Of a stretch of DNA of 64,000 nt, positions 1 through 64,000 are shown in pieces. The notes beneath the pieces were generated by a model, which made no database searches, was not told where the DNA came from, and saw nothing but the letters and a program-made list of their open reading frames with translations. Position 1 is the first letter of the stretch; the number at the start of each line of letters is the position of its first letter. A program made the position numbers and the translations under genes. This DNA comes from an uncultured Vibrio sp. (lineage in GTDB: Bacteria; Pseudomonadota; Gammaproteobacteria; Enterobacterales; Vibrionaceae). The stretch is taken from assembly GCF_963675395.1 (NCBI RefSeq), contig NZ_OY776223.1, positions 2,790,001 to 2,854,000 on the forward strand, given 5' to 3'.

Positions 1-139
1 TTCATTGGACAAACTTATGGTGCGTGCGCGTGTCGATTCGGATGGCAACGTGGCAACTCGAGATCATGACTGGCACGGCGAAAGTGGTGTGGTCGAATTT
101 GGGCAACCTGTTGAAGTTATTATCAATAAACAATTTTAA
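1..139 (+). CDS. ccmI: C-terminal end of a probable cytochrome c biogenesis protein CcmI (partial)
   Basis: An open frame enters from the left edge (codons from base 2) and ends at TAA 137-139, giving 45 residues that include LMVRARVDSDGNVATRDHDW and end in VEVIINKQF. The pattern of a beta-strand 'RAR(V)' followed by 'D-W-x-G-E' and an alternating hydrophobic end resembles the periplasmic tail of CcmI, the apocytochrome c chaperone of the Ccm haem-ligation system. In vibrios a ccm cluster lies next to mlaA, which supports the call. Only the tail is visible, so the assignment rests on weak similarity and synteny; the bulk of the gene lies outside the window. Confidence 0.55.
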   Translation, partial: SLDKLMVRARVDSDGNVATRDHDWHGESGVVEFGQPVEVIINKQF

Positions 140-196
140 TGGTTGCGAGTCATATCCATATAGTGGTATGGCTCTAAACTATCGAGTAGAATGACA

Positions 197-224
197 AAGG
201 CCAGCTTATGCTGGCCTTGTTTTT
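197..224 (+). terminator. Rho-independent terminator after ccmI
   Basis: A perfect 9-bp stem (AAGGCCAGC / GCTGGCCTT) with a TTAT loop is followed by GTTTTTA. It ends the upstream operon and separates it from mlaA. Confidence 0.85.
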
Positions 225-300
225 ATACTTAAGTGGCTTTTAAACTGCATTAGATTCGTGCGTTTTATAGCGAGGTTACTTCAGTATATTAATAGTCGTT

Positions 301-1083
301 ATGGAACGTAGAATGTATAACAAGGGTAAATCCATCTTCTTAATGCTGTTAGCACTTGGACTGGTTGGCTGTTCAAGTGCTCCTGAGGAGACAGCGACAG
401 AAGAAACAAATCAAACGACTTCTGATGTGTACGATCCGTTAGAAGGCTTTAACCGTGCCATGTGGGATATCAACTACGATTACTTGGACCCGTATTTAGT
501 GCGCCCGGTGTCATTAGCCTACGTGGAATATACGCCTACACCGGTTCGCTATGGTATTGCTAACTTTCTGGCCAACTTAGATGAGCCGGCAAGCATGGTT
601 AACAACCTGCTCATGGGTAACGGCGGTAAAGCCGTGGATCACTTTAACCGATTCTGGCTTAACTCGACATTTGGCCTACTTGGTTTGGTTGATGTCGCGA
701 CTGCTGCGGGGATTACAAAATACGATGAAAAAGCCTTCAGTGACGCTGTCGGCCATTACGGAGTAGGCAATGGTCCTTACTTTATGGTTCCGGGATACGG
801 TCCGTATACGTTACGCGAAGTCACCGATACGGTAGACAGTATGTATGTTCCACTGACCTATCTAAACTTCTGGGCGAGCCTTGGTAAGTGGGCGTTCGAA
901 GGCATGGAAAAACGCGCGTTGCTTGTTCCTCAGGAAGCTCAGTTAGACAACTCACCAGATCCTTATATCTTAACGCGTGATATTTATATCCAGCGCCAAA
1001 ACTTTAAAGCAGAAGTAGAGACCGTTAAAGAAGTCGACGCTGAAGAAGAAGCTTATCTGGATGAATATTTAGACGACTTTTAA
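301..1083 (+). CDS. mlaA: MlaA (VacJ) outer-membrane lipoprotein, phospholipid asymmetry maintenance
   Basis: MlaA is the outer-membrane component of the Mla pathway. It sits in the outer leaflet with a porin and removes mislocalised phospholipids, passing them to MlaC and the MlaFEDB complex. The 260-residue product starts with a lipoprotein signal whose lipobox LGLVGC puts the acylated Cys near residue 24. The family hallmark 'DPLEGFNRAMWDIN' follows at about residues 45-60, with the MlaA/VacJ domain through about residue 220 and an acidic C-terminal tail. No convincing Shine-Dalgarno precedes ATG 301, and ATG 313 is an alternative start. It is transcribed alone, with a terminator on each side. 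The neighbouring fadL genes make this a lipid-handling region. Confidence 0.95.
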   Translation: MERRMYNKGKSIFLMLLALGLVGCSSAPEETATEETNQTTSDVYDPLEGFNRAMWDINYDYLDPYLVRPVSLAYVEYTPTPVRYGIANFLANLDEPASMVNNLLMGNGGKAVDHFNRFWLNSTFGLLGLVDVATAAGITKYDEKAFSDAVGHYGVGNGPYFMVPGYGPYTLREVTDTVDSMYVPLTYLNFWASLGKWAFEGMEKRALLVPQEAQLDNSPDPYILTRDIYIQRQNFKAEVETVKEVDAEEEAYLDEYLDDF

Positions 1084-1111
1084 ACCGCTTCAGTTAAAAA
1101 CACGTGATATG

Positions 1112-1141
1112 AAAAAGGCTTAGCAGTTGCTAAGCCTTTTT
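1112..1141. terminator. Bidirectional terminator between mlaA and fadL
   Basis: A perfect 13-bp inverted repeat (AAAAAGGCTTAGC and its complement) with an AGTT loop. A-rich and T-rich ends on both sides let it serve mlaA (+) and the convergent FadL gene (-). Confidence 0.9.
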
Positions 1142-1159
1142 CGTTAATGATGTATTCGA

Positions 1160-2455
1160 TTAGAAGTGGTAGTTAGCCTGAAGGCCAATCAACCAAACAT
1201 TACCCGTTGTTTCGCCGACAAACTGACCACCAACTTGCTCTGCTGTATTGTCCGAATCATAACCACGTGACTCTTTAATTGAGGCATCTTTGGCGATGAT
1301 GTAAGTGAAACCAGCATCTAAGCTGAAATCTTTTGTCCAGTCGTAGGTTGCACCAATACTTAGCCAGGTACGATCGGTTTCTGGAATAGTAATGGTACGG
1401 TTTTTATCACTCACTGCTGATGTGTCGTACGCGATACCTGTTCTTAACGCCAGTTTTGGCTGGAACTGGTAAGTCGCACCTACAGCAAAGCGGTAGTTGT
1501 CTTTCCAGTTTTCAACTTTAACCATGTGCGTACCTGCGGTATCAAGGTGTGCTTCAAGTTTTTCGAATGAGCTCCAGTCAGTCCAGTTAAAGCTCGTGTG
1601 AAGGGCAAGCAGATCGGTAACTTGGTGGTAGCTGGCCAGTTCTGCAGTGGCTGGTAACGTCAGGTACATGTAACCGTTGTCGCGTGTTTGTGGTAGTCGA
1701 GTGCCGAAACCAAAACCAATACCTTCAGCATGACCCTGCAACTTCAGCTCTACTTCTGATTTGTATGCAAAGCCTACGCGGTGGTTATCGTTGATCTGCC
1801 ATGCCGTACCGACTTGCCAACCCCAAGCCGTATCATCACCTTCCATGTATTTTAGCGTGGTATCTTGAGGAAGCCCCGCTACGTTCTTTTCCGGTGTTGT
1901 TGCGCCAAAGCTACCTTCACCGAGAATATAGCGAACGCCACCGCCAATACTTACAGCATCGTTAATCTTGTAGGCTGCATTAAGGTTTGCTTCCATTGTG
2001 GTCACGCTGGCTTCGTTGCCGAAGTGTGACGCCGCAAAACCAGTACCAAGGTCCGTCTCCATACCGTAGTTGGTTCCTAGCGCTAAGCCGACCGCGAATT
2101 CATCGTTGTACTGATGCGATAGGTAGAAGTTAGGAATGATGGCATCGTGAGCGAAGTCATCTGAAGATGCTGGAATGTTATTGCCATAGAAATCGACGTC
2201 ACCGTTTACATCAAGATTTGGATTCACATAGATAGCACCAACAGATACTTGTGTGCCTTCCAAGTAAGTGAGCATAGCTGGGTTTCGCCATTGTGCACTT
2301 GCATTATCTGCCATTGCTGCTTCCCCAGCGTAAGCTCGGCCTAAGCCTGTTGCTGAGAACTCCGCAAGTTGGAAACCGGCTGCATGAGTCGCGCTTGCTG
2401 TGCCCAGCAGACTTAGTGCTACTGTCATAGAAAGAAGGGTCTTGTTGGTTTTCAT
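1160..2455 (-). CDS. fadL: FadL-family outer-membrane long-chain fatty acid transporter (copy 1)
   Basis: This 431-residue beta-barrel of the FadL/OMPP1/TodX family carries hydrophobic molecules, classically long-chain fatty acids, across the outer membrane by lateral diffusion. Residues 1-25 form a signal peptide ending in THA|AGF. The mature N-terminus shows the family features: the hatch region 'GFQLAEFSATGLGRAYAGEAA' type sequence and the conserved N-P-A ('RNPAML'). The last residue is Phe, as expected for Bam-assembled barrels. It lies in tandem with a second FadL homologue on the same strand, with a terminator between them, so the two are probably transcribed separately. Substrate range may differ from copy 2, and no FadR-like operator is evident in front of this copy. 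The symbol is assigned at family level only. Confidence 0.9.
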   Translation of the reverse strand: MKTNKTLLSMTVALSLLGTASATHAAGFQLAEFSATGLGRAYAGEAAMADNASAQWRNPAMLTYLEGTQVSVGAIYVNPNLDVNGDVDFYGNNIPASSDDFAHDAIIPNFYLSHQYNDEFAVGLALGTNYGMETDLGTGFAASHFGNEASVTTMEANLNAAYKINDAVSIGGGVRYILGEGSFGATTPEKNVAGLPQDTTLKYMEGDDTAWGWQVGTAWQINDNHRVGFAYKSEVELKLQGHAEGIGFGFGTRLPQTRDNGYMYLTLPATAELASYHQVTDLLALHTSFNWTDWSSFEKLEAHLDTAGTHMVKVENWKDNYRFAVGATYQFQPKLALRTGIAYDTSAVSDKNRTITIPETDRTWLSIGATYDWTKDFSLDAGFTYIIAKDASIKESRGYDSDNTAEQVGGQFVGETTGNVWLIGLQANYHF

Positions 2456-2763
2456 TTTGTGTTCGCTGAATTATTTATAAAGTGGGGTGAAATTTTAAAG
2501 ATAGAGCTTTTACTTTAGAAATGAAAATCCGGAACAGGTATGTTTTTGGTATTAAATTCCAACTAAGTGTCTTATGAAAGGTTAAAAATCTGTCTGTAAA
2601 AGAATTGTAAAAGAGTTTCAGCGAACAGCTGTGCGTCCTAATACCGGTATTTAGATACACGTGTTCACTGAAATAGAGCGTAGAATAAATCTTAGCTAAG
2701 AAAAAAGGCTGGAAATCCAGCCTTTTATATAGAAAGTGTTTGCAATAGCGACGAGTGCGTCAA
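2456..2763. other. Intergenic region between the two fadL genes
   Basis: This 308-bp AT-rich stretch holds the fadL copy 2 terminator at 2703-2726 and must contain the promoter of copy 1 (minus strand). No confident promoter hexamers, operator or small gene could be picked out; the 61-codon open frame here has no recognisable features. Confidence 0.5.
2703..2726 (-). terminator. Terminator of fadL copy 2
   Basis: A 10-bp stem (AAAAGGCTGG / CCAGCCTTTT) with an AAAT loop. On the minus strand it is followed by a run of T, fitting the end of the 2764-4026 transcript. Confidence 0.85.
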
Positions 2764-4026
2764 TTAGAAGCTACGGCTGTACTGTAAGCCGACTAGAATC
2801 GCATCTGCGTGAGTTGTGGCATTTACACCCGTAGATAGCATGCCTGGTACGATAGTCGTACTCTCGCTCACTTTGATATCGTCGCCTAGCAGGTATGTGA
2901 AACCAAAGTCTACGTTAGACTTGCTGTCGATATGGTAAGTGAAACCAGTCGAGAACCACTGACGGTCTGAATCTGGTACAGAAATAGACGTCACATTGTC
3001 TTGTGCACTGGTGTCGTACATGTAACCAGCGCGCAGTGTCCAGTCATTGTTTAGGTAGTAGGTACCACCGATGGCGTAGTGCCAGCCGTCTTGCCACTGA
3101 TACTCTTTAGCGTAGCTACCAGTGATCATACCTTGATCTAGGTTTTCAAAATCAATTTGGTCGAAATCTTTCCAGCCAATGTACTGCACGCTGTAGTGTA
3201 CCGCGAACTGGGTGTCTTTGATTTTGTGGAAACCAGAGAACTCAGCCATATCTGGTAGCGGTAGAGTGATCTTTTGGCCTTCGTCGTCTTCCGCTTCAAA
3301 TTCTGGGCTGTAGTGGTAAGCAAAACCAAAACGGTTGTTTTCGTCTAGTTCAAATACTGTACCTACATTGAAACCAACCGCCCAACCGTCAGCTGAATCG
3401 ACATCGAGAAGCGTTGCACCGCCTAGAGCAGGGTTGACTGCAGCAAGCGCAGAGCTTGTTACACGCTTCATTGTACCTTTGCCGTAAATCACATCCAGGC
3501 CAGCACCGAAGCTCCATTGATCGTTCAGACGGTAAGAGCCCGCGAGACCAAAGTTCGCGCTTTTCACATCAGTCAGGCCGCCGTACTCAGCCGCTACGTA
3601 GCTGTCAGAAAATTCAGTCTTGGTACCGAAGTTAGAGTAGGCATTGACACCCCAGGCAAACTTGTCGTTTACCGGTACAATCAGGTGAATGTTTGGTGCA
3701 AGTGCTGTATCACCTACATCGTCAACGTCTCCTACAGGGATGTTGTTGCCGTTAATGTTGTAAGTGGCATTTTTCACTTCAATCAGTGAAGTAATAGTTT
3801 CAAAACCAACAGACAGTTCCATTTTGTCAAACAGCGCCATTGCTGCTGGGTTACGCGCCATTACCGATGCGTTATCTGCGATTACTGCATCACCAGCAAA
3901 TGCACGGCCAAGGCCTGTCGCTGATTGGGCATTAATTTGGAAACCTGCGGCCATTGTTTGGCCTGAGGCAAAAGCTACCGTTACTGCTAAGAGAGTCTTT
4001 TTGAACAGACGCTTATTATGAGTCAT
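2764..4026 (-). CDS. fadL: FadL-family outer-membrane long-chain fatty acid transporter (copy 2)
   Basis: A second FadL homologue of 420 residues with signal peptide ending in QTMA|AGF. The mature N-terminus again has the 'NAQSATGLGRAFAGDA' hatch and N-P-A motif ('RNPAAM'), and the C-terminus ends in Phe. It is clearly paralogous to the downstream copy (similar start, barrel strands and C-terminal 'ADAILVGLQYSRSF'). A FadR-like sequence lies about 90-105 bases upstream of the start codon, so this copy is the better candidate for the classical fatty-acid-regulated FadL. Which paralogue carries which substrate cannot be decided from sequence. Confidence 0.92.
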   Translation of the reverse strand: MTHNKRLFKKTLLAVTVAFASGQTMAAGFQINAQSATGLGRAFAGDAVIADNASVMARNPAAMALFDKMELSVGFETITSLIEVKNATYNINGNNIPVGDVDDVGDTALAPNIHLIVPVNDKFAWGVNAYSNFGTKTEFSDSYVAAEYGGLTDVKSANFGLAGSYRLNDQWSFGAGLDVIYGKGTMKRVTSSALAAVNPALGGATLLDVDSADGWAVGFNVGTVFELDENNRFGFAYHYSPEFEAEDDEGQKITLPLPDMAEFSGFHKIKDTQFAVHYSVQYIGWKDFDQIDFENLDQGMITGSYAKEYQWQDGWHYAIGGTYYLNNDWTLRAGYMYDTSAQDNVTSISVPDSDRQWFSTGFTYHIDSKSNVDFGFTYLLGDDIKVSESTTIVPGMLSTGVNATTHADAILVGLQYSRSF

Positions 4027-4112
4027 GTATTTTTCCTTATTAGATTCGTCTCTTTGGACGATAATTCGAGCTTTTGCTCAGTGGCGCAGATAGTAGTCAC
4101 AAGAGTGTTATT

Positions 4113-4130
4113 AACAAATCCGACCATTGG
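4113..4130 (-). promoter_or_regulatory. Putative FadR operator upstream of fadL copy 2
   Basis: Read on the minus strand the site is CCAATGGTCGGATTTGTT. It keeps the TGGTC-n-GA core and the GTT end of the E. coli FadR consensus (AnCTGGTCnGACnnGTT). Position upstream of a fatty acid importer supports the call; binding is inferred. Confidence 0.6.
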
Positions 4131-4331
4131 ATAAAATATAGGAAAAATTACAGAAATGATGCTAAATGCAGGGAAATGGCATCTAAACTGCAATAATTAG
4201 AGTTTATGCTCTATTCTGGGTTTTGAGCGGTGTAGGCGGTAAACGTTTGCGTTCTACAAAAACGAAAATGCCGCTGAGTTGTCAAACTCGGCGGCAGTTA
4301 ACGGGCTATATACTAATTTTGTTTCATTTTA

Positions 4332-5060
4332 TTACATAGGCTGGATCATAGGGGTCAGTTTACTGGCGATCGCCTTGATATCCTCGCCTTGTTGACCCAC
4401 CAAGATCATACTTGCACTACCAATAGGTTGAACGATGCCACTCATGCCTTCTTTGTCAAAGTCGACAGTTTGCTCGCTTGGGATACCAGTAATGAACATG
4501 GTGACTTTACCTTTTAAACCCTGAAAAACCATATGTACCGCATTAGACTCTCCGAATCCACAGTGATTTAAGTAGTAGACGTGGTAAGGAAAGTTGTTGT
4601 TAAACTGAAAATTCAGCGGAGACATTTTGGCGTTAATAAATGTCTTGGGTACATTTTCGTCCAAGTGACGCACAAAAGGCTCTTCATTTATCACATGTTG
4701 AATGGCTGTATCCGCCAACGTAGCATGTGCAGGCGAAACGACGATATTGCTCCAGTTGATTTGACCAACCAACAAACCAGCAGTAAATGCCACCGATGCG
4801 GCCAAAGCCATTGCTTTCTTAGCAAAGGTAGGGCGAACAACGTTTTGCTCAACAGAGCTCGAACTTTGGCTGAACAAAATTTTATCAGCAAGATCTTCAG
4901 GCACCTCGACATTCATCGCCTGTTTGATTTTTTCATCGAGATCCAAAACGTCTTCAACAAACTTATGGTTGGCGTTATTCTCGGCCAAAGCTTGCAGTAT
5001 CTCTTCATCCTTCTGTTTTGGATCCGACAAAATACGACGACGAAATTCTAAATCATCCAT
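4332..5060 (-). CDS. DUF3379-type membrane protein, probable anti-sigma factor
   Basis: This 242-residue protein has an acidic cytoplasmic N-terminal part (about 1-80, starting MDDLEFRRRILSDPKQ), a single hydrophobic segment (about residues 82-105) and an extracytoplasmic C-terminal domain of about 135 residues. This matches the DUF3379 proteins of vibrios. Its start codon overlaps the end of the ECF sigma gene by 8 bases, so the two are translationally coupled. An N-in single-pass protein encoded with a sigma factor is the standard arrangement for an anti-sigma factor that holds the sigma factor at the membrane. The signal sensed is unknown; a GAGGA ribosome site precedes the ATG. Function is inferred from architecture and context. 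Confidence 0.75.
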   Translation of the reverse strand: MDDLEFRRRILSDPKQKDEEILQALAENNANHKFVEDVLDLDEKIKQAMNVEVPEDLADKILFSQSSSSVEQNVVRPTFAKKAMALAASVAFTAGLLVGQINWSNIVVSPAHATLADTAIQHVINEEPFVRHLDENVPKTFINAKMSPLNFQFNNNFPYHVYYLNHCGFGESNAVHMVFQGLKGKVTMFITGIPSEQTVDFDKEGMSGIVQPIGSASMILVGQQGEDIKAIASKLTPMIQPM

Positions 5061-5610
5061 TTTTTTGTCCTCTCTTTGTATCTTGAGAATCCAACATCTC
5101 TTTCAATTGATTACGAGCACGAAATAGGCGTGTCATAACGGTATTCTTGTTCAGTTCCAGTATGTCGCCGATCTCTTCTCCACTGAAACCGCCGACGACT
5201 TGTAAAAATAAAGGTTCACGATATTCGACTTCTAATTTCATGATTTGTGCCTGAAGCCACTCTTGCTGGTGATGGGGGTCGTCGTTGACCTTCGCATCAT
5301 TGCCATAGTCATCGATATCAACTAAATCAAATTGTTTGCGTTCGAATCGGCGTGCATTTTCTCGTCTTAAAATAGTAATAAGCCAAGACTTCGCTGCTTT
5401 TTCGTCCAATAGGCTATCCAGAGATTTCCATGCACGAAGACAGGTTTCCTGAACCAAATCTTCGGCAACCGCTTTGTCTTTACTGAGCCAGTAAGCATAG
5501 CGATATAAATCACGATGGTAGCCCCGAACGAGCGATTCATATTTTCTTTGTTTGTCCATATCAGAGTTGACCGGACTGTTGGAATTTTTCTTTCCAAACA
5601 TTTTTAACAT
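5053..5610 (-). CDS. ECF-type RNA polymerase sigma factor
   Basis: A sigma-70 family factor of the extracytoplasmic-function class, about 185 residues. Region 2 is recognisable (YHRDLYRYAYWLSKD ... AEDLVQETCLRAWK), as is region 4 with its helix-turn-helix (FSGEEIGDILELNKNTVMTRLFRAR). The frame is open further upstream. I chose ATG 5610 because a GGAGG lies 11 bases before it; ATG 5628 and 5601 are alternatives. The next gene, overlapping by 8 bases, encodes the likely anti-sigma factor. It is not the canonical rpoE-rseABC locus, since no rse genes are present. The target regulon is unknown; autoregulation is usual for this class. Confidence 0.88.
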   Translation of the reverse strand: MLKMFGKKNSNSPVNSDMDKQRKYESLVRGYHRDLYRYAYWLSKDKAVAEDLVQETCLRAWKSLDSLLDEKAAKSWLITILRRENARRFERKQFDLVDIDDYGNDAKVNDDPHHQQEWLQAQIMKLEVEYREPLFLQVVGGFSGEEIGDILELNKNTVMTRLFRARNQLKEMLDSQDTKRGQKNG

Positions 5611-5864
5611 GGCTGCAAGAGCCTCCATTTTGATGAAACCAGTATAGTGTGGCCATTTGGATAGACATTCAGAGTTTAGCAGCCTCAACGATTCGTTTGT
5701 GATTGAATAATTAGCAGAGTGAACGTTTAAGACGCTAATAGAGAATCAGTGGGCAGACGATTTATTTGGATGGTTGAAGAAAATAGATCGTCTGAGCAGC
5801 GCTAAATCAATATAAAATTGATCTATTTCAAAAACTCGCTCAGTGAAGCGGTTATAGTTACTCC

Positions 5865-6028
5865 TGTCATCTCGTTAGTCCTTGTGACTAACATGTTGAG
5901 CAAGATGACACTTCCTTTTGAAGGCTGACTTTACTTTCTCCTAATCAGGAAACTGATTAATGTTCAATTGGCGTAAGTTAATTGTTTTATAGATATTCCG
6001 ACCACACAGTTCTGTGTGGTTTTTTTTT
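5865..6028 (+). ncRNA. Candidate stand-alone small RNA upstream of fadI
   Basis: About 164 bases fold into consecutive stems. An outer 8-bp stem (5865-5872 with 5903-5910) encloses a perfect 7-bp stem (GTTAGTC 5874-5880 / GACTAAC 5886-5892). Next come CCTT-TTG-AAGG, a TAATCAG-GAAA-CTGATTA hairpin with a GNRA loop near 5942-5959, a short CAATT/AATTG stem, and a strong terminator (6001-6020 plus nine T). A TATAGT box at 5853-5858 would start transcription near 5865; no good -35 element is visible. No reading frame of note lies inside. I do not recognise a named vibrio sRNA. It lies between the divergent sigma gene and fadI, with about 340 bases still to fadI. Confidence 0.7.
6001..6028 (+). terminator. 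Terminator of the candidate sRNA
   Basis: The 9-bp stem ACCACACAG / CTGTGTGGT with a 2-base loop is followed directly by a long T run. Confidence 0.9.
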
Positions 6029-6337
6029 ACCTCAATTTCTCTTTACCAACCCAGTTGGTATTCAACGATCTTCATTGTTCATAGTCTGTTAATCGTGCGG
6101 CCTACATAATGTGTTCCTTCAGAATCAAGGCCAAAACTTACATTTACCTTAGTATCAAATAGGTAATCAATCTTTATCACACTTAGCTAAAAGTTTACTT
6201 AAATCCATGTATTAGGTGACTTAGAGTGATTGTAACGTTTTAAAATCGCCATTGGTTGTGGTTTAGAGTAATTGATCTACTCGCTTCACGTTTATCTAAA
6301 TGCACCTTTGATAATTTTAACAAGTTGATTACAATGA

Positions 6338-6354
6338 ATCAGGTCAGACCTCTT
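6338..6354 (+). promoter_or_regulatory. Putative FadR operator before fadIJ
   Basis: ATCAGGTCAGACCTCTT matches 14 of 17 positions of the FadR consensus AACTGGTCAGACCTGTT and lies 19-35 bases before the fadI start codon. FadR repression of beta-oxidation genes is well established in enterobacteria and vibrios. Binding here is inferred. Confidence 0.7.
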
Positions 6355-6372
6355 ATTAATTAAGGAGAAACA

Positions 6373-7680
6373 ATGGGCAAGCAGGAAGTAAAGACGCGTC
6401 ATGGTGAACGCGTTGCTATTGTCGCAGGGCTTCGAACTCCCTTTGCTCGTCAAAGCACGGAATTTAGCCAAGTGCCAGCGGTTGATTTAGGGAAAATGGT
6501 AGTAAGTGAAATGCTTGCTCGAACCGATCTTGATCCGAAATTAATACAACAAGTGGTATTTGGACAAGTCGTGCAAATGCCAGAAGCTCCCAATATCGCC
6601 CGTGAGATTGTATTGGGGACAGGAATGAGTGTCCATACCGATGCCTACAGCGTGACGCGTGCATGTGCCACAAGTTTTCAGGCCGCCGTGAATGTTGCGG
6701 AAAGTATTATGGCTGGCACGATTGATATCGGTATTGCTGGTGGTGCTGATTCATCTTCAGTCCTTCCGGTCGGTGTTTCTAAAAAGCTGGCCGCTCACCT
6801 TCTGGCGCTGAGTAAGACCAAGACCCTAAGTCAGAAGCTCGGTATTCTCAAAAACATCAGCCTCAAAGATTTAATGCCAGTTCCACCTGCCGTTGCTGAA
6901 TACTCTACCGGTTTGTCGATGGGACAAACCGCCGAGCAAATGGCGAAATCACACGGTATCTCCCGTGCAGAGCAAGATGCTCTGGCACACCGTTCCCATA
7001 CTTTAGCGTCTCAAGCGTGGAAAGAGGGCAAGACTCAAGGCGAAGTCATGACCGCATTCCCCGAACCTTACAAAAAATGGATCTCGGAAGACAACAACGT
7101 ACGTCATGACTCCACGTTAGAGGGATACGCAAAACTTCGCCCGGCATTTGATCGTCAATATGGCAGCGTAACCGCAGCAAATAGTACGCCGCTGACTGAT
7201 GGTGGTGCGGCTGTGATGCTAATGCGCGAAGGTAAAGCGAAAGAGCTTGGTATGGAAATCCTTGGCTACATTCGCGGTTACGCTTTCTCTGCTATTGGCG
7301 TAGAGACCGACATGTTAATGGGCCCTTCTTACGCGACCGCGAAGGTACTGGAAAATACAGGGCTGGAATTGTCGGATCTGACTCTGATTGATATGCACGA
7401 AGCTTTTGCTGCACAGGCGCTGGCTAACGTGAAAATGTTTGCCTCTGATAAGTTTGCTCAAGAAAACCTCGGTCGTTCCAAAGCCATTGGTGACATCGAC
7501 ATGGATAAATTCAACGTACTTGGTGGTTCGATTGCTTATGGACATCCGTTTGCAGCAACGGGCGCGCGCATGATGACGCAAACACTGCGCGAGCTAAAAC
7601 GTCGAGGTGGTGGTATTGCATTGAACACCGCATGTGCGGCGGGTGGTCTTGGTGCGGCAATGATTCTGGAGGTTGAGTAA
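6373..7680 (+). CDS. fadI: FadI, 3-ketoacyl-CoA thiolase
   Basis: FadI cleaves 3-ketoacyl-CoA with CoA to release acetyl-CoA, the last step of each beta-oxidation turn, and works in a complex with FadJ. The 435-residue protein is a full-length thiolase. The acyl-accepting Cys98 is in 'TRACATS', the His is in '[16 protein letters not shown]' and the second catalytic Cys is in '[10 protein letters not shown]' near the end. An ideal AAGGAG lies 8 bases before ATG. The stop codon overlaps the fadJ start, so the two form one operon. The size and pairing with fadJ favour FadI over FadA. Confidence 0.96.
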
Positions 7681-9791
7681 TGAGTGAACAAAAAGCATTT
7701 AGTCTGAAGATTGACGAGCAGAACATCGCTTGGTTGGCCATTGATGTGCCTAATGAAAAGATGAACACGCTACAGGCGGCTTTTGTTGAAGATATGCAGG
7801 AAATATTCGCACAGCTAAAAGACTCAACTGGAGTGAAAGGGATGATTATTCATTCCCTGAAGCCAGATAACTTTGTTGCGGGTGCCGATGTACGTATGCT
7901 TGACGCATGTACTACCGCAAGCGAAGCGGAAGCATTGGCAAAGCAAGGTCAAGAACTCTTCCAACAGCTGTCTGAGCTGCCTTATCCGGTCGTTGCTGCT
8001 ATTCATGGCCCTTGTCTCGGAGGCGGTTTAGAGCTTGCTTTAGCGTGTGACTATCGTGTCTGTACGGAATCCGACATCACACGTTTAGGTCTGCCAGAAG
8101 TACAGTTAGGCTTGCTACCAGGCTCTGGTGGTACACAGCGACTTCCTCGATTAATTGGTCTGTTACCTTCACTTGATTTAATCCTGACGGGTAAACAGCT
8201 CCGCGCGAAAAAAGCTAAAAGACTGGGCGTCGTGGATGCATGCGTACCAGAGACTATTTTGTTCGATGTCGCTAAGCAGTTTATCGACAAAGGCAAAAGT
8301 AAAGGTAAGAAAAAGCAGTCGACCAAAGAGAAGTTGATGTCGGGCAGCGGGCTAGGGCGTAAGTTTGTGTTTGAGCAAGCTGCGAAGAAAACCAACGAAA
8401 AAACCCGAGGCAACTATCCTGCTACCGTAGCGATTCTGGAAGTTATCCAGCATGGTCTGGAGAAAGGGTTAGTCAAAGGCCAGGAGCTAGAAGCGAAGCG
8501 CTTCGGTGAACTGGTGATGAGCTCAGAGTCTAAAGCGCTGCGTTCCATCTTCTTTGCGACCACAGAGATGAAGAAAGAACACGGCACGGATGCCAAACCA
8601 GCCGCTGTGAAAAAGGTCGGAGTATTGGGTGGTGGTTTGATGGGCGCTGGCATTAGTCATGTCTCCGTTGCGAAAGCTAAAGTGCCGGTTCGCATTAAAG
8701 ACGTGAGCAATGACGGTGTCTTAAATGCGCTGAACTACAACTACAAGTTGTTCGACAAGCAACGTAAGCGTCGCATTCTCTCTAAAGCGGATCTACAGGC
8801 AAAAATGATGCAGCTTTCGGGAGGCGTAGACTTCACCAGTTTCAACCAGATTGATGTGGTTATTGAGGCGGTGTTTGAAGACCTTGATTTGAAACAGCAG
8901 ATGGTTGCGGATATTGAAGCAAACGCGAAGCCGGATACCATTTTTGCGACCAACACGTCTTCACTGCCAATCCATAAAATTGCAGAAAAAGCAGAACGTC
9001 CAGAGAATATTGTCGGTTTGCACTATTTCAGCCCGGTAGAGAAAATGCCGCTGGTGGAGGTTATCCCGCATGAAACCACATCAGACGAAACTATTTCTAC
9101 GGTGGTGGCGTTAGCCAAGAAACAGGGTAAAACGCCAATTGTGGTGAAAGATAAAGCTGGCTTCTACGTCAACCGCATTCTTGCACCTTACATGAACGAA
9201 GCTGCGCATATCTTGCTGGCAAACGAGCCGATAGAAAAGATAGATAACGCGTTACTGGATTTTGGCTTCCCGGTTGGGCCAATCACACTGCTTGATGAAG
9301 TCGGCGTGGATATTGGCGCTAAAATCATGCCGATTCTGGTCAATGAATTGGGCGAGCGATTCAAAGGTCCGGATGTATTCGATACTTTGCTTAACGACGG
9401 CCGTAAAGGTCGTAAGAGTGGCAAAGGTTTTTACACATACAAAGGTAAGAAGAAAGAAGTCGATAAGTCTGTCTATAAGTTATTGAAACTTGAGCCTGAG
9501 TCTAAGCTAAGCGATAACGATATTGCACTGCGCTGTGTGCTGCCAATGTTGAATGAAGCGGTACGCTGTTTAGATGACGGTATTATTCGTTCGCCACGCG
9601 ATGGTGATATTGGTGCGATTTTCGGTATTGGCTTCCCACCATTCTTGGGTGGTCCTTTCCGTTATATGGATCAGTATGGCTTGAAAGAGCTGGTCGAGAA
9701 AATGAACGAATTTGCGTCGAAATACGGTGATCGTTATGCACCGTGTGACGGCTTGTTGACACGCGCGGGTGAAGAACGCACTTTTTATTAG
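7680..9791 (+). CDS. fadJ: FadJ, fatty acid oxidation complex alpha subunit
   Basis: This multifunctional enzyme of 703 residues carries 2-enoyl-CoA hydratase/isomerase activity (about 1-190, oxyanion region '[18 protein letters not shown]') and L-3-hydroxyacyl-CoA dehydrogenase activity. The NAD-binding motif is '[13 protein letters not shown]' near residue 312, and the C-terminal dehydrogenase domains reach about residue 700. With FadI it performs three steps of beta-oxidation. The start overlaps the fadI stop by one base (TAATG) with GGAGG inside fadI, so translation is coupled. E. coli FadJ is 714 residues, so this copy is complete. It is probably controlled by FadR through the operator before fadI. 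Confidence 0.96.
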
Positions 9792-9821
9792 TACTAAGCG
9801 CTGAACAACGTTAAAAACAAA

Positions 9822-9849
9822 AAGGCTTGCATCTCGCAAGCCTTGTTTA
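9822..9849. terminator. Terminator between fadJ and the small exported protein gene
   Basis: A 9-bp stem (AAGGCTTGC / GCAAGCCTT) with an ATCTC loop, flanked by A-rich and GTTT ends. It can serve both convergent transcripts. Confidence 0.75.
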
Positions 9850-9864
9850 ATCGAGCAGAAGAGA

Positions 9865-10113
9865 TTATTTCTTCTTGTCTTTTTTACCTTTGTGGCCTTG
9901 ACCTGGGTTGTCATCACCATGAACGCTAGCGTTCCCCTTCTTGTCCTTATCCCAATTTTTAGAAGTACAGTCATCTGACTTGATAGAGACATTATCACCG
10001 CTCAAGCGAACACAGTCTTTGCTTAGTTCAAAGTCATCACCTTTCACAGTAATTTCTGCATGAGCTGAAGCGAGTGGGAGTAGAACCGCAGCAAGTAATA
10101 GTAATTTTTTCAT
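9865..10113 (-). CDS. Small exported protein of unknown function
   Basis: An 82-residue protein with a clean Sec signal peptide (MKKLLLLAAVLLPLASAHA|E). The mature part of about 64 residues is very hydrophilic, carries two Cys residues ('SKDCVRL' and 'KSDDCTSK') that could form a disulfide in the periplasm, and ends in a Lys-rich tail (GKKDKKK). A GAGG ribosome site precedes ATG 10113. I do not recognise a domain. The monocistronic setting between fadJ and the protease gene gives no clear functional hint. Confidence 0.8.
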   Translation of the reverse strand: MKKLLLLAAVLLPLASAHAEITVKGDDFELSKDCVRLSGDNVSIKSDDCTSKNWDKDKKGNASVHGDDNPGQGHKGKKDKKK

Positions 10114-10221
10114 AGGTGCCTCATGACCAAGTTATTGTATTTTCGGTATAAGCTAAATAGAGCATAAGCCGTAACAGAGTTATTTCAAATTTCTGCCAAA
10201 TTTATTTGATACCAAAGTCTT

Positions 10222-12999
10222 TTACCCTAACCCGCAATCTTTTGGTCGTAGTTGAAACTCTTCAATAGAGCCTATTTCTTGCCCTAAGTGGATGCGAGGT
10301 TCATCAGCGTGAGCCTGACCTTGTGAATGCATCACCAAACGATTGGCTGTTCTAGGTTTTAGCTCATTTACCACAAAACGGATCATATCTGCACGAGTGA
10401 GCTTTTTCAGTTCTGCCAGCACTTTTTCTCGCTGATTAAAATCAGCGTCTTTGTTACCGATTGCAACCCAAAGGCGTTGAGCTCGTCCACGCAGTGTGGT
10501 GTCCGGTGTTGCTATCTGATTCCACAAGCCACGTTTACTGGTGTGCCACTGGTAGTCATTAAGCTCTAATAGCACCATGTAAAACGCGTTTAAAAACTCG
10601 TCAATAGAAGTAACGAGCTCAGCAGGCGCGGCATTTGGCGACTGGACATAAAGAACGATGCCCGGATGGCGGTTGAGTGGCATGTTCCCTGTGCCGACCA
10701 TATAGCCTAATTGCTGTTTAGTGCGTATTTCGTGAAAGAACGTCGCCGACATCAAATGGTTTGCCAGAGAGTAAAGGGCAATATTGCGTGGTTCAATATC
10801 CTCACATTGATGATAAATAACGACGGCCGAGTCCTGCTGGTTACAGTGCACTTCACGCTGAAAACTGCCGTTTTGACCCAGCATCACCAATGGTCGAAGT
10901 GCTTCTTCATAGCGCTGCTCTTTAACCCGTAGAGCGTCTTTCAGTGTGGTAGCCATGTCGTGTGCTTGTTTACGTTGCCAGTCACCATAGATGAACATTT
11001 CTATATGCAGCTCGGCGAGAATCGATTCTACAAACACAGATAATTCGTCGACTTCAATCTGCTCTAGAGCCTCGGCAAGTGTCGCAAACGGTGGATTGTT
11101 TGGCTGTAACAACCCGGTTAAAGAGTTGAACAGTTGTGAAATAGGACGATCTTGCGCGGAGTTTCGCCAGTTTCTAAGTAATTGTTGTTTGATGGTGTCA
11201 AATCGAGTTTGGCTGAACTCGCGAGCGGCGAAGCGGCGCAAAATCATCTCTAATAGCTGGGGAAGTTTTTGGCTAAATCCGGATAAAGTGAGCGTCACGC
11301 CGCCTTGGTGGGCATACATGTTGTAGCCCATCCCCGCGATTTCTGCCTGATAAGTTTCTTGCGCTAGCGAGTCGAGAAACATTTCAACACAGAGGCGGGT
11401 CTTGACGATGTTTTTTGGTGAAGCGACAGCATGAGAACTGTCGATTGCCACGTACACCACGCCCTTCGGAACACGGAATTCATCGTCTTGTAAATGCCAA
11501 AGACGGAAACCTTCCAAGTCCTCAATTAACTCTGGCAGAGAATGACCATTTTCCAGCGGCATAGGATCAAGGTTGTAGCAGATATACGGGTTTTTTTCGG
11601 GTAATACAAATTGCCAACGCGGGTCAATTTGATGGAAGAATCGTTTTTGCTCGCTGGTAAATGGCGTCACGGAGTACGGGGTGAAATACCATTCTGCGGT
11701 CCGATCGTATTCTAACCCCTTGGCAATAAGCGTCACTCGTACGTTGTCGATGCTTAAATAATTCAACAAATAACGTTGCAGCTCTTCGTCATAGCCCGCC
11801 ATCTTGTAATCGCCATAGATGGTATCTTGCGGCTGATAGTGCTGCATGTTGACCACAAGATGACTGACAAAATCCAGCGGTCTTGACGGCTCCTGAAAGC
11901 GAAATGCTGATTCGAGCACAGCCTGTTTTTCAAGGTAGCGCCATTCATCCATCCCTTCTTGTCGGATTAAGGATAAATACTGGAAGACCGCCTGAACGAC
12001 ATCATCGACGTGATCTAGTCCTGTTGGTGTGAGTGTACAGCTCACGGTAAAGTCACGGTAATTGCTGCCACTTGCACCACCTCCGGCAGAAAGCGAAGTG
12101 ATCCATCCTTTATTCTTGAGCTGAATCATTAAGCTGCCTTCTCCTTCATAGCCCAGCAAATGGGCAAAATAGGAGAGGGGTTTTGTGCCGTAATACTCGT
12201 CCATTCCTGGCATGGGAAAGGTCAAAATTAACTTGCGGAACTCTTTGATAGGCTCTATCTGAACAAATATTCCGGTGCTGCTTTCCGTCCCAATTGGCAC
12301 ATCGATAGATTTGCCTTTTAATTGATGATTCGGAATGTCCGCAAACATACGCTCTACCCACGCTTGCTGCTCATCAAGGGATTGAGGGCCAAACAGCGTC
12401 AGTGTCATTAAATCAGCAGAGTATTGAGAATGATGGAACTCGACGATTTCGTCACGAATAGACTTACCATTTCTGTCACCGAGCGTATCAATATTTCCTA
12501 CGGAAAACTTTGAAAAAGGATGCTTTGGATTGATGACTTCTTTATTAACCTGATACAAACGACGAGAATCGTCATTCAGTTTTAGTTTGTATTCTGAATC
12601 TACCGCCTGACGTTCTTTGTCTAACGCCTCCTCGTTAAACAAAGGTGCGGCAAAGAATTGACTAAAGCGATCGAGTGCGTTTTCAAAAGCATTTGGGGTG
12701 ACATCGAAAAAGAAACAGGTGTGTTCTGTTCCGGTCCAAGCGTTGTTTGTGCCCCCATGTTGGCTAATATAGCTTTGAAACTCGCCTACTTTAGGGTATT
12801 TTTCCGTACCCAAAAAAAGCATGTGTTCTAAATAGTGCGCTAAACCTTGGCGATCATCGGGATCGTCAAAGTGTCCAACGTTCACTGCTAAAGCGGCAGC
12901 AGACTGTTGAGCTGTATCGGAATGAATCACCAATACGCGCAAATCATTACTCAGCGTAATGTAACGGTATTGATTTGAATCGTTAGGACTTAGGTGCAC
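10222..12999 (-). CDS. M16-family zinc metallopeptidase (pitrilysin/insulinase-like)
   Basis: A 925-residue peptidase of the insulinase family. The inverted zinc motif HYLEH is at residues 55-59 ('GLAHYLEHMLFLGTEKYP') and the distal Glu region is at about residues 127-136 ('RQAVDSEYKL'), followed by the non-catalytic M16 domains typical of a single-chain pitrilysin. No signal peptide is evident, unlike E. coli protease III (PtrA, 962 residues, periplasmic), so a cytoplasmic oligopeptidase is more likely. Such enzymes cut short peptides in a closed chamber. It lies between the exported small protein and sixA, divergent from sixA. Confidence 0.93.
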   Translation of the reverse strand: MHLSPNDSNQYRYITLSNDLRVLVIHSDTAQQSAAALAVNVGHFDDPDDRQGLAHYLEHMLFLGTEKYPKVGEFQSYISQHGGTNNAWTGTEHTCFFFDVTPNAFENALDRFSQFFAAPLFNEEALDKERQAVDSEYKLKLNDDSRRLYQVNKEVINPKHPFSKFSVGNIDTLGDRNGKSIRDEIVEFHHSQYSADLMTLTLFGPQSLDEQQAWVERMFADIPNHQLKGKSIDVPIGTESSTGIFVQIEPIKEFRKLILTFPMPGMDEYYGTKPLSYFAHLLGYEGEGSLMIQLKNKGWITSLSAGGGASGSNYRDFTVSCTLTPTGLDHVDDVVQAVFQYLSLIRQEGMDEWRYLEKQAVLESAFRFQEPSRPLDFVSHLVVNMQHYQPQDTIYGDYKMAGYDEELQRYLLNYLSIDNVRVTLIAKGLEYDRTAEWYFTPYSVTPFTSEQKRFFHQIDPRWQFVLPEKNPYICYNLDPMPLENGHSLPELIEDLEGFRLWHLQDDEFRVPKGVVYVAIDSSHAVASPKNIVKTRLCVEMFLDSLAQETYQAEIAGMGYNMYAHQGGVTLTLSGFSQKLPQLLEMILRRFAAREFSQTRFDTIKQQLLRNWRNSAQDRPISQLFNSLTGLLQPNNPPFATLAEALEQIEVDELSVFVESILAELHIEMFIYGDWQRKQAHDMATTLKDALRVKEQRYEEALRPLVMLGQNGSFQREVHCNQQDSAVVIYHQCEDIEPRNIALYSLANHLMSATFFHEIRTKQQLGYMVGTGNMPLNRHPGIVLYVQSPNAAPAELVTSIDEFLNAFYMVLLELNDYQWHTSKRGLWNQIATPDTTLRGRAQRLWVAIGNKDADFNQREKVLAELKKLTRADMIRFVVNELKPRTANRLVMHSQGQAHADEPRIHLGQEIGSIEEFQLRPKDCGLG

Positions 13000-13375
13000 G
13001 ATGCGTCTCCAGGTTTCGCATTACAGTAATTATGAACCCTGAGAGGGGCAGCGCAAATGTTGCGCTTCGACAAATACTGCTCCCTGCGTTTTTGTTATTC
13101 GTAAGACTACTGCATAGGCCCATCGCTTTTGCGTATGGGGTAGGGCTGTTTGAAGGAATGTACTGAGTTCATGGCATAGCAAAAGCGGTGATGAACTGAG
13201 TATATTCTTTTTTAATAGATTGTTAAGAAAGTCGCTATCTTTGGCAAGCTAATTGGTATAATGAACAGACAATTATATCAGTATTTATGTTTCGACATTA
13301 TTAAAATTAGCCCCGAATATCTTACAAAGATAGCAGTCAACCTTTTGGTAGCGTTAGCTATCCATAGGAAATAAC
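13000..13375. other. Intergenic region between the M16 peptidase and sixA
   Basis: This 376-bp divergent intergenic region contains an extended -10 element (TTGGTATAAT, 13253-13262) that probably drives sixA with a long leader of about 105 bases. No small gene, operator palindrome or conserved RNA was recognised. Confidence 0.5.
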
Positions 13376-13840
13376 ATGAAAATATTCATTATGCGTCATG
13401 GCGAAGCCGAACACTTTGCGGATTCTGACGCAGCTAGACAACTGACCCAAAGAGGCAGAGATGAGTCAGAGGCTGTTGCCCGAGCGTGCAAAGAGCAAGG
13501 TTGTGCTCAATTCGACAAAGTACTCGTGAGCCCATACATTCGAGCTCAACAAACCTGGCAAGAAGTCAGCGAACACTTTTCGGCCAAAAGTATTGAAACG
13601 TTTGAAGATATCACACCATACGGACAATCTGAATGCGTGTACGACTATGCCAATGCACTCATTGAAGTCGAAAAGCTTGAGTCGTTGCTGTTCGTATCCC
13701 ATTTACCGTTAGTCGGATATTTAACCGCAGAATTTGTGCGAGACATGGCACCACCCATGTTTCCGACATCCGGGTTGGTTTGTGTCGAATACGATCCTCA
13801 AACCCAACAGGGTGAGGTGTTGTGGCATATCACGCCATAA
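13376..13840 (+). CDS. sixA: SixA phosphohistidine phosphatase
   Basis: SixA removes phosphate from histidine in phosphotransfer proteins; in E. coli it acts on ArcB and on the nitrogen PTS protein NPr. The 154-residue protein belongs to the histidine phosphatase superfamily, with the catalytic 'MRHGEAE' at residues 6-12 and the second His in 'LLFVSHLPLVGYL'. A short, single-domain form is typical of SixA. It follows fadJ in E. coli as well, although here the M16 peptidase has come between them. A terminator follows the stop codon. Confidence 0.94.
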   Translation: MKIFIMRHGEAEHFADSDAARQLTQRGRDESEAVARACKEQGCAQFDKVLVSPYIRAQQTWQEVSEHFSAKSIETFEDITPYGQSECVYDYANALIEVEKLESLLFVSHLPLVGYLTAEFVRDMAPPMFPTSGLVCVEYDPQTQQGEVLWHITP

Positions 13841-13860
13841 GCGTTGAACCAAATTTAATC

Positions 13861-13885
13861 AAAAGGCAGGAATATCCTGCCTTTT
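13861..13885. terminator. Bidirectional terminator sixA/smrB
   Basis: A perfect 11-bp inverted repeat (AAAAGGCAGGA / TCCTGCCTTTT) with a 3-base loop lies between two convergent genes. Confidence 0.88.
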
Positions 13886-13921
13886 ATTCTTATGGAATGA
13901 ATAGTGTTATAGAACCAATTT

Positions 13922-14452
13922 TTATTTCTCTGGAATAGAAAGAAGAACGAGCAGTGCTCCGTCACCCCCAAACTCTAAAGGCGCTTGGTGAAAGGCCATC
14001 ACATCAGGGTGTTGAGCCAGCCATAGTGGCGTTTTTTGTTTGAGGATATGCTTGCCAATCCCGTGCTGAACACAAGCACAGTGAATTTCGTTCTTTACGC
14101 AGTAAGCGATCATCGCGCCTAATTCGCGCTTCGCTTCCTGCTGAGTCATACCATGCATGTCGAGGAATACGTCGGGCACATAAACGCCGCGACGCAGACG
14201 TTTTACTTCATAGGTGGAAACGTCGTCACGTGCATAGCGAGTCGGTCCTTCTTCATTAAGAAGCGGGACAAACTCATCAGAAAAGTAAAACTCTGCATCA
14301 CTCGCTTCGCGGTTTGAGCGCTTGATTTCTTTTTGCTTAGTATTTTTTTTTGGTTGCTGGATTATGGTATCCTGTCGCAACTTTTTTACGCCCTGTACTG
14401 CTTCCTGAAACAAGGCGAAATCGTCATCGTGTTCGGTGTCTTTTTTGCTCAT
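13922..14452 (-). CDS. smrB: SmrB, ribosome-collision endonuclease
   Basis: SmrB cuts mRNA at collided ribosomes and so feeds tmRNA rescue. The 176-residue product has a disordered, charged N-terminal extension (about 1-80) and a C-terminal Smr domain with 'LDMHGMTQQEAKRELGAMI' and 'HGIGKHILKQKTPLWLAQHP'. I placed the start at ATG 14452 (MSKKDTEH), the usual family start; the frame is open 20 codons further. It is divergent from prmB, with about 60 bases between start codons, the same pairing as in E. coli (yfcN/yfcB). Confidence 0.94.
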   Translation of the reverse strand: MSKKDTEHDDDFALFQEAVQGVKKLRQDTIIQQPKKNTKQKEIKRSNREASDAEFYFSDEFVPLLNEEGPTRYARDDVSTYEVKRLRRGVYVPDVFLDMHGMTQQEAKRELGAMIAYCVKNEIHCACVQHGIGKHILKQKTPLWLAQHPDVMAFHQAPLEFGGDGALLVLLSIPEK

Positions 14453-14514
14453 TAGGTAAACAAATTCATTAATAAATTTTATTAGCAGTATTGTAGCGCT
14501 TTTCGGAGGCAATT

Positions 14515-15447
14515 TTGGATAAGATTTTTGTAGAAGAAGCGGTATCTGAGCTACATACCCTTCAAGATATGATTCGTTGGACGGTCAGCCGCTTTAATGC
14601 TGCGAACCTGTTTTACGGTCACGGTACTGATAACGCGTGGGATGAAGCCGTGCAGCTTATCCTGCCAACGTTATACTTGCCGATCGATGTGCCTCCACAT
14701 GTATTGAGCTCTCGCCTGACAACCAGCGAGCGCATGCGCATTGTTGAGCGTGTAGTAAAACGCATCAACGATCGCACACCTACCGCATACCTGACTAACA
14801 AAGCGTGGTTCTGTGGTCTTGAGTTCTTCGTGGATGAACGTGTACTTGTGCCGCGTTCTCCAATTGGTGAACTGATCCAAGCAGAATTCCAACCTTGGTT
14901 AGTGGAAGAGCCAGTTCGTATCATGGATATGTGTACGGGTAGTGGCTGTATTGCGATTGCTTGTGCCCACGCGTTCCCAGAAGCAGAAGTTGATGCTATC
15001 GATATCTCGACGGATGCACTGCAAGTGGCTGAGCAAAACGTTCAGGATCACGGCATGGAACAGCAAGTATTCCCAATGCGTTCGGATTTGTTCCGTGACT
15101 TACCAAAAGAGAAATACAACCTGATCGTGTCAAACCCACCGTACGTGGACGAAGAAGACATGAACAGCCTGCCAGACGAGTTCACGCATGAGCCAGAGCT
15201 TGGCCTAGCTGCGGGTACGGATGGTCTGAAATTGGTTCGCCGAATTCTGGCTAATGCGCCTGACTACCTAACGGATAACGGCATCCTGATTTGTGAAGTG
15301 GGTAACTCTATGATTCATATGATGGATCAATACCCACAGATTCCATTTACCTGGATTGAATTTGAAAATGGCGGCCACGGTGTATTCATGCTGACCCGTG
15401 ATCAATTAGTGGAATGTGCAGAAGAGTTCAAACTGTACAAAGACTAA
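14515..15447 (+). CDS. prmB: PrmB, ribosomal protein uL3 glutamine methyltransferase
   Basis: PrmB N5-methylates a glutamine of ribosomal protein uL3 during 50S assembly, using S-adenosylmethionine. The 310-residue protein has an N-terminal helical substrate domain and a Rossmann methyltransferase domain with '[15 protein letters not shown]' (motif I) and the glutamine-MTase signature NPPY in '[12 protein letters not shown]'. The best start is TTG 14515, because a good GGAGG lies 7 bases before it and no in-frame ATG is close. The gene is followed by a terminator and then aroC, as in related genomes. Confidence 0.95.
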
Positions 15448-15470
15448 TAGCCATACCCATCATTTTCTAA

Positions 15471-15502
15471 AACACCGAGCTTAGTGCTCGGTGTTTTTTT
15501 AT
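15471..15502 (+). terminator. Terminator after prmB
   Basis: A 10-bp stem (AACACCGAGC / GCTCGGTGTT) with a TTAGT loop and a T run. Confidence 0.9.
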
Positions 15503-15637
15503 GCGGAATTCATCAAGATTAAGTGAATATTTACTCTTTACATCAAAACGTAATAGAGCCACTATGAATCCACGAAAAATTGATAAGCAGTTGCGCCTTG
15601 GTTTGAGAAGGCGTGGCGACAATAACTTGAGGAAGTA

Positions 15638-16723
15638 ATGGCAGGAAACAGTATCGGACAACATTTCCGAGTGACGACATTCGGGGAAAGTCACGGTATC
15701 GCACTGGGATGTATCGTAGACGGGTGCCCGCCGGGGTTAGAAATTACAGAAGCAGATCTGCAAGTCGATCTGGACCGTCGTCGTCCTGGCACATCACGTT
15801 ACACTACGCAGCGTCGTGAGCCGGATGAAGTTAAAATTCTTTCAGGTGTGTTCGAAGGTAAAACAACGGGTACATCAATCGGTCTGTTGATTGAGAACAC
15901 CGATCAACGCTCGAAAGATTACTCTGAGATTAAAGATAAGTTCCGTCCAGGACACGCAGATTACACTTACCATCAAAAATACGGCATTCGCGATTACCGT
16001 GGTGGCGGCCGTTCGTCAGCTCGTGAAACGGCGATGCGTGTTGCGGCAGGTGCGATTGCAAAAAAATACCTGAAGGATGAATTCGGTGTAGAAATCCGCG
16101 CTTACCTGTCACAAATGGGTGATGTGTCTATCGACAAAGTGGATTGGGATGATATCGAAAACAACGCGTTCTTCTGTCCTGATGTTGATAAAGTTGAAGC
16201 ATTTGATCAGCTTATCCGTGACCTGAAAAAAGAAGGCGACTCAATTGGTGCAAAGATTCAGGTTGTCGCAACCAATGTGCCTGTTGGTCTTGGTGAGCCA
16301 GTCTTTGATCGTTTAGATGCAGATATTGCGCATGCGCTGATGAGCATTAACGCGGTGAAAGGCGTTGAAGTGGGTGATGGTTTTGATGTCGTAAACCAAC
16401 GCGGCAGTGAGCACCGTGACACGCTTTCTCCACAAGGTTTCGGTAGTAACCACGCTGGTGGTATTCTTGGTGGTATTTCTACTGGCCAAGATATTGTGGC
16501 AAATATTGCGCTTAAGCCAACCTCGAGCATCACGGTTCCGGGTGACACGATCACCAAAGAAGGCGAACCAACTCAGTTGATCACCAAAGGTCGTCATGAC
16601 CCATGTGTGGGTATCCGTGCGGTACCAATTGCTGAAGCGATGCTGGCGATTGTTGTGATGGATCATTTGCTTCGTAACCGTGGTCAGAACTTTGGTGTGA
16701 CGACAGAGACGCCAAAGATTTAA
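15638..16723 (+). CDS. aroC: AroC chorismate synthase
   Basis: AroC makes chorismate from 5-enolpyruvylshikimate-3-phosphate using reduced FMN, the last common step to aromatic amino acids, folate and quinones. The 361-residue protein is full length and carries all family signatures: 'GESHG' near residue 17, '[14 protein letters not shown]', '[18 protein letters not shown]' and '[18 protein letters not shown]'. GAGGAAG precedes ATG 15638. It lies downstream of prmB, separated by a terminator. Confidence 0.98.
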
Positions 16724-16730
16724 GAGCTCT

Positions 16731-16869
16731 GTGTCATTCCAGCGAGCCTTAGCGAGACTAGGAATCTAATTTCAGCGCGATGAAAAGAGAAATAAACACC
16801 TCTGGCAACAGAGTGCTCGGACGATAGATCCTGAATCACTCTCCTTCGTCGCTGTTCAGGATGACTGAA
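16731..16869. repeat. Candidate dispersed intergenic repeat
   Basis: The segment begins TGTCATTCCAGCGAGC and ends TTCAGGATGACTGA, so its two ends are imperfect inverted copies (TGTCAT...CC against GG...ATGACTGA). Elements with GTCATTCC / GGATGAC ends are common between genes in vibrios and other gamma-proteobacteria. Only one copy is in this window, so copy number has to be checked in the genome. Confidence 0.45.
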
Positions 16870-16878
16870 TATAAAAAT

Positions 16879-16906
16879 ATGCCACTCACTGAATAGCGGG
16901 TGGCAT
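16879..16906 (-). terminator. Probable terminator of the TRIC-type channel gene
   Basis: An ATGCCAC / GTGGCAT stem with extra pairing is followed on the minus strand by ATTTTTAT. Confidence 0.55.
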
Positions 16907-16947
16907 AACTTTATCAGGCAATTTTTTTTTGATTTAGCAGCTTCTGC

Positions 16948-17571
16948 TTAGTGAAGTGAGCTTTCAGTTTCCAAATGGAAGGATGGCAAACGCCATTTAA
17001 ATCGAACCGCTGCCATACGTAACACATAGCCAATCACCAGCGTGACAATAGTGGCCGTGACGTCCGGCACGTTGAATTCTAATAATGCTAAGTACAGTCC
17101 AGAGGCAATCAAGGCGACGGATGCGTAAAGCTCTTCATGCAACACTAACGGCGGCTGACGACAAATTAAATCTCGAAGCAGTCCACCAAATACACCCGTT
17201 ACTAATGCAGATACCATACAAATACCAGGGTGTAGCCCCATATCCAACGCGATTTTAGTGCCGATGATACTAAAGACGATCAAGCCTAGCGCGTCGAGAC
17301 GAATAAACAGACCTTTTAATTTGATCACCCATTTCGCTAGCCCTGTTGTTAAGATCCCAGCAAGGCAAGTGATGGCAAGAAACTCCGGGTTTTTTACCCA
17401 GCCGAGCGGATAGTGCCCTAATAAGATGTCACGTACGGTGCCGCCACCGATGGCAGTGGCACTTGCGACCAACATAACTCCAAACCAGTCCATTTTTCTT
17501 CGTCCGGCACTTAACGCACCAGTCATGGCTTCAGCCGTGATACCAATGACATACAACACACTTAGCAGCAT
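16948..17571 (-). CDS. TRIC-type trimeric cation channel family protein (YicG-like)
   Basis: An inner-membrane protein of about 207 residues with seven hydrophobic segments and two copies of the UPF0126/Gly_transporter domain, each with a 'GG..RD' signature ('AIGGGTVRDILLG' and 'VFGGLLRDLICRQPP'). Bacterial TRIC homologues form trimeric K+ channels; some members of the family have been annotated as glycine transporters. I took ATG 17571 (MLLSVLYVIG) as the start; GTG 17580 is possible. It stands alone, divergent from epmC. Confidence 0.85.
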   Translation of the reverse strand: MLLSVLYVIGITAEAMTGALSAGRRKMDWFGVMLVASATAIGGGTVRDILLGHYPLGWVKNPEFLAITCLAGILTTGLAKWVIKLKGLFIRLDALGLIVFSIIGTKIALDMGLHPGICMVSALVTGVFGGLLRDLICRQPPLVLHEELYASVALIASGLYLALLEFNVPDVTATIVTLVIGYVLRMAAVRFKWRLPSFHLETESSLH

Positions 17572-17832
17572 AAGGGACACTCAAAATAAAATACCAACAA
17601 GGTTTGAAACGATGGGGAAGTGCTTCCAACCTATCACTATGTTCTCATCATCTGAGAGCATAAAATATTGCGAGAGTGTAGTGGGAAATGTGATCTGTGA
17701 CGAATGAGAAATTGTATCGAGAAGTAAGGTTTCAGATTAATCCAGCTAATAACCAAACCTGTTGTGTGGCTTTACGAGCTGGATAAAAACAGCGACAATA
17801 CGCAGCGCAAGTCCGTATGAAATACAGAATCG

Positions 17833-18366
17833 ATGATGACCCACGACTATCAAGACCTTATCACCCTATTTAACGACACCTTTCTAGAACCTTTTAACAC
17901 CAAACTAGAGCTGGGTGGAGATGAACCTATCTACCTTCCTGCTGATGAAGAGCAACCTCACCACCGGATTATTTTTGCTCGTGGTTTCTATGCGTCTGCA
18001 CTTCATGAAATCTCGCATTGGTGTGTGGCTGGCCCTGAACGTCGTTTGTTGGAAGACTTTGGCTATTGGTACGAGCCGGATGGCCGAACGGCTGAGGTTC
18101 AGGCTGAGTTTGAGAAAGTAGAAGTTCGCCCTCAGGCATATGAGTGGATATTGTCTAAAAGTGCTGGCTTCCCTTTTACTGTCAGTTGTGACAATCTACA
18201 CGGCGATTTTGAACCAGATCGGCTTGGTTTTATGCGTAAAGTGCATAACGAAGTATTAGGTATTCTGGAAGCAGGATTGCCACAACGAGTAAAAATGCTG
18301 TCTGAAGCACTACGCTCTTTTTATCAAACTAAGCCGCTGGAAGCGTCTGATTTTAGCGTTAAGTAA
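17833..18366 (+). CDS. epmC: EpmC, elongation factor P hydroxylase
   Basis: EpmC hydroxylates the beta-lysyl-lysine of translation factor EF-P, the last step of the EpmAB(C) modification. The 177-residue protein has the YfcM family pattern with a putative metal site in 'ALHEISHWCVAG' (H-E-x3-H type) and 'YWYEPDGRTAE'. The frame begins ATG-ATG; either can start. It precedes yfcL as in E. coli, and the two probably form an operon with a 24-base gap. Confidence 0.93.
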   Translation: MMTHDYQDLITLFNDTFLEPFNTKLELGGDEPIYLPADEEQPHHRIIFARGFYASALHEISHWCVAGPERRLLEDFGYWYEPDGRTAEVQAEFEKVEVRPQAYEWILSKSAGFPFTVSCDNLHGDFEPDRLGFMRKVHNEVLGILEAGLPQRVKMLSEALRSFYQTKPLEASDFSVK

Positions 18367-18390
18367 CCCAAATAACCTCAGAGATACACC

Positions 18391-18654
18391 ATGATTATTG
18401 AATTTGAAGAAAAACTACTGGAATTGATTGATGCTCGAATTGAAACTGCATCAGATGATGAGCTGTTTGCTGGTGGTTATCTGCGTGGTCACATCTCTCT
18501 ATCTGCTGCATCGTGTGAAGACGAAGGCATCAATGATATTGAAGAGCTGAAAGCTCGCATCGCCAACAGTTTAGATGAAGCTCGCACTGAGCTAAGCCCG
18601 TCCGATCGCATCATTGTTAACGACCTATGGCAAGAGCTACAGGCTCAAGCTTAA
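18391..18654 (+). CDS. yfcL: YfcL family protein
   Basis: An 87-residue acidic, helical protein (starts MIIEFEEKLLELIDARIE). Size, sequence pattern and position between epmC and mnmC match the YfcL family. Its molecular role is not known. It is probably cotranscribed with epmC. A long hairpin follows the stop codon. Confidence 0.88.
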   Translation: MIIEFEEKLLELIDARIETASDDELFAGGYLRGHISLSAASCEDEGINDIEELKARIANSLDEARTELSPSDRIIVNDLWQELQAQA

Positions 18655-18678
18655 TTATTCCCACACGATTTCTATTTG

Positions 18679-18710
18679 TTTCGAAGTAGGCATCGGTATC
18701 TACTTCGAAA
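18679..18710 (+). other. Perfect 11-bp hairpin downstream of yfcL
   Basis: TTTCGAAGTAG (18679-18689) and CTACTTCGAAA (18700-18710) pair perfectly around a 10-base loop. No T-tract follows on the plus strand, so it is not a standard intrinsic terminator. It could protect the 3' end of the epmC-yfcL mRNA or be an operator for the next gene, about 95 bases away. Confidence 0.5.
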
Positions 18711-18803
18711 AATTTGAATCTCTCCGTAAAATTTTTGTGGTTGTTGGCAAACTGTTTAACTCTTATTCTGAATGGCATAAAGAGTGAACAAAAGGATACA
18801 ATC

Positions 18804-19328
18804 ATGAAAATTGTCGCATTTGCTGCTTCTACCAGTTCAACATCAATCAACAAAGTACTTGCCACTTACGCGGCCAATCAAGTCGAAGGCGCTCAAGTGA
18901 ATGTATTGGACTTAAATAACTATCAAGTTCCAATGTTTAGCGAAGACACAGAGAAAGAGGTCGGCCAGGCCGAGGGTGCGATTGCCTTCTTACGAGATCT
19001 AGAACAAGCGGATGCAATCGTGGTTTCTTTTGCTGAACACAACGGTTCATACGCTGCAGCGTACAAAAACCTGTTTGACTGGGCGACGCGCATTGAGCGT
19101 AACGTATTCCAAGACAAGCCAGTGGTTTACCTAGCGACCTCTCCAGGCCCTGGTGGGGCGCAAAGCGTATTGGCAGCAGCGACAGGCTCTGCTCAGTTCT
19201 TTGGTGCAGATGTGAAGGCATCTTTGTCAGTGCCAAACTTCTACGAGAATTTTGACGTAGAAACGGGTGCAAGCCTAAATGCAGAAATCGCTGAGCAAGT
19301 GCAACAAGCTGTTGCTCAGTTGGCATAA
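18804..19328 (+). CDS. NAD(P)H-dependent FMN reductase family protein
   Basis: A 174-residue flavodoxin-fold reductase of the NADPH-dependent FMN reductase (PF03358) family. Visible features are 'MKIVAFAASTSSTSINKVLA' (phosphate-binding loop for FMN) and 'VSFAEHNGSYAAAYKNLFDWA', in place of the usual 'PEYN.S.P..LKN.ID' second flavin motif. The ATG at 18804 has AAGGA 8 bases before it; the open frame begins earlier but lacks a ribosome site. Such enzymes reduce FMN, quinones or azo compounds. The physiological substrate is unknown. Confidence 0.9.
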   Translation: MKIVAFAASTSSTSINKVLATYAANQVEGAQVNVLDLNNYQVPMFSEDTEKEVGQAEGAIAFLRDLEQADAIVVSFAEHNGSYAAAYKNLFDWATRIERNVFQDKPVVYLATSPGPGGAQSVLAAATGSAQFFGADVKASLSVPNFYENFDVETGASLNAEIAEQVQQAVAQLA

Positions 19329-19376
19329 AGCCGCCTAGATTTCTTGCTACGATTGTTAGTCATTTTCTGAAATGAA

Positions 19377-19502
19377 ACAGGGGGTTAGTGAGTGGTACAG
19401 GCCCCCACTGTTCTCTAAACCCTGTCCTTCCTTCGAGATAAAGCGTGGTTATGTGGCAAGTCTCCCAACTTCGTTAGTAAGAGATTCCCGGCCACGCTTT
19501 TT
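19377..19502 (+). ncRNA. Structured RNA/terminator region between the FMN reductase and mnmC
   Basis: Two stem systems follow each other. ACAGGG-GGTTAG (19377-19388) pairs with CTAAACCCTGT (19415-19425) and encloses a GTGG/CCAC stem. AAAGCGTGG (19440-19448) pairs with CCACGCTTT (19492-19500) and ends in a short T run. The second stem with its large internal loop could be the terminator for the reductase transcript or for the convergent mnmC. The whole could be a 3'-UTR-derived sRNA. No coding frame of note is inside. Confidence 0.45.
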
Positions 19503-19521
19503 CGTCACTACCTTCACTTGC

Positions 19522-21540
19522 CTAAAGCTCAGTAATCGCTTTACCCTTACGCAGTTTACGCACCCACATCCGGCTTGGATGCAATTCAGCTAACACATCC
19601 ACAGGCAACGGCAGAGGGTCACCACAAATTTGTGAAGCCAGCAGTTCAGCCATCAGTGGTGCAGAGCTCAATCCGCGAGAACCCAGCCCTAAAAAGCAGA
19701 ATAGGTTAGGGAACTGATGAATTGCTTCTACTTCCTCTTCCTTCTGGTTTTGCAAGTTTGCGTATTGTGTTTTAACTGACTCAAAATCACTTATATTACC
19801 AATAAATGGCAGATGATCACGACTCACACAACGAATACCTTGGCGCGAGAAGTTACCTGTTGTGTCGACTTCGCTTACCCATGCCTGATTGGGGATGCAT
19901 TTGATGAGCTTGTCTGCGTTGTCTTGTTGCGCTGCGCTATCAAATTCGAAATCCAAATGGCTGCGATCGTAACTCGCGCCAATACACAGATGTTGATTGT
20001 TTGGGTTTACTGGCGTCATGTAGCCGTCGTAGCAAAGCACCGTTTTCAGCTTAGATAGCGTTTCTGTTGCCGGTGCGTGGCTCACCTGACCTTTCACTTG
20101 TCCCATCGGCAGATCGGCGGTTTGACTCAAAGTTTGGAATTCATGGCCATTGGCGATCACGACGGCTGAGTGCTCAAAGGTTTGACCATTTGATGTTAGT
20201 GTCCAGCATTGGGTCTCGTCGCTCCAAGTGAGCGCGTCGATTTTGTGTTCAAATTTGGCTTCGAAGTTGGCATTTTTTTCAAGCTGTGCGACCAGCCCAC
20301 GAGTTAACTCTGCAGGACAAAGCCAACCTCCCCAAGGGTAGTGCACTGAAGGCATATCGATAGGTAAGCCGATGGTTTCAGCTGTTTCTTGTGCTGAAAG
20401 CTTCTGGATGAGTTCGGGGGTGAAGTTGCCTTCTAAAATTCTTTCTAACTTGGCCGTGGATTTTTCATCCCACATTAGTTGGGTTACGCCACACCAGTCA
20501 TGGTCAAAACTGATCTCTTCCGCCGCTTGCTCGACAAACTGACGCGCAAATAGAAATGCCGGAGCAAACACACGCGATACGCCGGTATGTGGACCATTAA
20601 GTAGTGGATAAACAGCGCCTTGGCGGTTGCCCGATGCACCTTCTGCTGGTCGAGCATCTTGGCAATACAGTGTGACATTTTGGCCACGACGACTCAATGT
20701 TTTTGCCAGGGCTGCGCTGGCTATACCGCCACCAACGATGGCAATTGAATCAGACTTGCTTGCCGCCGTTCTGTTAAACCAGGGTAAGTGATTTGAGTGC
20801 ATTTGTCGCTGTTCCATTGAGCCAGCAATCATTTCACGCTTGGTACCAAAACCTTTTACTTTCGTCATATTAAAGCCGGCTTCGATCAATCCACGACGTA
20901 CAAACCCGGCGGCGGTGAACGTGGCGACAGTACAACCTTGCTTTGCCAGTTTGGCCATGCCGTTGAACAAATTCTGATTCCACATCTCTGGATTTTTACT
21001 TGGTGCAAAACCGTCAAGGAACCAGGCATCAACTAAGCCTGCTTCACCGTAAGGCACTTGTGGCATGCAGTCTTTGATGTCACCAAACCAAAGGTCGAGG
21101 GTGATTGCGCCATCTTCTAATACGATTCGGTGGCACTCTGGTACGGTGGCGGGGTAGTGCTTTTGCAGCTTCTCTGCGTACTCCGCCAGCTCTGGCCACG
21201 TTTGATGGGCTTTTTTAAGATCAGCTCGGCTGAGAGGATATTTTTCAAAGCTGACAAAATGCAGCTCTTTTAATGTCGCATCAGGATTTTCACGACGGAA
21301 TTCATTAAACCACTGCCATACCGCCAGGAAGTTTAATCCAGTGCCAAATCCGGTTTCACCGATAATAAAGCGCCTTTGGTCAAATTCCTGCCATCTTTCT
21401 GGGAGATGATTTTTTTTGAGGAAAACGTAGCGTGTCTCTTCAAGACCGTTTACGTTAGAGAAGTAAACATCATCAAATTGGTCAGAAACTGGCGTACCAG
21501 ATTCGTTCCAACCCAGTTCTGCGTTTTTTATTGAAGTCAT
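19522..21540 (-). CDS. mnmC: MnmC, bifunctional tRNA wobble-uridine modification enzyme
   Basis: MnmC completes the mnm5(s)2U34 modification of tRNA. The C-terminal FAD domain turns cmnm5 into nm5 and the N-terminal domain methylates it. With the start at ATG 21540 ([15 protein letters not shown]) the protein is 672 residues, the usual bifunctional size. The methyltransferase domain (about 1-240) has '[15 protein letters not shown]' and '[15 protein letters not shown]'. The FAD-binding motif '[21 protein letters not shown]' region is near residue 270. It is divergent from fabB, as in E. coli. Confidence 0.96.
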
Positions 21541-21602
21541 ATTGGTTGTAATTTTGTGATTTGGCGCGGTAACAATAGGACGATTGTACGAATTTATAGG
21601 AA

Positions 21603-21619
21603 AGCTGACCACTTTTGTT
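21603..21619 (+). promoter_or_regulatory. Possible FadR site upstream of fabB
   Basis: AGCTGACCACTTTTGTT shares 11 of 17 positions with the E. coli fabA FadR site AACTGATCGGACTTGTT and lies about 50 bases before the fabB start. FadR activates fabB in E. coli. The match is weak, so this is a candidate only. Confidence 0.3.
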
Positions 21620-21669
21620 GACTATCTTAGTTATTATCTAGCAGATTTTTGAATTATAGGAATGTCATA

Positions 21670-22881
21670 ATGAAACGAGTCGTAATCACCGGTATGGGTA
21701 TTGTTTCAAGTATCGGTAACAACGTCGAAGAAGTTCTAGCGTCTCTTAAAGCGGGCAAATCTGGCATCACTGCATCTGAGCAGTTCAAAGAACACGGTCT
21801 TCGTTCGCAAGTATGGGGTGATCTAAAAATCAACCCAGCGGAGCACATCGACCGTAAACAGATGCGCTTTATGGGTGATGCGGCTGCTTATGCATACCTA
21901 TCAATGCAGCAGGCAATTGAAGACGCTGGCCTAACCGACGATCAAGTTTCTAACGATCGCACTGGTATCGTTGCGGGTTCTGGAGGTGCTTCTGCGTTAA
22001 ACCAAACAATCGCAACAGATACTATGCGTGAGAAAGGTGTGAAGCGTATTGGTCCATATATGGTTCCACGTACTATGTCTTCTACCGTTTCTGCTTGTCT
22101 TGCTACACCGTTTAAAATTCGTGGTGTGAACTACACCATGAGTTCAGCTTGTGCGACGTCTGCACACTGTATCGGTCACGCGATGGAGCTTATTCAGCTT
22201 GGCAAACAAGACATCGTATTTGCAGGTGGTGGTGAAGAGCTAGATTGGTCTCAAACGATGATGTTTGATGCCATGGGCGCACTGTCTACCAAGTACAACG
22301 ACACACCAGAAAAAGCGTCTCGTACTTACGATGCAGACCGTGACGGTTTCGTTATCTCTGGTGGAGGCGGTATGCTGGTTGTCGAAGAGCTAGAACATGC
22401 TCTAGCACGTGGCGCGAAAATCTACGGTGAGATCGTAGGTTACGGTGCGACTTCTGACGGCTACGACATGGTAGCGCCATCAGGTGAAGGTGCGGTACGT
22501 TGTATGAAGATGGCAATGCAAGGCGTTGACCACATCGATTACATCAACACTCACGGTACTTCTACTCCTGTAGGTGATGTGAAAGAGCTTGGCGCGATTC
22601 AAGAGCTATTTGGTGAAAACAGCCCTGCAATCTCTGCGACAAAAGCGATGACTGGTCACGCACTAGGTGCGGCTGGTGTTCACGAAGCGATTTACTCAAC
22701 GCTAATGCTAGACAACCACTTCATTGCTCCAAGCATCAACATTGAAAACTTGGATGAAGCAGCGAAAGGTCTGGATATCGTGACTGAAACTCGTGATGCA
22801 GAGATCGATACCGTAATGTCAAACAGCTTTGGCTTTGGCGGTACTAACGCAACGCTAGTTATCAAGAAATACCAAGGTTAG
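21670..22881 (+). CDS. fabB: FabB, beta-ketoacyl-ACP synthase I
   Basis: FabB elongates acyl-ACP with malonyl-ACP and is essential for unsaturated fatty acid synthesis. The protein is 403 residues from ATG 21670 ([10 protein letters not shown]), which has AGGAA 8 bases upstream; the frame opens 7 codons earlier. The catalytic triad is visible: Cys161 in '[11 protein letters not shown]', one His in '[11 protein letters not shown]' and the other in 'TGHALGAAG'. The glycine-rich end '[13 protein letters not shown]' is typical of KAS enzymes. The 3' UTR is long and structured (see FarS). Gene order mnmC-fabB is conserved. Confidence 0.97.
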
Positions 22882-22944
22882 TCAGTACCCAAGCTAATCG
22901 AAATTGTTGGGGTAAATCACCATACGGTGTGAGCTCCAACAAGC

Positions 22945-23059
22945 AGTTTCCAGAGCTTGATCAGTCTAACTGGTCGAACAGACGCAGACTTTATCCCATG
23001 GAGAGCGGGATAAGATCCTTTTGTTCTGGAACTTTGCCCGGCTTAATGCCGGGCTTTTT
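22945..23059 (+). ncRNA. farS: Candidate FarS sRNA in the fabB 3' UTR
   Basis: In Vibrio cholerae the Hfq-dependent sRNA FarS is cut by RNase E from the 3' UTR of fabB mRNA and represses fadE genes, linking FadR-driven synthesis to repression of beta-oxidation. The same position here holds no gene but has a 7-bp hairpin (TTATCCC 22991-22997 / GGGATAA 23007-23013) and a strong terminator with a T run, the layout of an Hfq-binding 3'-derived sRNA. The 5' end is a guess; I assign identity by position and structure, not by sequence comparison. Confidence 0.6.
23036..23059 (+). terminator. Terminator of fabB/FarS
   Basis: GCCCGGC / GCCGGGC stem with a TTAAT loop followed by TTTTTATTTT. Confidence 0.92.
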
Positions 23060-23110
23060 ATTTTGTGTAATAAGAGCCATATCTCACCGAGTTATCAGCA
23101 AATTTCAGGC

Positions 23111-24934
23111 TCACGCCAAGCGGGGGCCCAATTGCAGATATTCAAGATTAATGTAATCCTGACCATATTTTTCAGACTGATCAATAGCCAGCGGCAACTC
23201 GCTGATCTCCAGTGTATATTCACCGGCTTGGGGAAAATACATCTCGCCTAAGCGACTGTGTACGTTTTTCCACGGTACCTGAGCATCGTTAGCATCTGTT
23301 TTGTCGAGGTTTAGCTCAAACGGCCAGGACTGATCTGCACAACTTACGCGACCAGTTTTACCGTTGTGCACCCATAACGGATCTTTATGATGCATGGTTT
23401 CCAGCGAAACCAGATCTAAGGCGAACCAGCCTGGGCGCTGGATTTGGAAGGTCCAGCGGTAATTGAGTTTGACAGGATCAAAATGAACGATATTGAGTGT
23501 ATCCAGGCGCACTTTGGCCAGGCGGTCCTGATGTACGATAGGGTTAATATCCAACTCTCCTTCATACTCCAGCTCGATCACTAGAGGCATCAGATCATAA
23601 TTATGCTCGAGTTGTAGGTTGAGGGTGCTAGCAGTAATGCCCGTATCCGTGTCTGTTTTCTGCAAATAGGAAACATGCCCACTGATTTGATTATCGAGCA
23701 ATCGTGCCTGTTTGATTCGATTGTTGACGCTATGTAAGCAGATAACGTTTTGTTCAGGCTGACGCTGCACATGCAGATACAACTTACTGGTGTCTGGTTT
23801 ATGCGTTACCACACCCCAGTTGAAACCGGTTTGCAGCGGGGTAGCTTCGGTATCGATCACCGCTTCCTGGTTTACCTGCATCCATTGGCCTATCTCACTA
23901 AGTAACCGTACAAGGGGATGTGGAATACGCCCGTTATGATCCAGGGTTATATTGAGTAGAAAGTTGCCGCCCCGACTGACTACGGAACATAGCTGGTTTA
24001 TCAGATCCTTACTGGATTTGGTATTATTGTCGTTGTGGCTATAACCCCAGTTGTCGTTACTGGTAGCAATGCCTTCCCAGTAATATGGTTTGATATAAAG
24101 TGGCTCCATGTAGTTGTCGTGACCGGTTTTGATATCCCAATCCAACAGGTACTCACATTCCGGTGCCGTAACCCTGCTGTTAACCACAGCATCAGGTTGT
24201 TTTTTCCGGATTAATGCCATCAGGTCGCCGATCCGACGTACGTGGTCAGCTTCTTCTTGTACATCAAAGCCCCCCATATCAAACCACAGAGAACACAGAT
24301 CTCCGTACTTTTCGAGCAACTCATTAACCTGAGGTACACACTTGTTATTCCAGTATTCCTGATAGTTAGCCTGGGCTGGGTTGAAATCCCAGTCGTTGGG
24401 GGCTTTCGTCACCGCATTTTCGTTCTCCCAATCGATCACATGTGAATAATAGAGGCCAAAATCCAAGTCTTTATGACAACAGCTGTGACTGAGTTCAGCG
24501 ATCGGATCGCGTTTAAACGGTGTAGCGTCCGTGATGTTGAATGGATGTGATGGGCTGTGATACATGGCAAACCCGTCGTGATGTTTGGCAGTGACAACCA
24601 GATAATTCATTCCGGCTGCTTTGGCCAATGCCGTTACCTGATCGGCATCAAACTCGGCAGGGTTAAAGCTAGAAGCGTACCCTTTATAGTCATGCATAGG
24701 AATACGGGCAAAGTGCGGCAGCCATTCGCTAATGATGTCGTAGTATTGTCCCTGATAATACCCGGCCAGATCCCGGTGGCAATAAAGTCCCCAGTGGATA
24801 AACATACCAAAGGTATTTTTTTTCCAACGGTTCAGTCCCTGCTTACTGACGCCAGTAAAGGCATTGCGATTGTCCGGTTGGCAAGTAGTCTGGCGGCTTA
24901 TTCCTGTCAGCTCACCTGCTGTGGGCTTGGTCAT
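23111..24934 (-). CDS. GH29-type alpha-L-fucosidase, cytoplasmic
   Basis: A 607-residue glycoside hydrolase family 29 protein. The (beta/alpha)8 catalytic domain covers about residues 30-340. Landmarks are 'FGMFIHWGLYCHRDL' near residue 43, 'VVTAKHHDGFAMYHS' near residue 113, and the nucleophile Asp219 in 'SLWFDMGGF'. A beta-sandwich C-terminal part follows. It should remove terminal alpha-L-fucose from oligosaccharides. No signal peptide is present, so it acts on imported sugars. The open frame starts 12 codons earlier, but ATG 24934 has a GGTG ribosome site 6 bases before it. It is divergent from the DeoR regulator and convergent with fabB, and is absent from the conserved fabB-pdxB order, so it belongs to an inserted islet. 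A perfect palindrome lies just upstream. Confidence 0.88.
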   Translation of the reverse strand: MTKPTAGELTGISRQTTCQPDNRNAFTGVSKQGLNRWKKNTFGMFIHWGLYCHRDLAGYYQGQYYDIISEWLPHFARIPMHDYKGYASSFNPAEFDADQVTALAKAAGMNYLVVTAKHHDGFAMYHSPSHPFNITDATPFKRDPIAELSHSCCHKDLDFGLYYSHVIDWENENAVTKAPNDWDFNPAQANYQEYWNNKCVPQVNELLEKYGDLCSLWFDMGGFDVQEEADHVRRIGDLMALIRKKQPDAVVNSRVTAPECEYLLDWDIKTGHDNYMEPLYIKPYYWEGIATSNDNWGYSHNDNNTKSSKDLINQLCSVVSRGGNFLLNITLDHNGRIPHPLVRLLSEIGQWMQVNQEAVIDTEATPLQTGFNWGVVTHKPDTSKLYLHVQRQPEQNVICLHSVNNRIKQARLLDNQISGHVSYLQKTDTDTGITASTLNLQLEHNYDLMPLVIELEYEGELDINPIVHQDRLAKVRLDTLNIVHFDPVKLNYRWTFQIQRPGWFALDLVSLETMHHKDPLWVHNGKTGRVSCADQSWPFELNLDKTDANDAQVPWKNVHSRLGEMYFPQAGEYTLEISELPLAIDQSEKYGQDYINLEYLQLGPRLA

Positions 24935-24945
24935 GATACACCTAT

Positions 24946-24978
24946 CAATTATTATGAAATCACTTTTCATAATAATTG
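24946..24978. promoter_or_regulatory. Perfect palindrome (14-bp arms) before the fucosidase gene, probable operator
   Basis: CAATTATTATGAAA (24946-24959) and its exact complement TTTCATAATAATTG (24965-24978) flank TCACT. It ends 11 bases from the fucosidase start codon, so a bound repressor would block initiation. It cannot be an intrinsic terminator here (AT-rich, no downstream gene end). The right-hand 14 bases CTTTTCATAATAAT occur again at 42361-42374 upstream of the PL8 lyase. Confidence 0.7.
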
Positions 24979-25233
24979 GTTTGTCTGGTTCAACTGAGTT
25001 AGATGCATTTAGATGTGAGCTTTCTCACGCTATCTTTGGTTCGTTGCTGTAAATACGGTCTTGTCTAATGCACATTCATGCCCGTTTCAACTGTCACGAC
25101 TTAAAATCAGTCATTAATTCATTGTAATCCTTCAACCCAAATGCCCACTTTACCCGGACTAGCGTGATATTAATCGCACAAACAGTTTGAACGTGTGCAG
25201 TGTTTACGATTTTCAATTTAACATCTAATTTAT

Positions 25234-25248
25234 TGAAATGACGTTTCA
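25234..25248 (+). promoter_or_regulatory. TGAAA-N5-TTTCA inverted repeat before deoR-type gene
   Basis: TGAAATGACGTTTCA lies 19-33 bases before the regulator start codon, a normal place for an autoregulatory operator. Related sequences (GAAACGATGTTTC at 29291-29303; GTGAAACGT at 42493-42501) lie upstream of the solute-binding protein and the PL8 lyase. Confidence 0.45.
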
Positions 25249-25266
25249 CTAAGTGATATTTAGAGC

Positions 25267-26028
25267 ATGAACAACAGACAAAATTACATTGTTGATCAAG
25301 TGCGAAAGCAAGGTGAGGTTAAGGTTGAGGAATTAGCTGGCGAGTATGGAGTCTCTGTCGAGACCATACGTCGAGATCTGAATACATTAGCAAAACACAA
25401 CCTGCTATGTCGTATCCATGGTGGTGCAGTCAGCCTACAGACACGTGACATAGGCCAGACATTCTCCTCAAGACAGAAGTTAAATGCACAAGCTAAGCAT
25501 GTGATGGCAAAACATGCACAGCACTACCTTATCGAGCGAAGCGTCATTGGAATGGATGCCAGTTCTACCTGTCTGCATGTCGCCCGACAGATGTCGGATA
25601 TGATCTGTACCTTGGTGACCAATTCCACTGGCATAATGCAAAGCGTTGCAACAAAAGAACACGTGTCAGTCATTGCGACCGGAGGCAGTTTTTCCGCCAA
25701 ATACTCTGCCTTTCACGGCCCCATTGCCGAACAGGCGTTGTCCCGGCTGAATCTGGATGTGGTTTTACTGTCCTGCTGTGGTGTCGATGAAAATGGAGGC
25801 GTTTGGGAGTCTAACGAACTGAATGCCTCTATCAAGCGTCGCATGATGGGTTGTGCGGCTCAGGTGGTACTGCTTGCCGATGCTAGCAAAATAGGCAAGA
25901 AGGGACTAATCAAGATTTGTGATGCTTCAGAGATAGATATCTTTATTAGTGATAGCCCGGTAAACAGTAAGTTACGGCAGTACCTTAAGAAAAGCCGGAT
26001 TTTGATTATTGATGGACAAGCCCACTGA
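25267..26028 (+). CDS. DeoR-family sugar-responsive transcriptional regulator (FucR/GlpR-like)
   Basis: A 253-residue DeoR-family repressor. Residues 1-57 form the winged helix-turn-helix with the family signature 'VKVEELAGEYGVSVETIRRDLNTL' and 'RIHGGAV'. The C-terminal sugar-phosphate sensor domain shows 'VIGMDASSTCLHVA', 'LVTNSTGIMQSVA', 'ATGGSFSAKYSAFHGPIAEQAL' and 'LLADASKIGKKG'. Members sense phosphorylated sugars; E. coli FucR responds to fuculose-1-phosphate. It is divergent from the fucosidase and 17 bases upstream of the GH43-like gene, so it is the likely local regulator. The ribosome site is weak. The ligand is inferred from the neighbouring fucose genes. Confidence 0.9.
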   Translation: MNNRQNYIVDQVRKQGEVKVEELAGEYGVSVETIRRDLNTLAKHNLLCRIHGGAVSLQTRDIGQTFSSRQKLNAQAKHVMAKHAQHYLIERSVIGMDASSTCLHVARQMSDMICTLVTNSTGIMQSVATKEHVSVIATGGSFSAKYSAFHGPIAEQALSRLNLDVVLLSCCGVDENGGVWESNELNASIKRRMMGCAAQVVLLADASKIGKKGLIKICDASEIDIFISDSPVNSKLRQYLKKSRILIIDGQAH

Positions 26029-26045
26029 CATAAAACAAACACCGA

Positions 26046-27089
26046 ATGCAGAATGATATGACAAACAGTATTTTAGAGAGAATAGGCGAGCTGGACCCGG
26101 CTAGCGCCTTTTCTATGGATGACTATTGGGTATGGGGCAGTTCCGTAGTCAAAGGCGACGACGGCAAATACCATATGTTCGCCTCCCGTTGGAGCAAGAA
26201 AAAGCCGTTTTTCACCACCTGGATCACGGATAGTGAGATTGTACACGCCGTGGCGGACCGTGCCGACGGTACTTATGTTTTCTCCGATGTCGCCCTAGGT
26301 AAGCGGGGCTCCCAGTTTTGGGACGGACAGTCGGCGCATAACCCCAAAATATTCCGCCATAAGGGGAAGTATGTTCTCTTTTATATGGGCTCTACTCACC
26401 CGTTTGAGCCGTTCCCGGACGGCGATGATCCCGATGTGACGGGCAAGCACTGTGTGGTGGCGCGCAGCAACAAGAGAGTCGGCGTAGCGGTGGCCGACAG
26501 CCCCTACGGTCCGTGGCAAAGGTTTGACTGCCCAATTTTGCCTACCAAGCCAAACACCTTTTATAGTTTCCTAACTTCCAACCCGTCGCCGATCATTCAC
26601 GAGGACGGCAGCGTGCTGCTGATGTTTAAGGCCCGTGCCTATGATGGGGACGTCCATGGCAGGATGACGATCGGAATCGCCAAGGCCGACCATTATCTAG
26701 GACCATACAGGGTCATCAACTCTGAGCCGATCTTTGGCCCGGATAAGGTGGGTGAAATTGAAGATCCATCCATCTGGCTGGATAACGACGGCTATCACTT
26801 GCTAGCGAAAGATATGGGCAGCTCGATTTGTGGTGAGCACCACGCGGGCATTTTGTGCCATTCGGACAATGGCCTCGATTGGCGTCTCGATGAAGATCCT
26901 CTGGCCTATTCCAAAAAGGTACAGTGGCGGGACGGTAGCGAGGGTGTTCTGGGGCAAATGGAAAGACCTTTCCCGTTAGTGGAGGATGGAGTGGTGACTA
27001 CTCTATTTTTTGCAGCGATGGACGGACCCGGAGGCTTTAATAACGGCACAAGATCCTGGAACCAGGCTGTTCCCTTAAAGAAAAAGTGA
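26046..27089 (+). CDS. Five-bladed beta-propeller glycosidase (GH43/GH117-like)
   Basis: A 347-residue protein with the repeated beta-propeller pattern of GH43, GH117 and relatives: 'DDYWVWGSSVVKGDDGKYHMFASRW', 'WDGQSAHNPKIFRHKGKYVLFYMG', 'SNPSPIIHEDGSVLLMFKA', 'GEIEDPSIWLDNDGYHLLAKD' and 'ERPFPLVEDG', read here as blade starts. The 'EDP.IW' motif is typical of these folds. No signal peptide is present, so it is cytoplasmic. It probably cleaves a terminal sugar of an imported oligosaccharide, but I cannot name the linkage. It shares an operon with the DeoR regulator and precedes the fucU relic. Codon use is visibly richer in G+C than the core genes, suggesting separate acquisition. The start could be ATG 26046 or 26058. 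Confidence 0.75.
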   Translation: MQNDMTNSILERIGELDPASAFSMDDYWVWGSSVVKGDDGKYHMFASRWSKKKPFFTTWITDSEIVHAVADRADGTYVFSDVALGKRGSQFWDGQSAHNPKIFRHKGKYVLFYMGSTHPFEPFPDGDDPDVTGKHCVVARSNKRVGVAVADSPYGPWQRFDCPILPTKPNTFYSFLTSNPSPIIHEDGSVLLMFKARAYDGDVHGRMTIGIAKADHYLGPYRVINSEPIFGPDKVGEIEDPSIWLDNDGYHLLAKDMGSSICGEHHAGILCHSDNGLDWRLDEDPLAYSKKVQWRDGSEGVLGQMERPFPLVEDGVVTTLFFAAMDGPGGFNNGTRSWNQAVPLKKK

Positions 27090-27096
27090 GTAATCG

Positions 27097-27208
27097 ATGT
27101 TAAAGGGCATTCGTCCGGAGATCAGCCCCCTCGCGTCTTGCCGCTTTGGTGGAAATGGGCCATGACGACGAAATCTGATTGGCAGATGCATACTTTCCCG
27201 CACATTCC
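27097..27208 (+). pseudogene. fucU: Degenerate fragment of an L-fucose mutarotase gene (FucU/RbsD family)
   Basis: Starting 7 bases after the GH43-like stop, ATG 27097 encodes MLKGIRPEISP, the start of FucU/RbsD proteins. After a run of five C (27126-27130) the match moves to the +1 frame, where 27131-27205 reads SRLAALVEMGHDDEI, then a TGA stop (27176-27178), then LADAYFPAH. That is the conserved 'EMGHGDEIV-ADAYFPAH' core of the family, whose catalytic His lies in EMGH. The similarity then ends, about 37 codons into a gene of normally 140. A frameshift, a stop and truncation make it non-functional. FucU interconverts fucose anomers for uptake and catabolism, so this ties the islet to L-fucose. 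Confidence 0.85.
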
Positions 27209-27230
27209 TTATTGAATTGGTCTCACATAC

Positions 27231-27257
27231 AAAAAAACCGGCATGGCCGGTTTTTTT
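27231..27257. terminator. Bidirectional terminator of the islet
   Basis: A CCGGC / GCCGG stem with an ATG loop, flanked by seven A and seven T, lies between the convergent GH43-like and solute-binding protein genes. Confidence 0.9.
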
Positions 27258-27272
27258 CATACTTTAGTTATA

Positions 27273-29192
27273 TTATTTTGACTCTTTCCACAACTGCGAA
27301 GTACGCATAGGGCCAGGAGAGCCGATGGAGTAAGATTCAGGCACCACAGTATCGCTATTACGTACATTGTTTTTGATTACAACGCCTTCATCCAAAGCAG
27401 ATACTGTACCGATGGTGTAGAAGTTCTCTTTAGAGATCTGGATGATCTCTTCCATCAGCTTGTTTTGCTCGTCCTGAGAAGCCGTGTCCCCCATTTTTCT
27501 GTATAGCTCTATTTGCTTCTTCACATGTGCGGGTGGCTCAACCGCAGTTGCATGGTTTTTGTCGCTCATCCAGTAGTAGTAACCAACACCCCAGGTAGAG
27601 GCAGGGTTTTGCACCGCATAGTTCGCGAACGTATCCATTATGCCAATACCGCCATCGCCGCCAGCCGGCAATAGGTCGTAGTTGTTTTCGAGACGTTGTG
27701 TTTGCATATATGAACCTTCAACAACGCGGATATCCAGGAAGATACCCACGTCGCGCCAATCATTTTTAACCAGCTCAAGGATGTCAGTTTGCTCACCTAC
27801 AAAAGCTTGATTCATCAAGGCCTCAATACGAATACGCTTACCTGTTTTGTCCAAGCGATAGCCGTCTTCGTCGCGTTTGCTCAAGCCGATCGCGTCTAGC
27901 ATTTTATTGGCTTTAGCAGGGGCATACTCAGTAAATTGAGTGGCGAACTCTTCATCATAGAAAGCGGAACCTTCAGACGGTGCCGCCTGATAAGGTTTTA
28001 CTACGCCCGAATACATGGTTTCGCTGATTGCATCACGGTCAATAGCGTGAGACAAAGCGATGCGGAAATCTTTATTTCTAAACAGTTCGCGCTTAACCAG
28101 ATCTTTATGCGTTTGGTTAAGAGGTAGCACTAGGGCGTTCATGCTGGCGCTAGGGCGGAAATCGTATTTGTAGTCACCCTTTTCTTCATTTTCCATCATC
28201 ATGGAGCGATAGGTTGATTTACCGATATGGCGTGTTTGGAAGTCGGTCTCACCGGCCGCTGCACGTAAGATCATCTCTTCTTTGTTCTCGGAGTAGGAGA
28301 AGAATACACGGTCCAAATATGGCAGCTGGTTGCCGGCTGTATCCACCATCCAGTAGTAAGGGTTACGTTCCCAAACTGCGTACTGAGTTTCCGGTCCTGG
28401 GATTACTTTCACTTTCCAGGCGTTAACTGTTGGGCGCTCAGGGTTGGTGTAGTGCTCAAAGAAGTAGTGAGCGCGGCACTTGGTCTGGAAGTATTGCTGC
28501 CAGCTATCAAAGCCTTCTTCTTTGGCTCTTGCTTCGGCCTTATTGTTGAATTCGGGCAGGAACTGTTGGCAATAATGTTTAGGGAATTGAACGATGTTGG
28601 AGCCGTCGGTGTTGGCCAGCTTACGGATGAACATACCGTCTGGTTTAGACAGAGTGAACTTGATAGTGTTGGCGTTGAGCACTTCTGCTTTGGCGTCGCC
28701 TACATTACGGGCAAAAAACGGACGGTTACCAGACCAGTCGTCACGGTTCATCAGATCGATATAAAAGGCGATATCTTCAGCGGTAAATGGGTGGCCATCA
28801 GACCACTTCACGCCTTTGCGCAGCGTGATGGTGTATTCGGTCAGCTCTTTGTTCACCGTGTAGCTAGTCGCTAGGTTTGGTTCAATGCCAGTGTAAGTGC
28901 GGTTGAAGTTGAACAGGTTGTCATATTTGAGCATTCGCATACGGTGGCCATTATCTCTCTTCATACCCAGAAGTCGTAATTCCCCACCGTATTGACCGAT
29001 AGATTCAATGGGTTCAACTACCAACGGGTTTTCTGGCAGCCGTTTTTCCACTGCTGGCAACGTTCCGCTGTTAACGAGTTCGGCTAATTGTGGGGCTTCA
29101 TTGTATGTAGCTGCTTGACTAGCACAGGAGATTGCGAGCGTAACACTTGCTGCAATTTGGGTAACAAACAGGGGGAGGTTCGTATTTTTCAC
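27273..29192 (-). CDS. Family 5 extracellular solute-binding protein, orphan ABC component
   Basis: A 639-residue periplasmic binding protein of ABC family 5 (peptide/nickel/oligosaccharide class). A signal peptide covers about residues 1-27 (ending SCASQA|A). The family core is visible as 'LRKGVKWSDGHPFTAEDIAFYIDLM' and 'LSHAIDRDAISETMYSG'. It is longer than typical OppA (about 540). Several large family-5 proteins of this type bind oligosaccharides, which fits the glycosidases nearby. The start is GTG 29192 with AGGTG upstream. No permease or ATPase gene is in the islet, so it must use a transporter encoded elsewhere or be a leftover. Confidence 0.87.
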   Translation of the reverse strand: MKNTNLPLFVTQIAASVTLAISCASQAATYNEAPQLAELVNSGTLPAVEKRLPENPLVVEPIESIGQYGGELRLLGMKRDNGHRMRMLKYDNLFNFNRTYTGIEPNLATSYTVNKELTEYTITLRKGVKWSDGHPFTAEDIAFYIDLMNRDDWSGNRPFFARNVGDAKAEVLNANTIKFTLSKPDGMFIRKLANTDGSNIVQFPKHYCQQFLPEFNNKAEARAKEEGFDSWQQYFQTKCRAHYFFEHYTNPERPTVNAWKVKVIPGPETQYAVWERNPYYWMVDTAGNQLPYLDRVFFSYSENKEEMILRAAAGETDFQTRHIGKSTYRSMMMENEEKGDYKYDFRPSASMNALVLPLNQTHKDLVKRELFRNKDFRIALSHAIDRDAISETMYSGVVKPYQAAPSEGSAFYDEEFATQFTEYAPAKANKMLDAIGLSKRDEDGYRLDKTGKRIRIEALMNQAFVGEQTDILELVKNDWRDVGIFLDIRVVEGSYMQTQRLENNYDLLPAGGDGGIGIMDTFANYAVQNPASTWGVGYYYWMSDKNHATAVEPPAHVKKQIELYRKMGDTASQDEQNKLMEEIIQISKENFYTIGTVSALDEGVVIKNNVRNSDTVVPESYSIGSPGPMRTSQLWKESK

Positions 29193-29822
29193 AGGGCACC
29201 TTTATTGTCTATTTCACGTCGAAAGTTCATACACGGGTTATTCGTGCTCGCTAAGGAATGAGTTAGCAATGATGCTTAATTAAACATTCCGAAACGATGT
29301 TTCAACTAATTTATTAGAGCCTGATTGTAATGCAGTGGAACGACAGGTGTTCTGCGAGTATTCTCTCAAAAAAAGGTTAAATAGACCCATCTTTCATGCC
29401 CACCCTTATTTATTTTTGCCCGTTTACTGGGTGGTTAAGTTTATTCGGGCAATGGAAAATAGGGCCGCGAATGGTCAACAGAAACAAAAACATACTCAAT
29501 CTAATTCCTATGAATATGGATGATAATGCTCAAACTAGTTAAGGTAATAGTGAGGCTAAAACGTTTCTATCCAAAAATGTTTTACTTCATAACAAAAAGA
29601 CGAACATTCGGTTTACCTTTTCAGTCAAGTCAGTTTCCAATTTGGCTCTCGGTTTCCATCAGAACCCTAATTATTCGTAACTATCCGTTAGTGGACAGCT
29701 ACAAACTCACGATCTCCTTAGACAGGGGCTGGAAGTCATTTGGGTATATTTCTTGAGATTTCTCGGGAAAAAGGCACAATCACTGCAATTTGTAAAAAAT
29801 GGATCTTAAAAACGCTGGCGCT
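29193..29822. other. Long intergenic region between the islet and pdxB
   Basis: These 630 bases mark the right boundary of the islet. Near the binding-protein gene lies an inverted repeat GAAACGATGTTTC (29291-29303), a possible operator. The rest has short open frames without recognisable domains or convincing ribosome sites, and the ATG at 29398 opens a 48-codon frame of no known type. It may hold further decayed remnants, but I cannot identify any. Confidence 0.5.
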
Positions 29823-30956
29823 ATGAAAATTATTGTTGATGAAAACATGCCGTATGCTGAAGAACTGTTCAGCCAGATCGGTGAAGTGATTTTAAAACCG
29901 GGCCGTTCACTGACGGCTGATGATCTGATTGATGTTGATGCACTCATGATTCGCTCAGTGACCAAGGTCAATGCTGAGCTGATCAGTAAAGCCAACAAAC
30001 TGAAATTTGTGGGTACCGCAACTGCGGGTATGGATCATGTTGATCAATCGCTTCTGCAAGAAAAAGGTATTTTCTTTACTGCCGCGCCGGGTTGTAACAA
30101 AGTTGGCGTTGCAGAGTATGCGTTCAGCGTCATGATGGTATTAGCACAGCAAAAGGGTTTCTCTATTTTTGACAAGACGGTAGGGATTATCGGTGCAGGG
30201 CAAGTTGGCAGTTACTTGGAAAAATGCTTAAAAGGCATGGGTATCAAAGTCCTGCTTAACGATCCGTTCAAACAGGAAGAAGGTGACCCGCGCAGTTTTA
30301 CGCCGCTTGCCGAGCTAATTGAAACGTCAGATATCATTACCGTGCACACACCGATTACTAAAGATGGCAAATATCCAACCCATCATATGTTTGATGAAGC
30401 GGTATTAAACGGTTTACGCGCGGACCAAATTCTTATCAATGCGGCACGAGGCCCAATTGTAGACAACAGCGCACTGAAGCGACGTTTACAGAAAAACGAT
30501 GGATTTACCGCAGCACTGGACGTATTCGAGTTCGAACCAGAGGTTGATATGGACCTTCTGCCTCTGCTAGCATTCGCCACCCCTCACGTAGCAGGCTACG
30601 GTTTAGAAGGGAAAGCTCGTGGCACGACAATGATTTTTAACAGCTACTGTGAGTTCTTAAATAACGCATTACGTGCGCATGCCAGTGAGTTATTGCCAAC
30701 CGCCCCTGTGCCGAAACTGTTTTTGGACAGAGCGTGGGATGAAGCAACACTGCATAACATCACGCAGATAATCTATGATGTGCGTAAAGATGACGCACTT
30801 TTCCGTCGTGAGATCAGTAAGCCAGGCGCATTTGACCTGATGCGTAAAAATTACTGGGATCGTCGAGAATACAGTGCCGTCACGCTAATGGGTGATGCAA
30901 CATGTAATCTTGCACCATTAGCAGAACTAGGTTTTCAGATTGAGGTAAGTCAATGA
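29823..30956 (+). CDS. pdxB: PdxB, erythronate-4-phosphate dehydrogenase
   Basis: PdxB oxidises 4-phosphoerythronate in the DXP-dependent pathway to pyridoxal phosphate. From ATG 29823 ([16 protein letters not shown]) it has 377 residues. The D-2-hydroxyacid dehydrogenase fold shows the NAD site '[17 protein letters not shown]', the Arg region '[15 protein letters not shown]' and the His in '[14 protein letters not shown]'. The C-terminal PdxB dimerisation domain is present. The stop overlaps the asd start (ATGA), so the two genes are coupled. In the ancestral order it directly follows fabB; the islet has separated them. Confidence 0.96.
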
Positions 30957-31966
30957 GCCAACAATATAATGTTGCTATTTTAGGCGCGACCGGCGCGGTC
31001 GGTGAAACAATTTTAGAAGTACTTCAAGAGCGTAAATTCCCAGTCGGTGAACTTTACCTGTTGGCGAGTGAGCGCAGTGAAGGCAAGACTTACCGCTTTA
31101 ATGGTAAAACCATACGTGTACAAAACGTAGAAGAGTTTGACTGGTCGCAAGCACACATCGGTTTATTCTCTGCTGGTGGTGATCTGTCAGCAAAATGGGC
31201 GCCAATTGCTGCTGATGAAGGTGTGATTGTTATCGACAACACCTCACACTTCCGATACGAGTACGATATTCCTTTAGTGGTGCCAGAAGTTAACCCTGAA
31301 GCCATTGCAGAGTTCCGCAACCGTAACATCATTGCAAACCCTAACTGTTCGACTATCCAAATGTTAGTCGCACTAAAACCAATCCATGATGCGGTAGGCA
31401 TTGAGCGTATTAACGTTTCAACTTACCAGTCTGTTTCAGGTGCAGGCAAAGCGGGTATTGATGAATTAGCTGGACAAACGGCCAAGCTACTTAATGGTCT
31501 TCCAGCGGAAACGAAAGAGTTTTCACAGCAGATCGCGTTTAACTGCATTCCACAGATCGATCAGATGATGGACAACGGCTACACCAAAGAAGAGATGAAA
31601 ATGGTGTGGGAAACGCAAAAGATTTTCAATGATCCAGGTATTACCGTAAACCCAACTTGTGTACGTGTACCGGTGTTTTACGGTCACGCAGAAGCGATTC
31701 ATGTTGAGACTCGTTCATCAATCGATGCACAAGAAGTGATTAACTTACTTGAGCAAACTGAGGGTGTTGAAGTGTTCCATGGTGAAAATTTCCCGACTCA
31801 AGTTCGCGACGCGGGTGGTAAGGACCACGTTATGGTTGGTCGTATTCGTAACGATATTAGCCATCATAGCGGGATTAATTTATGGGTGGTTGCGGACAAC
31901 GTACGTAAAGGCGCAGCAACTAACGCCGTACAAATTGCAGAAGTGCTTATCCGCGATTACTACTAA
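30953..31966 (+). CDS. asd: Aspartate-semialdehyde dehydrogenase (usg position)
   Basis: Asd reduces aspartyl phosphate to aspartate semialdehyde on the way to lysine, threonine, methionine and diaminopimelate. The 337-residue protein has the NADP motif '[17 protein letters not shown]', the catalytic Cys in '[11 protein letters not shown]' and the conserved 'GSGAGKAG'-like loop '[13 protein letters not shown]', plus His in '[13 protein letters not shown]'. It occupies the position of E. coli usg between pdxB and truA, but keeps the active-site Cys, so it is likely a real enzyme, similar to the second Asd of vibrios. The start overlaps the pdxB stop by 4 bases. Confidence 0.93.
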
Positions 31967-31988
31967 TCTAGCTGAGTTAATAAACCCA

Positions 31989-32016
31989 AGGCCTCGCAGA
32001 TTGCGGGGCTTTTTTT
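31989..32016 (+). terminator. Terminator after asd
   Basis: A GCCTCGC / GCGGGGC stem (with G-T pairs) and an AGATT loop followed by seven T. Confidence 0.82.
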
Positions 32017-32165
32017 GTCCTATCAGTGAGTATTTGTGTGAGATTAGTACGAATATGGTCAATGTCACACATTTTTTACGCTTAACGCTATAGTTTTGCT
32101 TGGTATATCCGATATATTTAACTGATCACCATTTCAAATTGTATCAAGCACAAACTGAGCCTTCT

Positions 32166-35100
32166 ATGCGTCAAATTTATAAGCGTTTGTTAACAACCTT
32201 AGTGTTAATAAGCGCGACTCAGACATCGTCAGTGGTTCAAGCCGAAGGAATTCGTCTTGTTGGACCTTCAGGTGAAGTGCAATCATCGCCTAGCTATGCT
32301 GAAGAGATTGAACGAGCGTTACCCGCTCCTCCTGCAAATTCTCAGCCTTCTCGTTTTATTGGGCCTACAGGTGAAAATCAAACGTTATGGTCGATTGCGT
32401 CTCAAGTACGGCCTTCTCGCAATGTGACGGTTCAACAAACGTTACTTGCTATTTATCGACTCAATCCTCAGGCATTTGAAGATCAGAATATCCACGAACT
32501 GATCCCGGGAAGCCGTCTGCGTCTTCCTTCGTTGGAACAAGTGCAAAGCGCGAGCACAGAGCAAGCTGTCGCTATTATGAAAGCGCATGAGGCGAAGCTC
32601 AAACAGGTTAAGCCAGTCAGCAAAGCAACGACGGTTAAGCGCGCAGAGCAGCAACCAACTCCGCCAGTTAAGCAGGAACCCGTTTCTTCTCAATCAGACT
32701 CGGTTACGCCTGTTAAAGCTGAACCTGTTAAGGCAAATGAACCAATAGTTACCGTTCCGCCAGTCAATACGTCTCCACAAGGTGAGCAGCAAGTCACCGA
32801 CCTTAAAGCTAAACTTCAAGGTTCTCAGAGTGAACTCACTTCACTTGAAGAGAAAAACCATCGTTTACGCCTGATGTTGTCAGAAGTACAAAGCGAAGTT
32901 GAGACGTTGAAAAATGAACTTAACGATGAAGAGCGTATTCGTTCCGAAGTAGAAAGACTGTTGGCAGAAGAGCGTCAGCGCGCTGAAGAGCAGCTGCGTA
33001 TGCAGCCAACCGCATTAGATAACTTTTTATCTAATGGCTGGCTTGTGGGGCTCGCGGCGCTTATTCCGGGCGCGTTACTCGCTTTCTTAGTGGTTCTGCT
33101 ACTTGGTCGTCGAAGCAAAGAACAACAAGAGCCAGTTACCCAGCAGCAACCACCAAGCCTCGATCCTCTTGCTGCACCAATCGGTTTAGCCGCAGCGGAT
33201 GAGCTCGAAGATGAATTGAATCTGGATGACGATCTCTTTGCTGATGAAGAGAGCGATAGTGTATCTGACAAAGAGAGTGTTCCTGAGTTAGAGGACGATG
33301 TATTTGCCGGTCTTGAGGATGAAGAGCTTGATTTCAATCTAGAAGGTGATGACGGCGAAGATCCATTCGCTGGTATCGGTGACGATGGTGACCTTGATGT
33401 CGGCTTTGACGAGTTTGATTCATCGACAAACGGAATAAAAGCCAATGGAGAAGAGAAAGCGCTCGGTCTTGAAGAAATGGAGCGAGCGTTAGACGAAGCG
33501 TCGCCGGAACTCGAAATCCTTGATGAGCCAGACTTTGACCTATCGGATGGTGAGAGCGAGGAATTTGAAAAAGAGGACGTCTTTGCAGAATTATTAGCCG
33601 ACGATACATCAGAAGACGAAGCTGGTAGCGCCCAAATAGACCAAGCGACACTGGACGAGTTGTTCGCTGAACTCGATAGCAGTGATATTGACTTAGGGGA
33701 TGATTCATCCGACGTTTCAGAAAATGCTATTTCTGCTGGTGAAGTATCAGATGATGAAATAGAAAATCTGTCGGCTCTACATGAACAGTCTGAAGCGCAA
33801 ACGCTTGATCCAGCCATTGAGTCCGATCAACAGGACAGCGTGATATCAACCGATGAGGTTGGCTCTCTTGCTGTAGGCGACAGTACTTTTGATTCGTCTG
33901 ATAGTACTACTGATATCGATGAAAACAGCACAGACTTGTTGGATGAACTTATTGATTTTGATGACGAAGGCTCAGAGGATGAGTTTGACCCACTAAACGA
34001 GTTAGAGTCATTGTCAGGCTTTGGTGATGAAGAATTTGAAGAGTTGGACGCAGACAGTATCGACTTACTCGATGAGTTGCTCGACGATGACGTTAATCTT
34101 GAGTTAGAAGATGAAGTCGCGAGTGAACTCGATCCTTTTGATGAATTAATTGGTGCAGATGAAGAGCCGGAAAGTGAGCAAAACCAGCAAGAAGAGGACG
34201 ATTTACTCGCATCACTGGGTTTCGATGACTTAAATGATTCGCCATCAGAAAATACTCAGGACGCGCCGTTATCAGCTCAACCTATGCAAGCCGCTCCAGA
34301 ACAATCTGATGAGGCTGATATTGAGCTTGAGTCGGACTTAGATATTGATGCACTGCTTAATGAACATCAGCCTGAACTAGCGCAAGAGTTTGACAATCAA
34401 GAGCCTGCAGAGCAAGAGAGTGAAGCATCTGCTAGTGATGAATTGCTAGAAGAAAGTGAAGATATCTCCTTCGAATACGATCCTTTGATGCGTGAGTTGG
34501 ATGAGCTCTTTGAATCAAGTAACGACGACATCAATTCAGAACAAGACGACAACAAGGAAGCGACTTCTGATGTCGATTCTCTGTCTGATGAGCAAGAAAA
34601 ATCAGACAACGCAGACTCTGTAGCGCAGACAGAACCGTCAGAGCAACTTGAAGAGGTCACTTCAGAGGAAGCTCTTGAAGAGCCTGTTACTGAGACATCT
34701 CCAGCTTCTGTAGAAGAGAAACAAGTAGAACCTGAATTTACACCAACACCAAATACCGTTGAAAATGAATTTGGAGTGCCGCTGGAAGAAGACTGGTTAC
34801 TGGATGAAGCCGAACCAGAGCCAGAAACAAAACAGGAGTTAGAGCCTGTTGCAGAAACTTCCGGTGAAAGTGGTGAAGACGAGTTTGTTTTTGATGAGCG
34901 AGAGCTAGCGGAATTCAGTGAAGAAGACGCTTTGGCATCAATGACGGATGAGCCGGAGTTGGCAGAGCCTGAAAGCGAAGCACCAGCGGTAAGTTCAGAA
35001 GCGGATGATGAATTCGAATTTGACGAGCTAGAACTTCCAGAGTTCAACGAAGAGGATGCTTTGGCATCAATGGCGGATGAGCCGGAGTGGCACCAGCCTG

Positions 35101-35960
35101 AAAGTGAAGCTGACGAGCCAGCTTCTGAACAAGACACGGTCAGTTTCGATGATTCAGACCTTCCTGAGTTTACTGAAGAAGATGCACTTTCTTCTTCATC
35201 CGATAGCACTGAGTCGGAGCCAGAGCCATCGACTAGCGCCAAAATGACTCTTAAAGCAGACAACGATCATGATGCGTTGTTTGAACTGTTTGCTCAGCAG
35301 AGCAGCTTTGACACAGATCCAGAACCAACTCAAGCCATTCAAGAACCAGACATTGCTGGCTTCGCTGAGTCTGATATGGAGAGCCTGTTATCTGAAAAGG
35401 GCGAATCTGAGGCTTTCGAAGGCCAGTTAGACCGTGACACAATAGACAGTGCCGGTATGGATTTCGAGACCATGTTTGATGTAGGTGACGATTGGGAAGG
35501 ATTTAAAAAACCGACTGGTCATACTGTACCTGATGCCGAAGACGTACCAGAAGACCAGCGCGATATTTGGCAGTCAGAAGAAGCTCTAAGCCAACCAAAA
35601 ATTGCCGAAGAAAACTGGGAACAACAAACGACCCTAGACGATTTTGACTCTAAGAAAAGTCAATTCATGACGATTGATGAATTGATGGCGCAGGTCGATA
35701 ACGAGAGCGGAGACTTTGAAGAAGAGGACTTGAACCTAGACGTGGGTTTAAACGAGTTTCCGGATGTGATTGGCGATATCTCTGATGTGGATGTTGATTC
35801 CGATTCTGAAGGTGCAGGTAAATTGGATTTGGCTAAGATCTACCTAGAAATGAACGACTCTAAAGGGGCGATCAAATTGCTGGAAGAGGCAATTGTATTC
35901 GGTGAAGATGACGTTCGACGTGAAGCGAAGAATCTCATCGACGCCATTAATGGTCGATAA
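32166..35960 (+). CDS. fimV: FimV/HubP polar landmark protein
   Basis: HubP/FimV is the inner-membrane polar organiser of vibrios; it anchors ParA-type ATPases for the chromosome origin, flagellum and chemotaxis arrays. With start ATG 32166 (MRQIYKRLLTTLVLIS) it has 1264 residues. In order: a signal peptide to about residue 27, a periplasmic LysM-type peptidoglycan-binding region (about 50-125), a Pro-rich linker, a coiled coil (about 215-275), one membrane segment ('GWLVGLAALIPGALLAFLVV'), a very acidic cytoplasmic region of about 850 residues with degenerate repeats, and a C-terminal FimV/TPR domain ('KLDLAKIYLEMNDSKGAIKLLEEA'). The frame extends to TTG 32100. No clear ribosome site is seen at either start. 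Confidence 0.94.
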   Translation: MRQIYKRLLTTLVLISATQTSSVVQAEGIRLVGPSGEVQSSPSYAEEIERALPAPPANSQPSRFIGPTGENQTLWSIASQVRPSRNVTVQQTLLAIYRLNPQAFEDQNIHELIPGSRLRLPSLEQVQSASTEQAVAIMKAHEAKLKQVKPVSKATTVKRAEQQPTPPVKQEPVSSQSDSVTPVKAEPVKANEPIVTVPPVNTSPQGEQQVTDLKAKLQGSQSELTSLEEKNHRLRLMLSEVQSEVETLKNELNDEERIRSEVERLLAEERQRAEEQLRMQPTALDNFLSNGWLVGLAALIPGALLAFLVVLLLGRRSKEQQEPVTQQQPPSLDPLAAPIGLAAADELEDELNLDDDLFADEESDSVSDKESVPELEDDVFAGLEDEELDFNLEGDDGEDPFAGIGDDGDLDVGFDEFDSSTNGIKANGEEKALGLEEMERALDEASPELEILDEPDFDLSDGESEEFEKEDVFAELLADDTSEDEAGSAQIDQATLDELFAELDSSDIDLGDDSSDVSENAISAGEVSDDEIENLSALHEQSEAQTLDPAIESDQQDSVISTDEVGSLAVGDSTFDSSDSTTDIDENSTDLLDELIDFDDEGSEDEFDPLNELESLSGFGDEEFEELDADSIDLLDELLDDDVNLELEDEVASELDPFDELIGADEEPESEQNQQEEDDLLASLGFDDLNDSPSENTQDAPLSAQPMQAAPEQSDEADIELESDLDIDALLNEHQPELAQEFDNQEPAEQESEASASDELLEESEDISFEYDPLMRELDELFESSNDDINSEQDDNKEATSDVDSLSDEQEKSDNADSVAQTEPSEQLEEVTSEEALEEPVTETSPASVEEKQVEPEFTPTPNTVENEFGVPLEEDWLLDEAEPEPETKQELEPVAETSGESGEDEFVFDERELAEFSEEDALASMTDEPELAEPESEAPAVSSEADDEFEFDELELPEFNEEDALASMADEPEWHQPESEADEPASEQDTVSFDDSDLPEFTEEDALSSSSDSTESEPEPSTSAKMTLKADNDHDALFELFAQQSSFDTDPEPTQAIQEPDIAGFAESDMESLLSEKGESEAFEGQLDRDTIDSAGMDFETMFDVGDDWEGFKKPTGHTVPDAEDVPEDQRDIWQSEEALSQPKIAEENWEQQTTLDDFDSKKSQFMTIDELMAQVDNESGDFEEEDLNLDVGLNEFPDVIGDISDVDVDSDSEGAGKLDLAKIYLEMNDSKGAIKLLEEAIVFGEDDVRREAKNLIDAINGR
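34870..35220 (+). repeat. Internal 43-codon repeat in fimV
   Basis: A unit of 129 bases recurs: GCTTTGGCATCAATG followed by CGGATGAGCCGGAG at 34929 and again, nearly identical, at 35058. A diverged third unit ('EEDALSSSSDS') follows at about 35176. At protein level it is an acidic unit with 'EEDALASM(T/A)DEPE'. Such repeats vary in number between HubP proteins. Confidence 0.8.
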
Positions 35961-35969
35961 ATAAAATCA

Positions 35970-35993
35970 GGGTGGCGCGAGCCGCCCTTTTTT
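35970..35993 (+). terminator. Terminator after fimV
   Basis: A GGGTGGC / GCCGCCC stem with a GCGA loop and six T. Confidence 0.88.
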
Positions 35994-36086
35994 GTATCTG
36001 CAAGCCAAGTCATTCCCGCTGAAACTGGCAACCAGACGTTACTTGGGTATATACTTCCCGCCCCATTTTAGAGTTCGAAGGTTAAG

Positions 36087-36881
36087 ATGAGAATCGCATT
36101 AGGTATCGAGTATAACGGTACAAACTACTTTGGTTGGCAACGGCAGAGAGACGTAAAAAGCGTCCAGGAAGAGCTAGAAAAAGCCTTGTCTATCGTTGCA
36201 AACCACCCTGTAGAAGTTCAATGCGCAGGTCGTACTGATGCAGGCGTGCACGGCACGGGACAAGTTGTTCACTTTGATACCAACGTAACCCGAAAAATGG
36301 TGGCTTGGACCATGGGGGCGAACGCGAACATGCCAAGTGATATTGCTGTCCGGTGGGCAAAGGAAGTTTCAGACGACTTCCATGCGCGGTTCTCTGCGAC
36401 AGCGCGCCGTTACCGCTACATTATATTCAATCATGCGTTACGCCCGGGTATTCTAAATTCTGGTGTCAGCCACTATCACGGGGCGTTGGATGAGCAAAAA
36501 ATGCATCAAGCGGGGCAGTATTTGTTGGGAGAGAATGATTTTTCCTCCTTCCGCGCTGCGCACTGCCAGTCTCTGAGTCCGTGCCGCAACATGATGCACT
36601 TAAACGTGACTCGTCATGGTGATTATGTCGTCATCGATATCAAAGCCAACGCGTTTGTTCACCATATGGTGCGTAATATCACTGGTAGCCTGATAAAGGT
36701 TGGACGTGGTGAAGAAAGCCCAGAGTGGATGCAGTGGTTGTTAGAAGCAAAAGATCGCAAACTTGCAGGGGCGACTGCAAAAGCAGAAGGCCTATATTTG
36801 GTCGATGTGGATTACCCACAAGAATTTGATTTACCTCGTGTACCGATCGGCCCGTTATTTTTACCAGATAATTTGAACTAA
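36087..36881 (+). CDS. truA: TruA, tRNA pseudouridine(38-40) synthase
   Basis: TruA isomerises uridines 38-40 of the tRNA anticodon arm. The 264-residue protein carries the catalytic Asp51 in '[20 protein letters not shown]' and the family motif '[10 protein letters not shown]', followed by '[12 protein letters not shown]'. AAGG precedes ATG. It lies between fimV and accD, the usual order in gamma-proteobacteria. Confidence 0.97.
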
Positions 36882-37076
36882 ATTTACAAACTTGCTTCAA
36901 AATATCGGTAGTTTACACTGAATGTGTACGGAAACTATGCGCTATTTATGATAATAAAAATAGGTACAACCAGTTTTTTATCTACAGTAGCGGCAAGATA
37001 TGGTTTAATCCGTCGGTGTTATTTCGAATTTATATCTTTCGCAATGAAGCGGAAGAGTTGATAGAAAAGGTCTTCC

Positions 37077-38003
37077 ATGAGTTGGCTTGAAAAGATTTTA
37101 GAAAAAAGCAGTCTTGTAAGTTCACGTAAAGCTTCTATCCCAGAAGGTGTGTGGACTAAATGTACCTCTTGTGAGCAGGTTCTTTACCATGCTGAACTAG
37201 AGCGTAACTTAGAAGTATGTCCTAAGTGTAACCATCACATGCGTATGAAAGCGCGTCGTCGTTTGGAAACATTCCTGGATGAAGGTAACCGTGTTGAACT
37301 AGGTTCTGATCTTGAGCCTCAAGACAAGCTGAAGTTTAAAGACTCCAAGCGCTACAAAGAGCGTATTTCAGCCGCTCAAAAGAGCAGTGGTGAGAAAGAC
37401 GCATTGGTTGTCATGCAGGGTGAACTGCTAGGCATTCCTCTGGTCGCTTGTGCATTTGAATTCTCTTTTATGGGCGGTTCTATGGGCTCGGTAGTTGGTG
37501 CTCGCTTCGTTAAAGCGGTTGAAGCGGCAATCGAGAACAACTGTGCGTTAGTTTGTTTCTCAGCAAGTGGTGGCGCGCGTATGCAAGAGGCGTTGATGTC
37601 TCTGATGCAAATGGCAAAAACCAGTGCAGCACTGGAGCGTCTCTCTGAGAAAGGTCTGCCGTTCTTCTCAGTACTGACTGACCCAACAATGGGTGGTGTA
37701 TCAGCAAGTTTGGCCATGTTGGGCGACATCAACATTGGCGAACCTAAAGCCTTGATTGGTTTCGCTGGTCGTCGCGTAATCGAGCAAACTGTACGTGAAG
37801 ATCTTCCAGAAGGCTTCCAACGTAGTGAATTCCTGCTTGATCACGGTGCAATTGATATGATCGTTGATCGTCGTGAAATGCGTCAGCGTGTGGGTGGCCT
37901 TATCGCTAAGATGACCAACCACAAGTCTCCATTGGTGGTTTCGGTTAACGAATCTCCAAATGAAGAGTCATATTCTGTACCAGAAGCGGACGAAAAAGGG
38001 TAA
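37077..38003 (+). CDS. accD: AccD, acetyl-CoA carboxylase carboxyltransferase beta subunit
   Basis: AccD with AccA transfers the carboxyl group from carboxybiotin to acetyl-CoA, the committed step of fatty acid synthesis. The 308-residue protein has the N-terminal zinc ribbon with Cys29, Cys32, Cys48 and Cys51, and a crotonase-like domain with '[20 protein letters not shown]' and '[15 protein letters not shown]'. AAGG lies 8 bases before ATG. It heads the accD-folC-dedD-cvpA-purF group. Confidence 0.98.
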
Positions 38004-38048
38004 AGTAACAACTAACATAAAGCCAAAGAAATTAATGGTTAAAGTTAG

Positions 38049-39308
38049 ATGACCCAAAACCCAATTCCTCAAGCCACATCCTCTCTAGAGGTGTGGCTTG
38101 ATTATTTAGCAAATATTCATTCCTCAGCAATCGACCTGGGCTTAGACCGTGTTCAAGCGGTAGCAAATAAAGCCAACCTCACTAAACCTGCTCCGACGGT
38201 TATCACTGTTGCCGGAACCAATGGTAAAGGCTCAACATGTGCGTTAATGGAAGCGATTTTATTAGACGCCGGTTACTCAGTCGGTGTTTACAGTTCACCC
38301 CACCTGATTCGTTACAACGAGCGCGTGCGCATCAATGGCATAGATGTGGAAGACGCGAAGCATTGCCAAGCGTTTGATTACGTGGAAAAGCAGCGTGGTG
38401 ACATCACATTAAGCCTGTTCGAGTTCGGAACGCTTGCTGCCTTACGTATTTTCCAAACCGAAAAAGTGGATGTGGTCCTGCTGGAAGTCGGTTTAGGCGG
38501 CCGTTTGGATGCTACCAACGTTGTTGATCACGATGTCTCTGTAATCACCAGCTTAGCCGTTGATCACGTTGATTGGCTCGGCGATGACATCAATGTGATT
38601 GGATTCGAAAAAGCTGGCATCTACCGCTCTGGTAAACCAGCCATTTGTGGTCAACCTCTACCACCAGCCACCGTGGCCGCGCATGCGGATGATATTGGTG
38701 CAGAATTCTTCCAGGTCGGTATTCAGTTCGATTATCAACTGACCGAGAAAGGCTGGAAGTGGACAAGTGGCGCATTTGACCTTGAAGACTTACCCGTTCC
38801 TTCCTTACCTTTGCCAAACGCTGCAACCGCACTCATGGCTCTTGGTGCGTCAGAATTGCAAATCACTGACATAAACCTCGTCAATGGATTGAATAATGCT
38901 CGGCTTGCAGGTCGGATGCAGGTGTTACAGAACAAGCCTGAGATCGTACTTGATGTTGCTCACAACCCACACTCTGCTCAATACTTAGTAGAAAAAGTGA
39001 AACAGCAGTATGCGGGTAAAAACATCCATGTAGTGGTTGCCATGCTGCACGATAAGGACATCAAGGCCACGATTGAGGCACTGACACCTATCGCTATTCA
39101 ATGGTACCCAGGGTCGCTGACAGGTCCTCGTGCTGCAACTGCAGAGGAGTTGTGCCAATACTTACCTCAGGGGCAGGTTCAGTTCCAGACACCAGTAGCA
39201 GCGTTTGAAAGTGCGAAAGCGAACGCGCAACAAGAAGATGTGATCTTGGTAGTTGGTTCTTTCCATACCGTGGGTGAGGTGTTGGAGCATTGGCAAGCAA
39301 GTAATTAA
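38049..39308 (+). CDS. folC: FolC, dihydrofolate/folylpolyglutamate synthase
   Basis: FolC adds L-glutamate to dihydropteroate and then to folates. The 419-residue Mur-ligase-fold protein has the P-loop 'VAGTNGKGSTCALMEAIL', the metal region 'LLEVGLGGRLDATNVVD' and the C-terminal ligase domain starting near 'LDVAHNPHSAQYL'. It lies 45 bases after accD and is probably in the same operon. Confidence 0.96.
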   Translation: MTQNPIPQATSSLEVWLDYLANIHSSAIDLGLDRVQAVANKANLTKPAPTVITVAGTNGKGSTCALMEAILLDAGYSVGVYSSPHLIRYNERVRINGIDVEDAKHCQAFDYVEKQRGDITLSLFEFGTLAALRIFQTEKVDVVLLEVGLGGRLDATNVVDHDVSVITSLAVDHVDWLGDDINVIGFEKAGIYRSGKPAICGQPLPPATVAAHADDIGAEFFQVGIQFDYQLTEKGWKWTSGAFDLEDLPVPSLPLPNAATALMALGASELQITDINLVNGLNNARLAGRMQVLQNKPEIVLDVAHNPHSAQYLVEKVKQQYAGKNIHVVVAMLHDKDIKATIEALTPIAIQWYPGSLTGPRAATAEELCQYLPQGQVQFQTPVAAFESAKANAQQEDVILVVGSFHTVGEVLEHWQASN

Positions 39309-39338
39309 GCAAAGATAACAAGCAGCAAAGGTAATTTG

Positions 39339-39926
39339 ATGGCAAGTAAATTTCAGAGTCGTTTAGTCGGCACTATCATTCTGGTCGCAGTGGGGGTGAT
39401 TGTGCTCCCAGATGTACTAGATGGTAAAAAACTTCACTACAAAGAAGAATTTGCCAGCATTCCTATCAAACCTGAGCTTGATAGCGATGTGGAAAATTTC
39501 GAAATACTCGATCCTGTCGAAGATGATATTGCATTACCTGACTCTCCTGTAGAGGCAGTGGTGCAGGAGTCAGAGGAGCCTCAGTTGACCGCTTCGAATC
39601 AGGAACCTGTGGCTGAGCCAGAGGAGGCGAAACAACCCGATCAAGTTGAAGTAGCTCCTCGTCCGGTTGTAGAGAAAAATCAATATGAAGATTCTGCATG
39701 GATCATTCAATTGATGGCGCTGAAGAATCATGACAATGCGGTAGCGTTAGTTGCCGATTTGCAAAAGCGTGGTTATCAAGCTCACACGAAACGAGAAAAT
39801 GAATTTACGCGCGTCATTGTTGGTCCAGATGTGTCAAAAAGTAAACTCGAACGACAAGTTCAAGAATTACAAAAAATTACTGGCTCAAAAGGTCAATTGC
39901 TTAAATTTAAGCCGTTAAATCCGTAA
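39339..39926 (+). CDS. dedD: DedD, SPOR-domain cell-division protein
   Basis: DedD is a non-essential division protein that binds denuded septal peptidoglycan. The 195-residue protein has one N-terminal membrane segment ('LVGTIILVAVGVIVLPDVL'), a Pro/Glu-rich periplasmic linker, and a C-terminal SPOR domain ('AWIIQLMALKNHDNAVALVADLQKRGYQ ... RVIVGPD'). TTG 39336 precedes ATG 39339 in frame; ATG is preferred. Position between folC and cvpA confirms the assignment. Confidence 0.94.
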   Translation: MASKFQSRLVGTIILVAVGVIVLPDVLDGKKLHYKEEFASIPIKPELDSDVENFEILDPVEDDIALPDSPVEAVVQESEEPQLTASNQEPVAEPEEAKQPDQVEVAPRPVVEKNQYEDSAWIIQLMALKNHDNAVALVADLQKRGYQAHTKRENEFTRVIVGPDVSKSKLERQVQELQKITGSKGQLLKFKPLNP

Positions 39927-39987
39927 GAAAACGTTTGCGTCAGCATTTTTTCTGTTAAAATGCGCGCCAACTTAAGATGAAGAAAAT

Positions 39988-40479
39988 ATGAATTGGTTAG
40001 ATTTTGTCATTTTAGGAGTGATCGGGTTTTCAGCTTTGATCAGTTTAGTTCGTGGTTTTGCTAAAGAAGCGTTGTCTTTGGTGATTTGGTTTGGAGCGTT
40101 TTTTATCTCCAGTAATTACTACACCAAATTAGCGGTATATTTCTCCAATATCGAAGACGACATGTTCCGCAACGGAGCTGCGATAGCGGCATTGTTTGTC
40201 GCAACATTAATAGTTGGTGCAGTGGTGAATTATGTCATTGGTCAACTGGTACAAAAAACAGGGCTATCAGGTACGGATCGAATTCTTGGTATGGTATTTG
40301 GTGGTTTACGCGGAGTCTTGATTGTTTCTGCGCTACTGTTTTTTATGGATGCGTTTACCGCATTCCCAAGCTCGGATTGGTGGAAAGCGTCACAGTTAGT
40401 TCCTGAGTTCAAACGTGTGATCGCTCCCTTCTTCGAGCATTTACAAGCAACGTCAAGTTTTCTTTCTGGCACTATCTAG
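39988..40479 (+). CDS. cvpA: CvpA family membrane protein
   Basis: A 163-residue inner-membrane protein with four hydrophobic segments and the N-terminal family signature 'NWLDFVILGVIGFSALISLVRGFAKEALSL'. CvpA is needed for colicin V production in E. coli and for envelope stress tolerance; its biochemical activity is unresolved. It precedes purF with a 36-base gap, as in E. coli, and probably shares its transcript. Confidence 0.95.
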   Translation: MNWLDFVILGVIGFSALISLVRGFAKEALSLVIWFGAFFISSNYYTKLAVYFSNIEDDMFRNGAAIAALFVATLIVGAVVNYVIGQLVQKTGLSGTDRILGMVFGGLRGVLIVSALLFFMDAFTAFPSSDWWKASQLVPEFKRVIAPFFEHLQATSSFLSGTI

Positions 40480-40515
40480 TAGTGCCAGCTACTGTCGCAA
40501 ATCGAGGATTAGGAC

Positions 40516-42030
40516 ATGTGTGGTATTGTTGGAATCGTGGGCACAACCCCTGTAAACCAGTCTATTTATGACGCGTTAACGGTGTTACAGCATCGTGGCC
40601 AAGATGCAGCGGGTATTTGTACCATAGAAAGCAATCGTTTTCGTCTGCGTAAGGCGAACGGTTTAGTTAAGGATGTGTTCGAAGCAAAACATATGCAGCG
40701 CTTGCAAGGTGAAGTGGGTATCGGCCACGTTCGCTACCCAACTGCTGGCAGTTCAAGTGCCTCAGAAGCTCAACCTTTCTACGTAAACTCTCCTTTCGGT
40801 ATTACACTTGCCCACAACGGTAACTTAACCAACGCTAACGAAGTTCGCCAAAAGCTGTTTGAAAAAGACCGCCGCCACATCAACACAACGTCTGACTCAG
40901 AAGTGTTGTTGAACGTACTTGCTCACGAGATAGACTCTGTGAAAGGTAATGTTACGACAGAAGATGTATTCCGCGCGGTTACCAACGTTCATCGTACGAT
41001 TCGAGGCGCATACGCCGTAACAGCAATGATCATTGGCCACGGTATGGTTGCATTCCGTGACCCAAATGGTATTCGCCCTCTTTGTTTGGGCAAACGTGAA
41101 GTAAATGGTCGTACTGAATACATGGTAGCGTCTGAGTCTGTGGCGCTGGATGCGGTAGGTTTTGACTTTATGCGTGATGTTGCGCCGGGTGAAGCCGTTT
41201 ACGCGACTTTCGACGGCGAGTTGTACACTAAGCAGTGTGCAGACAATCCGAAGTTAAACCCATGTATTTTTGAGTTTGTTTACTTCGCTCGTCCGGATTC
41301 ATTCATTGACAAAATTTCTGTTTACAGCGCTCGTGTTGAAATGGGCAAAAAGCTAGGTGAACGTATCAGCGAAGACTACGCTGATCTGGATATCGACGTT
41401 GTAATCCCAATTCCAGAAACCTCGTGCGATATTGCACTGCAAATTGCACAGGCGATTGATAAGCCATACCGTCAAGGATTCGTGAAAAACCGCTATGTTG
41501 GACGTACGTTCATCATGCCGGGTCAACAACAGCGTAAGAAGTCTGTTCGTCGTAAACTGAATGCGATTCGTTCTGAGTTTAAAGACAAAAATGTACTGTT
41601 GGTTGATGACTCTATCGTTCGTGGTACTACGTCAGAGCAGATTATTGAGATGGCTCGTGACTCTGGTGCAAAGCGAGTGTACATGGTTTCAGCGGCTCCA
41701 GAGGTTCGTTTCCCGAACGTTTACGGCATCGACATGCCAAGCGCTACCGAGTTAATTGCTCACGGTCGTGACAACGAGACTATCTGTAAGCATATTGGCG
41801 CAGATGCATTAATCTACCAAAAGCTTGAGGATTTAGTTGAAGCCGTTGGCCTTGGTAACCAAGACATTACACAGTTCGATACATCGGTATTTAACGGTGA
41901 GTACGTGACAGGTGACATTGATCAGCAATATTTGGATTTCCTCGATGGCCTGCGTAATGACGATGCCAAAATTCAACGTGAGATTCAGCAAGATTTAGCG
42001 AACTTAGAGCTTCATAACGAAGGCGCATAA
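40516..42030 (+). CDS. purF: PurF, amidophosphoribosyltransferase
   Basis: PurF makes 5-phosphoribosylamine from PRPP and glutamine, the first step of purine synthesis. The 504-residue protein has the N-terminal nucleophile Cys2 ('MCGIVGIVG') in a class II glutamine amidotransferase domain. The PRPP motif '[17 protein letters not shown]' is near residue 362. It matches the E. coli enzyme in size (505). A strong terminator follows. Confidence 0.98.
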
Positions 42031-42092
42031 CCTCCAGTGACCAACCTGGATAAATCCGCTTGATCTTGAATGAATACAACTAAGAGATACTC

Positions 42093-42125
42093 AACACTGA
42101 ACGTGAAAACGTTCAGTGTTTTTTT
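42093..42125 (+). terminator. Terminator after purF
   Basis: A perfect 11-bp stem (AACACTGAACG / CGTTCAGTGTT) with a TGAAAA loop and a T run. Confidence 0.93.
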
Positions 42126-42360
42126 ATCTGGAGCATATAAAAACCCCCACCCAATGTATGCCAGAGACACCGCTTTCAACCAGTCCTCCCAGCCTCCTGT
42201 CGTTAATAAAATATTTGCCTTAACTTAGAACGTAATAACGTTTTGTAAAAATGAAAGTTTAGTTTTTTCTTCGCTCCTGAAGTCGATCCTGAAGAGGGGA
42301 GAAGTAACAATTCACTTGTTAAACAGTAGATTATTAATCTCACGTGCATTATAAAATATT

Positions 42361-42374
42361 CTTTTCATAATAAT
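42361..42374 (+). promoter_or_regulatory. Copy of the fucosidase operator arm upstream of the PL8 lyase
   Basis: CTTTTCATAATAAT is identical to 24963-24976. The left side here (ATTATAAAA, 42349-42357) forms only an imperfect palindrome with it. It lies about 150 bases before the lyase start. Confidence 0.55.
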
Positions 42375-42521
42375 AAAACAATGGTTTGCTATTTTTGGCT
42401 TTGTTTTTTGATTGTGGTCGCAAGATTAGTAAAACTAGGTTTCATTAATCTTGTTGTGTTTTCTATCATGAATAGGCAATAAGCGATTCAGCGTGAAACG
42501 TTGTGTATAAACTAGAAAGGA

Positions 42522-45431
42522 ATGAACGTGAGAATATTTAAATACTCGCTATTGGCTATGTCACTGATGGCAGTGACTGGTTGTTTAGAAAATACCTCGT
42601 CCCCTAGCAATAACCAAGCATCACAACAGGTGGCTCAGGGTGGAGTCCAGGCAACAGCCGAAGACTTTGAAACCCTGAAAAACCGCGTGATTCCTGATTT
42701 CGTTGCCAGTGCAAAATCCACTGCAACGAAAAAGGGTACCACCCTAGAAGTGTTGGCTGCGGAATACCTTCAGCGTGAGAGAGAAATTGAGCAGGAAGAT
42801 GGCACCAAGGTAAAGGAGAAGTTCTGGAACCCGGAAGGTTACTGGCATGATGTCAATTACAAACAGATAGAAAAACCAGGCTGGTCACCAAGAGAGCACC
42901 TGGATCGCTTAGTTATTCTGGCAGCGACATACAATGAAAACCCGGAGCCTGAGTTGGGTACTGCGATCAGCAATGCTCTGATTTACTGGCTGGAAGCGGA
43001 TCCGCAAAGCTGGAACTGGTGGTGGCATGATATCGGGATTCCAAAACGGATTGGTTACAGTGCGGTGATGGCCAAAGAGGCACTGAGTGAAGCATTAAGT
43101 AAGAGAGTTGCTGAATATCTGCCGAGTGTGCCTAATTACTCTCCGAACAACCCAAACAGCCCAATTCCAAAAGCGGCCAACCGCACCGATATCGCATTGG
43201 CAGTATTAAATCACGGTATATTGGCGGATGATGCGGAAATGGTTGGTAAAGCGATTGCTGACATCGAAGATACCATTGGGATCAGTACCGAAGCGGGCGT
43301 ACAGCATGATTATTCATTCCATCAGCACGGTCCTCAGTTGTATACCTCGGGCTATGGCCCTGTATGGTTTACATCCGCGGCTAAATGGGCCAACTTTGTT
43401 GAAGGCCTGCCTTGGGCGTTCGGCCAGGATAAAATCGATGTTCTGGTTGCTTATATGTTGGATGGACAACGCTGGTCAAAACGTCATGGTCAGTGGGACT
43501 ACAACACCATGAGCCGAGGCATCAGCCGTACCAAGAGCACCGAGTTTACACCCAATACTACGGACACATTGCCAGAAAATACGCCGATGGATATCGTTGC
43601 AGGGTGGGCGCCGGAGCGGGCTGAAGAGGCTGAGGCTTTTAAACGCCATGAGTTTGGTGGCGAAGGCTCGGGTCTGAACGGCTTTAAGCACTTCTGGCGC
43701 AGTGATTACTCGGTGAAAGCCGCGGACGGTCATATGTTCAGTATTGGTATGAACTCCCAACGAGTGGAGCCAGCGGAAGCGGGTAATGGTGAGAACCTGA
43801 AAGGCTTCTGGCTTGGTTTCGGTAGCACCTTCCTGCTGCAGCGTGGTAACGAGTACCATAACATCTTCCCAGTATGGGACTGGAAACTGGTTCCGGGCGT
43901 TACTGCACCTGAATATGTAGCCCAGGGGGCAGATTGGGGACGTATAATGCAGCAGGATGTTTCGTTTGTTGGTGGTGTTACCAACGATCGCTACGGTGTT
44001 TCTGTTATGGATCTGGATATCACTATCCGCCACTCGCAAACTGCTCACTCAACTAAGCCGGGATTCTATGAATTCGGTGAAGGTAAAGGTCGAACCCAGG
44101 CTAAGAAAGCGTGGTTCAGCTTTGCAGATGAAGTCGTCGCGCTGGGTGCGGGTATCAACTCGACTAACCATGAAGCGGTTAATACTTCGGTGAACCAGGT
44201 ACTGCTTAATGGTGATGTGGCCGTTGATGGACAGGTAGTTCAGATAGGCAGCCGCTTGGTAACGAATGCTAAGTGGGTACACCATGATAATGTGGGTTAT
44301 GTATTCCCGGACGACTGGCAGGGTACGGTATCCAACCAGACCCAAACGGGGACTTGGAAGTCGATCCGTAACACTAGCGATGCGCAAGAGGTCAGCAAGG
44401 ATGTATTTACTCTGTCGATGACGCATGGCTCACAGCCTAACGGGGCTAAGTACCAGTATGTGATTGCTCCGGGTAAGAGCGCCGAGCAAACTGCAGAATA
44501 CGCGAAGGTATTGCCGGTAGAAGTATTGCAGAACACCAATCAGGTTCAGGCGGTACGTCACAGCGAGCTGAAAGTGACAGGTATTGTGTTCCATGAAGCG
44601 GGCAGCATTAAGCTTGGCGATGATGTAGTGATTACGGCTAATCTGCCGAGTATCATTTTGCTTGATGAAAGCGGTAAGCAGCCAACATTCAGTGTTTCTA
44701 CTCCTGGAGCAGAATATGCTGACCTAGAGCTGGTGTTGCAGTCGGCTACTTATGGTAACGTGACTCACCGAGTACTTACGCCGGGTGGTGTCGCTGAGCT
44801 GGGTAAGAGCGTGACCTTTGACTGGACCGCAGGACCAGATAACAGCGAGCGAGAGGCTGCACGAGAAGCACAGAAACAAGCAGAACAGGAAGCTGAGAGT
44901 CAGCCGGATCTGACACTGCTGGCGGTAGCCGATACTGAGCTACAGGGTGGTAAATACGCTGATGAAAACTTCGACGTTGTATCGCGCTGGGATCTATGGG
45001 CAGGTCAGATTGCTGATAAAGAAGCAACTGATGAAGGTGTGACTAAAACTGTGAAATCGGTGCTGAAGTTTGACCTGAACCAGCTGCGCGATACGGCAGC
45101 GGAGAATGCAACTCTGAAGCTACATGTGCGTAATGTTGGCGGGGATTCGCCACAAACGGTTAAAGTATCCGTACTGGCAGACAATGACTGGAGTGAAACC
45201 GGTATTACCTGGAACACATTACCAGTCAGTACGCCTAGTGACGCTGCATTTACTATTAGCAGTCAGGAGAAGAAACAGTGGGTTGAGCTGGATGTAACAG
45301 AGTTGGTTAACAATGCTCGTTCGAATGGTGCTATTAGCTTGCTGCTGGAAAATTCAGGTCAGGGCTTTGTCGCGTTCGGCTCTGATGAAACTGATCAGAT
45401 TCCGGCATTGGATATCAAACGTGCACTCTAA
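42522..45431 (+). CDS. PL8-family polysaccharide lyase lipoprotein with C-terminal DNRLRE/CBM96-type domain
   Basis: A 969-residue lipoprotein (lipobox AVTGC, Cys21) of polysaccharide lyase family 8, which cleaves chondroitin sulfate, hyaluronan, xanthan or related uronic-acid glycans by beta-elimination. The helical N-terminal domain has 'NWWWHDIGIPKR' at 165-176. Residues aligning with the catalytic set of chondroitin AC lyase are present: Asn220, His269, Tyr278 (in 'HQHGPQLYTSGYG'), Arg332 and Arg336. Beta-sandwich domains follow to about 770, then a charged helical linker (772-796) and a DNRLRE-type domain (about 798-968), a fold with known alginate-binding members. GTG 42528 is better spaced from AAAGG than ATG 42522. 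It probably sits on the outer membrane. It lies in an accessory position after purF, with no other glycan genes beside it. Confidence 0.88.
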   Translation: MNVRIFKYSLLAMSLMAVTGCLENTSSPSNNQASQQVAQGGVQATAEDFETLKNRVIPDFVASAKSTATKKGTTLEVLAAEYLQREREIEQEDGTKVKEKFWNPEGYWHDVNYKQIEKPGWSPREHLDRLVILAATYNENPEPELGTAISNALIYWLEADPQSWNWWWHDIGIPKRIGYSAVMAKEALSEALSKRVAEYLPSVPNYSPNNPNSPIPKAANRTDIALAVLNHGILADDAEMVGKAIADIEDTIGISTEAGVQHDYSFHQHGPQLYTSGYGPVWFTSAAKWANFVEGLPWAFGQDKIDVLVAYMLDGQRWSKRHGQWDYNTMSRGISRTKSTEFTPNTTDTLPENTPMDIVAGWAPERAEEAEAFKRHEFGGEGSGLNGFKHFWRSDYSVKAADGHMFSIGMNSQRVEPAEAGNGENLKGFWLGFGSTFLLQRGNEYHNIFPVWDWKLVPGVTAPEYVAQGADWGRIMQQDVSFVGGVTNDRYGVSVMDLDITIRHSQTAHSTKPGFYEFGEGKGRTQAKKAWFSFADEVVALGAGINSTNHEAVNTSVNQVLLNGDVAVDGQVVQIGSRLVTNAKWVHHDNVGYVFPDDWQGTVSNQTQTGTWKSIRNTSDAQEVSKDVFTLSMTHGSQPNGAKYQYVIAPGKSAEQTAEYAKVLPVEVLQNTNQVQAVRHSELKVTGIVFHEAGSIKLGDDVVITANLPSIILLDESGKQPTFSVSTPGAEYADLELVLQSATYGNVTHRVLTPGGVAELGKSVTFDWTAGPDNSEREAAREAQKQAEQEAESQPDLTLLAVADTELQGGKYADENFDVVSRWDLWAGQIADKEATDEGVTKTVKSVLKFDLNQLRDTAAENATLKLHVRNVGGDSPQTVKVSVLADNDWSETGITWNTLPVSTPSDAAFTISSQEKKQWVELDVTELVNNARSNGAISLLLENSGQGFVAFGSDETDQIPALDIKRAL

Positions 45432-45472
45432 CGGTGGTTGAATCCTGAATAAATTTGATCGTTTATAATCAA

Positions 45473-45500
45473 CGGCGACTACATCGGGTCGCCGTTTTTT
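45473..45500 (+). terminator. Terminator after the PL8 lyase
   Basis: A CGGCGAC / GTCGCCG stem with an 8-base loop and six T. Confidence 0.9.
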
Positions 45501-45541
45501 ACTGCTGAAGAGCCTAAACGGAACTATAAGTATCGGATGGC

Positions 45542-46417
45542 TCAGTGAATGTTGTAAGCGATCACGTAGTCAATGAAGAGGCGTACCTTTTCTGGTAAAT
45601 GATCTTTATGGTTGTAAAGCATGTAAATGTCACGAGGGTTGGCGCTCCAGTCTGGTAAGATACGAATTAAATCTCCACGTTCAATGTACTCTTTGACCAT
45701 GACATTAGGCATCAAGGTAATGCCTAGACCTTCAGAGCAGGTACTGCGAACCACATTCAGTGCATTGGCCTGAAACCGAGCACGGTCTGTGTTTACGACA
45801 GATTCTCCCTTGCTGTTATTTAGTGTCCACTTGATTAGTGGGTAACCTTTTAATAGAGAGTGTTTAGAGAGCTCTTCAGCGTGCTCTGGAGCCGGGTTAG
45901 CCGCAAGGTAGTCAGGGCTCGCGACTAAAATGTCTTTTACTTCGCCCACTTTACGCGCGATCAGGCTGGAGTCACGTTGTGGACCAACACGGAAGATGAC
46001 ATCCCATTCTGTTGGATCAAGTTTATCCGCATTGTTCTCTGTTGTTAGCTCAATATTAATATCCGGGTACTGCTTCATAAAGCCATTGAACATCGGCATC
46101 ATCATACGTTTTGTTAGATTGTACGGAGCCGATATTTTGATTCTCCCGGATGCGCCTCGGCAGTCGTCAGTAATTTCCTCGGCGGTAGATGTTAGGCTTT
46201 GCAGTAGTGGTGAGCATTCTTTGTAAAAACGTTCACCGGCTTCGGTAAGAGAAAGCTTACGTGCATGACGGTTCAGTAGTCGAAGATTGACAGAGTCTTC
46301 TAGCGCTTGAATGCGTCGGGTGATGGTCGCAACCGGAATCATCGTTTTTCGCGAAGTTGCTGTATAGCTCCCATTTTCGACAACCAATCGAAATAGGTTT
46401 AAATCATCTAATTTCAT
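45542..46417 (-). CDS. LysR-family transcriptional regulator
   Basis: A 291-residue LysR-type regulator. The N-terminal winged helix (residues 1-60: 'MKLDDLNLFRLVVENGSYTATSRKTMIPVATITRRIQALED') is followed by the 'RLLNRHARKLSLTEAGERFY' linker helix. The effector-binding domain begins near 'GRIKISAPYNLTKRMMMP' and extends to the end. It is of the subgroup that includes AphB-like and CrgA-like regulators. It is convergent with the PL8 gene, so it does not share that promoter. I cannot name its ligand or targets. ATG 46417 is preferred over GTG/ATG codons just upstream. Confidence 0.9.
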   Translation of the reverse strand: MKLDDLNLFRLVVENGSYTATSRKTMIPVATITRRIQALEDSVNLRLLNRHARKLSLTEAGERFYKECSPLLQSLTSTAEEITDDCRGASGRIKISAPYNLTKRMMMPMFNGFMKQYPDINIELTTENNADKLDPTEWDVIFRVGPQRDSSLIARKVGEVKDILVASPDYLAANPAPEHAEELSKHSLLKGYPLIKWTLNNSKGESVVNTDRARFQANALNVVRSTCSEGLGITLMPNVMVKEYIERGDLIRILPDWSANPRDIYMLYNHKDHLPEKVRLFIDYVIAYNIH

Positions 46418-46714
46418 ATTTCCAGACACATTAAGTTACTAATTAACGCTAATTTATAATTAACTTTGCTATGAAAGATTGCTTTAAGTCAACATGTTGC
46501 ACTATTTGACCACAGCAGACTGCTATGAGCAAACACTGATGTGGCAACGCTATTCCAATGAATATTTGTATAAACGCCTTTTTCAGACTACGGTTTATAA
46601 CGAGGTGAGCTCACCTATGCCGTTCTTTGGTAGGGGCCTCCTCAATAAAAATACAACAATAATAAAGACTTAATAAAAACTTGTTTTTGACTGACCTATG
46701 TGAGGTGTAAGGGT

Positions 46715-47812
46715 ATGTTTAAGGCTCACAGTCAAACGGCAATGGTCTCGGCGCAGGAAGCGGTTCATCATAAACTCATTATGTTAGTGGATGATGACGC
46801 CATTTTTCGTAACGTAACCAATGCCTATTTAGAAAGTCAGGGTTTTGAGGTAGTAGAAGCTGAAAATGGCTTAGACGCACTTCAACAACTTAGGGAACGC
46901 CAACCCGATCTTGTCTTATGTGATTTATCTATGCCGTTGTTAGATGGTATAGAGTTCGTCGAAGAAGTCAGCCTGGAATATCCATCGTTGCCGCTCATTG
47001 TGGTTTCTGGCACTGATGAAATGTCAGATGTCGCAAAAGCGTTGCGTTTTGGTATTAAAGACTTTCTTCCCAAACCGATAGGTAACTACAAGCACTTATC
47101 CCAAGCGATCGATAATACGCTTGAGGATTGTGATAGCCATTTTTCTGAACAACGTGATTTTTCAAGTCAGTGGTTCAGGGTCGATGATGGTGGAGAAATA
47201 CCAGATGAACAAGAGCTTCACTGGCATTTAGAGTACTTGCAACAAAACCCGAACGCAGCAAGAGATTTGCTTCATGCGTTATTACCGGATAAAGATGCGT
47301 CTCAGGGAGACTGGCGCTGCTCATACCGTTTACTTCAGTCGACAGACGTCATGCCGTTAGTGTTTGATTATCGATGGTTGATGAATGGACAGTTTGCGTT
47401 CTACTTGGTTGATTCAGCTTCTCAGGATCAGTGTGGAGTAGGGACAACTTTACTTATAAGGGCGCTATTCGATGATTATCTGCGTAACTTGAAGAATTTT
47501 AGTGCAGATCTTAAAGACATGGTTGATATCATTGAAAAGGGTATTGAATGCTCGGAATGTGCAGGGGCTATTAATGCTGTGTTTGGTGTGGCAGATCTGG
47601 CTTCATCCATGGTTTCGATCTTGCCTGCAGGGTTGGACAGTCAATGGTCTAACGGTGTGTCTAACCAGCACATTGCAGCAGGAAATAGTCTGGGAGATGG
47701 CAGTATGAAAAACTTTATCACTCGAGACTTATCGCTGAGCACAAGCGGACAGTTGTCAATCGGGTGTCTCGGCTCTTCAAGCTTTAGCCTAAATATCACT
47801 CGTCATGACTAG
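46715..47812 (+). CDS. RssB-like response regulator (receiver plus PP2C-like domain)
   Basis: A 365-residue protein with a REC domain (about 20-140): acidic pocket 'MLVDDDAIF', phospho-acceptor Asp70 in 'LVLCDLSMPLLDG', the Ser/Thr position in 'IVVSGTDE' and the Lys in 'FLPKPIG'. The C-terminal region (about 170-365) resembles the degenerate PP2C phosphatase-like domain of RssB, without evident metal ligands. RssB delivers RpoS to ClpXP in E. coli; whether this homologue does so is not shown. ATG 46715 has GAGGTG upstream; a GTG at 46700 extends the frame. It is transcribed alone with its own terminator. Confidence 0.82.
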   Translation: MFKAHSQTAMVSAQEAVHHKLIMLVDDDAIFRNVTNAYLESQGFEVVEAENGLDALQQLRERQPDLVLCDLSMPLLDGIEFVEEVSLEYPSLPLIVVSGTDEMSDVAKALRFGIKDFLPKPIGNYKHLSQAIDNTLEDCDSHFSEQRDFSSQWFRVDDGGEIPDEQELHWHLEYLQQNPNAARDLLHALLPDKDASQGDWRCSYRLLQSTDVMPLVFDYRWLMNGQFAFYLVDSASQDQCGVGTTLLIRALFDDYLRNLKNFSADLKDMVDIIEKGIECSECAGAINAVFGVADLASSMVSILPAGLDSQWSNGVSNQHIAAGNSLGDGSMKNFITRDLSLSTSGQLSIGCLGSSSFSLNITRHD

Positions 47813-47837
47813 AGTGTAAAAGTCTAACCTGACTAAC

Positions 47838-47865
47838 AAAAAGCAGCTGAGAAAGCTGCTTTTTT
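47838..47865 (+). terminator. Terminator after the RssB-like gene
   Basis: An AAAGCAGC / GCTGCTTT stem with a short loop and six T. Confidence 0.9.
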
Positions 47866-48042
47866 ATGCGGATTGAGAGCAAATAAATCAAGCGCAGTGA
47901 CGAATAACCTTACTTTTTGTTTGTGTTTATCATTGGCTGTATAAGGTATAGTCAGCATCTAAACAATAATGACCCATTTGTGTAACGTGCGGTTAACGTT
48001 GCGGCGTGGGATAAGTAAAGTCAAATAGTGAGAAGAAACATC

Positions 48043-48171
48043 ATGGCAGACAAAGAGTTTAAAGAGCCTTATAATATTTTGTACTTTTTAGGTTTCGTTG
48101 CAGCACTTATGATCCCAACATTACCTGCAACGCTAACTTGGCTGCGCGTGCTTAACGGTTACGCGGGCTAA
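48043..48171 (+). CDS. 42-residue single-pass membrane protein
   Basis: ATG 48043 opens a 43-codon frame ending at TAA 48169-48171. The product has a charged N-terminus (MADKEFKEPYNI) and one hydrophobic stretch of about 22 residues (LYFLGFVAALMIPTLPATL), then a short tail ending RVLNGYAG. A purine-rich AGAAGAAA lies before the ATG. It lies 35 bases before ybaN and may be in one operon with it. Too short for most gene finders; coding is supported by frame, ribosome site and membrane profile. Function unknown. Confidence 0.65.
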   Translation: MADKEFKEPYNILYFLGFVAALMIPTLPATLTWLRVLNGYAG

Positions 48172-48206
48172 TGAATTAGCTATCGTATTCTGGAGTTCAC
48201 CATCGT

Positions 48207-48593
48207 ATGAAACGTTACTTTTTCAATACCGTTGGTGGACTCTGCATTTTGCTCGGCATAGCCGGGATTGCCCTTCCTCTATTACCAACTACACCCTTTA
48301 TCTTGCTCGCCAGTGCGTGTTTTGTGCGAGGCAGTCCAACATTTAATCATTGGTTACACAATCACCACACCTTTGGCCCTATTTTGTATAACTGGAATCA
48401 AAATAAAGCCGTCGAGCCCAAAGTAAAACAACGTGGCGCGATTTTTATTGTGATCAGTTTTACGATTTCGATTTTCGTTGCCCCTGTTGTTTGGGTGAAA
48501 ATTGTACTTTTAGTAATGGCAATCGTTTTGCTTAGCTGGTTTATGCGTCTACCTGTGATTGAGCTGGTTGCTGACCGAGAAGAAAATCACTAA
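48207..48593 (+). CDS. ybaN: YbaN family (DUF454) inner-membrane protein
   Basis: A 128-residue membrane protein of the DUF454 family. The N-terminal signature 'GGLCILLGIAGIALPLLPTTPFILLASACFVRGSP' forms the first two membrane segments, followed by 'FGPILYNWNQNKAVEPKVKQRG' and two more segments. It stands before apt-dnaX-ybaB-recR exactly as in E. coli. The function is unknown. Confidence 0.92.
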   Translation: MKRYFFNTVGGLCILLGIAGIALPLLPTTPFILLASACFVRGSPTFNHWLHNHHTFGPILYNWNQNKAVEPKVKQRGAIFIVISFTISIFVAPVVWVKIVLLVMAIVLLSWFMRLPVIELVADREENH

Positions 48594-48755
48594 GATTGTA
48601 GGGAATAGTGTGCCCGCTCTTCGAGTGGGCGTTTGTATTTTTAGCGTCTGTGAGTTTACGAATATAAGCACATAGCGATGAAAACCTATTGTTCGTTGCC
48701 CTCGTGATACTGAGATAGCGAGAGGGTGATGAGCCAATCTAAGTAAATCGGTATT

Positions 48756-49301
48756 ATGACTACAGAAACAATTTCACTGATCAAATCTAGCATCAAAAGC
48801 ATCCAAGATTACCCAAAACCTGGCATTCTTTTCCGCGACGTAACCAGCCTTTTAGAAGACGCGAAAGCGTATCAGGCAACTATTGGTTTATTGGTTGAAC
48901 GTTACAAAGCGATGGGATTTACAAAGGTTGTAGGGACAGAAGCGCGAGGCTTCCTGTTTGGTGCACCATTAGCGCTTGAGCTAGGTGTTGGTTTTGTTCC
49001 CGTGCGCAAGCCAGGTAAACTGCCACGCCCAACGATTGCTCAGTCCTATGAGTTAGAGTACGGTATGGATACATTAGAAATCCATACTGATGCGATCGTA
49101 GAAGGTGACAAAGTACTTGTTGTCGACGATTTGCTAGCAACTGGCGGTACGATCGAAGCAACAACGAAACTGATTCGCCAATTAGGTGGGGAGGTTGAGC
49201 ATGCTGCATTCGTTATCAATCTACCTGAAATCGGTGGTGACAAGCGTTTAGAAGCTTTAGGTCTAAATGTATACAGCATCTGCGATTTTGAAGGACATTA
49301 A
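48756..49301 (+). CDS. apt: Apt, adenine phosphoribosyltransferase
   Basis: Apt salvages adenine to AMP with PRPP. The 181-residue protein has '[18 protein letters not shown]' at the N-terminus, '[18 protein letters not shown]' and the PRPP-binding motif '[18 protein letters not shown]'. Size and gene order (before dnaX, 8-base gap) match E. coli. Confidence 0.97.
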
Positions 49302-49309
49302 TACATTCA

Positions 49310-51469
49310 ATGAGTTACTTAGCTTTAGCGCGAAAATGGCGTCCTAATAAGTTTGACCAAGTCGTGGGACAAAAACATGTTCTTACGGCATTGGAGAACG
49401 CATTAGCGCAAAATCGCCTCCATCATGCGTATTTGTTTAGTGGTACTCGTGGTGTTGGTAAGACGAGTATCGGCCGTTTGTTCGCCAAAGGGCTGAACTG
49501 TGAAACCGGAATTACCGCCACACCTTGTGGTCAGTGCGATACTTGCCGCGAAATTGATGAGGGCCGATTTGTTGACCTGCTCGAAATTGATGCGGCTTCA
49601 CGTACTAAAGTTGAAGACACTCGAGAACTGTTAGACAACGTTCAATATAAACCTGCTCGCGGACGCTTTAAGGTGTATCTCATCGATGAGGTACATATGT
49701 TGTCACGTCACTCTTTCAATGCGCTGTTGAAAACACTGGAAGAGCCGCCGGAATACGTTAAGTTCTTGCTGGCGACAACCGATCCGCAAAAGCTACCCGT
49801 GACAATTTTGTCTCGTTGTCTACAGTTCCATCTAAAGCCAATCAGTGTCGATGAGATTCATCAGCAGCTAGATTACATCCTTGAGCAAGAGCAGATAACA
49901 GCAGAGCCTAAAGCTTTGGGTATGATCTCTCATGCGGCTGATGGCAGTATGCGTGATGCCTTGAGTCTGACTGATCAAGCGATTGCTTTAGGTAATGGTG
50001 CAGTACAATCTGGCATCGTTAGCCACATGTTAGGTACGATCGATACTGATCAGGCGATTCACTTACTTGAGTCGATCAGTAGCAAACAGCCTCAGAAAGC
50101 GATAGAAAAAATCCAACAACTGGCGTCAAATGGCGTAGAGTGGGACGGCTTATTGCAACAGTTGGCTGCTCAATTACACCGAATTGCCATGTATCAAGCT
50201 TTGCCATCTACGTTAGATCAAGCTCAGCCTGATGCAGAAAAAATCGAATTGTTAAGTAAAGCGCTCAGTCCGCAAGATGTGCAGCTTTATTATCAGGTTG
50301 CGATAAAAGGTCGTGAAGACCTCTCATTGTCACCAAATGGCCGCGTTGGCATGGAAATGATCGTACTGCGCATGATGGCATTCCGTCCGTCAGCAAGTAA
50401 CAGTGCAAATGTCATTTCTACGGTAACGCAACCACAGTCTACATCTACACCGAACGTGAGTCCGCAAAAAGCACAGACAGCCGCAACTCCGCAGGCTTCG
50501 GTTCAACCACCGCAGTCACGACCGTCGCCTGTATCATCACAGCAACCGGCGACTCAGCCAGTCAGCCAGCCTGCGGTCAACCACCCGTCTCCGATGCAAG
50601 AAGCGCCTCAGTACCAGCCTGAGTATCAACCGGCCGAGCACGAGACACCACCAGCGCAATATGACATGGCGCCACCAATGAGTGAGAACCCTGAGCCTCA
50701 GCATCAGGAACCACCTCAACAAGCCTCAGATCGTGCTCCTACGACGCCTGCCAGTGGCGGATTAAGTGGTTTGCGCCATCAACTCCGTTCTCAGCGTAAG
50801 GGCTTGCAACAAAACTCTCCGCAACAGAGTGGTGGTCCAAAAAAGCCTAAAGCGGCATCTGCCAAACCAGAGTCGGTTCTTGACCGTGTAGCACAAAGAC
50901 ACGGCAATTCCGCGCAGGTGTCGCCACGTTCTACGCTCCAAGCGGAAGAGCAAGTCATTGAAGAAGCGTATCGCTGGCGTCCAAGTCAACCTACTGAGAC
51001 AAAAGTTAATACCAAACTGACACCTACGCAGCTCAAGCAAGCCCTCGAGCATGAGAAAACACCTGAAATGGCGCAAAAGCTGGTTGATGAGTCTCTAGAG
51101 CACAATGAGTGGGCAAAGCTGATCAGTCTGATGAATATGCCTAAGCTAGTGGAGCAACTTGCGCTAAACTCACATTATAGCAAAGAAGGTTCGACGGTTT
51201 CTTTGCAACTGAGAGGTAGCCAGGCACACTTAAATACCGATAGAGCACAAGGTGAATTACTCAACGCTCTCAATACGCTTTTGGGTGAAGATTGCCATTT
51301 AAGCGTGGAAATTAGTGACGCTGGTGAGACACCTTTAGAATTGCGAGATCGACTCTATCAAGAAAAATTACAACAAGCGCTGAATAGTCTGGAAAACGAT
51401 CCAAACGTTCATTTTATCGAACGTCGATTTGCCGCAGAGCTTGTGAAAGATAGCGTGCGCCCTATCTAA
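49310..51469 (+). CDS. dnaX: DnaX, DNA polymerase III tau subunit (and probably gamma)
   Basis: DnaX is the AAA+ clamp-loader subunit that links polymerase cores and the helicase. The 719-residue frame has Walker A 'FSGTRGVGKTSIGRLFAKGL', a zinc site 'CGQCDTCREI', Walker B 'VYLIDEVHML' and the sensor 1 region 'FLLATTDPQKLPV'. A long Pro/Gln-rich linker (about 370-510) precedes the C-terminal tau domains that bind DnaB and Pol III alpha. A slippery heptamer at codons 510-512 could yield the shorter gamma form (separate entry). It lies between apt and ybaB. Confidence 0.97.
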   Translation: MSYLALARKWRPNKFDQVVGQKHVLTALENALAQNRLHHAYLFSGTRGVGKTSIGRLFAKGLNCETGITATPCGQCDTCREIDEGRFVDLLEIDAASRTKVEDTRELLDNVQYKPARGRFKVYLIDEVHMLSRHSFNALLKTLEEPPEYVKFLLATTDPQKLPVTILSRCLQFHLKPISVDEIHQQLDYILEQEQITAEPKALGMISHAADGSMRDALSLTDQAIALGNGAVQSGIVSHMLGTIDTDQAIHLLESISSKQPQKAIEKIQQLASNGVEWDGLLQQLAAQLHRIAMYQALPSTLDQAQPDAEKIELLSKALSPQDVQLYYQVAIKGREDLSLSPNGRVGMEMIVLRMMAFRPSASNSANVISTVTQPQSTSTPNVSPQKAQTAATPQASVQPPQSRPSPVSSQQPATQPVSQPAVNHPSPMQEAPQYQPEYQPAEHETPPAQYDMAPPMSENPEPQHQEPPQQASDRAPTTPASGGLSGLRHQLRSQRKGLQQNSPQQSGGPKKPKAASAKPESVLDRVAQRHGNSAQVSPRSTLQAEEQVIEEAYRWRPSQPTETKVNTKLTPTQLKQALEHEKTPEMAQKLVDESLEHNEWAKLISLMNMPKLVEQLALNSHYSKEGSTVSLQLRGSQAHLNTDRAQGELLNALNTLLGEDCHLSVEISDAGETPLELRDRLYQEKLQQALNSLENDPNVHFIERRFAAELVKDSVRPI
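50839..50850 (+). promoter_or_regulatory. Programmed -1 ribosomal frameshift site in dnaX
   Basis: The in-frame heptamer A-AAA-AAG (50839-50845; zero frame CCA AAA AAG) is identical to the E. coli dnaX slip site. After a -1 slip the ribosome reads GCC (Ala) and then TAA at 50848-50850, so the product would end after about 513 residues, just like E. coli gamma, which stops one codon after the slip. A GGTGG-like stimulator lies just upstream. Confidence 0.85.
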
Positions 51470-51480
51470 TAATTGAATGG

Positions 51481-51513
51481 AATGGGGTTGAAAATGTTAA
51501 GTCATAACCCCAT
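51481..51513 (+). terminator. Hairpin after dnaX
   Basis: AATGGGGTT / AACCCCATT, 9 bp, with a 15-base loop starts 12 bases after the dnaX stop. It has no T-tract, so termination would be weak and readthrough to ybaB-recR possible. Confidence 0.5.
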
Positions 51514-51549
51514 TAATTGATGCAACACCTCATAGCAATCACAGTAAAT

Positions 51550-51665
51550 AAGTGAGCAGAAATAGCGCAGGAAAAATGCTCGAGGACAAGGCGCAATTTT
51601 TCGATAAGTAGTTATTCTACAATCAAAAGTTGCAACGATGTTATCGAGTATTTTAACAAGCTAGA
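51550..51665. repeat. Candidate vibrio dispersed repeat upstream of ybaB
   Basis: The segment from GTGAGCAGAAATAGCG to TTTTAACAAGCTAGAATG looks like a family of intergenic elements I know from vibrio and related genomes. It has nested symmetry: TCGATAA (51601-51607) pairs with TTATCGA (51641-51647), and inside is a GTAG-TTATT-CTAC hairpin (51608-51620). It directly precedes ybaB and could form RNA structure in the dnaX-ybaB transcript. Copy number cannot be judged here. Confidence 0.5.
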
Positions 51666-51713
51666 ATGACCAGTTATTTACTACGATTGGTATCACAAAC
51701 CAGAGAGATAAAC

Positions 51714-52043
51714 ATGTTTGGTAAAGGCGGTATGGGCAACCTAATGAAGCAAGCCCAGCAAATGCAAGATCGTATGCAAAAGCTTCAAGAAGAAATCGCG
51801 AATATGGAAGTAACTGGCGAGTCTGGTGCTGGTCTAGTTAAAGTTACAATCACTGGTAGTCACAGCGTGCGTCGTGTTGACATCGATGAAAGTTTGATGG
51901 AAGACGACAAAGAAATGCTGGAAGATTTGATTGCGGCTGCATTCAACGATGCGGCTCGTCGCGTTGAAGAAACTCAAAAAGAGAAAATGGCTTCTGTAAC
52001 TGGCGGTATGCAACTACCACCAGGTATGAAAATGCCATTCTAA
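51714..52043 (+). CDS. ybaB: YbaB/EbfC nucleoid-associated protein
   Basis: YbaB is a small dimeric DNA-binding protein. The 109-residue product from ATG 51714 ([18 protein letters not shown]) has the characteristic N-terminal amphipathic helix and core '[37 protein letters not shown]', with a Met/Pro-rich end. The frame opens 16 codons upstream, without a ribosome site. The dnaX-ybaB-recR order is conserved in most bacteria. Confidence 0.96.
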
Positions 52044-52073
52044 TCTGCTGACACTTAATTAAGCGGATTTTCA

Positions 52074-52673
52074 ATGCGTACCAGTCATATGCTGGAACAG
52101 TTGATGGAGGCCTTACGTTGTCTACCTGGGGTTGGTCCCAAGTCGGCACAGCGTATGGCCTTTCATTTGTTACAGCGAGATAGAAAAGGCGGTTTACAGC
52201 TCGCCGATGCTCTTAGTCAGGCAATGACGGAAATTGGCCATTGTTCTGAATGTCGAACTTTTACTGAAGAAGAAGTTTGCCACATTTGTACTAATCCCAA
52301 GCGCCAGGAAAATGGCCAGATTTGCGTAGTAGAAAGCCCTGCAGACATTGCAGCGGTAGAGGCGACGGGCCAGTACTCTGGGCGATACTTTGTTTTGATG
52401 GGGCATTTATCTCCGCTTGATGGTATCGGGCCCAGTGACATTGGTTTAGATGTGCTCGATTATCGTCTTCGTCGAGGTGATATTACGGAAGTGATTCTTG
52501 CTACCAACCCAACGGTAGAAGGGGAAGCAACGGCACATTACATCGCAGAACTATGTAGAGAGCACCAAGTTGCCGCAAGCCGAATCGCACATGGTGTTCC
52601 TGTGGGCGGTGAACTTGAACTTGTCGATGGCACAACGTTGTCACACTCACTCTTAGGTCGACACAAGTTATAA
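52074..52673 (+). CDS. recR: RecR, recombination mediator
   Basis: RecR acts with RecO and RecF to load RecA on gapped DNA. The 199-residue protein has the helix-hairpin-helix '[20 protein letters not shown]', the Cys4 zinc finger '[16 protein letters not shown]', and the Toprim domain beginning '[21 protein letters not shown]' with '[19 protein letters not shown]'. A terminator follows. Confidence 0.97.
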
Positions 52674-52676
52674 TGG

Positions 52677-52703
52677 AAAGCCGCTGGATTCAGCGGCTTT
52701 TTT
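52677..52703 (+). terminator. Terminator after recR
   Basis: A perfect 10-bp stem (AAAGCCGCTG / CAGCGGCTTT) with a GATT loop and T run. Confidence 0.92.
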
Positions 52704-52754
52704 CTTTCTATTTATCGAATGATCTTATTGTCTATTTGATGAACCTTGCGAGGG

Positions 52755-53453
52755 TTAGTCGTTCGAATCTGAAGCAAGTAGATTCTTGTAGATAATCGCA
52801 CCTAAAACGCCACCAATGACCGGGGCGATCCAGAACAGCCAAAGCTGAGATATGGCCCAGTCTCCAACATAAATAGCCACGCCAGTACTGCGTGCAGGGT
52901 TGACAGAAGTGTTGGTGACGGGGATGCTGATCAAATGAATAAGTGTTAAGCACAGACCGATTGCAATAGGCCCAAACCCCTGAGGTGCTCGTTTGTCCGT
53001 TGCACCCATAATGACAATCAAGAACATCATAGTCATGACAATCTCTGTCACTAAAGCAGCGAACATAGAGTATTGGCCTGGTGAGTGTTCACCATAACCG
53101 TTCGATGCAAATCCTGAGGCGACAATATCAAAGCCCATCTGACCCGATGCAATCACATAAAGTGTGCCACCTGCAATTAAACCGCCGATAACCTGAGCTA
53201 TGATGTAAGGCAAAACGTCCTTTGTGTTAAAACGACCACCTGCCCAAAGGCCAATTGTCACGGCCGGGTTTAGGTGGCAGCCAGAAATATGGCCAATCGC
53301 AAAAGCCATGGTAAGAACGGTTAAACCAAATGCCAGCGACACACCTAACAGCCCGATACCTACTTCAGGAAACCCAGCCGCTAATACTGCACTGCCACAA
53401 CCACCTAGTACCAACCAGAACGTACCAAAAGCTTCAGCCCAATACTTATTCAT
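52755..53453 (-). CDS. aqpZ: AqpZ-type aquaporin
   Basis: A 232-residue channel of the MIP family with six membrane segments and both NPA boxes: '[18 protein letters not shown]' and '[15 protein letters not shown]'. The Arg after the second NPA and the His in helix 5 ('[11 protein letters not shown]') with Phe in helix 2 fit a water-selective AqpZ rather than a glycerol facilitator. It is transcribed alone. Confidence 0.94.
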
Positions 53454-53631
53454 ATATTTTCCTATTTTTTATTCTATAACTTGCTGAACATAGTTGAGAA
53501 TAGTCAATAAAGTGTGAGACAAAACACGAAAAGACAACAACAGTAATGATATGTGAGAAAGTGTCTCAGAGATGACACCGAAAGAGCACAGCTTATGCGG
53601 CAGGGCGGTTTAGCGACAGAGAGTATAAGCG

Positions 53632-53880
53632 TTACGTTAAATGCTCTAATTCAGTAATATTCGTCAGAGCTTCTTGATTGGTCTTTCCACAGACCACTGG
53701 GCATGGTTTGAAGTCATGGCACACTTTTGGGCGCTCTGGCTGACCAAATAGCTTACAAAGGTTGTTATCGTTCAGTTGTACACAACGAACACCTGCCGGC
53801 TTACCGTTTGGCATGCCCGGAATCGGTGAAGAGATACTTGGGGCGATACAGCACGCGCCACAACCTAATCGACAATCCAT
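53632..53880 (-). CDS. YkgJ-type cysteine-cluster protein
   Basis: An 82-residue protein of the YkgJ/CxxCxxCC family. It begins 'MDCRLGCGACC' and has further Cys residues at 'RCVQLNDNNLCKLFG', 'PKVCHDFKPCPVVCG', together a likely metal- or Fe-S-binding cluster. Function unknown. A second Cys-cluster protein (YcgN) lies close by on the other strand. Confidence 0.88.
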   Translation of the reverse strand: MDCRLGCGACCIAPSISSPIPGMPNGKPAGVRCVQLNDNNLCKLFGQPERPKVCHDFKPCPVVCGKTNQEALTNITELEHLT

Positions 53881-53951
53881 AATGTAAACCTCTTAAAAAT
53901 TGAGGTGGCAATTATGGTCATTTTGGCGTGGATTGGAAGAGGGACGCCAAT

Positions 53952-53989
53952 AAAAAGTACAAGTCGCCCCACGATACTTGTCCTTTTTT
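53952..53989. terminator. Bidirectional terminator near the YeaQ-like gene
   Basis: AAAAAGTACAAGT (53952-53964) pairs with ACTTGTCCTTTTT (53976-53988) with one mismatch. On the minus strand it ends the YeaQ-like transcript. Confidence 0.75.
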
Positions 53990-54004
53990 ACCTTGTTAAA
54001 ATGA

Positions 54005-54253
54005 TCACTTTAGAAAGCGGTTATAGACAAATAAGATGACGAATGCGCCAAGAGTGGCGGTAATTATGCTACCTACGTTGATACCTGTTGCGCCGCCTTG
54101 GCCTAGAAAACTTCCTAAAAATCCCCCAACAAATGCGCCAGCAATTCCTAAAAACATAGTGGCAATCCAGCCGCTGCCGTCATTGCCTGGCATTAACCAC
54201 TTTGCCAATGCTCCCGCAATCAAGCCTAAAATTATCCAAGAAATGATGCCCAT
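54005..54253 (-). CDS. GlsB/YeaQ/YmgE family small membrane protein
   Basis: An 82-residue transglycosylase-associated (PF04226) membrane protein with three hydrophobic segments. It starts 'MGIISWIILGLIAGALAKWLMPG' and has Gly-rich 'IAGAFVGGFLGSFLG'. ATG 54253 is the usual family start, with GGGGAT upstream. Members are often stress-induced; activity is unknown. Confidence 0.9.
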   Translation of the reverse strand: MGIISWIILGLIAGALAKWLMPGNDGSGWIATMFLGIAGAFVGGFLGSFLGQGGATGINVGSIITATLGAFVILFVYNRFLK

Positions 54254-54442
54254 AAACGATCCCCATTGTTCTATTAAGATTCTAATCAAACGACACTGGC
54301 TTTAAGGATAGAGCATGACAACAGAAAGTGGTCAATTGCTCTTAGCTGATGTGTTTAGTATCAAGAGAATCGCTGAATACTTGAACTTTTGTGATGAGAG
54401 GGGTATAAATCGCCCCCTAATTCCTTTAGTGAGACCGAAACT

Positions 54443-54883
54443 ATGAGCACTCCATTTTGGCAAAGTAAAAAGTTGGAACAGATGACCGAAGAGGAGTGGG
54501 AATCTCTGTGTGATGGTTGTGGTAAATGCTGCCTTCACAAGCTAATGGACGAAGACACGGACGAAATTTATTACACTAATGTGGCATGTAGCTGGTTAAA
54601 CAGCAAAACTTGCTCATGCAAAGATTATCCAAATCGCTTCACATCTGGAGAAGAGTGCACAAAGCTAACCCGTGAAGACATTGATGACTTTACTTGGTTA
54701 CCGCATACTTGTGCGTATCGCCTGTTAGCTGAAGGCCAATCGTTACCAGAATGGCATCCACTCATCACTGGCTCAAAGTCAGCGATGCACGCAGCAGGTG
54801 AAAGTGTACGTAATAAAGTGGTGTACGAAATCGATGTTGTAGATTGGGAACAGCATATTTTAAATCACCCCAACAGAGCCTAG
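54443..54883 (+). CDS. ycgN: YcgN/UPF0260 cysteine-cluster protein
   Basis: A 146-residue protein with the UPF0260 pattern: '[21 protein letters not shown]', '[29 protein letters not shown]' and '[13 protein letters not shown]'. The many Cys residues suggest metal binding. The start ATG 54443 gives the family's common beginning ([20 protein letters not shown]). Function unknown. Confidence 0.92.
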
Positions 54884-55017
54884 GTGATGTCTTACCTCAC
54901 TTTTACATCTAACACCTTCTTTTGACACGTACTTATCTTTGCATGATATAGAATAAACAAAGGTGATGTTCTCGCCTGCTTTCGTCTCTGATCGACTCCA
55001 GTTTTTACGAGGTAAAA

Positions 55018-56697
55018 ATGACGTTTAGTTTCCCGCTGAAAAATCGCCTGACACCTTGGTTTACGTTACTTTTTCTTTTCATCGTGATGATGAATCCTGT
55101 TTTAGTCAACGCTGCTGAGAAAAAAGAAGCACCTGCCGTATCGGAGGCAGAAGCATCCATTGATAACTTAAACATCGATATCATCGATTTAACGCAGAGT
55201 TTAACCCAGACTAATGGCGATGAGCGTGATGCGCTTCAGCTACAGCTTTTTCAAAAAAACCAGCAACTCCGCACTCAGTTGGCAACCGCAATTGAAAGAC
55301 AATCTATCCCGCACGACAAACTGATCAAATTAGTCAAAACGCAAATAAAGTACACGGAAGATGCAACGCTTTATCTGGCATCGAAAATCAAGTCGGTGAC
55401 AGAAAATTTGAACGCGGCTAAAGATGAGGAAAAGCTGTCGATCATTAATGACTATCGTGAAGTGCAGCACTATCTGGACGAGATATTTGAGGCGAGTTGG
55501 CAAAACTTAGCTTGGTTGGAGCAGTTGGATGAACAAAATAAGCGTGCTGAAACAGAATTTAAAGAAAACGTAAATAAGCGTATTCGAATGTTGTCTGCAT
55601 CCGTGCAGTACTTGAGTCAGCAGAGTGAAATTATTGGTGGGCAACTTTCTTCCAGCCCAGAGTCGGAAAAAGCCGCTCAGCAACTGAGTCAGATGATCGT
55701 CAAGCAAAGGCTGGAGATTGCAACAGATAGTCTCCGTAACTTGATGTCAATTGGTGACAAGATTGGTATAGAAACCTCTGAGTACAAGCGTCAAATATTC
55801 GAAGTCACTGGCAGTATTACTCATGATTTACTGAATAGCAAAGTTGTCTGGTCAATCGTCAGTCACTGGTCAAACTCAGCAGTAGACTGGTTAGCCGGAA
55901 ATGCGCCACAGCACCTATTTCAACTGTTTATTTTCGTATTAATTTTAGCGATTGCTCGTGCATTAGCGAAAATTACCCGCAAAGTAATGCGCAAGGCGGT
56001 TGCTTCTAAAAACTTAAAGCTCTCCCATTTGATGCAGGATTTCTTTATTTCGATGTCCGGCAAGTTCGTATGGGTGATTGGTATTATGGTCGGTCTATCG
56101 CAGATCGGCCTAAACCTAGCGCCAATCTTGACCGGTTTCGGTATTGCCGGTGTGATCATCGGTTTCGCATTGCAAGATACCTTATCCAACTTCGCTGCAG
56201 GTATGATGCTCTTAATCTACCGTCCATTTGATGTTGGTGACTTCGTTTATGCGGGGGGTGTGGATGGTAAAGTGAGTCATATGAGCTTAGTGAATACCAC
56301 AATTCGCACTTTCGACAACCAGATTATTATTGTACCGAACAGTAAAATCTGGGGTGATGTGATAAAAAACGTGACGCACGAACGCATTCGCCGCGTGGAT
56401 ATGGTTTTTGGTATTGGTTACGCTGATGACTTGCTAAAGGCGGAATCGGTACTTACGGATATCATCACTTCTCACCCGGCAGTGTTACGTACTCCTGAGC
56501 CAAATATCAAAGTGCATACGCTTAATACCTCGTCGGTGGATTTTATTGTTCGTCCTTGGGTGAAAACCGACGATTACTGGGACGTTTACTGGGATGTCAC
56601 CAAGGAAGTGAAGCTTCGCTTTGACCGCGAGGGTATCTCCATCCCATTCCCTCAACAGGATGTACATCTGCATATGGTTGAGAAGAAAGACGCTTAA
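55018..56697 (+). CDS. MscS-family mechanosensitive ion channel with long N-terminal domain
   Basis: A 559-residue channel. A signal peptide (to about residue 33) is followed by an extended periplasmic helical domain (about 35-280), then membrane helices. The pore-lining TM3 and MscS signature are seen in 'GVIIGFALQDTLSNFAAGMMLLIYRPFDVGDFVYAGG', and the cytoplasmic beta domain and C-terminal cage follow ('NQIIIVPNSKIWGDVIKNVTH'). The exported helical domain places it with the MscK/YnaI-like larger members. GAGG precedes ATG. Its terminator has been split by the IS element just downstream. Confidence 0.92.
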   Translation: MTFSFPLKNRLTPWFTLLFLFIVMMNPVLVNAAEKKEAPAVSEAEASIDNLNIDIIDLTQSLTQTNGDERDALQLQLFQKNQQLRTQLATAIERQSIPHDKLIKLVKTQIKYTEDATLYLASKIKSVTENLNAAKDEEKLSIINDYREVQHYLDEIFEASWQNLAWLEQLDEQNKRAETEFKENVNKRIRMLSASVQYLSQQSEIIGGQLSSSPESEKAAQQLSQMIVKQRLEIATDSLRNLMSIGDKIGIETSEYKRQIFEVTGSITHDLLNSKVVWSIVSHWSNSAVDWLAGNAPQHLFQLFIFVLILAIARALAKITRKVMRKAVASKNLKLSHLMQDFFISMSGKFVWVIGIMVGLSQIGLNLAPILTGFGIAGVIIGFALQDTLSNFAAGMMLLIYRPFDVGDFVYAGGVDGKVSHMSLVNTTIRTFDNQIIIVPNSKIWGDVIKNVTHERIRRVDMVFGIGYADDLLKAESVLTDIITSHPAVLRTPEPNIKVHTLNTSSVDFIVRPWVKTDDYWDVYWDVTKEVKLRFDREGISIPFPQQDVHLHMVEKKDA

Positions 56698-56718
56698 TTG
56701 CTCGCCCTCTATTTGGAA

Positions 56719-56742
56719 AAGCACTCACATTGTTGAGTGCTT
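56719..56742 (+). terminator. Interrupted terminator of the mscS-type gene
   Basis: AAGCACTCA / TGAGTGCTT stem. The bases after the stem are IS sequence, not a T run. A T5 run lies just beyond the far IS end at 58058-58062; joining the two ends restores a standard terminator. Confidence 0.75.
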
Positions 56743-56747
56743 AATTA

Positions 56748-56760
56748 TATGGTCCGCCTC
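56748..56760 (+). repeat. Left subterminal inverted repeat of the IS
   Basis: TATGGTCCGCCTC, exact complement of 58043-58055. Confidence 0.9.
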
Positions 56761-56807
56761 ACTCTCAAGCCTACGCTTAGAGTAGGCAGTTAAATGAGGT
56801 GAACCAT

Positions 56808-57827
56808 ATGTCTTCCATTTATATTCTTGGCATTGATTTAGGTAAGCATTCCTTCCATGTAGTCGCACATAACTTCTCAGGCAAAGAAGTATTACGCAGG
56901 AAGTACAACCGCACCCAACTTCTTTCATTCCTTGCGACTCTAGAGACCACAACCATTGCATTTGAAGCTTGCGGCGGTGCTCATTGGCTAGCCCGAAAAT
57001 GTGAGGAATTCGGTCATCAAGTTCGACTCATCCCTCCCCAATATGTCAAACCTTACGTTAAAGGTAACAAAAACGATTTTATTGATGCCTCGGCTATCGC
57101 CGAAGCGGCAAGTCGCCCATCCATGCGCTTTGTTGCAATAAAGACGGAAGAAGCTCAGGTGATCGCCTCTATACATCGTATTCGGGATGGCTACATCAAA
57201 GAGCGTACAGCCTGTATGTCTCGTATTGGCGCGATATTGCTAGAGTTTGGTCTGAGCTTACCTAAAGGGCATGCAAAGATGAAAGTGCTCTTCCAATGGT
57301 TAGCAGACCAAAACCAAGCGCTTCCTCAGAGTCTCATGCGTGAACTTCGTTGTGTTCACGAGCATTACTGTTATCTGAATGGGCAAGTCAAAGCTCAAGA
57401 TAAGAAACTCCATGATATCTCCGAAAACAATGAGCTTGCTCAGTTGTTAAAGACCATTCCTGGGGTCGGGGACTTAACGGCAACACTTTGTATTGCCGAT
57501 GTCAGCTCATCAGAGAATTTCAAAAATGGCCGAAATATGGCGGCGTGGCTCGGTTTGGTTCCAAGGCAATTTTCTACGGGAGGAAAGCCTAAACTACTGG
57601 GCGTAAGTAAGCGAGGAAATAAGCAGCTTCGGACCTTGTTTGTTCATGGTGCGAGAGCGGTACTCTCCAGACCTGAAACTACAGGAAAAGCCTTTGGTCA
57701 GTGGTTAGTTGACCTGAGAGCAATTAAACCATTTAACGTTGTGGTGGTAGCACTTGCGAACAAGCTGGTAAGAATAGCTTGGGCGGTGCTTCAACACCGC
57801 CAAGCTTTTAAGGCTGTACAGCCGTAA
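56808..57827 (+). CDS. IS110-family DEDD transposase/recombinase
   Basis: A 339-residue recombinase. The N-terminal RuvC-like DEDD domain shows the Asp in 'YILGIDLGKHSFHVV', Glu in 'TIAFEACGGAHWLARK' and Asp pair in 'KNDFIDASAIAEAA'. The C-terminal Transposase_20 domain has 'LKTIPGVGDLTATLCIADV' and 'GRNMAAWLGLVPRQFSTGGKPKLLGVSKRGNKQLR', which holds the catalytic Ser. ATG 56808 has GAGGTGAA just upstream; GTG 56799 is in frame. The gene appears intact, so the element may be active. Confidence 0.95.
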   Translation: MSSIYILGIDLGKHSFHVVAHNFSGKEVLRRKYNRTQLLSFLATLETTTIAFEACGGAHWLARKCEEFGHQVRLIPPQYVKPYVKGNKNDFIDASAIAEAASRPSMRFVAIKTEEAQVIASIHRIRDGYIKERTACMSRIGAILLEFGLSLPKGHAKMKVLFQWLADQNQALPQSLMRELRCVHEHYCYLNGQVKAQDKKLHDISENNELAQLLKTIPGVGDLTATLCIADVSSSENFKNGRNMAAWLGLVPRQFSTGGKPKLLGVSKRGNKQLRTLFVHGARAVLSRPETTGKAFGQWLVDLRAIKPFNVVVVALANKLVRIAWAVLQHRQAFKAVQP

Positions 57828-58042
57828 CCAAGTTTGCAACGCCAATGAACGGGATGACAAAAACGGTCAATCGGCCAGATTAAGAACCTGACACAAAAAA
57901 CAGCATCAAATGCTTTGGGCTTTTTGAGGATAATCTGGCGCAGATATCATCGTGGAGCTGGGAAGCGATTGCTCCCCAACAGGGACTCCGAATACATTAG
58001 CGCAAACCAACTCCGTCACTAGTAAATTGTAGTTGCAATCTA
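57828..58042 (+). ncRNA. Candidate IS guide (bridge/seek) RNA region
   Basis: In IS1111-group elements the RNA that pairs with donor and target DNA is encoded in the 3' non-coding end. Here about 215 non-coding bases lie between the transposase stop and the right repeat, against about 50 on the left, which fits. Local stems are visible, for example TCAAA/TTTGA around 57906-57927. Exact RNA ends and loops cannot be fixed by eye. Confidence 0.6.
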
Positions 58043-58055
58043 GAGGCGGACCATA
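58043..58055 (-). repeat. Right subterminal inverted repeat of the IS
   Basis: GAGGCGGACCATA, exact complement of 56748-56760. Confidence 0.9.
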
Positions 58056-58156
58056 CATTTTTGTTTCTATCGGGTAGAGAGGTTCAAGTATTGAGTTAGC
58101 CGAAGCCTTGCAAAACAATCAGATGCACAGGTTGGTGTTACCTCAGTTTTCACCCA

Positions 58157-58183
58157 TAAAAAAACGCTCTCGTGGGAGAGCGT
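58157..58183 (-). terminator. Terminator of the alkaline phosphatase gene
   Basis: ACGCTCTC / GAGAGCGT with a GTGG loop; on the minus strand a run of seven T follows. Confidence 0.92.
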
Positions 58184-58221
58184 CTGAAAAACCACAAAGT
58201 GGTAAAGTAAGTGCAAAGTGA

Positions 58222-59799
58222 TTAGTTGATTTGCTGCTTTAGGAATTCACCCAGCTCAGAGTGATGCATGATTTTGGAAACTGGGAGAATTTTCTCCGCA
58301 GGGCCCCAAGCAAATACATTCACAGGAGTATGCGTGTGTGTACCTGTGCCCCATACCGTGTTTTGGCCCGTAGCGTGCTCACGCGCAATCAAGTTTGTGC
58401 GGTCATTGTATGGAAAGAATGCATCAAAATCGTGAATGGCTGGTACTTGCTCTTGTGCCAGGTAGCTATGACCTTCTACATGATATGGGTTTGGCTTATC
58501 TTGTATAATGTGCGCAGCTTGATCCGCCGTGATAGGGAAATCGCTATTCTCGTTGATGATCTTCGCTAAGTTTTCCGCTGTTCTATCTGCTTCAGGTAAT
58601 GCTGCGAATTTATCCAACATGCCGTAGTAACTGGTTTTTTGGTTGTACAAGCCATCAAGGATAGAGAAATCACCGAAGTTAAAGTTAGGCGCGTAGTCTC
58701 TGTTTTTGAACGCTTCGCCGCTGCGCTTCTCAGGTTTTGGCAGATTTGCAGATGAATAGCTGAAGCCAAAAGAGCCAGTTTCATGGTCAGCCGTCACGAC
58801 GATAAGTGTGTCATCGCGTCCTTTCGCCCATTCGTAAACAGAGTTCACCGCTTCATCAAACTTAATCATTTCGTGAAGCATGGTGCCCGCATCGTTGCTG
58901 TGTCCAGCCCAGTCGATTTGACCGCCTTCGACCATTAGGAAGAAGCCATCTTCATCTTTTGATAGAACATCCAATGCCTTTACGGTCATCTCTTTAAGAG
59001 AAGGTTGTGTGCGTTTTGGATCGTTTTTACTTTGGCTGTACGCGATGCCATCGGCCATGCCCGAGTTAGCAAAAAGCCCGAGTAATTTGTCACCTTTTGC
59101 TTCAGCTAGCATATCGCGGCTGAATGCCAGGCTATAGCCTTCTTCTTGAGCTTCAGTCAGCAAGTTGCGCTCGTCTTTACGTTTAGATTTAAGAGCAACA
59201 TTACCTTGAGTGAGTTTCTCAAGCTGCTTGTAAGTGTCGCCTTTGTCATTCGCTGAACTTGGAATCCAGTGACGAAGACCACCAGAAAGCAGTACATCGA
59301 CGTTTGTTTCTAGCATGTCGACAGCAATGTCGTTTTCTAAAGAACGGTGAGGTTGATGAGCGGCAAAGGCTGCTGGTGTAGCGTGCGTCATGCGCGTATC
59401 AGAAACCAAGCCAGTTGCTTTACCTTTGCTTTTGGCTTTTTCCAAAATGGTTTCAACGTGGTTGCCTTGGCTATCAATACCAATTACTTCTGAAGCGGTT
59501 GGCATTCCAGTCGCTAGCATCGTCGCAGAGCAAGCAGAGTCGACTACGATAGCATCTTCAGGGTTAGTCAAAGAAGATCCAATCACACCTTCTTGTGCCA
59601 ATTTGTAAAGGGCTGTGGTTTCGCCTTTATAAATTGAGTGCGGAGCATGGTTTGCGTAGGTTTCGAGTAGGCCTACTTGCTGAGGGCCCATACCATCACC
59701 AATCATCAAAATGACGTTTTTGATCTCTGCTGAAAGGGCATTGAAAGAGAGTGTTGAGGCAGCAAGAGCGGTAACTACAGGGTATGCTAAGCGCTTCAT
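58222..59799 (-). CDS. Alkaline phosphatase (PhoA-like), secreted
   Basis: A 525-residue periplasmic or secreted phosphomonoesterase from ATG 59799 (MKRLAYPVVTALAASTLSFNALSA|E, signal peptide). The metal-binding Asp35 is in 'MIGDGMGPQQ' and the nucleophile Ser88 in 'VVDSACSATMLATG'. Other metal ligands are in 'VEGGQIDWAGHSNDAG' and 'VVTADHETGSFGF', and the late His in 'GTHTHTPVNVFAWGP'. It is longer than E. coli PhoA (471), as is common for vibrio alkaline phosphatases with an insert. AAGGAAA precedes the ATG. No clear Pho box was found upstream. Confidence 0.94.
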   Translation of the reverse strand: MKRLAYPVVTALAASTLSFNALSAEIKNVILMIGDGMGPQQVGLLETYANHAPHSIYKGETTALYKLAQEGVIGSSLTNPEDAIVVDSACSATMLATGMPTASEVIGIDSQGNHVETILEKAKSKGKATGLVSDTRMTHATPAAFAAHQPHRSLENDIAVDMLETNVDVLLSGGLRHWIPSSANDKGDTYKQLEKLTQGNVALKSKRKDERNLLTEAQEEGYSLAFSRDMLAEAKGDKLLGLFANSGMADGIAYSQSKNDPKRTQPSLKEMTVKALDVLSKDEDGFFLMVEGGQIDWAGHSNDAGTMLHEMIKFDEAVNSVYEWAKGRDDTLIVVTADHETGSFGFSYSSANLPKPEKRSGEAFKNRDYAPNFNFGDFSILDGLYNQKTSYYGMLDKFAALPEADRTAENLAKIINENSDFPITADQAAHIIQDKPNPYHVEGHSYLAQEQVPAIHDFDAFFPYNDRTNLIAREHATGQNTVWGTGTHTHTPVNVFAWGPAEKILPVSKIMHHSELGEFLKQQIN

Positions 59800-59845
59800 T
59801 GTATTTTCCTTGTCTATTAAAAGCGCAGGCATTAAAACAACAAAT

Positions 59846-59869
59846 CATGACACTTTTGTGTAAGTCATG
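59846..59869. promoter_or_regulatory. Palindrome upstream of the alkaline phosphatase gene
   Basis: CATGAC (59846-59851) and GTCATG (59864-59869) flank ACTTTTGTGTAA, itself partly symmetric. It lies about 50 bases before the start codon and may be a regulator site; it does not match the Pho box. Confidence 0.35.
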
Positions 59870-59959
59870 AAAGCTTAACCAGTTTGTCATTTTTTATTTA
59901 CTAGTGAATTGCCCATCGAGCCAATAAGTCGTGACCGACTGGGCAATGTTCTTAGGCTT

Positions 59960-60319
59960 TTACGCAAGCGCGAGAATAATGCCTCCCACACTCAAAGCGG
60001 CAGAGAGATATTGTCCTGCAGAGTAGGAGCTATCTTCCTCTTCCTCGATTTTATCAGGGCGGTCCATTCCCAAAGCACCATGCGTAAATGATTCGACCTT
60101 TTCTCCAACCGTCTTATTCTCCGCTTCCGATTTTTTACTTTCGTGATCGATTTCTTGTAGAGCGGTAAGAAGCGCCTTGCCTTCAGGAGAAAGTGTGACT
60201 TTGTTTTGTTCCACTTTTATTGGTGACGCGTTGATTTCTTCTGTGGGTTTAGCAGATGAAGACAACGTGGATTGCAGATTTGCGTAAGTATTAACTTGAT
60301 TGCTTCCTACTGGATTCAT
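59960..60319 (-). CDS. Hypothetical protein with hydrophobic C-terminus
   Basis: A 119-residue protein from ATG 60319 (MNPVGSNQVNTYANLQ), which has AGGAGT 6 bases upstream; the frame is open earlier but without a ribosome site. Low-complexity Ser/Thr/Glu-rich N-terminal half, a central helix 'KVTLSPEGKALLTALQEIDHES', an acidic 'EEEEDSS' patch and a C-terminal hydrophobic stretch 'SAALSVGGIILALA'. No known domain recognised. The 'LSPEGK.L' motif is seen in small uncharacterised proteins of marine gamma-proteobacteria. Confidence 0.78.
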   Translation of the reverse strand: MNPVGSNQVNTYANLQSTLSSSAKPTEEINASPIKVEQNKVTLSPEGKALLTALQEIDHESKKSEAENKTVGEKVESFTHGALGMDRPDKIEEEEDSSYSAGQYLSAALSVGGIILALA

Positions 60320-60521
60320 CGAATACTCCTTGTAAATCGACACTCGCTCATTGAGTGTGGTTAAAAAGCAGTTATTGACTTTATCGGCAACGTTTGGCAA
60401 TTCTTAAATAGTTCAAATAAAAACAGGCCTGTTCTTGCCGCCTCTGATGGCTATTCAGAGACTCAAGCAAAAAGCAGACCGATAAATTTATTTGACGCTA
60501 TAGGTCACGATTGGTAATGGC

Positions 60522-61460
60522 TTATTGACACTCCAGGTCAGTATTACGCGTGATCCGGTGACTAAAGGCTTTCATACGGTTGCTGTCTTGCACGTAGCGA
60601 ACAGGTGGCGCTAACACTTCAAGCTGATAATCAGAGCTATCTGTGGTGACGTCGGTGACGGGTGTTACCACTACAACGTTTAAGCGGGGATTGCGGTTCA
60701 GAATCGAAGTCGCCGTGCCTAATCCGCCCTCGGTGTGGAACTTTCCTGCCACATGCACAACTTGAGTTCCCGGATATTTAGCCAGGTAATGAGCGATGGA
60801 TTCTGCCATGGTTTCATCCCAGGTCATTTGTGCCGCGTACAGTTTTTCTGTTTGCTCCAGCCCGCCGTGATGCATGGAAGCCATAAACTTTTCCTTGTAC
60901 AGACTGCCATCGGTATTGATGGTCTCAGCGACCAAATGACGCTCTTTGCTATCGAGCTTGTTGAGGTAGTCGATACCTTGGCGTCCTATGCAGCGTACAA
61001 TTTTTCTCGGCGCGTTCGCCGCGATTACCGGAATATCTGCACGTCTTGCAAACTCGATAAGTGGACGATAGTCACTCTCATAGTTTGGCCAGGCGTTGCT
61101 TTGCTGAATGAAGGTTTGTTCACCAATCTGGCCATTTAAATACTCGTCCAATACGTCTTGTTTATCGCGAGTGATTTGTTCCATTGAGAGGGCAATGGGA
61201 CGTTGTCCCTTGGATAATTGCTTCAGCATGTCTGTCTGAAAACGGTGGATACCTGCATGTGTATGCAATTCACCTATCAAGAGCACATCGGCTTGTTGTA
61301 ACTCACGTGTAAGGTGATTGATAGAAATAGGGGTACCTGATGGGGAGTACAGCTTGTAATCGTAAAAGCTGGTCACGTCAACAGAACTGGGAATAGAGCT
61401 TGCTGAGGTACAACCAGCAAGCACAATAGCAAACACAAAACTTAAAATAGAAAGGCGCAT
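60522..61460 (-). CDS. ChaN-family haem-binding lipoprotein
   Basis: A 312-residue lipoprotein from ATG 61460 (MRLSILSFVFAIVLAGCTS; acylated Cys17) with the ChaN domain (PF04187). The hallmark 'LLIGELHTHAGIHRFQTDML' and the later 'VVHVAGKFHTEGGLGTAT' carry conserved Glu/His residues. Campylobacter ChaN binds two haems and is linked to iron uptake. The usual iron neighbours are not present here. GAGG lies just before ATG. Confidence 0.87.
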   Translation of the reverse strand: MRLSILSFVFAIVLAGCTSASSIPSSVDVTSFYDYKLYSPSGTPISINHLTRELQQADVLLIGELHTHAGIHRFQTDMLKQLSKGQRPIALSMEQITRDKQDVLDEYLNGQIGEQTFIQQSNAWPNYESDYRPLIEFARRADIPVIAANAPRKIVRCIGRQGIDYLNKLDSKERHLVAETINTDGSLYKEKFMASMHHGGLEQTEKLYAAQMTWDETMAESIAHYLAKYPGTQVVHVAGKFHTEGGLGTATSILNRNPRLNVVVVTPVTDVTTDSSDYQLEVLAPPVRYVQDSNRMKAFSHRITRNTDLECQ

Positions 61461-61559
61461 AGGGAGCCTCCAAAAATGTCTAAGAGATATTTGTGGAGGC
61501 AACAGGGCTTAACTAAAGTCAATCAGAGCTATGCTTACCTGGGCAGAGCTTTAGCGGTA

Positions 61560-62384
61560 TTAATGCGTGGATTTACGGTATACACGCAACATAAAATCGG
61601 CCTCACATTGGAAAAGTGTAGTGGATTTTAGCTCTTCACGGAGTTTGTCAGAGGCTTTCCAGGCGAATGGTGTCATTTGTAACAAGTCGAACGCTGCACC
61701 ATCTTTTAAATCCATTACGTAGTTGAGTTGCTGCTGGTGTTCAAGCTGGTAGCCTTCGATAACCTCTGGTTCTTCATTGTGAAGGCGAACGTCCTGGTAA
61801 ATGCGTTCGCGAAGCTGATACAGGTGGCGCCCTGCTGGAGTAACAGTAATAACCACACCGTTGTCTTTTACAACTCGCTTCAGCTCTTCCGCCTTACATG
61901 GCGCGTAGATTCGCAGAATCGCATCTAAAGATTGATCCGCGAATGGAAGTCGATGGCTTGAGGCAACACTAAAATGACAATCTGGGTAGCGTTTGGCCGC
62001 ATAGCGAATCGCGATTTTTGAGATATCTAAACCATAGGTGACGGCTTGTTCATCTTGCGCCTGCAATGATTTTTGGACCTGATCGGTGTAATAGCCTTCG
62101 CCACAGCCAATATCCAACAATTGGTGTGTGGTTCCCTTGGTGTACTCCGTACTAATACGGGCGACTTCTTGGCACATCGGGTCGTAATATTTCCCTTCCA
62201 GAAAGCGACGACGCGATTGCATCATCTCTTTGTTATCGCCGGGGTCTTTAGAACGTTTATGATGGACTGGCATCAGATTCACGTAGCCTTCTTTTGCCAT
62301 GTCGAATTGATGGTTATTTTCACACTTAAACGTCTTTGCGTGTAACACAAGAGGCTGGTGGCATAGAGGGCATTGATAGTTCAT
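61560..62384 (-). CDS. rlmA: RlmA, 23S rRNA guanine-745 N1-methyltransferase
   Basis: RlmA methylates G745 in helix 35 of 23S rRNA. The 274-residue protein from ATG 62384 has the N-terminal zinc finger (Cys5, Cys8, Cys21, His25 in 'YQCPLCHQPLV...FKCENNHQFD'), the family stretch 'KEGYVNLMPVHHKRSKDPGDNKEM' and SAM motif I 'LLDIGCGEGYYTDQV'. The protein is complete. Because zinc finger and linker match well, RlmA(I) is preferred over TlrB-type resistance enzymes. Confidence 0.95.
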   Translation of the reverse strand: MNYQCPLCHQPLVLHAKTFKCENNHQFDMAKEGYVNLMPVHHKRSKDPGDNKEMMQSRRRFLEGKYYDPMCQEVARISTEYTKGTTHQLLDIGCGEGYYTDQVQKSLQAQDEQAVTYGLDISKIAIRYAAKRYPDCHFSVASSHRLPFADQSLDAILRIYAPCKAEELKRVVKDNGVVITVTPAGRHLYQLRERIYQDVRLHNEEPEVIEGYQLEHQQQLNYVMDLKDGAAFDLLQMTPFAWKASDKLREELKSTTLFQCEADFMLRVYRKSTH

Positions 62385-62551
62385 GACGATCTCGAGCTGA
62401 AAGTAAGGCGACAAATTCTATCAAAAAGCGCGACTTTTAGTGAAACAAAAACCGTTAAACAGCTGCGAAGAGTGCCAGTTAGAACTAGAGAACATAAATA
62501 ATAGGCGTTGATTTAAATGGACGATGAGAGTTAGGGTTGCCTGAAATAAAA

Positions 62552-62569
62552 AGCCGGCGTAAACCGGCT
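62552..62569 (-). terminator. Terminator of yeaD
   Basis: AGCCGG / CCGGCT stem; on the minus strand TTTTATTTC follows. Confidence 0.8.
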
Positions 62570-62578
62570 GTGACGCGG

Positions 62579-63463
62579 TTATTGTGCTGAAACTACGGTA
62601 ACCAGTTCGTAGCTTTCACCTGGTTGCAAGGTTTTGCCTTGATCAACGCTGGAAGCATGCAGAGCGGACTCGACACATAGCATGGTTTCGTAACCATTAT
62701 CAGCCATGTCTGCCATTGATTGGGCGCCTTCTGCCCACGGGTTCCATAAAACTGCCGAGTTGTGACCGTGGTTTTCTACACTTAGAGTACGCTTAAATAC
62801 AGGGTCTTTGACTAAGATCTGAGCTTCAGGCTGTGTGTATACACGGTCTATGGTGTCGGTCAGTTGCAGAACTTCGTCACCTTGACATACTTCGCCATCT
62901 TTTAGGCTGTCGATGTATTCGCTGCCCATACCTGAGGTTTGGGTTTGTAAAACATCACCGACGTTAAGGTAAGTATGCAGCGCTCCAGAGAAGGTCCAGG
63001 CTTCGTCATCGATATTCAGTACTTTCAGAGTCACTTTCAGCTCGTTGCCAACTTCAACCAAAAGGCGAGCTTCAAACATATGCGGCCAGATTTGGTTTGT
63101 TTCTTCTCTTGGGAACAACGCAAGTTCGACAATCACACCATTTTCATTTTCACGGTGTTCAATCAGCTCCCATTCTGTTGTGCGCGCAAAACCATGAGCT
63201 GGTGCTGCAATACGGCCAAACCACGGCCAGCATACTGGAATACCACCACGCAAAGCGGCTTTGCCATCGAATATCGCTTTTTCACTCATCCAGATTAGGT
63301 CTTCCTGACCTTGTGGTTTATAGGACACCACGTGACCGCCGTGTAAAGCGATGCCAGCGGTTGCTTTATCGTGAATGATTCGAACCACTTTTACCTGATC
63401 AACTTCTACTACGGTGACATTGTCTGAAAGAACGGTTAGGGCAGGAAGGGTGTTTAAATCCAT
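62579..63463 (-). CDS. yeaD: YeaD-type D-hexose-6-phosphate mutarotase
   Basis: A 294-residue aldose-1-epimerase-fold protein of the glucose-6-phosphate 1-epimerase group. Visible are 'GIALHGGHVVSYKPQGQEDLIWMSE', 'ALRGGIPVCWPWFG', 'AHGFARTTEWELI' (catalytic His region), 'ALHTYLNVGD' and a late Glu in 'ETMLCVESA'. Such enzymes interconvert anomers of hexose 6-phosphates. It lies directly downstream of gapA, the same order as E. coli gapA-yeaD, with a terminator between them. Confidence 0.94.
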   Translation of the reverse strand: MDLNTLPALTVLSDNVTVVEVDQVKVVRIIHDKATAGIALHGGHVVSYKPQGQEDLIWMSEKAIFDGKAALRGGIPVCWPWFGRIAAPAHGFARTTEWELIEHRENENGVIVELALFPREETNQIWPHMFEARLLVEVGNELKVTLKVLNIDDEAWTFSGALHTYLNVGDVLQTQTSGMGSEYIDSLKDGEVCQGDEVLQLTDTIDRVYTQPEAQILVKDPVFKRTLSVENHGHNSAVLWNPWAEGAQSMADMADNGYETMLCVESALHASSVDQGKTLQPGESYELVTVVSAQ

Positions 63464-63548
63464 CTGATTATTTTCCTATCGCTGGGGAGAGGTGAGTATT
63501 TAGCTCGTGAGCACGGGGCACTCAAATACCACTCTCAAATTCCAGATA

Positions 63549-63573
63549 CAAAAAAGGCGACTATCAAGCCGCC
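63549..63573 (-). terminator. Terminator of gapA
   Basis: AGGCG / CGCCT stem with a 10-base loop; a run of seven T follows on the minus strand. Confidence 0.82.
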
Positions 63574-63611
63574 TCTTTTCAACTCAGTTAAGAGCTAATC
63601 ACTGTTTCTAA

Positions 63612-64000
<389 letters not shown>

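What the first reader, a model, noticed from the sequence alone, without database searches (positions are those of the whole stretch)
27097..27208. Relic of an L-fucose mutarotase gene (fucU) at the end of the glycosidase operon
Frame 1 gives MLKGIRPEISP; after a C5 run, the +1 frame gives SRLAALVEMGHDDEI, a TGA stop, and LADAYFPAH. These join into the conserved core of FucU/RbsD proteins. The gene is frameshifted, has a stop codon and is cut off after about 37 codons. It gives an independent, sequence-level clue that the islet handled L-fucose and has since decayed.
Basis: partly seen in the sequence, partly recalled or inferred. Interest (0 to 1): 0.75.

Follow-up and report, generated by a model that had tools for sequence, protein, structure and literature searches.

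The report
Dead remnant of a fucose gene
This is the broken front quarter of a gene for handling the sugar L-fucose in a marine Vibrio; two related genomes still carry the whole gene in the same gene neighbourhood, so it is an ordinary gene relic, useful mainly because it shows a sugar-use cluster being trimmed step by step.

Summary
Window 27097-27210 is the 5' end (about 38 of 144 codons) of an L-fucose mutarotase gene, fucU. It has a frame change at a C5 run and a TGA, and compared with the sister genome G040 about 0.77 kb is missing: the other three quarters of fucU plus the remains of fucA. The frame-2 piece alone matches NCBI's L-fucose mutarotase model (E 5e-7), not D-ribose pyranase. 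Two related genomes have an intact fucU right after the same GH43-like gene.

In Vibrio albus the islet reads DeoR, fucI, fucK, GH43-like, fucU, fucA. G040 and the window lack fucI-fucK at the same joint; G040 has a gutted fucA; the window has only the fucU stub.

One correction: the islet is not dead. Its GH29, GH43-like, DeoR and SBP genes are open and conserved (dN/dS 0.06-0.13 against G040), and contig C1 of the same genome carries open fucI-fucK-fucU-fucA-fucO, though without fucP and with fucR split over two frames. Best reading: loss of the islet's catabolic half in place, probably because it became redundant (inferred). Bolder reading: the two replicons now share one pathway. An ordinary pseudogene with a well-resolved history.

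The parts
27097..27210 (+). fucU relic: 5' end (about 38 of 144 codons) of an L-fucose mutarotase gene, with a frame change and an in-frame stop
27126..27130 (+). C5 run where the reading frame changes
   Evidence: sequence; alignment with two intact relatives
27176..27178 (+). TGA stop in the relic's second frame
   Evidence: '1 TGA'
27211..27215 (.). deletion joint: five bases where G040 has 771 (rest of fucU, gutted fucA, spacer)
   Evidence: 766 gap columns
27231..27257 (.). A-run, GC-rich hairpin, T-run: probable two-way terminator between the convergent GH43-like and SBP genes
   Evidence: read in the sequence, kept in G040; NOT listed by the terminator scan
26046..27089 (+). GH43-like putative glycosidase, open; no signal peptide seen by eye
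   Evidence: (PF04616 25.8 bits, under the 32.2 cut-off); dN/dS 0.06 against G040
26053..26054 (+). joint where V. albus has 3,429 bp with fucI and fucK; the same joint in G040 (L010:10086)
25267..26028 (+). DeoR-family regulator, relative of the L-fucose operon activator
   Evidence: NF007720 E 6.3e-49, 166.5 bits, under its 259-bit cut-off; NF041397 scores higher, also under its cut-off
23111..24970 (-). alpha-L-fucosidase (GH29), open, divergent from the DeoR operon
   Evidence: PF01120 E 4.3e-72; dN/dS 0.11 against G040
27273..29192 (-). family 5 solute-binding protein, convergent with the operon; beside the islet in V. albus too

Best explanation
The stretch is a non-functional remnant of the islet's own fucU, left by decay in place. 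SHOWN: V. albus still has the islet as DeoR - fucI - fucK - GH43-like - fucU - fucA with an SBP and a (broken) GH29 at its sides; G040 and the window lack fucI-fucK at the same joint; G040 keeps an intact fucU and a gutted fucA; in the window the fucU head has a frame change and a stop, and the rest of fucU and any fucA are gone. SHOWN: contig C1 of the same genome has fucI, fucK, fucU, fucA and fucO open. INFERRED: fucI-fucK were lost, not gained by V. albus; the islet's catabolic genes became redundant beside the C1 set and were lost, while fucosidase, GH43-like enzyme, regulator and SBP stayed because they still free L-fucose from imported oligosaccharides inside the cell, for the C1 enzymes to degrade. 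The confidence given is for the decay in place; the redundancy step alone I put at about 0.55.
For: Family match of the piece. Intact orthologue in the same place: G040 (L010:11130-11564) and V. albus (L050:10046-10480), both over the L-fucose mutarotase cut-off. Colinear DNA. Relaxed constraint: against V. albus the relic has 7 non-synonymous and 6 synonymous differences (codon positions 1/6/6), against G040 7 and 7; the GH43-like gene next door against V. albus has 10 and 56 (7/3/56), Fisher p = 0.005; the intact G040 fucU head against V. albus has 0 and 5. Shared fucI-fucK joint. Second fuc set. Gene order fucI-fucK-fucU-fucA in 13 of the 18 places fetched (V. albus included, where the GH43-like gene sits between fucK and fucU); in the other 5 fucU lies without fucI or fucA.
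Against: The redundancy step is not proved. G040 has the same fucI-fucK joint, no fucI anywhere and other genes at the place of the C1 set, so that loss may be older than any second set. The C1 operon is itself damaged: no FucP found in the genome and fucR matching in two frames, so its activity is not certain. No operator-like word shared by the islet and C1 promoter regions beyond shuffled expectation. The loss-not-gain polarity of fucI-fucK rests on the usual gene order only. The C5 run and the joints were not checked in reads.
Confidence: 0.88

Rival explanations
1. Sequencing or assembly error in a working gene: the C5 run and the stop are errors.
For: Homopolymer runs are common error sites (general knowledge); reads are not held.
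Against: The rest of the gene is absent; the head has two separate lesions; its non-synonymous share is high.
Confidence: 0.03
2. The piece is a partial copy of the contig C1 fucU, pasted after the glycosidase gene, not decay in place.
For: Islet and C1 FucU are relatives, 73% identical.
Against: DNA is colinear with the islet fucU of G040 and V. albus from the upstream gene on, 12.4% and 11.5% different over 113 sites; the match to islet FucU is better than to C1 FucU (71% over 31 residues, E 1.2e-8, against 67% over 27, E 3.6e-6).
Confidence: 0.02
3. The stub has kept a function: a leader peptide, an RNA element, or a product made by frameshifting and read-through.
For: The start codon and the stretch before it are largely kept.
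Against: Only about 38 of 144 codons remain, so no decoding trick can yield a mutarotase; differences fall 1/6/6 over codon positions, no sign of protein constraint. RNA function was not tested.
Confidence: 0.03
4. Pseudogene as stated, but lost through abandonment of L-fucose use, not redundancy (an alternative to the inferred step of the best explanation only).
For: G040 has the same fucI-fucK joint and no fucI in the genome; the window's C1 operon lacks fucP and its fucR is split over two frames.
Against: C1 fucI, fucK, fucU, fucA and fucO are open and each passes an NCBI equivalog cut-off (fucO that of TIGR02638, not that of NF007911); islet GH29 and GH43-like have dN/dS 0.11 and 0.06 against G040. 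V. albus, with fucI-fucK-fucU-fucA complete, also has no FucP hit, so a missing FucP need not mean disuse.
Confidence: 0.3

Closest known systems
L-fucose mutarotase FucU (NCBIfam NF011949 / PRK15420; Pfam PF05025 RbsD_FucU)
   Same: The relic's frame-2 piece matches positions 10-38 of 140 of the model; the intact orthologues of G040 and V. albus are full members.
   Different: About three quarters of the gene are gone and the frame is broken; not a working member.
fuc operon of Vibrio and E. coli (fucR, fucP, fucI, fucK, fucU, fucA, fucO)
   Same: The V. albus islet and the contig C1 operon carry the enzymes in the order I-K-U-A.
   Different: The V. albus islet has a GH43-like gene between fucK and fucU, no fucO match in the 19 kb looked at, and sits with GH29 and an SBP; the window copy has lost I, K, U and A.
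Fucose operon variants of E. coli (PMC10221146, passages read)
   Same: Natural operon variants without fucP or without fucU are tabled there, and a fucU deletion had a longer lag on fucose.
   Different: There one operon varies; here two loci on two contigs each lack what the other has.

Membership tests
L-fucose mutarotase FucU (NF011949) | Sequence match to the family model | tested here: met
   Frame-2 piece, X at stops: E 5.3e-7, 29.7 bits; the 141-bit full-length cut-off is not reached, as expected of a fragment
L-fucose mutarotase FucU (NF011949) | Full-length open frame of about 140 codons | tested here: not met
   About 38 codons in two frames with a stop
L-fucose mutarotase FucU (NF011949) | fuc operon context | tested here: met
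   Through relatives: the same gene follows fucI, fucK and GH43-like and precedes fucA in V. albus
L-fucose mutarotase FucU (NF011949) | Mutarotase activity | not testable with these tools
   Not expected of a fragment lacking model positions 39-140 (inference)
D-ribose pyranase RbsD (NF008761) | Sequence match to the family model | tested here: not met
   No RbsD hit for the piece in a scan to E 10; a second RbsD/FucU-family gene lies at C1:905724, beside genes that look like a ribose uptake cluster (by eye)
Pseudogene | Disabling lesions plus loss of constraint relative to an intact orthologue | tested here: met
   Frame change, TGA, truncation; 7 non-synonymous and 6 synonymous against 10 and 56 next door (small numbers)

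The most novel reading that the evidence does not exclude
The two chromosomes have undergone complementary loss and now share one pathway: the islet on contig C2 kept uptake (SBP), regulation (DeoR) and release of fucose inside the cell (GH29, GH43-like) but lost fucI, fucK, fucU and fucA, while the operon on contig C1 kept those enzymes but lost the fucP permease and an intact fucR. L-fucose would then be reachable mainly as fucosylated oligosaccharide, and the islet regulator might have taken over control of the C1 operon.
Probability: 0.25. Interest if true: 0.5.

Novelty: new member of a known kind. Interest (0 to 1): 0.25.

Why it matters
As a gene relic it is ordinary. Its use is as a marker. 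V. albus (complete fucI-fucK-fucU-fucA, broken fucosidase), G040 (no fucI-fucK, gutted fucA, fucU intact) and the window (fucU stub) show three different states in the loss of a carbohydrate islet whose glycosidase genes two of the three keep open. It also warns against calling an islet dead because one of its genes is: the same genome holds a second fuc operon that may complete it.

Tried and rejected
Considered and rejected: RbsD instead of FucU (no RbsD hit); copy pasted from the contig C1 fucU; chance match; islet carried on known plasmids (1 of 72,556 records matches, Persicobacter psychrovividus, 15% of the query at 66.8%, under a glycoside hydrolase gene only); a shared operator between islet and C1 operon (0 shared 12-mers with at most one mismatch upstream of fucI and 1 upstream of fucR, means of 40 simple shuffles 0.8 and 1.3); G040 using L-fucose through its FucP-family permease (its neighbours are a xylulokinase-like FGGY kinase under its cut-off and a DeoC-like aldolase, so it looks like another sugar's cluster).

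Withdrawn while checking: I had read the 37 bases before the joint at 26053 as a stub of fucI. They match the V. albus stretch at the end of DeoR and before the part of the fucI frame that the FucI models match (model match starts at residue 27-28 of that frame), so they are no evidence on whether fucI-fucK were lost or gained.

Weak points: the genome search holds one genome per species, so strain variation and reads were not seen. The DeoR-GH43-fucU segment is mosaic, so the order of the deletions along the species tree is uncertain. dN/dS against G040 is 0.01 for fabB and asd and 0.09 for mnmC, so the islet genes (0.06-0.13) are constrained but not tightly; GH29 and SBP have low dS (0.06 and 0.10), and the SBP against V. 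albus has 92 non-synonymous and 170 synonymous differences, weaker constraint. The GH43-like genus search covered 99 genomes, 5 with a match; the family search 329, 8 with a match at E 1e-20. Literature: searches (20 of 127 papers listed; 20 of 31; 10 of 29; 10 of 1,359), seen as listings and abstract beginnings; PMC10221146 read in passages. Nothing in those listings looked like this islet; that does not show that it is unpublished.

Full report
What was checked. The finding names a relic of fucU at 27097-27208. The sequence is as described: ATG at 27097, eleven residues in frame 1, a C5 run at 27126-27130, then a +1 frame with a TGA at 27176-27178. Homology continues to 27210.

Identity. With the frames kept apart, the second-frame piece (X at its stops) matches one NCBIfam family in a scan to E 10: L-fucose mutarotase, E 5.3e-7, model positions 10-38 of 140; D-ribose pyranase is not hit. 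A whole-genome search with Pfam RbsD_FucU gives two intact genes on contig C1 over the cut-off and this spot on C2 at 22.9 bits, under it. The G040 islet FucU searched over 227 genomes of the genus gives 109 with a match at E 0.001 or better; 23 of 227 have one at 61% identity or more, and most of the rest are matches of 20-30 bits at about 25% identity, probably RbsD; the window spot is hit at E 1.4e-7.

Organism. The genus is Vibrio by inference: G100, scored as same genus, has the islet on a contig of 215,817 bases, and the named record of Vibrio albus E4404 (NZ_QFWT01000009.1) has the same length and the same islet. The window lies on the 3.19 Mb contig C2 of a 4.77 Mb genome; contig C1 has 1.57 Mb and is presumably the second chromosome. 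No call named the species.

The islet in relatives. Of 329 genomes of the family, three (G000, G100, G040) hold the GH43-like gene at near full score; five more match weakly. In V. albus the order is DeoR, fucI, fucK, GH43-like, fucU, fucA, with GH29 divergent on one side and the SBP convergent on the other; fucI, fucK, fucU and fucA each pass an NCBI cut-off. Its GH29 is broken: residues 122-269 of the window protein are missing and the two parts lie in different frames. In G040 the islet sits between fabB and pdxB as in the window; fucI and fucK are absent at the same joint (26053 in the window, 10086 in L010), fucU is intact, and fucA has lost about 386 bp. G040 has no fucI match in its genome. 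In the window the GH43-like gene is open and followed by the fucU stub; where G040 has 771 bp (rest of fucU, gutted fucA, spacer) the window has five bases, and no fucA match is left. A hairpin with A- and T-runs beyond the joint is kept in both, though the terminator scan did not list it.

Loss of constraint. Against V. albus the stub has 7 non-synonymous and 6 synonymous differences, 1/6/6 over codon positions (against G040 7 and 7); the GH43-like gene next door has 10 and 56, 7/3/56, Fisher p = 0.005; the intact G040 fucU head has 0 and 5. The numbers are small but fit a gene out of use. Between window and G040 dN/dS is 0.06 for the GH43-like gene, 0.11 for GH29, 0.13 for the SBP and 0.11 for DeoR, beside 0.09 for mnmC and 0.01 for fabB and asd. 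These genes are under constraint; that of the SBP is weaker when measured against V. albus (92 non-synonymous, 170 synonymous).

The rest of the pathway. Contig C1 of the same genome carries fucI, fucK, fucU, fucA and fucO in a row, each over an NCBI equivalog cut-off. In three related operons whose open frames were listed in full (L062, L063, L066) a 436-residue gene lies between fucR and fucI; the L062 one is FucP by NCBIfam. In the window genome that gene is missing, no FucP is found in the genome, and fucR matches in two frames. V. albus has no FucP hit either; G040 has one, in what looks like another sugar's cluster. At the place of the C1 operon G040 has other genes.

How it most likely works. 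The stub itself most likely does nothing. The islet it closes may still work as a fucoside-cleaving module inside the cell: by eye neither glycosidase has a signal peptide and the SBP has one, and 6 of 10 non-Vibrio loci with a relative of the GH43-like protein also have a GH29 gene; the one whose neighbours were scanned has GH29, sulfatases and GH97 (L052). Freed L-fucose would go to the contig C1 enzymes; that step is inferred. In E. coli a fucU deletion lengthens the lag on L-fucose, and natural operons without fucP or fucU are tabled (PMC10221146, passages), so a mutarotase copy is an easy gene to lose.

Verdict. The claim that the islet has decayed needs narrowing to its catabolic genes. 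As a kind of thing it is known; the three-state series and the possible split of one pathway over two replicons give it modest interest.

Noticed in passing
window 26046-27089; L051-L060: The GH43-like protein is under Pfam's GH43 cut-off and has no NCBIfam family; its best solved relatives by sequence include 3,6-anhydro-alpha-L-galactosidases (E about 4e-6 and weaker; family GH117 is recalled, not from a call). Relatives at 52-56% identity in 10 non-Vibrio loci have a GH29 gene nearby in 6 of 10: a possible uncharacterised partner of fucosidases.
   Followed up: partly
window 21200-28800: Mosaic divergence. Window-G040 DNA differs by 0.2-4.5% per 400 bases over 21201-24800 and 1.0-2.2% over 27201-28800, but 6.2-11.2% over 24801-27200 (DeoR, GH43-like, fucU); V. 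albus-specific changes are few in 25208-27210 and many in the flanks. This suggests recombination in and around the islet.
   Followed up: partly
L015:11960-12860 (contig C1 of the window genome): The fuc operon on contig C1 lacks the permease gene present between fucR and fucI in L062, L063 and L066, and its fucR matches in two frames near the C-terminal end.
   Followed up: partly
L050:3040-4498 (V. albus): The V. albus islet has a broken GH29 gene (about 0.45 kb missing, alignment ends overlapping by 8 bases) while its fucI, fucK, fucU and fucA are complete.
   Followed up: partly
L065:7885-8316 and L070:7312-7827: Two genomes of the genus carry fucU outside a fuc operon, beside what look by eye like periplasmic sugar-binding, permease and ABC ATPase genes: fucU in another uptake cluster.
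   Followed up: no
window 27273-29192 and L050:11604-13520: The family 5 solute-binding protein stays with the islet although the islet sits at different places (between fabB and pdxB in window and G040; fabB and pdxB do not match in the 19 kb fetched around it in V. albus). No permease partner was looked for.
   Followed up: no
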